A DNA stretch of 20,125 bases from a virus, in the IMG/VR virus record IMGVR_UViG_3300046028_000940, positions 1 through 20,125 of that record; one strand, given 5' to 3'. The position numbers and the translations under genes are program-made. This document shows positions 1 to 20,125 of this stretch, piece by piece. How positions within the stretch are numbered: the stretch's first letter is position 1; each line of letters starts with the position of its first letter. The notes below the pieces were generated by a model that saw only the letters and a program-made list of their open reading frames with translations, was not told the DNA's origin and did not search any database.

Positions 1-618
1 TGGGTCTTCACCCTCTACTGCTGGTGCTTCAGTTGGTTCAGCTGCTACTGGTTCTTCAACCGGTGCTTCCTCACCTTCCATAGCTGGTGCTTCAGCAGGA
101 ATTTCTTCCTCACTTTCTTCACCTGCGATTTGTGCTTCTAACTCTCTGATGATAGATTCTAAATCTAACTCATCTTCGTCAGTTGCATCCATGTCCATTT
201 CTGGAGCCATGTCTTCACCTTCAAAAGCTGCTGGTTCTTCTGCAGGAATTTCTTCTTCTGCACCGAACTCATCTTCGCCTTCAGTAAGGTCTTTAACTTT
301 AGTTTCTTCACCTTCACTACCTGGCTCACCAGATTGTTTAGAGATTCCACTTAGGTCAGTTTGTGCTGAATTTGCTTTATCTGCAGGTTGTTTGTTATCA
401 CCTTTAGCTATTTCACTTGAAGTATCATTATCTTCATTTACTGCATCTTCCGTATCTTCTTCATCACCTTCCATTTCGGCTTGTAATTTTTGAGATAAGA
501 TAGATTGTAAACGAGGAGTAAATGCTTCTTCTAGTGCGATTTTAGCATTAGCGATAGCAGTTTCACGTACAGCTTTAGCATCAGCAATTGCTTCTTTCAA
601 CAATTTTGAACTTGCCAT
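1..618 (-). CDS. Acidic prohead scaffold/core protein, gp22-like (3' end missing)
   Basis: Only the first 206 residues are in the window; the frame is open to the left edge. The start is the ATG at 618, preceded by AAGGAA, one of the better Shine-Dalgarno matches here. Residues 1-45 are a mixed-charge, probably helical segment. Residues 46-206 are extremely rich in Glu, Asp, Pro and Ala, with a near-repeat (EEIPAEEPA at 122-130 and EEIPAEAPA at 171-179) and a short helical island at 147-166. This composition, together with its place downstream of portal and protease genes, fits the T4-type prohead core (scaffold) that is degraded by the prohead protease during maturation. The family call rests on composition and synteny, not on a diagnostic motif. 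It is separated from the upstream gene by a terminator-like hairpin and a 199-bp gap, so it probably has its own promoter. Confidence 0.6.
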   Translation of the reverse strand, partial: MASSKLLKEAIADAKAVRETAIANAKIALEEAFTPRLQSILSQKLQAEMEGDEEDTEDAVNEDNDTSSEIAKGDNKQPADKANSAQTDLSGISKQSGEPGSEGEETKVKDLTEGEDEFGAEEEIPAEEPAAFEGEDMAPEMDMDATDEDELDLESIIRELEAQIAGEESEEEIPAEAPAMEGEEAPVEEPVAAEPTEAPAVEGEDP

Positions 619-643
619 TTGTTTTCCTTATTTATCGGATTTC

Positions 644-669
644 TGAAGTCATTAAATTTGTGGACTTCA
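644..669 (-). promoter_or_regulatory. Inverted repeat in scaffold gene leader
   Basis: Perfect 7-bp arms (TGAAGTC and GACTTCA) flank a 12-base A/T-rich loop, 26 bases upstream of the scaffold ATG. In the transcript it would form a hairpin in the 5' leader without a following T-tract, so it is not a terminator. It could affect mRNA stability or translation of the highly expressed scaffold gene. The role is inferred only. Confidence 0.35.
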
Positions 670-729
670 ATGTATGTTTTTGATTGGCGTTTTGGTCACT
701 TCTCATAGAACGAGAGTATTCATTTACCA

Positions 730-756
730 ATAGAAAAACCTAAATTAATAGGTTAT
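730..756 (-). terminator. Rho-independent-like terminator after the 277-aa gene
   Basis: On the minus strand a 6-bp stem (AACCTA/TAGGTT) with a 6-base loop is followed directly by a run of Ts (TTTTTC). It lies between the end of the 277-aa gene (818) and the scaffold start (618). The stem is short and A/T-rich, so termination may be partial. It would divide the head genes into an upstream unit and a separately transcribed scaffold/capsid unit. Confidence 0.5.
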
Positions 757-817
757 TATTAAGAATAAATATATAAAATTTTACAAAACGTAAAAAAACT
801 ATACTTTTCTTTAGAAT

Positions 818-1651
818 TTATTTATTTGGAACACAGTTAGGAACTTGCTTACCACCCTTATCTTTCATGCCAACTTGCTTATATCCTTTCCAACAAGGGC
901 CATCTTCTTTTACCAATGATTCGTTTGCAGCTGCTTGGTAATCTTTTAACCATTTTTTATAATAGTTAATTAAATCTAAGTTTAGTGCTATTGATTTTTT
1001 AATATTTTCTTTTTTGGTGCTTGGTAAACTTTTATTATCTTTAAGTTGTTGTACTAATAGTTTAATAGTTTCTTCCAAGTTTTTAATCAACATTTCCAAT
1101 CTCTTTGTTTCGGAATCTTCGTTTATAGTACCTTCTCCAAACATACCTACAAAATTACCTTGATATTTGTTACCAGGTTTTCCACTTAATGCTGTTGCGA
1201 AGTCCATTCTATCTTTTAACTTTCCTTTAGATATAAAGTTAAAAAGCTTTTTAGCGTTCAAATTAAAATCATCTATAAATTTTTGTACTGCAATTGCACG
1301 AGTACCAGTAAATCCAGCAATTCCCATTGCTTCTCTACCAGCTCCTTCATTTACCGATTCATTTGTTCCGTATTCGTGATAGTTAGATGATGCTTGAGAA
1401 ATGAAGTTTTCTGCATTTGTAATATGGTCTTGAATCCAAGCAGGAATATCCTTTTCGTTTTCTCCCATCTTAGATTTCAATTCAGTAGCCATCTTAATAA
1501 TAGTATCTAATGAATTGTTTGCCATAGAAACTTCGTGGTCTTCACCTTCTCCTTCTTTAATGAATGCGTTTGCGAATGGATTTGAAATTACTTTACCCAT
1601 TTCAAATTTACCAAATGCTTTTTGAGATACTAAACCACCTAAACGAATCAT
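818..1651 (-). CDS. Modular head-associated protein with C-terminal CWxGY...NCVP tag
   Basis: 277 aa, starting 2 bp after the preceding gene's stop. No enzyme motif is recognisable. Four parts are visible: an N-terminal segment to about residue 33 ending FIKE|G; a helical module at 36-95 (DHEVSM at 38-43); a module at 103-178 (GREAMGIAGFTG onward); and a coiled coil at 180-240. A small C-terminal tag at 252-277 begins CWKGYKQVGMK and ends NCVP. The junctions carry Glu-rich linkers resembling prohead-protease sites: IKE|G (31-34), VNE|G (100-103), INE|D (176-179) and VKE|D (247-250). I recall the first module and the Cys tag from other T4-like phage proteins, but not with a known function. Position between protease and scaffold suggests a prohead core or internal head protein. 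The product name is inference. Confidence 0.6.
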   Translation of the reverse strand: MIRLGGLVSQKAFGKFEMGKVISNPFANAFIKEGEGEDHEVSMANNSLDTIIKMATELKSKMGENEKDIPAWIQDHITNAENFISQASSNYHEYGTNESVNEGAGREAMGIAGFTGTRAIAVQKFIDDFNLNAKKLFNFISKGKLKDRMDFATALSGKPGNKYQGNFVGMFGEGTINEDSETKRLEMLIKNLEETIKLLVQQLKDNKSLPSTKKENIKKSIALNLDLINYYKKWLKDYQAAANESLVKEDGPCWKGYKQVGMKDKGGKQVPNCVPNK

Positions 1652-1653
1652 AA

Positions 1654-2205
1654 TTATTTCTTTTTACCTAATCTTTCTTTCATTGTATCCACAGGGATAT
1701 CAGCGATTTCATAATAACGATTTAGGATGTGACCCATATCTTCATATAAAGAATGTAATCTTTCATCCATTGATTTTGCTTCAACAGCGAACTTATCAAA
1801 TGATTTACCTAATTTGTCTAATTCAGTCATATTTCTTTTTACAGTCACATTATCAAACCAGTCACCACTTTCTCTTAATGTCATTTCCTTTGCAGCCTCA
1901 ACGATAGCACCTAAAGTATTTGCAACTTCAGTCAAATCAGATTGTCTTCTCATTTGGTCTTGAAAAGTATTGTAAGTAGAAATAATTTCTAAGAAGTGTT
2001 TTTTAACTTCCGGAGATAATTTTCTGTCACCATCTTCTAAACTTTCAGCTATGCTGAATTTGCCATTAACTATCTTTACTTCTTTCAAGTTAGTTTTACG
2101 GATATCATTGTATGCCTTAGCTACAGTAGTTCCTTTATTGCCATCAACTTTTAAGGTTATCTTATTGTTGTGTACGAAATCGTATATATCAAAATTCTTT
2201 GCCAT
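1654..2205 (-). CDS. Helical head-associated protein of unknown function
   Basis: 183 aa, ATG 2 bp after the protease stop codon, so translationally coupled to it. It starts with a short beta-like segment (residues 5-50, FDIYDFVHNNKITLKVDG) followed by a possible processing site SIAE|S at 52-56. The rest (60-183) is almost entirely charged helix, including a probable coiled coil at 125-170 with the run LYEDMGHILNRYYEI. There is no membrane segment or signal peptide. I do not recognise a characterised family. The context (protease upstream, scaffold downstream) suggests a prohead core or assembly-factor role, analogous by position only to the small T4 head proteins gp67 and gp68. Confidence 0.55.
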   Translation of the reverse strand: MAKNFDIYDFVHNNKITLKVDGNKGTTVAKAYNDIRKTNLKEVKIVNGKFSIAESLEDGDRKLSPEVKKHFLEIISTYNTFQDQMRRQSDLTEVANTLGAIVEAAKEMTLRESGDWFDNVTVKRNMTELDKLGKSFDKFAVEAKSMDERLHSLYEDMGHILNRYYEIADIPVDTMKERLGKKK

Positions 2206-2207
2206 TC

Positions 2208-2804
2208 TTATGCTATTTCAGTTATTATTTCTCTCATTAAGTCTTGTGCTTTACAGAAGTCTCCGCAAACATCAGTTCCAATTTGTTGTAAACCTTTATT
2301 AACCGATTCGTTTACAGGTACCATAAATGCACCATGTGTAGATGGGTTAGATACGAAATCCCAACCTATCAATTCAAAATCTTCTTGTACCTCTACTTTG
2401 TTTCCAGATAAGTTACGAGTAGAACCCATACCTCTTGATGAAATACCTAATAGGATACCAGCTTTCAATAATTCTTTTAAGATATTACCAGATGGAGTAG
2501 ATAGAACTTCAACAGTTCCACATAAATCATCACCGTCCCAATGAATCTCTCTAATATTGTGAGAAACATTCTTTAAGTTAATTACAGTAGAATCCGGATG
2601 GTCTAATTCACCTAATGCTCTACGCTCTTTGATGAATACCTCATATTTCTTAGCTTCTCTCATTAGGATTTCTTTCGGATAAATTCTTCCGTTTTGATTT
2701 TCAGCACCAGCTCTTTGTAGAATACCTTTAACAATGGTTCTTCCACCTTCATCTTCTTGTACCTTTCCCTCAAATAATTTTGTTTCTATTAAAAGATTCT
2801 TCAT
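2208..2804 (-). CDS. 21: Prohead core protease, gp21-like
   Basis: 198 aa serine protease of the T4 gp21 type, which cleaves scaffold, capsid and internal head proteins during prohead maturation. Visible family landmarks are the substrate-fold segment NGRIYPKEIL (38-47), the catalytic-type His in LGELDHPD (His69), and the Ser-containing GISSRGMGS (120-128; Ser122 or Ser123). The conserved strand ELIGWDFVSNPS follows at 144-155. Its own N-terminus contains LIE|T and LFE|G, which fit the L/I-x-E preference of such proteases and suggest self-processing. The C-terminal 35 residues (with ESVNKG and two Cys) go beyond the core and may also be removed. It lies 14 bp after the 233-aa gene and 2 bp before the 183-aa gene. 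In T4 the scaffold gene follows directly; here two other genes intervene. Confidence 0.88.
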   Translation of the reverse strand: MKNLLIETKLFEGKVQEDEGGRTIVKGILQRAGAENQNGRIYPKEILMREAKKYEVFIKERRALGELDHPDSTVINLKNVSHNIREIHWDGDDLCGTVEVLSTPSGNILKELLKAGILLGISSRGMGSTRNLSGNKVEVQEDFELIGWDFVSNPSTHGAFMVPVNESVNKGLQQIGTDVCGDFCKAQDLMREIITEIA

Positions 2805-2818
2805 TCTTATTTTAATTC

Positions 2819-3520
2819 TTAGTGTTTAAGTAAATCATTTATTACTTTATCGTATAATCTACTACTATTTGTATTACCAGCTCCTGTAAATCCTTTTTCT
2901 TTTTGTAGATAAGCAGTAACTTTATTTCTTAAAAGCTTTTCAACATCATCATTTTGAATTATTTTTTTGATAGCCGCTTTAATATCATCTAATTCAGGAA
3001 ATTCATTTCCGTCAGTATCTCTTGCTTCGGTTACTGATTCCATTTTGCTTCTAATCTTATTAGCAATAGTACCTAATTGAGATTTATCAACACCTAAGCT
3101 ATCAACTACCTGTGCAACTAATTGTAATTTTTGTACATTGTTTAATTTAGCATCTTTAATTTTATCAATTGCCTGTGCTAATTTCATTTTAACAGCAGAT
3201 GGTATAGTAGCTTTTGGTAATTCAGTAGATATAGATTCTACTTTGTATTCCTCTCCATCAACTTCAAACTCATCATCACCCTCTTGCTTTGCTTTAGAAA
3301 CAGCTGCTCCAAAAGCATTACCTTCATTCTTTTCACCCTTACCATTCCAAGCAGAATCAATTTTATTAAAGAAAGCTTTCTTTTCTTCATCTGACATTGC
3401 ATTTATATCTTTACCTGCTTTATCTAAAGCTTTTTGAAAGAATGCCTGATATTCGTTTTCTTCTACCAATACTTCTTTAACTAATTCTTTTAGTCTTGAT
3501 TTTGTAATTGATGTGTTCAT
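2819..3520 (-). CDS. Head-associated protein with FF-KALxK module
   Basis: 233 aa. The ATG is one base after the preceding stop (TAATATG), so translation is coupled. The N-terminal amphipathic helix RLKELVKEVLVEE (9-21) resembles that of the neighbouring 195-aa protein and ends in a possible L-V-E-E processing site. A compact helical module follows (YQAFFQKALDKAG at 24-36 to FFNKIDSAW at 50-58), of a kind I recall in many T4-like phage head proteins. Next come an acidic linker (78-96), a helical segment (104-163) ending SVTE|A, and a C-terminal helical domain (172-233). No catalytic motif is visible. Likely a prohead core or internal virion protein cut by the adjacent protease; this is inference from context. 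Confidence 0.55.
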   Translation of the reverse strand: MNTSITKSRLKELVKEVLVEENEYQAFFQKALDKAGKDINAMSDEEKKAFFNKIDSAWNGKGEKNEGNAFGAAVSKAKQEGDDEFEVDGEEYKVESISTELPKATIPSAVKMKLAQAIDKIKDAKLNNVQKLQLVAQVVDSLGVDKSQLGTIANKIRSKMESVTEARDTDGNEFPELDDIKAAIKKIIQNDDVEKLLRNKVTAYLQKEKGFTGAGNTNSSRLYDKVINDLLKH

Positions 3521-3521
3521 A

Positions 3522-4109
3522 TTATAGTGTTCTAATTTTTTCTGAAAGATTCATTAACCTTTCTTTTATCTTATGTAAACTTTTGTGTGTTCTTTTATAG
3601 TAATCATCTCTTTTAACTCCATTCTCATTTTTTATTTTAGAATACCAGTTAACAAATTTCTCTACCTCACCTAATTGTTGTTTGATACTTGTCATACCTC
3701 TACTCATTTTAGCTTTAGGGGATGCATCTCCGTTTTTAATTTCTAACCAACGATTTTCATTTAAACTAGCTTCCTCATCATCTTTTGCTAATATCATACC
3801 ACTTTTATCTGCAATTTCACCAGAATCACTACAATCAGTTGCAGTTGGTTTCATTGTTAATGGTTTTTTAGAGTTAGCAGGAACATCGTTTTTCAACCAA
3901 TCCTTTGCTTCTTCTAAATCATCAACAACCTCACCACCAGTTACATTAGCTAATCTTTTATTTTTCTTTGCAGTTTGACCTGGCTTTGAAAATGCATTAG
4001 GAGTATCATATCCAGCAACTGCAGCAGTTCCAGTCATTTCCTCCAATTCCTTTTCGTCTTGGATTTCTTTAACTATACCTCTGATTATTTCTTTTAGTCT
4101 ATTTGACAT
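3522..4109 (-). CDS. Head-associated protein with MTGTAAVAGYxTPxAF module
   Basis: 195 aa, ATG at 4109 overlapping the end of the upstream gene by 11 bp. Three parts are seen: an N-terminal amphipathic helix (NRLKEIIRGIVKEI, 3-16) with Glu-rich potential cleavage sites up to LEE|M at residue 25; a segment beginning MTGTAAVAGYDTPNAF (25-40) that I recall as recurrent in T4-like phage virion proteins; and a Lys/Arg-rich helical C-terminal domain (119-195, from RWLEIKNG onward) preceded by SLNE|N. The middle 45-115 is low-complexity and probably disordered. It has no enzyme signature. Like its neighbours it is probably a prohead core or internal protein; the function is unknown. Confidence 0.55.
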   Translation of the reverse strand: MSNRLKEIIRGIVKEIQDEKELEEMTGTAAVAGYDTPNAFSKPGQTAKKNKRLANVTGGEVVDDLEEAKDWLKNDVPANSKKPLTMKPTATDCSDSGEIADKSGMILAKDDEEASLNENRWLEIKNGDASPKAKMSRGMTSIKQQLGEVEKFVNWYSKIKNENGVKRDDYYKRTHKSLHKIKERLMNLSEKIRTL

Positions 4110-4980
4110 TTATCTTTGATTTTAATTCTTTGATTAACTCATAAGAAAGCATGATAGATGAAACGTTATTATCAGATACAGTTTTACCAATTTTCATTTT
4201 TTCTAAAACAGAAATAGTTTCTGACAATTTAATTGTAGTTACTTTATCTGATATTTTAGATTTAATTGTTTTTAATTCTTTCACAATTTGTGGAAGTTCT
4301 ACTGCTAAGTAATCTTTAAATTTAGATGTATTAGACATGTTATTGATATATTCTTTTAACAAGCCCTTTTGCTTTTCATCTAAATTTGTATATTTTTTAT
4401 TGAAAGTTTCAACAAGAATCTTATAGGTTAGTAATCGTAGGTCTTTATCTTGTTTTTTGTAGGTTTCTATTAGTTTTGTACTATCAGAAGTAGGTTCAAC
4501 TTTGTTTGAAGTTGGTCTTGAGATAATATTCTCAATTAATGTAATTTTAGAATTAAATACATCTTTAATATCGTAGTTTTCAGATTTTTTAGATTCAAAC
4601 ACTTTATATATTGATGCCAGTACTTTATAATTAGTTATAGGAGATGTTAAAAATTGCTCTAATTCAAATTTTGAATTAATTTCTTTAATAAGATTGTATT
4701 TTTCTTTAGATAGCTTTACAACATTTAATTTAGAATGAGCCTGTGATACAGTCTCAACGAACATTTCAGCTTTTGATTCTGAATTGTATTTTTCTTTTAA
4801 TAATAAATCATAAAGACGTAATTCTTTATTTAATTCAGTACCTGCGGCAAAGAATTCCTTTACTATATGTTTTGCGTTCTCAGTCTTATCTCCATTAAGA
4901 ACCTCCAATGTTATTTGTCTTACTAATAATTCAAATAACACTCCAGTGTTCTTAACTTTGGAATGTTTTATTTTTTTCAT
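4099..4980 (-). CDS. Conserved-looking helical protein between portal and head proteins
   Basis: 293 aa, almost wholly alpha-helical and rich in Lys, Leu, Ser and Asn. The N-terminus KHSKVKNTGVLFELLVRQIT (5-24) looks like a folded, conserved segment; helices continue to the end with no Cys cluster, membrane segment or catalytic motif. It follows the portal gene after a 68-bp spacer containing an A/T-rich element, and it overlaps the next gene by 11 bp. In T4 this interval holds the small core proteins gp67 and gp68, but the protein here is far larger and I see no sequence similarity to them. A role in portal or prohead initiation is a guess from position. Confidence 0.5.
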   Translation of the reverse strand: MKKIKHSKVKNTGVLFELLVRQITLEVLNGDKTENAKHIVKEFFAAGTELNKELRLYDLLLKEKYNSESKAEMFVETVSQAHSKLNVVKLSKEKYNLIKEINSKFELEQFLTSPITNYKVLASIYKVFESKKSENYDIKDVFNSKITLIENIISRPTSNKVEPTSDSTKLIETYKKQDKDLRLLTYKILVETFNKKYTNLDEKQKGLLKEYINNMSNTSKFKDYLAVELPQIVKELKTIKSKISDKVTTIKLSETISVLEKMKIGKTVSDNNVSSIMLSYELIKELKSKINVK

Positions 4981-5048
4981 TTAATTACCCTATAATTTAA
5001 CCTATATACATAAACTAACACATATAAATATAAACTTTTTAATGTTTA

Positions 5049-6830
5049 TTAAAATTTACTGTCATCTAACAGATTATTTTCATCCAAAAGGTCAGTTTTT
5101 TCAGTTTTTTCACTTAAAATCTTCTTTTTTGCAGAAATTCCGTTTATATATTCTTGTGCTATTTTCTTATTTGATTCATTTGTACGAGTTTCTCTCTTTC
5201 TCTCTTTCTCATTTTCTTTGTTTCCCAATGGGTCTCTACCTAATGGATGTTTATCTTTACCATATGTATTTCCCTCTCTTGGTCTGCCACCTTTATTATC
5301 AACAATCTCCTGCTTCATTTTTTCAATCTCCTCCTCTACATTTTGTTGTTGTGGTGGATTGGCAGGGTCTTGTCCTTGCTGTTCAATTGAATTATATCTG
5401 AAACGGTCTTTAAGGTCTAAAACTAATTTAGCTCTCTCTATATCCATCTCATCTTCACTCATACCAAACACATTATGGTAAACCCAATCAGTAGATAACA
5501 TATTTAATCCTTTCATATCAGTTGCTAATCTAACCTTCTCACTCCAAAGATTTACTTTCTCTTGCTCATATATTGTAGAAGCGTTTGTTAAAGTAAGTTG
5601 GAAATTTGTCATTTCCGAATCATCAATACCTTGTCCAGCTAAGTGTACAATTGCAATCTTATATAATTCACTAACGATTGTTCTTTGAATTCTTTCAATA
5701 GTTCTAGCAAAACGAACATCTTGTGCTGCTAAAGTTGCTTTACCATTTACATCTTCTTCATATCCTAAAAATGCTTTAGGTATTTTAAGTGCTGCAAATA
5801 ATTTGGCTTTTAAATAATCAATATCCTCTATTGCCGTATATTCCAATCCAGACAAGTTGTCAATTGAAGTACCACTATCTCCACCTCTAACCGGTAAGAA
5901 GAAATCTTCCGTAAGGTTTTGGATATTGTATTTTAAATTATAATCACCTGTATTTTTATCAACAAATGGAGTTTTCTTCATTTTGTTAATAATCTTTTGC
6001 ATGTAGTTATCTACTTCATTAGGATTAATATTACCAATATCAATTTTGAATATTCTTTTTTCAGGTGCTCTCATAATACGATGGATTAACATCGCATCTT
6101 CCATTAATTGTAATTGTTTCCAAACTCTACGGCCGTTCTCAATCATAGCCTTACCATATGGTAGAAAGTTTGTATCTGATAGTAAACGGAAGTGAGCTAT
6201 TTCATAGTTCTCATATTCCTTTTTACCAAATCTATCTAATTCAACTTTAAACTTAACATAGTTTTGATTCATTGGGTCAGTACCTTCCAATCTTTCCGTA
6301 TTATATACAGAGTATGGAGTTACATTAATAATACCCTTACCTTCTGCCATTTCTAATGCTAAAAAGAAGTCACCATATTTTACTAAGTTTCTAGTCCAAG
6401 GCCAAAGATTAAATTCTATGTTTATAATATCATAAAATAGGTTATGTAGTATAGCACTTACATTTTCGTTTGATGATTTGATTGCTAATATATCACCATA
6501 TTCATTCTTTGTTGTAGATTCATCCGAATATATATCTAATGCAGATGCTATAATTGGGTCATTATCCATAGCATCATAATCTCTGAATAATTCTCTACGA
6601 ACCTGATGGTATGCCATTGATTGTGCACCCTGATTGGTTTCGTAATATGACCTTTGTAATTTTGTATATCTATCTCTAAGATTTACAAAGTTCGTACTCA
6701 TTTGCTTCTCATCCGTATCAACAACTCTACGCTTACCATCTTTGTCAACGGTAACAATAGCATTTGTTGAAAATAATTTCTTTAGTCTACCAAAAAAACT
6801 TTTACTGTCATCTAATTCTTGTTCTGCCAT
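5049..6830 (-). CDS. 20: Portal vertex protein, gp20-like
   Basis: 593 aa, somewhat longer than T4 gp20. It forms the dodecameric ring at one capsid vertex through which terminase pumps DNA and to which the neck and tail attach. Matches to the gp20 family include DPIIASALDIYSDEST (around 91-106), a MRAPEKRIFKIDIGNI segment (near 260) followed by the helix with KIINKMKK, an SGLEYTAIEDIDYLKAKL region, and ALKIPKAFLGYE. The last 100 residues are a polar, Lys/Glu-rich tail with a Gln/Pro stretch and GGRPREG, probably disordered. The final LLDENNLLDDSKF contains L-x-E sequences. No Shine-Dalgarno is seen; the leader is A/T-rich. It follows terminase directly: the tail sheath and tube genes that lie between them in T4 are absent here. 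Confidence 0.9.
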   Translation of the reverse strand: MAEQELDDSKSFFGRLKKLFSTNAIVTVDKDGKRRVVDTDEKQMSTNFVNLRDRYTKLQRSYYETNQGAQSMAYHQVRRELFRDYDAMDNDPIIASALDIYSDESTTKNEYGDILAIKSSNENVSAILHNLFYDIINIEFNLWPWTRNLVKYGDFFLALEMAEGKGIINVTPYSVYNTERLEGTDPMNQNYVKFKVELDRFGKKEYENYEIAHFRLLSDTNFLPYGKAMIENGRRVWKQLQLMEDAMLIHRIMRAPEKRIFKIDIGNINPNEVDNYMQKIINKMKKTPFVDKNTGDYNLKYNIQNLTEDFFLPVRGGDSGTSIDNLSGLEYTAIEDIDYLKAKLFAALKIPKAFLGYEEDVNGKATLAAQDVRFARTIERIQRTIVSELYKIAIVHLAGQGIDDSEMTNFQLTLTNASTIYEQEKVNLWSEKVRLATDMKGLNMLSTDWVYHNVFGMSEDEMDIERAKLVLDLKDRFRYNSIEQQGQDPANPPQQQNVEEEIEKMKQEIVDNKGGRPREGNTYGKDKHPLGRDPLGNKENEKERKRETRTNESNKKIAQEYINGISAKKKILSEKTEKTDLLDENNLLDDSKF

Positions 6831-6894
6831 AATTTATTTTATCAGTTTTCTATTTTGACATTATATAACATAAATATCGTAAAATATCAAAACA

Positions 6895-8490
6895 CTACAA
6901 CCATTGGGATAAATCCTCAAAATCATCCCCAACTCTCATTTTCCAAGGGTTATCATTCATTGTATCATTACCACCATAAATCCCTTGAGATGTATTTGAT
7001 GTTATACCACTTACCGCTTGTTTGGTTAAATCAATACCCTCTTGTCTTAAACGAAGTGCGGTATCTCTAACCCATAATCCAATTGATATAGCCATAACTA
7101 AGTCATCGTTATAACCTTTCATTGCTTCAGCTCTACCATTCATATAAATAAACGTAAATAATTCATCTATTAAACGAGATGAACGAATTATAATTGATTT
7201 CTCTCTAAAGTAATCAGTTAATTTAGATATGATTAAAGGTCTAGTCTTAGAAGTTGTTGAAAACCCAGCTACTAATCCCTTTTCTTCACTTCTATATCTA
7301 TTTGTCATTTGATGTTGTATATCAATGTATTTTAAATCCTTACTCATATAGAATAAGTTTTTATATCCTCTATCAATTACTTGCTGAATTGTTGCCCAAC
7401 CAATATTTGCGTTCTCTATTACAAGTAATGCATCATTATATTCTGTTGAAAGTGCTACTAAAAAGTTTCCAAAATCTTTAGTGTCCACCTTACCTCTATA
7501 TTCTGCAACCTGTACGGAATTCACAATATCAATTACATGACAAGTAGAATAATCGGCACCATCTCCTCTAGCCACATCGGCCACTACCATATACGATTTA
7601 GAATAATCAGCATGCTCCCATTTCCAAAGATTTCCATCAAACCCACCTTTCTCAACTGGTGGTATTACATATGTTTCTTTATAAAACATTAATAATTCAG
7701 GTTCAATTACAGTTTCACCAGAAGATATAAAATCACAATCACATTCTTGTGCTGCTTTCTTTGTACCTAATAGCTTCTCTTGTTCATCTCTCCATTTTTG
7801 GTCTCTTTCAGGATGAACTGTCCAATGTAATCTGATTGTATTAAATGGATTTGTACTTTCTTCCGCACCTAACCAAGTTTGATGAAACCAATTACCCACA
7901 CCATTCGGAGTAGATAATGCTATACAACTACCACCCGTTGATAAGGTTGATTGAGCCGATACCCAAATCTCATCAATATCATCAATGAAAGCTGCCTCAT
8001 CAAATATAAGAAGTGATAATGCTTCAGAACGTCCTGCATCAGGAGATGAAGCAATAGCCTTAATTTGAGAACCATTTTGTAAACGAAGGGAAAGTTTGTT
8101 ATCTTCCATAGACCCACCTTTAAGCCATGTTGGAAGCAAATCATGCATTACTCTAACTTTAGTTACTAAGTTCTTTGCCACTTCTTGCTTTGTTGCAATT
8201 ACCAACACATTAAAATCCGTATTGAATATCATCTTCCAAAGTGAAAACCCAGCACAAAGTGTTGAGATACCAGTTTGTCTTGATTTTAGAACTACGTTAA
8301 ATCTATTATCTTTAAATTGTGTTAAAGTCTTTTCCTGAAATGGGAATAATTGAAATGGTATCTTACCTCTAACAGGATGTTGAATCATACAATACTTCTT
8401 CATAAAATGTATTGGGTCTACCGCACATTTTTTGTATTCTTCTGCAATAATCTCTTTTAAAGATTTCTTTTGTGTTATACCAGTACTCAT
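6895..8490 (-). CDS. 17: Terminase large subunit (ATPase and nuclease), gp17-like
   Basis: 531 aa DNA-packaging motor. The N-terminal ATPase has a Walker A variant KSRQTGIST (69-77), Walker B LLIFDEAA (160-167, catalytic Glu165) and a coupling motif STP (193-195). The C-terminal RNase H-like nuclease has acidic residues in VVADVARGDG (Asp305), VIENAN (Glu359) and NDDLVMA (Asp462/463), matching the three-acid site of T4 gp17. It is a little shorter than T4 gp17 (about 610 aa). The ATG lies one base after the stop of the zinc-finger gene upstream, so the two are translationally coupled, and the portal follows after 64 bp. All key catalytic positions are present, so it should be active. Confidence 0.93.
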   Translation of the reverse strand: MSTGITQKKSLKEIIAEEYKKCAVDPIHFMKKYCMIQHPVRGKIPFQLFPFQEKTLTQFKDNRFNVVLKSRQTGISTLCAGFSLWKMIFNTDFNVLVIATKQEVAKNLVTKVRVMHDLLPTWLKGGSMEDNKLSLRLQNGSQIKAIASSPDAGRSEALSLLIFDEAAFIDDIDEIWVSAQSTLSTGGSCIALSTPNGVGNWFHQTWLGAEESTNPFNTIRLHWTVHPERDQKWRDEQEKLLGTKKAAQECDCDFISSGETVIEPELLMFYKETYVIPPVEKGGFDGNLWKWEHADYSKSYMVVADVARGDGADYSTCHVIDIVNSVQVAEYRGKVDTKDFGNFLVALSTEYNDALLVIENANIGWATIQQVIDRGYKNLFYMSKDLKYIDIQHQMTNRYRSEEKGLVAGFSTTSKTRPLIISKLTDYFREKSIIIRSSRLIDELFTFIYMNGRAEAMKGYNDDLVMAISIGLWVRDTALRLRQEGIDLTKQAVSGITSNTSQGIYGGNDTMNDNPWKMRVGDDFEDLSQWL

Positions 8491-8491
8491 A

Positions 8492-9175
8492 TTAATCTTT
8501 AAGAGGCCTTACTAAATCGTAATTTTTATCTTTTAATTTATCGTAAGCCTCATTTCTTAATTTAGTAGCTTGTTCAATTTCACCTTCAAACTTAACAATA
8601 TCCAAAAGAATTTCTGCTTTAAGTTCTTCCACATCCCTCTCCATACTCCAAGTTTCAATCTTGCCATCTTCTTGAACTACTTCATAGGTTTGCTTTGCAT
8701 CTCTATAAGCTTGTTTGAATTGAGATAATACATCGTTACCATATCCAATCATATTAGAATATATTTTATAATCCTCATAGGCTTCCCACAATCCATCTAA
8801 TTTAATTTGAGATTCTTTTATAGTAAGACAATGTAAACAATATCCAGTTTTAGATATTAATTTTTTATCAACTCTACCTACTTTGATTGTTTTACAACTA
8901 TCCGATTTACAAGTGTTTAACTTATCTAAGTAAGCTCTAACTTCTGCCATAGTATCACCCAATTCAGATATTTCTATTTTACCAGCTTCTAATTGTTCAT
9001 AAGACTTACCATTATCATCAGTCCACTTATCACCAACTTCTCTTTTTATCTTTTTTTTGTCTGCTCCGGAGAATGAAATTTGTGTTTCCTTTTGATATTC
9101 CCCACCCGTCAAAACCATATCAACCAACTTTCTACGTGTTGGGTGCATAAACTTTTTATTGAATTCCTTTGCCAT
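8492..9175 (-). CDS. Zinc-finger/coiled-coil protein in the small-terminase position
   Basis: 227 aa. The N-terminal 80 residues form a basic domain (HPTRRKLVDMVLTGGEY at 11-27, FSGADKKKIKREVGDKWTD around 35-53). A Cys4 site follows, C89-x4-C94 and C113-x2-C116, typical of a structural zinc finger. Residues 125-227 are mainly charged helix, likely coiled coil. The ATG at 9175 is one base short of overlapping terminase at the other end, and in T4 the gene in this slot (gp16) encodes the small terminase that recognises DNA and activates gp17. I see no sequence similarity to gp16. A DNA-recognition or packaging-accessory role is plausible from the basic domain, zinc site and coupling to terminase, but unproven. 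A 15-bp element shared with two other gene leaders lies 19 bp upstream. Confidence 0.6.
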   Translation of the reverse strand: MAKEFNKKFMHPTRRKLVDMVLTGGEYQKETQISFSGADKKKIKREVGDKWTDDNGKSYEQLEAGKIEISELGDTMAEVRAYLDKLNTCKSDSCKTIKVGRVDKKLISKTGYCLHCLTIKESQIKLDGLWEAYEDYKIYSNMIGYGNDVLSQFKQAYRDAKQTYEVVQEDGKIETWSMERDVEELKAEILLDIVKFEGEIEQATKLRNEAYDKLKDKNYDLVRPLKD

Positions 9176-9194
9176 ACTATATACGATATATTTG

Positions 9195-9209
9195 TATATA
9201 TAAGTATAT
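9195..9209 (-). promoter_or_regulatory. Recurrent 15-bp element ATATACTTATATATA (copy 1)
   Basis: The minus strand carries an exact copy of the 15-mer found at 12955-12969 and 16653-16667. Each copy lies in a short intergenic gap a little upstream of an ATG (here 19 bases before the 9175 start). A phage-specific promoter or processing element is the likeliest role; the host-type TAnnTTTG motif is absent. Confidence 0.5.
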
Positions 9210-9226
9210 CAAAATTAAGAAAACGA

Positions 9227-12200
9227 TTATTTTGCGAAGAAAATACCTAAAATTTGATTTAGGGGTGCGAATGCACCTGTTAATTTGTAAGTGTTACCGC
9301 CATATACGAATACCAAGCCCTCATTTGGTACAATTTTATCAAATCCACCCAATGCTTGCATTCTACTCAATTCTAATTTAAGTTTTGCAATCTTTTTAGG
9401 GTCACCACTTGCTTTAACATCTGCTATTGTACTTTCCAAACGAGCTAACATTTGTTTAGTAGCCTGTTTTGGATTTGCTGTCAATACCGAATCCATAAAT
9501 GATAAAACGTCTGCACCAACTCCTAAAAATATTTCCTCAAATCTCATTAGATTTTGTTTTGATATTTTAGCTTGGTCATTCTTATCGGTTGTATCTGCCC
9601 ATTTTTGTATCTTAGGGTCTTTTATATCTGCTATACGGAAACTCTTATCACCAAAAGCCCATCTTTTAACTAATCCTATTTTTTGCTGTGCATCCAAACT
9701 CTTTGCACCTTTATTTACAAAGTTTGTCCACCAAGCTTGATGATAATCAGCTACTCCCGATTTATCATTTAATGCAAATTCAGATTGTAATTTAGTTATC
9801 ATTCCCAAATACTTTCCTTGCAATTTATAAAGGTCTTCCGATTTAGGTAATTTTTGCATTGGAGGTCCCTGAATTGTATATTTGGATTGAACATGTGCAT
9901 TTACTTGCTTAATCATTCCACCTAATACTTTTGCAGCTTCTTGATTCTCGCCTACTATAACACCCTCTCTATCATATTCAAACGTACCATGAAATACTAA
10001 TAGGGGTTGGTTGTATGGGATTACGTTTACTGATGTTGGATATATTACTTCCAAATTCATAAAACATGCACCATCCTTAAAAACCTTCTTACGTTGGGGT
10101 TCGGATAGTGCTGATATTGCTGCTGATAAATCTTTCATTGCGAAATTATATGCATCAGTCAATCCGCCCCTACCTCCAAACTTTTCAGCTACTTGTCCTA
10201 TTGTCATAGCACCTTCACCTTTGTTCTTTAGGTGTGATTTGTTACGAGCTGCAACTAATCTTCCATTTACCCAACTAATTGCTAATGCTTGTCCATCAGT
10301 TTTTTCTCTTACAGTTTCCAAATCACCATTTAGTGCTTTAGTTACAATATTTTTTAAATCTGCAAAAGTAAGATTCATTTCAATATCAAATGGATGGTTC
10401 ATATGCCCATAAGCACCACCCTCAACTAATAATTCCTCTTTAAGAAAATCTTGTGGTAATTTTAAATCATGCTTTAATATACGATTGTACTTATCAGTTG
10501 TATCATTATGATTATCTATTGGTAATTTTTGGTCTACTGCTTTTTTCTTTTCTCTTTCAGATGGTGTTTTATCAAAAAAGTTCCAGCCTTCTAAATTATC
10601 TAAATAATATCCTTCATTATCATAATCATCCCAATTTGCATTCCACATCGTACCGCTTGTTGCGTTACCATCATTGTAGAAAGCCCCATTACCACTTGCT
10701 TCAGCTATACTATCACCTTCAATACTTGCCAACTTTTGATAATAATTTATATCTTCCCATAAATGGTCCATTGCTATTTCGGCTGCATATCTAATATCAG
10801 ATGTATGCTCCATTTCAACTCTAATACCATTTATCAATTTAGGTTTAATATATTCTGCTGCAAATTGCTTTGGTTCGTAATATCCTTTAGAATCCCACTT
10901 ATTAGCCAAATCAATTAAAGTTTTACCATTTGCCAAACCACCAGGAATTTTATCATTCATTTCTTTAACAGGCTCATATCCTTTATTTTGTGTATCTTTA
11001 GTATCGGCTTGATGACCAGGTTTTTTTTCTCTATCATCATCAAAATCAATTGTATCCAATTCTGCTTCATAACCCCAATCAGGTGTGTACATTCCACCTT
11101 TATGATGTTTGTTAAAATCATCATCTGCCCCACCAGAATCAACAGGTATGTGATTTTTTACAGTAGTTACTTCTTTTACTTTAGTATATTCATCACTATC
11201 ATCACCATCCAATTTAGATTTTAATTTCTTAACATCTTTAGTATTAGGTGCCCCATTAATATATCCACCCGGTAAACTCAAACCTACACCAGATCCGCCG
11301 GGAAATCCCATTTCATCTAATATGGAATCAAAATCAGAAACTATTTCTTTAATATCTTCTTTTGAAATTATTGTATCTTTTTGATTATCAGGCAATTCCC
11401 AAAATCTTTTAGGTTTATCTATTGCTTTATTTGGTTCGGTTTCTTGCCAATCCTCAACAGTATGTGGGTCATCTGCAGGATTCAATGTACTTTGTGTTAC
11501 ATTCTTAAGTTTATAATAAGCTTTTCTGAATTGCGTTTCTGTATCTTTTGATTTTCCTCTACCTCTCATAGAATCTGCTTTAGGAGTATCTATTTGAGTA
11601 TATCCACCTTGCTTATACCAACCTTCAGGCTTAGCTTTATTTAATATTCTAGGTTGTCCATCTGCTACAAATGATGTATCAGGTTCATCACCGGCAGTCA
11701 TACCAGCATTACTAGCAGCTTCTTTTAATTCTTCTTTTTTAGGAATTCTAAATGTTGCTACCTTCTTACCATTGATTGTTGGCATTCCCCAATCATCAGT
11801 TCCTATTGTTTTTACAACTACTTTTTTATTTTTAAATCTACCCATTAGAATAGTATCTCCAATTTTTACATTTATTTTAATTTCCTCATTAATACATTCT
11901 TTTAAACTCTTTAACTTAAGGGTAATTAATTTGAATATTTGTTCATCAAATTTAGGATATGCTTTTGTAAAGTTTTTCTTTCTATCAGCAGCGCTTCCAG
12001 CACTTAACCAATATCTAACATCAGTACCACTTATAGGATTTGCAGTAGCTGGAGATGCGTAAACATATCCTCTATCTAAATAAGGTTCAGTTACTTTACC
12101 TTTATATGGTGTGAAATATTTACCACTAAGTCTTTGCTTATCTTTCTCACCAACTACAACTATTAAACCAGTTGTATCTTCATCGTATTTATTTAGAATT

Positions 12201-12496
12201 TCTTCAGGTGCATATGGATTTCTGATATTGACAATTTTGTTTGATGGGATACCAAACATGTTTGTCATTATTGCTTTTTTCTCTTTAAAATTAAATGGAG
12301 ATTTCTTTGAATCGGTAACATTAGAAGTTCCGATGTAAACACTATCCTTTCCGAATTTCTTTACTAAATTATCATAAGTTGCGTAATGGCCCTTATGAAA
12401 AGGTTGAAAGCGGCCCGAATAAACAACTATTACTTTGTTTATGGAGTCCGCTTCCAATAATATTGATTCTGCTAAAAAATTTGATAATCCGTTCAT
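9227..12496 (-). CDS. NadM-like adenylyltransferase fused to ligase-like nucleotidyltransferase (1089 aa)
   Basis: Residues 20-190 are a HxGH-type nucleotidyltransferase: GRFQPFHKGH (28-37) and ISGTDVR (155-161) match NadM-type NMN adenylyltransferases, which make NAD+ from NMN and ATP. Residues 205-252 look like a small SH3-like beta domain (KIGDTILMGRFKNKKV). The middle (260-540) is mostly low-complexity; 545-592 resembles the phage domain I know as DUF5661 (EMEHTSDIRYAAEIAMDHL). Residues 694-1089 resemble a domain recalled as DUF6267 and carry ligase-superfamily motifs: EKTDG with candidate nucleophile Lys732, ARNKSH (Arg751), NLEV (Glu816), EGLVFV (Glu1059) and YKLTG (Lys1071). The N-terminus SNFLAES resembles T4 capsid-targeting peptides, and L/I-x-E sites lie near domain borders, so it may be packaged and cut. 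The order of domains is clear; substrate and cleavage are inference. It is followed by the terminase genes. Confidence 0.8.
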   Translation of the reverse strand: MNGLSNFLAESILLEADSINKVIVVYSGRFQPFHKGHYATYDNLVKKFGKDSVYIGTSNVTDSKKSPFNFKEKKAIMTNMFGIPSNKIVNIRNPYAPEEILNKYDEDTTGLIVVVGEKDKQRLSGKYFTPYKGKVTEPYLDRGYVYASPATANPISGTDVRYWLSAGSAADRKKNFTKAYPKFDEQIFKLITLKLKSLKECINEEIKINVKIGDTILMGRFKNKKVVVKTIGTDDWGMPTINGKKVATFRIPKKEELKEAASNAGMTAGDEPDTSFVADGQPRILNKAKPEGWYKQGGYTQIDTPKADSMRGRGKSKDTETQFRKAYYKLKNVTQSTLNPADDPHTVEDWQETEPNKAIDKPKRFWELPDNQKDTIISKEDIKEIVSDFDSILDEMGFPGGSGVGLSLPGGYINGAPNTKDVKKLKSKLDGDDSDEYTKVKEVTTVKNHIPVDSGGADDDFNKHHKGGMYTPDWGYEAELDTIDFDDDREKKPGHQADTKDTQNKGYEPVKEMNDKIPGGLANGKTLIDLANKWDSKGYYEPKQFAAEYIKPKLINGIRVEMEHTSDIRYAAEIAMDHLWEDINYYQKLASIEGDSIAEASGNGAFYNDGNATSGTMWNANWDDYDNEGYYLDNLEGWNFFDKTPSEREKKKAVDQKLPIDNHNDTTDKYNRILKHDLKLPQDFLKEELLVEGGAYGHMNHPFDIEMNLTFADLKNIVTKALNGDLETVREKTDGQALAISWVNGRLVAARNKSHLKNKGEGAMTIGQVAEKFGGRGGLTDAYNFAMKDLSAAISALSEPQRKKVFKDGACFMNLEVIYPTSVNVIPYNQPLLVFHGTFEYDREGVIVGENQEAAKVLGGMIKQVNAHVQSKYTIQGPPMQKLPKSEDLYKLQGKYLGMITKLQSEFALNDKSGVADYHQAWWTNFVNKGAKSLDAQQKIGLVKRWAFGDKSFRIADIKDPKIQKWADTTDKNDQAKISKQNLMRFEEIFLGVGADVLSFMDSVLTANPKQATKQMLARLESTIADVKASGDPKKIAKLKLELSRMQALGGFDKIVPNEGLVFVYGGNTYKLTGAFAPLNQILGIFFAK

Positions 12497-12512
12497 TATA
12501 CGATACCTTATA

Positions 12513-12526
12513 TCATATAAATATAT
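12513..12526 (-). promoter_or_regulatory. A/T-rich element, variant of the 15-bp repeat
   Basis: In the gap before the 1089-aa gene, the minus strand reads ATATATTTATATGA, close to the 15-bp element in three other leaders (C to T in the centre). AAGG nine bases before the ATG may be a weak Shine-Dalgarno. Similar ATATTTAT sequences occur near 768-778, 5021-5034 and 6868-6878, all in intergenic gaps. A/T richness makes chance similarity likely, so this is a weak call. Confidence 0.3.
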
Positions 12527-12530
12527 GAGA

Positions 12531-12932
12531 TTATTCTTTTACTACTTTCATTCCGTTTCCAGAAGATTGTTGTTGTTGCTGAGCTTGTTGTTCAGCCAAT
12601 TGCTTTCTAGTTGGTGCACCTGGTTGATATTGAACCGTACCATCTTGTAAATTAAGTCTTCCAGCTGGGTATTTATCATCTAATGATTCTAAAATTTCTT
12701 TTAATTCAATACTTGTGTTTTTAAATGTAGTTTCCCCCTTTTCAAGTAAAGAATCTAATCTAACCAATTCATCTGCTATTTCCTGTTTTCTAATATAAAT
12801 TTGCCCAAACTCAAGTAATAATTGATTTGATTTGTCATTTAATGAGTTTATTGTATCTAAAATAGATTCATCTAATTTAGCTATTTCAATCTCAATAGAT
12901 TGTTTTTGTGGAATGTTATCTAATCCTGCCAT
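12531..12932 (-). CDS. Small coiled-coil protein, paralogue of the 94-aa protein
   Basis: 133 aa. Residues 10-90 are coiled-coil helix; then a short conserved end, KYPAGRLNLQDGTVQY (87-102), followed by a Pro/Gln-rich tail (AEQQAQQQQQSSG) that is probably disordered. It is clearly paralogous to the 94-aa protein at 16357-16641: by eye about 23 identities over 71 ungapped positions, with the shared landmarks GQI-x-x-R and YP-x-G-x-x-x-L-x-x-G-x-V. Similar small proteins recur in T4-like phages as far as I recall, with no known function. It is preceded by the 15-bp leader element. The two copies bracket the glycosyltransferase genes. A structural or neck/tail accessory role is only a guess. Confidence 0.6.
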   Translation of the reverse strand: MAGLDNIPQKQSIEIEIAKLDESILDTINSLNDKSNQLLLEFGQIYIRKQEIADELVRLDSLLEKGETTFKNTSIELKEILESLDDKYPAGRLNLQDGTVQYQPGAPTRKQLAEQQAQQQQQSSGNGMKVVKE

Positions 12933-12954
12933 AAATTTTGTTTTTTATTGTTTA

Positions 12955-12969
12955 TATATATAAGTATAT
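12955..12969 (-). promoter_or_regulatory. Recurrent 15-bp element ATATACTTATATATA (copy 2)
   Basis: Exact minus-strand copy, 22 bases upstream of the ATG at 12932 and downstream of the TibC-like gene's stop. It would let the 133-aa gene and the genes after it be transcribed independently of the glycosyltransferase cassette. Confidence 0.5.
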
Positions 12970-12982
12970 GATTTTTTTGTTT

Positions 12983-14131
12983 TTATAAGAATTTTTCTAA
13001 TTCTTTTATTACCATTTCTGATGTTATTGATTTTGTACACTCAAATTGTCTATCCGTTCCTTTATGGTCAGGACACCAATTCCAATCACCAGCATCTAAA
13101 CGAATTCTATTGAAGCAACCCTCACATTTTCCTTTAGGTGCTGCTATTCTAATACAATCTTGCATTTCCGCCCAATCATATGAGAATCCGCTAATCAGTA
13201 CAGTAGGAACATTCAAACTCCAGCTTAACCAACTCAACCCACTACCAATACCTATAAATGCTTTTGATTTTAACATTTCATCCATAACCAATTCCAATGG
13301 GCCGTTTGGATGCTGAACTATTCCTTTTGGTAATTTATTTCCCATATAATCATCACCCTCTTTAGATAATAATTTAACCGTATATCCTTTATTGTTTAAC
13401 CAATCTACTACATCTTGCCATCCAGTTGTATTATTCCAAAATTTAGATTGCGCAGTACCAAATACACCAATACAAACTTGTTTAAGCTTTGTGTCTATTT
13501 TAACATTTCTTTTTTTAATTAAAGTTTTTACTTCTTTGAAATCTAGTCCCAATATATCAGAACACATTTTTTGCATTGTTTGCGTCTTTGGGTCAATTGG
13601 GTTTTTAAAGAAGTTTATAGAGTTATCATCATTATAAAATAATCCAACACAATACATTGCGTATAAATTTTCAACTGCTTTGCCAGGTTCTACAAATTTT
13701 ACATTAGGATATCTTTCTTCAAACATATGATTCATAAATGTAGAAGTTATAACTTCACAATTGTGTTTCTTTCTAAATTCTTCAACATATGAAACCCAAG
13801 CCAATGAATCACCTAAAGCCTTTGAATCCATTGCTATATAAACACGTTTACCTTTTGAATTATAAACATATTCGTGCCATATTTTATCATTTTGATAAAT
13901 AGCAATTTTCCATTCTACAAAATATTCTATACTACATTTACACCAACAATTATTTTTTATATTTGTAGAATAGTGTACCTTTCCAGTTTTATTATCTATA
14001 AATTTAACTGTGTATTGTGAATCTATGTTTCCTTTAATTTCAACATATGGTCCTTTAACAAAATGAATTATCACTTTATTTTTTACCTCAACTATATTAT
14101 TTTTATTTTTCTTTAAATTATCGTATATCAT
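12983..14131 (-). CDS. TibC/BAHT-like glycosyltransferase with Cys4 iron-finger
   Basis: 382 aa from the ATG at 14131. That ATG overlaps the upstream stop as TAATG and has GGAG just before it; the TTG nine bases earlier is a poorer choice. The protein resembles bacterial autotransporter heptosyltransferases (TibC/Aah), GT-B enzymes that transfer ADP-heptose to Ser/Thr of adhesin repeats. Evidence: AMDSKALGDSLAWVSYVEEF (100-119) with the expected catalytic Asp108; the GT-B donor-site region FIGIGSGLSWLSWSLNVP (292-309); and four cysteines C336, C339, C353 and C365, spaced like the TibC iron-finger. The N-terminal 95 residues form a beta-rich domain as in that family. Heptose specificity cannot be told from sequence; other sugars are possible. 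It is translationally coupled to the three-domain enzyme upstream. The likely target is the phage tail fibre or a host surface protein. Confidence 0.78.
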   Translation of the reverse strand: MIYDNLKKNKNNIVEVKNKVIIHFVKGPYVEIKGNIDSQYTVKFIDNKTGKVHYSTNIKNNCWCKCSIEYFVEWKIAIYQNDKIWHEYVYNSKGKRVYIAMDSKALGDSLAWVSYVEEFRKKHNCEVITSTFMNHMFEERYPNVKFVEPGKAVENLYAMYCVGLFYNDDNSINFFKNPIDPKTQTMQKMCSDILGLDFKEVKTLIKKRNVKIDTKLKQVCIGVFGTAQSKFWNNTTGWQDVVDWLNNKGYTVKLLSKEGDDYMGNKLPKGIVQHPNGPLELVMDEMLKSKAFIGIGSGLSWLSWSLNVPTVLISGFSYDWAEMQDCIRIAAPKGKCEGCFNRIRLDAGDWNWCPDHKGTDRQFECTKSITSEMVIKELEKFL

Positions 14132-16302
14132 TAACTCCAAGTTTTAACTGTTAAATCCAATAAAGAGAATCCCTCTGCTTGCTTACTATACATTTTGTTT
14201 GTTGTATATCTTGGTCTTGGGTGATTGATAAATACATGATTATACCAAAGGTCACCAACATCCCATCCGCAATCTTTAAGTCTATCTGCCCACCATTGCT
14301 TTTCTCTATTTGGAATTAAATAACAATGTGCAAGGTCTTGATTTGCTGCTGTCTTTGAAAACAACTCATCTATTTTTTCTTTTTCTCTTGATGGATTATC
14401 TGCAAATGATATGAATGGTACATTATCTCTTTCCGATAGGAAACATGCTCTATGTACTATTTCAACGAATTCTTCCAAACCAGTATAGATAAATGCATCA
14501 GCTTCAAATACTAAAGTGTAATCAAATTTTTCAGTATCCATAGTTTCTAATGCCATTCTATGCGCCAAATAACAACCATAATGTCTACCAGTCATCCAAC
14601 CCAAACCAGCACCAGGGTATAATTCTCCCGGCTTATTATCTTTACTTATATGTTCAGGTCTTCTACAATTTTCAGCGGGTGCAAATCCTTCATATGGTTG
14701 GTTTACAATTGGTTCGTAATACATACCATATTTTTCCAATTGTTTAATAGATTGAATAGATACTCTTTCTCTCATATCATCTGGTCTAGTCAACATATGC
14801 TTTATTTGAATACGAGGTTTCTTACGAATGAATGAACGAAATCCTTTATCAAACTGCTCATAGAAAAATTCATTTGCTGCTTGTGTTACTCCGTGAAATA
14901 CACCATAGTCATCTCCACTAATAATTCCACCTGGTTTCACTTTGTTGTACCAAACTTTTACATCTTCCATCAATGAATCATATGAATGCCCAGCATCTAA
15001 CATAATAAAATCTATACTACCATTTTGGAATTGATTAGCTGCATTATGCGAAGTATCTTTGATTGTATCAAACGTACCATAGTTATCTGATAGAACTGTA
15101 TTATCTATAAATTCATAAAATATATCTCCATTAAATGCTCCAACAATATTTTGATGCAATTCCTCATCATCAGTACCTTTCCAAGTATCTACCGATGTAA
15201 ATTTAATATCCTTACCAGACTCTTTAATTTTTGCGGCTAAATGATTTGTTGATTTGCCAAACCATGCTCCAACTTCTACAAACGTTTCTCCACCTTTAGC
15301 GGATTCAACCATTTCATTATATAAATCGGTATATGCAAACCAACCTGGTATTTCATTAAATTCAGGTTGTAAAGTTTCTAATATAACTCGTTTAGTTAAT
15401 TTTAAATCATCATCAATATAAGTAACTAAACTATTATTATCATAGGTATCCAAATATGTATGTAACTTTCTAAATATAGAAGGTAATTTATATGATAGAG
15501 CTTCTTTAACTGATAATGGATTTAGTTCTATTTTAGAAGCAAAATAAAACATATCACTTGCTGCATAGAATGTATCAACATCAGTCCTTTCACCCCATAT
15601 AACACAATTTTCAGGTTTATAATCCATTAAAGGTCTCCAATAGTGTTCAAAGTTTCCAGCTTGATTTCCTACAAAATGAAATTTAATTTTATATTTTTCT
15701 AATTGTCTTGCTATCGCAAATATTTCACCTTGATTTTTACCAGGTGCAAATAATCCAACATTTAATACGTGTTTGTATGATGGGTCTAATCCTAATTCTT
15801 TTTGTGCAGCTTCCTTATCAAATGTGTATTCTTCAATTGGATATTCCCATAAATCAGTTTCAACCCCAGTTTCAATAAATCTTTGTCTACTCCATTCAGA
15901 TACTAAAATATATCTATCGGGATGATAAACTATTTCAGATGGATTTGTTAATGAACCATGTGTAGATGCTACAATAAAATAAGGTCTATCTTGTCTAAAA
16001 ATAACGTCTAATGCAAATAATGGTAAATCAAATTGTGGGATTTCCTGAAAATGAATTATATCAGGTTTAAAATCCTCAATTATTTGTAATATCCTAGATT
16101 TATCTTCTGCCAATGTGTGTATTGGTACTAAAGATTTAATTCTATCTTTTTGAACTACAAAAGCAGTACCTCCACTATTGTTTATTTCAACAACTTCAAT
16201 TTCAAAATCTTTAATGAATTCTTTTACCTGCTTATATAGGTATTGTGGTTGTCCCCCAGTAGAAAGATGAGGAGCAACATAAAGTAACTTCTTTTTAGAC
16301 AT
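14131..16302 (-). CDS. Three-domain glycosyltransferase-methyltransferase-glycosyltransferase
   Basis: 723 aa. Residues 1-320 are a GT-B (GT4-like) glycosyltransferase: glycine-rich STGGQPQYLY (14-23), the interdomain NVGLFAPGKNQGE (181-193) and an E-x7-E-type donor site ELNPLSVKEALSYKLPSI (259-276). Residues 335-480 are a class I SAM-dependent methyltransferase: FVEVGAWFGKST (341-352), then MLDAGHSYDSLMEDVKVW (434-451) and KPGGIISGDDY (456-466). Residues 525-723 look like a GT-A domain of the GT25 type: GCYLAHRMALE (576-586) and a metal-binding LVFEADAFI (597-605). It would build and methylate a glycan. The start at 16302 lies just downstream of a host-type promoter, and the TibC-like gene is coupled at its end. 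Sugars and acceptor are unknown; the third domain is the least certain. Confidence 0.8.
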   Translation of the reverse strand: MSKKKLLYVAPHLSTGGQPQYLYKQVKEFIKDFEIEVVEINNSGGTAFVVQKDRIKSLVPIHTLAEDKSRILQIIEDFKPDIIHFQEIPQFDLPLFALDVIFRQDRPYFIVASTHGSLTNPSEIVYHPDRYILVSEWSRQRFIETGVETDLWEYPIEEYTFDKEAAQKELGLDPSYKHVLNVGLFAPGKNQGEIFAIARQLEKYKIKFHFVGNQAGNFEHYWRPLMDYKPENCVIWGERTDVDTFYAASDMFYFASKIELNPLSVKEALSYKLPSIFRKLHTYLDTYDNNSLVTYIDDDLKLTKRVILETLQPEFNEIPGWFAYTDLYNEMVESAKGGETFVEVGAWFGKSTNHLAAKIKESGKDIKFTSVDTWKGTDDEELHQNIVGAFNGDIFYEFIDNTVLSDNYGTFDTIKDTSHNAANQFQNGSIDFIMLDAGHSYDSLMEDVKVWYNKVKPGGIISGDDYGVFHGVTQAANEFFYEQFDKGFRSFIRKKPRIQIKHMLTRPDDMRERVSIQSIKQLEKYGMYYEPIVNQPYEGFAPAENCRRPEHISKDNKPGELYPGAGLGWMTGRHYGCYLAHRMALETMDTEKFDYTLVFEADAFIYTGLEEFVEIVHRACFLSERDNVPFISFADNPSREKEKIDELFSKTAANQDLAHCYLIPNREKQWWADRLKDCGWDVGDLWYNHVFINHPRPRYTTNKMYSKQAEGFSLLDLTVKTWS

Positions 16303-16319
16303 ATTTTAAATTATTGTAA

Positions 16320-16351
16320 CAAAGATACAAAATTATTTTGAAATCACCAAA
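16320..16351 (-). promoter_or_regulatory. Bacteroidota-type promoter for the glycosyltransferase cassette
   Basis: On the minus strand TTTG (16348-16351) is followed after 20 bases by TATCTTTG (16320-16327), a full match to the Bacteroidota consensus TTTG at -33 and TAnnTTTG at -7. It lies wholly in the 54-bp gap and would start transcription close to the ATG at 16302. No other intergenic region in the window has this match. Confidence 0.6.
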
Positions 16352-16356
16352 TTTAT

Positions 16357-16641
16357 TTATTCAGCAGATTCAAATATAACAACACCTTCTTTTAAATCTA
16401 TTTCACCCTTTGGATATGTTTTTTCTAAATCTTTGATAACTTGATTAAATTCTAAACCAATTTTATCAGATTCAGTTTCTACACCTGCTTTAACAGATTC
16501 TAATCTTTCAATTTCCAATTTTAATTCTCTAATTCTCAAATGAATTTGTCCTAAATTCAATATCAATTCGTTTGACTGCGTTTGGTATGATATTAGGTTG
16601 TCTAATGTTTCTTTTGGTAATTGTTCAGTCTTTTGTGCCAT
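16357..16641 (-). CDS. Small coiled-coil protein, paralogue of the 133-aa protein
   Basis: 94 aa, starting at the ATG at 16641. Residues 10-75 form a coiled coil; the C-terminus ends in TYPKGEIDLKEGVVIFES (75-92). It shares GQI-x-x-R and YP-x-G-x-x-x-L-x-x-G-x-V with the 133-aa protein at 12531-12932, but lacks that protein's Gln-rich tail and so is the shorter form. It is placed directly after the tail-fibre gene, with the 15-bp leader element in the gap. Function unknown; a role with the tail fibre or as a small virion component is possible from position only. Confidence 0.6.
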   Translation of the reverse strand: MAQKTEQLPKETLDNLISYQTQSNELILNLGQIHLRIRELKLEIERLESVKAGVETESDKIGLEFNQVIKDLEKTYPKGEIDLKEGVVIFESAE

Positions 16642-16652
16642 AATATATTATT

Positions 16653-16667
16653 TATATATAAGTATAT
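16653..16667 (-). promoter_or_regulatory. Recurrent 15-bp element ATATACTTATATATA (copy 3)
   Basis: Exact minus-strand copy in the 31-bp gap between the tail-fibre stop and the 94-aa gene, 11 bases upstream of its ATG. The variable distance to the start codon (11, 22 and 19 bases in the three copies) fits a promoter better than a ribosome-binding element. Confidence 0.5.
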
Positions 16668-16672
16668 ATTTT

Positions 16673-17011
16673 TTAAGAATTAAGTTTAGATTCCAAATCC
16701 CTAACTTTTAAGGTTAATTCTTGAACTGCTTTCCATAGAACAAATACTAATCCTTGCTTATCAATACCAGATGTCATCCATTTCTTATCTCCAGTTGGAT
16801 TTTCCTCATCTTCATAATGCCAATCAAAGTCAACCCAATCTTCAAATCCAGCAGCAACTACTTCTTCCGCAATTACACCGGTTTGAATAGGAGGATTTTC
16901 TAAATCCTTATCAGCTTTCCAATAGTAATTTACAATTGGAACACTTAATATTTTATCTAATAAATTATCAGGTTCCCAACTTGTAATATCATATTTATGC
17001 CTTATACACGA
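16673..17011 (-). other. S74 intramolecular chaperone domain of the tail fibre
   Basis: The last 112 residues of the tail fibre match the S74 autoprocessing chaperone seen in endosialidase and other trimeric fibres. The candidate catalytic pair is in SCIRHK: Ser (codon 17009-17011) and Lys five residues later, the same spacing as the endosialidase Ser-Lys dyad. Further family marks are QTGVIAEEV and a C-terminal coiled coil, LWKAVQELTLKVRDLESKL. The domain would help the fibre trimerise, then cut itself off just before the Ser. Confidence 0.8.
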
Positions 17012-20000
17012 AGTATCTCTACCAATAGTCCAGTTACTAAGTGATATTTCTAATCCTCTACGAGTTCCACCACCGGGACTATATAAACCAAATAAATAAA
17101 CCGTAGGGAATGTTTCTCCACCCTGAGTTGTATATGTTAATTGTCCGGCTTTTCCATTACTTGCTTGCCAGTTAGTAAAACCAGTTCCTAATGATATGTT
17201 ATTACCATTAGTATTAATGTGTCCAGCAGATGCTTCTATATTAATTGCATTTCCACTACTTGTACCTTTTATCTGAACAGTTGAGTTTGTACCATCTCCA
17301 GTTAATTCGTACCACCCCTTTGATGTTAATACTGGGAGTGCTGTTGATGTACTTTTTTCTGCTTTAAAATATTTGTCTGTACCAGATGCAATTTGAATAC
17401 CTGCACTTGTCAACTCAACTATTTCACTAAGTTTATTTAATTGTATTGCTGGGAATGTTTGTGCGAAGAAAACATCAACATTACCACTAATAACAGCCCC
17501 CCATTGACTATGCCAAGGGTATGCATAATATGTTATACCGGCTTCTAAAGTAAGTGTTTGATTAGTGTTTCCTGTTCCCGTAACCGATGCACCAGTACCA
17601 GAGATATAAGTTGAAACATCAAAGTAACCTGCTGTAAGTGATGCGAATACAGTACCAGTTGGGTCATCTGTAGTGAATATATCAAATCCAAACTCTCCAT
17701 TAATTACACCTGACCAAGGTGTATTTGGAGTGACTCCTACGTTATTAGCAGAAAAATCAATATCACCATCTGAATATGTACCAGTAGCTCCTGTTAAATT
17801 AATTGCTGTACCATTGCCAGCTGTAAGTGTATAGTATTTAGTAGAACTATTACTCAAATATGTACTAGAATTGGCCGAACTTATTGTTGGTAAACTATCA
17901 TTTATTGTAGCTACGGTAACGTTGACAGTACTTCCCCCAATTACTGATAAAGCGCCTTTTTTTAATATCAAATCAGGATTACCACCGGCTGTTGTTTTTA
18001 TGTAAATACTATTATTAGCTGCATCCAAAAATAAAGTAGATAAATTATTTCTAATTAAACCAGAATCAATTATCCATCCATCAATACCTCCCAAATAACC
18101 ACTATCAGCAGTGACTGAACCTGCAATAGTTAAGTTAGTACCATCAAAATATAATCTATTTCCAAGTGAGAATTGACTGTTATTATCTACATAAAATGAA
18201 GTGTTTGAATTTTGATAAGTACCAGTTCCAATATAAATCTTTTTATTAGTTCCATCTAATGTAATACCTCCATTACCTACTTTAAATGTATCAGAAAAAT
18301 ACCCACCTACCCCAGCAACCACAGGCGAATATATAAAATTAGATGATATAAAAGTACCAGGAAATGCACCATCTGCTAATTCTTTAGTTCTAGATAATGA
18401 GGCGCTATATGCAAATGTTGATTTTAATTGTGCAATATTTTCTGCAGATGTTAATGCCGTTGCAGCAGAACCAGATGCTGAAGCGTTTGCATATGCTTGC
18501 GTTGATGCGTTACCGCCACCACCTGCTACTATATTTAAATCTCCAGATATTTCTAATCCAGTTCCACTCCATTTTAAATAACTAGTCCCAGCGGTATCCA
18601 ATAAAGAAAGTCTTGGCATATAAGCTCCTGCTCCTAAATCATAAATTCCCAACCAAATACCACTTTGATTATATCCAATTGTACTGTATTGCCCAATTGC
18701 CATATATGGGTCATCACGCCCTCCAGCTAATACAATATTTGCAAAAGCACTACCAACATTGTTACCAACATTAATTGTATTTTTTACAAATGATTCTTCA
18801 AATATTGCAATCTTAGCTGCCACAAAGAATTCTTCTTCTCCCAAAAATTGCCACCAAGCATTATCACCACCAGAAGTTGGTGCGTGATAATTAACAAAAG
18901 TACCTTGCTTATTATAAGTTGTTGGACCGCTTCCACTTATTGCTGCGTAATAAGTTACAGGAGATGTTCCATAAATAACCGCATCTCTTCTTGTATTTTT
19001 AGTTTCTACAGACCCACTATAATCGGTTGTATTATTCCACTCACCTCTCATTACAATACCAGGTCCAGTTGACCCTTCTATTTGTATTGATAATGATTGT
19101 GTTTTATATAGGGTTTGTCTACCTTCGCATTCAATTTGATATACAATTTCAGCAATACTATTTGTTTGTGGGTCTGACCAATTTGTTATTGGTGGCATTT
19201 CAGCAGGTACTCCGGTCACATAACTTCCTACTAACCAACTATTTGGTAAAGTTAGCCAAGATGATTTAGTATATATAGAAACCCTACATTGATTTGGGTA
19301 TCCAGTTTTACCATATGCATCTACTGCAGTTATAGGACTCCATCCTGCCGGCTGATTTGTTAATTCTTGATTACCTCTATATACTCTAACTAATGTACCC
19401 GTTCCAGATGTTCTAAATTCTCCAGATACTCTATAAACTGCTGATGAATTTTCATTTGTTAATTTAACATCATATGGAGCTGGGGGTTCAAATTGTACAG
19501 AAATAGATTGTGTTACAAATTGAACTTGTCTTCCACCATATACTCTATCGTTTTCAAAATCTACCTTATATACAATTGTACCTGATGAACTAACAGCCGG
19601 TGCATACCAACCAATTATATCTCCAATTGAGGCTGGACTACCAGCTGGGAATTTGTTAGCTGCTGTTGTAATCCAAGACGATGTTGTAAATATTGATGCC
19701 GATGAATATCCTAATATACCAATAACATTATCTTGAAAATCATAATCATCAGGATATGTTGGTGCCGGATACGATGTTACGTTTGTTAATTGCTGAGTTC
19801 CCTTAAATGTGGTTATCTTCATTCCAGTTGCTTTGAATGAACTTGTCCACAAATTAGCTGTCATAGCACAATTATCATTTGATGATACTATTTTATAAGC
19901 ATCTGCTCCAGCCTTTATACCAGATATTGTTAATTGTCCTTCTGCTCTAATATCAGATTGTTGTAGTGAAGTATATACAGGAGCTTTACCATCGGTAAGC

Positions 20001-20125
20001 TTAACTTTCCAAGTTTTGTTTTCGCCAGGCCCAGCAGCATCAGAACCATCAATTGGTCCAAATGTATATGATGGTGGTGTACCTTCTAATGGTTGAGGTC
20101 CATCATAAAAAGTTTCACTACCCCT
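16673..20125 (-). CDS. Tail fibre/adhesin with Ig-like repeats and C-terminal S74 chaperone (5' end missing)
   Basis: 1150 residues are visible and the frame stays open to the right edge, so the Met at 19864 is internal, not the start. The visible N-terminal third holds two Ig/FN3-like repeats of about 150 aa, each with a GxQ/NQELTN-type strand near the start and a QSISVQFE/QSLSIQIE strand at the end. The middle is Gly/Ser/Thr-rich and beta-structured, with a short Ala/Ser-rich coiled coil (near 18450-18400) and phage-receptor-type phrases such as FDGTNLTIAGSV and GGIDGWIIDSGLI. It ends in the S74 chaperone. Such proteins form trimeric fibres that bind the host surface. The abundance of exposed Ser and Thr makes it a possible substrate for the glycosyltransferases encoded downstream (inference). 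Confidence 0.85.
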   Translation of the reverse strand, partial: RGSETFYDGPQPLEGTPPSYTFGPIDGSDAAGPGENKTWKVKLTDGKAPVYTSLQQSDIRAEGQLTISGIKAGADAYKIVSSNDNCAMTANLWTSSFKATGMKITTFKGTQQLTNVTSYPAPTYPDDYDFQDNVIGILGYSSASIFTTSSWITTAANKFPAGSPASIGDIIGWYAPAVSSSGTIVYKVDFENDRVYGGRQVQFVTQSISVQFEPPAPYDVKLTNENSSAVYRVSGEFRTSGTGTLVRVYRGNQELTNQPAGWSPITAVDAYGKTGYPNQCRVSIYTKSSWLTLPNSWLVGSYVTGVPAEMPPITNWSDPQTNSIAEIVYQIECEGRQTLYKTQSLSIQIEGSTGPGIVMRGEWNNTTDYSGSVETKNTRRDAVIYGTSPVTYYAAISGSGPTTYNKQGTFVNYHAPTSGGDNAWWQFLGEEEFFVAAKIAIFEESFVKNTINVGNNVGSAFANIVLAGGRDDPYMAIGQYSTIGYNQSGIWLGIYDLGAGAYMPRLSLLDTAGTSYLKWSGTGLEISGDLNIVAGGGGNASTQAYANASASGSAATALTSAENIAQLKSTFAYSASLSRTKELADGAFPGTFISSNFIYSPVVAGVGGYFSDTFKVGNGGITLDGTNKKIYIGTGTYQNSNTSFYVDNNSQFSLGNRLYFDGTNLTIAGSVTADSGYLGGIDGWIIDSGLIRNNLSTLFLDAANNSIYIKTTAGGNPDLILKKGALSVIGGSTVNVTVATINDSLPTISSANSSTYLSNSSTKYYTLTAGNGTAINLTGATGTYSDGDIDFSANNVGVTPNTPWSGVINGEFGFDIFTTDDPTGTVFASLTAGYFDVSTYISGTGASVTGTGNTNQTLTLEAGITYYAYPWHSQWGAVISGNVDVFFAQTFPAIQLNKLSEIVELTSAGIQIASGTDKYFKAEKSTSTALPVLTSKGWYELTGDGTNSTVQIKGTSSGNAINIEASAGHINTNGNNISLGTGFTNWQASNGKAGQLTYTTQGGETFPTVYLFGLYSPGGGTRRGLEISLSNWTIGRDTSCIRHKYDITSWEPDNLLDKILSVPIVNYYWKADKDLENPPIQTGVIAEEVVAAGFEDWVDFDWHYEDEENPTGDKKWMTSGIDKQGLVFVLWKAVQELTLKVRDLESKLNS

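Follow-up and report, generated by a model that had tools for sequence, protein, structure and literature searches.

A 20,125-nucleotide stretch of viral DNA (positions 1 to 20,125 of IMG/VR record IMGVR_UViG_3300046028_000940, here called the window) encodes a 1089-residue protein that we propose, with a probability of about 0.72, to be a precursor of internal head proteins. Judging from its sequence and those of its homologues, residues 1–10 would form a T4-type capsid-targeting sequence, as their conserved positions suggest, that brings the protein into the core of the prohead, where the S77 prohead protease would cut after L/I-x-E motifs ([LI]xE) in the linkers, at least at residues 10/15, 200/204, 259, 395, 599 and 687/692. 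An NMNAT-like enzyme, a small beta module, a DUF5661 module and a ligase-like domain would be freed inside the head and would enter the host together with the DNA. Shuffling of such modules is directly observed among relatives, and because each module sits between candidate cut sites, phages could gain or swap one without disturbing its neighbours. A sequence-only reading of the window had suggested a possible polyprotein of this kind, and the comparison of homologous sequences supports that interpretation.

Domain organisation of the predicted polyprotein

The open reading frame (ORF), which begins with ATG and which we judge to be real, joins an NMNAT-like adenylyltransferase, a small beta module, a DUF5661 module and a C-terminal RNA-ligase-like domain, the order that had been read from the letters alone (Table 1). 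Pfam matches above the curated cut-offs cover residues 25–161 (CTP_transf_like, E 1.2e-7) and 556–593 (DUF5661, E 5e-7), and the C-terminal stretch of about 400 residues has no match in Pfam or PHROG. The small beta module is present in 56 of 57 polyproteins. A full-length structure model built from a thin alignment was poor overall (pLDDT 51.8, pTM 0.35); residues 247–519, including the 396–512 region, and residues 592–707 were predicted with pLDDT below 50, and several of these middle regions may be disordered spacers. PADLOC gave no match to the window protein and only weak ones in two of four relatives, and our literature search found no paper on DUF5661.

Table 1 Features of the window that bear on the predicted polyprotein (arrows mark candidate cuts)
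Feature	Position	Strand	Basis
Polyprotein gene, 1089 aa	9227..12496	−	ORF and IMG/VR relatives
Capsid-targeting-like leader, residues 1–10, end FLAE↓S; second site Glu15	12467..12496	−	38 distinct leaders
NMNAT-like HIGH adenylyltransferase, residues 16–200 (GRFQPFHKGH, ISGTDVR)	11897..12451	−	PF01467, phmmer, Foldseek
Small beta module, residues 205–259, between sites 204 and 259	11720..11884	−	Predicted block 209–246
Optional region, residues 260–395, sites 384 and 395 inside and at end	11312..11719	−	Marker in 31/57
Region of GYINGAP and HHKxxxYxPD modules, residues 396–512	10961..11311	−	45/57 and 13/57 polyproteins
DUF5661 module, residues 513–599, end SIAE↓A	10700..10960	−	PF18905, E 5e-7
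Optional GNGAFYNDG module, residues 600–692, end FLKE↓ELLVE↓	10421..10699	−	14/57 polyproteins
Ligase-like nucleotidyltransferase, residues 693–1089; predicted nucleotidyl lysine K732 in EKTDG	9230..10420	−	
S77 prohead protease (gp21 type), candidate cutter	2208..2804	−	Pfam E 4.4e-27, PHROG E 1.3e-50
T4-type portal protein	5049..6830	−	Pfam E 1.3e-65
Terminase large subunit	6895..8490	−	Pfam/PHROG

A conserved leader in a head gene block

Among 38 distinct leaders of related proteins, Leu4, Phe/Tyr7 and Leu8 are each kept in 36 and Glu10 in 35, with the reservation that several loci offer more than one candidate Met and that our start rule favoured Glu, Asp or Asn at position 10. In 33 loci where an alignment was used to set the start, the leader was of the same type. 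The same four positions have been mapped in the capsid-targeting sequence of T4, in which, according to the accessible part of that work, residues 4 and 7 serve targeting and residues 8 and 10 processing.

The candidate protease is indeed encoded in the same block, as had been stated, and an S77 protease occurs in all eight related records, with a gp23-type capsid protein in seven of seven. In six relatives, the propeptides of the capsid protein hold 26 [LI]xE motifs in 368 residues, and the mature parts 23 in 2901.

Candidate cut sites and their conservation

The window protein contains 12 [LI]xE motifs, ending at Glu 10, 15, 200, 204, 259, 384, 395, 581, 599, 687, 692 and 799. The five named originally (10, 200, 259, 599 and 692) are exact, and residues 15, 204, 384, 395 and 687 add further linker sites. 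The caution that such motifs are common by chance was well founded: shuffled sequences average 8.6 (s.d. 2.7, P 0.14), so the count is ordinary and we dropped it as proof. As for their placement, 10 of the 12 lie between predicted domains, in the segments of pLDDT below 50 that make up 46% of residues, a mildly unusual distribution (P 0.01). The other two, in DUF5661 (581) and in the ligase-like domain (799), seem to be structural: P2 is aromatic in most relatives at the former and invariably Ser at the latter, where P1' is Pro in the window protein. These single-protein statistics are weak, and it is the pattern of conservation among homologues that marks the sites as more than chance.

Of 519 pattern matches in IMG/VR, 517 encode relatives, and the best 80 of them were used. 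The alignment of homologues that had been called for shows [LI]xE ahead of the ligase-like domain in all 57 distinct contexts; this is the border at residue 692, placed directly before this domain from the outset. At this site P3 (Leu or Ile) and P1 (Glu) are fixed and P2 is any of eight different residues. Linkers, by comparison, are not conserved and have been replaced wholesale. [LI]xE likewise stands before the GNGAFYNDG module in all 18 of its distinct contexts. Exceptions at the ligase border come from four distant relatives, with LLLM↓GG in L183 and L184, VME↓GG in L187 and no site in L083. One polyprotein (L151) has kept an internal MIRLKKLLNEVLLTE↓GG that resembles the leader of separate ligase-like genes.

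Such separate genes, with leaders carrying [LI]xE, exist elsewhere for the ligase-like, DUF5661 and 260–395 modules. The ligase-like domain stands alone in L132, L134, L135, L084 and L186; DUF5661 has its own leader-bearing gene in L084 and in Flavobacterium phage immuto; and the 260–395 module forms a gene in L183 with the leader MNKLLKE↓ (43% identity over part, E 3e-5). In L139 the ligase is fused and in L132 it is a separate gene starting at an overlapping ATGA, and the 953 residues upstream are 96% identical between the two. Three candidates for split genes were rejected, namely L079 (an in-frame TAG near the contig end), L106 (broken frames) and L031 (a stop at 798–800).

Module shuffling and break points

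The middle modules are shuffled, giving 36 architectures among 57 polyproteins, a set chosen for the presence of both end domains (NMNAT-like and ligase-like). One relative (L181) carries a tRNA nucleotidyltransferase module (PHROG E 1.6e-57, Pfam 1.5e-29). After deduplication, break points lay within three residues of an [LI]xE motif at 26 of 117 left ends (8.8% at random) and 21 of 112 right ends (8.6% at random), a 2.2–2.5-fold enrichment, and about four-fifths of them lay away from it. Enrichment was also seen for [KR]xE at right ends (19/112 vs 8.1%) and [LI]xK at left ends (25/117 vs 14.9%), and in linkers that of ExL was about equal to that of [LI]xE.

We quote the deduplicated figure as the fair one; in another test, sharper than the first, related linkers were counted many times. 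In that test [LI]xE stood at 92 of 317 left ends (29 expected) and 58 of 355 right ends (33 expected), with [LI]xD (2.3-fold), [AGST]xE (2.2) and ExL (2.9) also enriched at left ends. Also set aside were a first test on gapped BLAST ends, in which [LI]xE was enriched 1.9-fold, yet [VMF]xE 2.1-fold, and the depletion of [LI]xE inside the NMNAT-like domain, which is unspecific since it extends to [LI]xD, LE and LxxE.

The two end domains

The N-terminal domain carries GRFQPFHKGH and ISGTDVR, in line with (H/T)xGH and SxTxxR, which we take to be motifs of the HIGH fold and of NMN adenylyltransferase (NadM-like). It matches NMN adenylyltransferase in phmmer (E 3.9e-4) and HIGH adenylyltransferases in Foldseek (best E 0.009, probability about 1), where PPAT, NaMNAT and FAD synthetase structures match equally. 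We refer to it as NMNAT-like; synthesis of NAD from NMN is a putative activity. NadV has been described in every NadM phage surveyed; a NadV partner was found in one of seven related records, which may be incomplete.

In the ligase-like domain, the KxDG motif is preserved, with E40, K41, D43 and G44 (model numbering) invariant in 10 alignment rows. K41, which is K732 of the window protein, falls on K92 (8uch), K99 (5tt6), K35 (2hvq) and K170 (5cou) of RNA ligases when the structure-aligned ranges are extended back by 1–3 residues; K35 of 2hvq is the catalytic lysine. The top eight Foldseek rows are RNA ligases (seven of them one enzyme), at weak scores (E 0.11–0.43, TM below 0.2), and VIA-align gave a best Z of 5.3 (rmsd 4.0, 98 residues aligned), and a different part matched ion channels at Z 4.4. 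No Pfam RNA ligase family matches the window protein above cut-off; PF09414 appears in L183 only, below cut-off (E 0.027), and a ligase-profile HMM search of PDB sequences returned nothing of use. That DUF6267 belongs to the same family as the ligase-like domain is no more than tentative: profile comparison aligned KxDG at a probability of 2.3% (P 0.02).

Discussion

Three things have so far been described separately: capsid-targeting leaders, proteolysis in the prohead and multidomain proteins that are injected. The window gene appears to combine them, in that the head protease would do the work of a polyprotein protease and modules are exchanged between the sites at which it would cut. Should this hold, L/I-x-E borders offer a simple rule for finding packaged effectors in hundreds of uncultured phages, the diversification of head cargo is explained, many domains of unknown function become testable as injected proteins, and natural examples are supplied for T4-type protein delivery. 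The task of the conserved ends could be nucleotide and RNA repair that counters depletion of NAD or cleavage of tRNA by the host as infection begins, a function weakly supported by the HIGH adenylyltransferase, the RNA-ligase-like domain and the tRNA nucleotidyltransferase module of one relative. More tentatively, and in our estimate somewhat short of an even chance, T4-type jumbo phages might use the prohead protease in this way, one leader loading a series of interchangeable effectors (NMNAT-like, RNA-ligase-like, tRNA nucleotidyltransferase, acetyltransferase-like, ParB-like, zinc-ribbon and others) that, once cut apart inside the head, would be injected as a kit for repair and counter-defence at time zero, with other phages encoding this cargo in individual genes that each have a leader.

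Removal of the leader alone would leave one multi-enzyme chain, packaged and injected whole like an unprocessed polyvalent protein, its inner motifs being linker helices or fossil leaders of fused genes. We regard this as unlikely, although the near-chance motif count and the missing ligase site in L183 and L184 agree with it, and, according to the accessible text of PMC5512222, two other injected multidomain proteins, the N4 virion RNA polymerase and ArdC, stay uncut when packaged or transferred. Linker helices alone do not need P3 and P1 fixed and P2 variable in the 57 contexts before the ligase-like domain and the 18 before the GNGAFYNDG module, and the ligase-like domain is also found as a protein of its own whose leader carries the same site. 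Still less probable, in our view, is that the middle modules serve as core or spacer sequence of the prohead, which is fragmented and lost, with the two end domains alone surviving as cargo. The low-confidence segments at 247–519 and 592–707 fit this picture, as does the fragmentation of T4 scaffold and core proteins by gp21 described in the available T4 sources; the end domains are indeed the fixed part, but of a set selected to hold both. Against it, one relative has a clear enzyme among its middle modules, and DUF5661 is both conserved and predicted to form a domain. An unpackaged cytoplasmic fusion enzyme, expressed alongside late genes, seems very improbable: NMNAT-type enzymes do serve salvage pathways too, but the T4-type leader, the surrounding head gene block and the detection in virions of leader-bearing relatives of the N-terminal domain argue against it.

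The proposed leader-targeted, protease-cut precursor resembles several known systems. As far as the consulted T4 sources describe them, the gp21-cut internal proteins (IPI-III, Alt) share with it the 10-residue leader, the L/I-x-E motif and the S77 protease, and the conserved leader and an encoded S77 protease are both found here; in T4, however, each cargo protein has its own leader, whereas in the window protein many modules share one, with more sites between them. Polyvalent proteins, in the part of PMC5512222 available to us, combine 2–15 disparate domains per chain with a late-gene context, rampant shuffling and inferred injection, and are themselves likened there to RNA-virus polyproteins. 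The window protein, too, has disparate shuffled domains, and its gene lies beside virion genes (terminase, portal, protease). Release of polyvalent proteins is proposed, in the same text, to occur by embedded zincin peptidases, whereas the candidate here is a separately encoded S77 protease acting at L/I-x-E. Pfam finds no peptidase family in the window protein (an embedded metallopeptidase is a theme of polyvalent proteins, not universal), and HExxH occurs in 3 of 57 relatives. In giant phages (SPN3US, phiKZ), on the accessible accounts, the prohead protease cuts several packaged head proteins after a Glu motif, in some cases at more than one position; those cuts remove propeptides, whereas cuts in the window protein would separate domains.

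NMNAT-like (cytidylyltransferase) proteins have been detected in cyanophage virions (T4-GC190, S-CREM2 gp154 and S-SZBM1_140), and two cyanophage papers consider that such enzymes possibly carry over from purification. They share the HIGH adenylyltransferase with the window protein, but are shorter, in a chain without the ligase-like domain. Among named-phage nucleotidyltransferase genes, 7 of 10 tallied have an [LI]xE leader (Mel-JY01 included) and 3 have none as annotated; Mel-JY01 lacks the HxGH motif, and our search found no paper on it. This Microcystis phage was the one named isolate in our searches whose record joins the NMNAT and ligase domains in a fusion, with GGLGGHM following IIAE. 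The two virion-detected relatives whose N-termini were inspected have the leaders MKNFSSFLTE↓A (S-CREM2) and MRFRQFIIE↓A (S-SZBM1). The S-CREM2 nucleotidyltransferase gene has no DUF6267 neighbour, and in all six cyanophage loci fetched by their DUF6267 gene, that gene adjoins the nucleotidyltransferase gene.

A putative head-packaged polyprotein

Computation on the window and its relatives established an ORF with its domains, a conserved leader and junction motifs, module shuffling, fused and separate versions of the modules, and a co-encoded protease. We consider it probable, at about 0.72, that the polyprotein is packaged and cut internally. The chain would be targeted to the head and cut, and the released modules may then be injected. 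A cargo task in RNA or NAD repair is proposed with less confidence than packaging and internal cutting. In its working the chain would amount to a T4 internal protein repeated along a polyprotein; it also resembles polyvalent proteins (injected multidomain phage proteins), but with the prohead protease as cutter instead of an embedded zincin. No description of such a chain was found in titles and abstract openings of the open-licence literature.

Gene context and end domains

The window is a virus contig of 20,125 bases. The polyprotein gene lies in a T4-type head block that also encodes the prohead protease, as the sequence-only reading had it; both are on the same strand. The S77 protease was found in 8/8 records and a gp23-type capsid gene in 7/7 long related records; contigs bearing relatives reach 289 kb. 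The C-terminal ~400 residues gave no match in Pfam or PHROGs.

Features of the window and separately encoded ligase-like domains (arrow, predicted cut)
Feature	Location	Strand	Description
Polyprotein ORF	12496-9227	minus	1089 aa
S77 protease	2208-2804	minus	T4-type head block, polyprotein strand
Portal	5049-6830	minus	T4-type head block, polyprotein strand
Terminase	6895-8490	minus	T4-type head block, polyprotein strand
CTP_transf_like	polyprotein residues 25-161		Pfam, above cut-off
DUF5661	polyprotein residues 556-593		Pfam, above cut-off
Separate ligase-like gene	L132, L134, L135		leader MIRL..[IL]LNEVLLKE↓GG
Separate ligase-like gene	L084, 462-kb uncultured phage		leader MKFLKSYEEFLNENLILE↓GG
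Separate ligase-like gene	L186, 410-kb contig filed as uncultured Firmicutes bacterium		leader MKSLIQYISE...ILE↓GG

The N-terminal domain carries GRFQPFHKGH and ISGTDVR, core motifs kept in aligned distant relatives except Microcystis phage Mel-JY01 (GIHH). Its Foldseek matches are HIGH adenylyltransferases that differ in substrate (best E 0.009), so its own may be any of these; NadV, which PMC9503650 reports in all NadM phages of its survey, was found in 1/7 records. For the C-terminal domain (model pLDDT 82.7), the best Foldseek matches were RNA ligases, weak (E 0.11 at best, TM <0.2) and with one enzyme filling seven of the top eight rows, while VIA-align gave Z 5.3 over residues 44-172, unrelated ion channels reaching Z 4.4 for another part. 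Once the aligned ranges are extended by 1-3 residues, K732, the predicted nucleotidyl lysine, coincides in four RNA ligases with a lysine that has been mutated or is known.

In cyanophages (L192-L197, L200) and Stenotrophomonas phage DLP6 (L190), DUF6267-like genes with K[WY]DG are next to or close to a gene for a HIGH nucleotidyltransferase; a clear leader, MKFTQFLAE↓S, is seen in the DLP6 copy alone, and their profile similarity to the window ligase-like domain is weak (P 0.02). Near the polyprotein gene, several relatives carry a second small HIGH-type nucleotidyltransferase gene (L106:4218-4625; G001:C1:247590, G002:C1:92077 and G007:C1:44172), and the window itself encodes a 723-aa fusion (14131-16302, minus) in which a glycosyltransferase and a methyltransferase are joined to another part with weak likeness to glycosyltransferases. 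In-frame stop codons occur in two relatives that are otherwise intact (L079:96-98; L031 near 2693) and may reflect error, polymorphism or recoding.

Leader and cleavage motifs

According to PMC9026906, the T4 protease gp21 follows an L/I-X-E rule ([LI]xE here), with leader residues 4 and 7 assigned to targeting and 8 and 10 to processing. Where the start was set by alignment (33 loci), one leader type was seen throughout. Among 38 distinct leaders, Leu4, Phe/Tyr7 and Leu8 each occur in 36, Glu10 in 35 and Glu15 in 34, where a choice between several Met was decided in favour of one that puts Glu, Asp or Asn at position 10, and with the atypical leader of L153 counted among the 35. At least one [LI]xE lies within residues 1-16 of all 38, as read by eye from the list; a short form, MNLNE↓ or MNLSE↓, occurs in L150, L153 and L154. 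This agreement with the T4 positions is the strongest sign of packaging.

The polyprotein holds 12 [LI]xE motifs (Glu 10, 15, 200, 204, 259, 384, 395, 581, 599, 687, 692 and 799) against a shuffled mean of 8.6 (P 0.14 for at least 12), so motif number by itself is no evidence. The model of the whole chain has four blocks (21-198, 209-246, 520-591 and 708-1085) where pLDDT mostly exceeds 50, without reaching 90 in any, separated by stretches below 50; 10/12 motifs fall in such stretches (P 0.01), in a model that is weak overall and where low pLDDT is no proof of disorder. The earlier caveat that such sites are common by chance in Glu-rich proteins held for number; placement is somewhat better evidence.

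The homologue alignment proposed by the sequence-only reading supported the site at the last junction: the ligase-like domain is preceded by [LI]xE in 57/57 distinct 12-residue windows (155/159 loci) with eight different residues at P2, exceptions coming from distant relatives outside these windows (LLLM↓GG in L183 and L184, VME↓GG in L187, no site in L083). A second Glu five residues earlier is usual (P6, 53/57), and the GNGAFYNDG module is preceded by [LI]xE in 18/18 distinct windows, a count that allows for a one-column offset in the table, where Glu appears at P1' and the automatic tally gives 0/18. In a 21-row alignment, retention was 20/21 at site 10, 21/21 at 15, 200 and 692, 19/21 at 204, 11/12 at 259 (rows with a residue there), 10/15 at 384, 18/19 at 395, 10/13 at 599 and 16/21 at 687. 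Interior sites were retained too (581, 15/15; 799, 19/21), with P2 fixed or aromatic.

Capsid propeptides were also rich in the motif, with 26 [LI]xE in 368 aa vs 23 in 2901 aa of mature part, for six capsid genes from seven blocks (one block failed the search pattern) and with the propeptide end placed by eye before GTSxGSEEW.

Module shuffling

Among 57 non-redundant full-length polyproteins, drawn from 93 linkers, required to have both end domains, excluding Mel-JY01 and missing L083 by pattern, we found 36 orders of 21 marker motifs and linkers of 192 to 1256 aa. The markers, short patterns devised in this analysis, included the beta module (56), DUF5661 (36), zinc ribbons (7), HExxH (3), ParB-like (2) and GNAT (1; Pfam acetyltransferase matches below cut-off). 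In L181, a 1907-aa chain outside this set, one module is a tRNA nucleotidyltransferase (Pfam PolyA_pol E 1.5e-29; PHROG E 1.6e-57). A middle stretch of L155:2692-7197 and L153:2500-7188, by position the GFFKRL module, weakly resembles T4 RegB endoribonuclease (E 0.031 and 0.042, below cut-off).

Module borders are enriched for [LI]xE, though the majority of break points, where unrelated flanks meet, lie elsewhere: after deduplication, 26/117 left and 21/112 right break points were no more than 3 aa away from an [LI]xE border, vs 8.8% (sd 1.6) and 8.6% (sd 1.2) at random places. Two of six control motifs also exceeded every random draw, [LI]xK at left ends (25/117 vs 14.9%) and [KR]xE at right ends (19/112 vs 8.1%); the others did not. 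Linker density relative to shuffling was 1.7x for [LI]xE, 0.75x for [LI]xD, but also 1.6x for ExL.

Virion-listed relatives

Published cyanophage virion lists include a putative citidylyltransferase (T4-GC190; PMC3037559), S-CREM2 ORF154 with 3 unique peptides (PMC10665884), S-SZBM1_140 and _139 (PMC9146016) and an NMNAT of S-SCSM1 (PMC9602691), with possible carry-over cautioned in PMC10665884 and PMC9602691. The window N-terminal domain matches PHROG cytidyltransferase families and PF01467, a link to the cyanophages at family level for that domain, not the whole chain. Two virion-listed proteins begin MKNFSSFLTE↓A (S-CREM2) and MRFRQFIIE↓A (S-SZBM1), and 7/10 named-phage genes tallied have [LI]xE within the first 14 residues, S-H9-1, ACG-2014e and S-RIM44 as annotated having none there. 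Separately, the C-terminus of window 818-1651 (minus) has a CWKGY...PNCVP module, by eye common to virion-detected S-CREM2 gp160 and S-SZBM1_139.

Fused and separate genes

As its own gene, the ligase-like domain follows a short leader ending [LI]xE↓GG. L132 and L139 share 96.4% identity across 953 upstream residues; the ligase is a separate gene with an overlapping ATGA start in L132 and is fused after one extra module in L139. An internal near-copy of the separate-gene leader occurs in the L151 polyprotein. DUF5661 has a leader-bearing gene to itself in L084 and shares such a gene with a single additional module in Flavobacterium phage immuto, and part of the 260-395 region is encoded separately in L183.

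Gene starts of the form M-x5-[FYIL]-[LI]-x-E were found in 8/18 genes of L186 and 1/10 of L187 (0.18 expected by shuffling for all 28 together); they were rarer in seven head blocks of closer window relatives (12/112 genes, the polyprotein included in four blocks). The L186 stretch with these 10-residue T4-type leaders (L186:1-13188; ONIZ01000001.1) is probably a huge-phage region with many separately encoded head-cargo genes.
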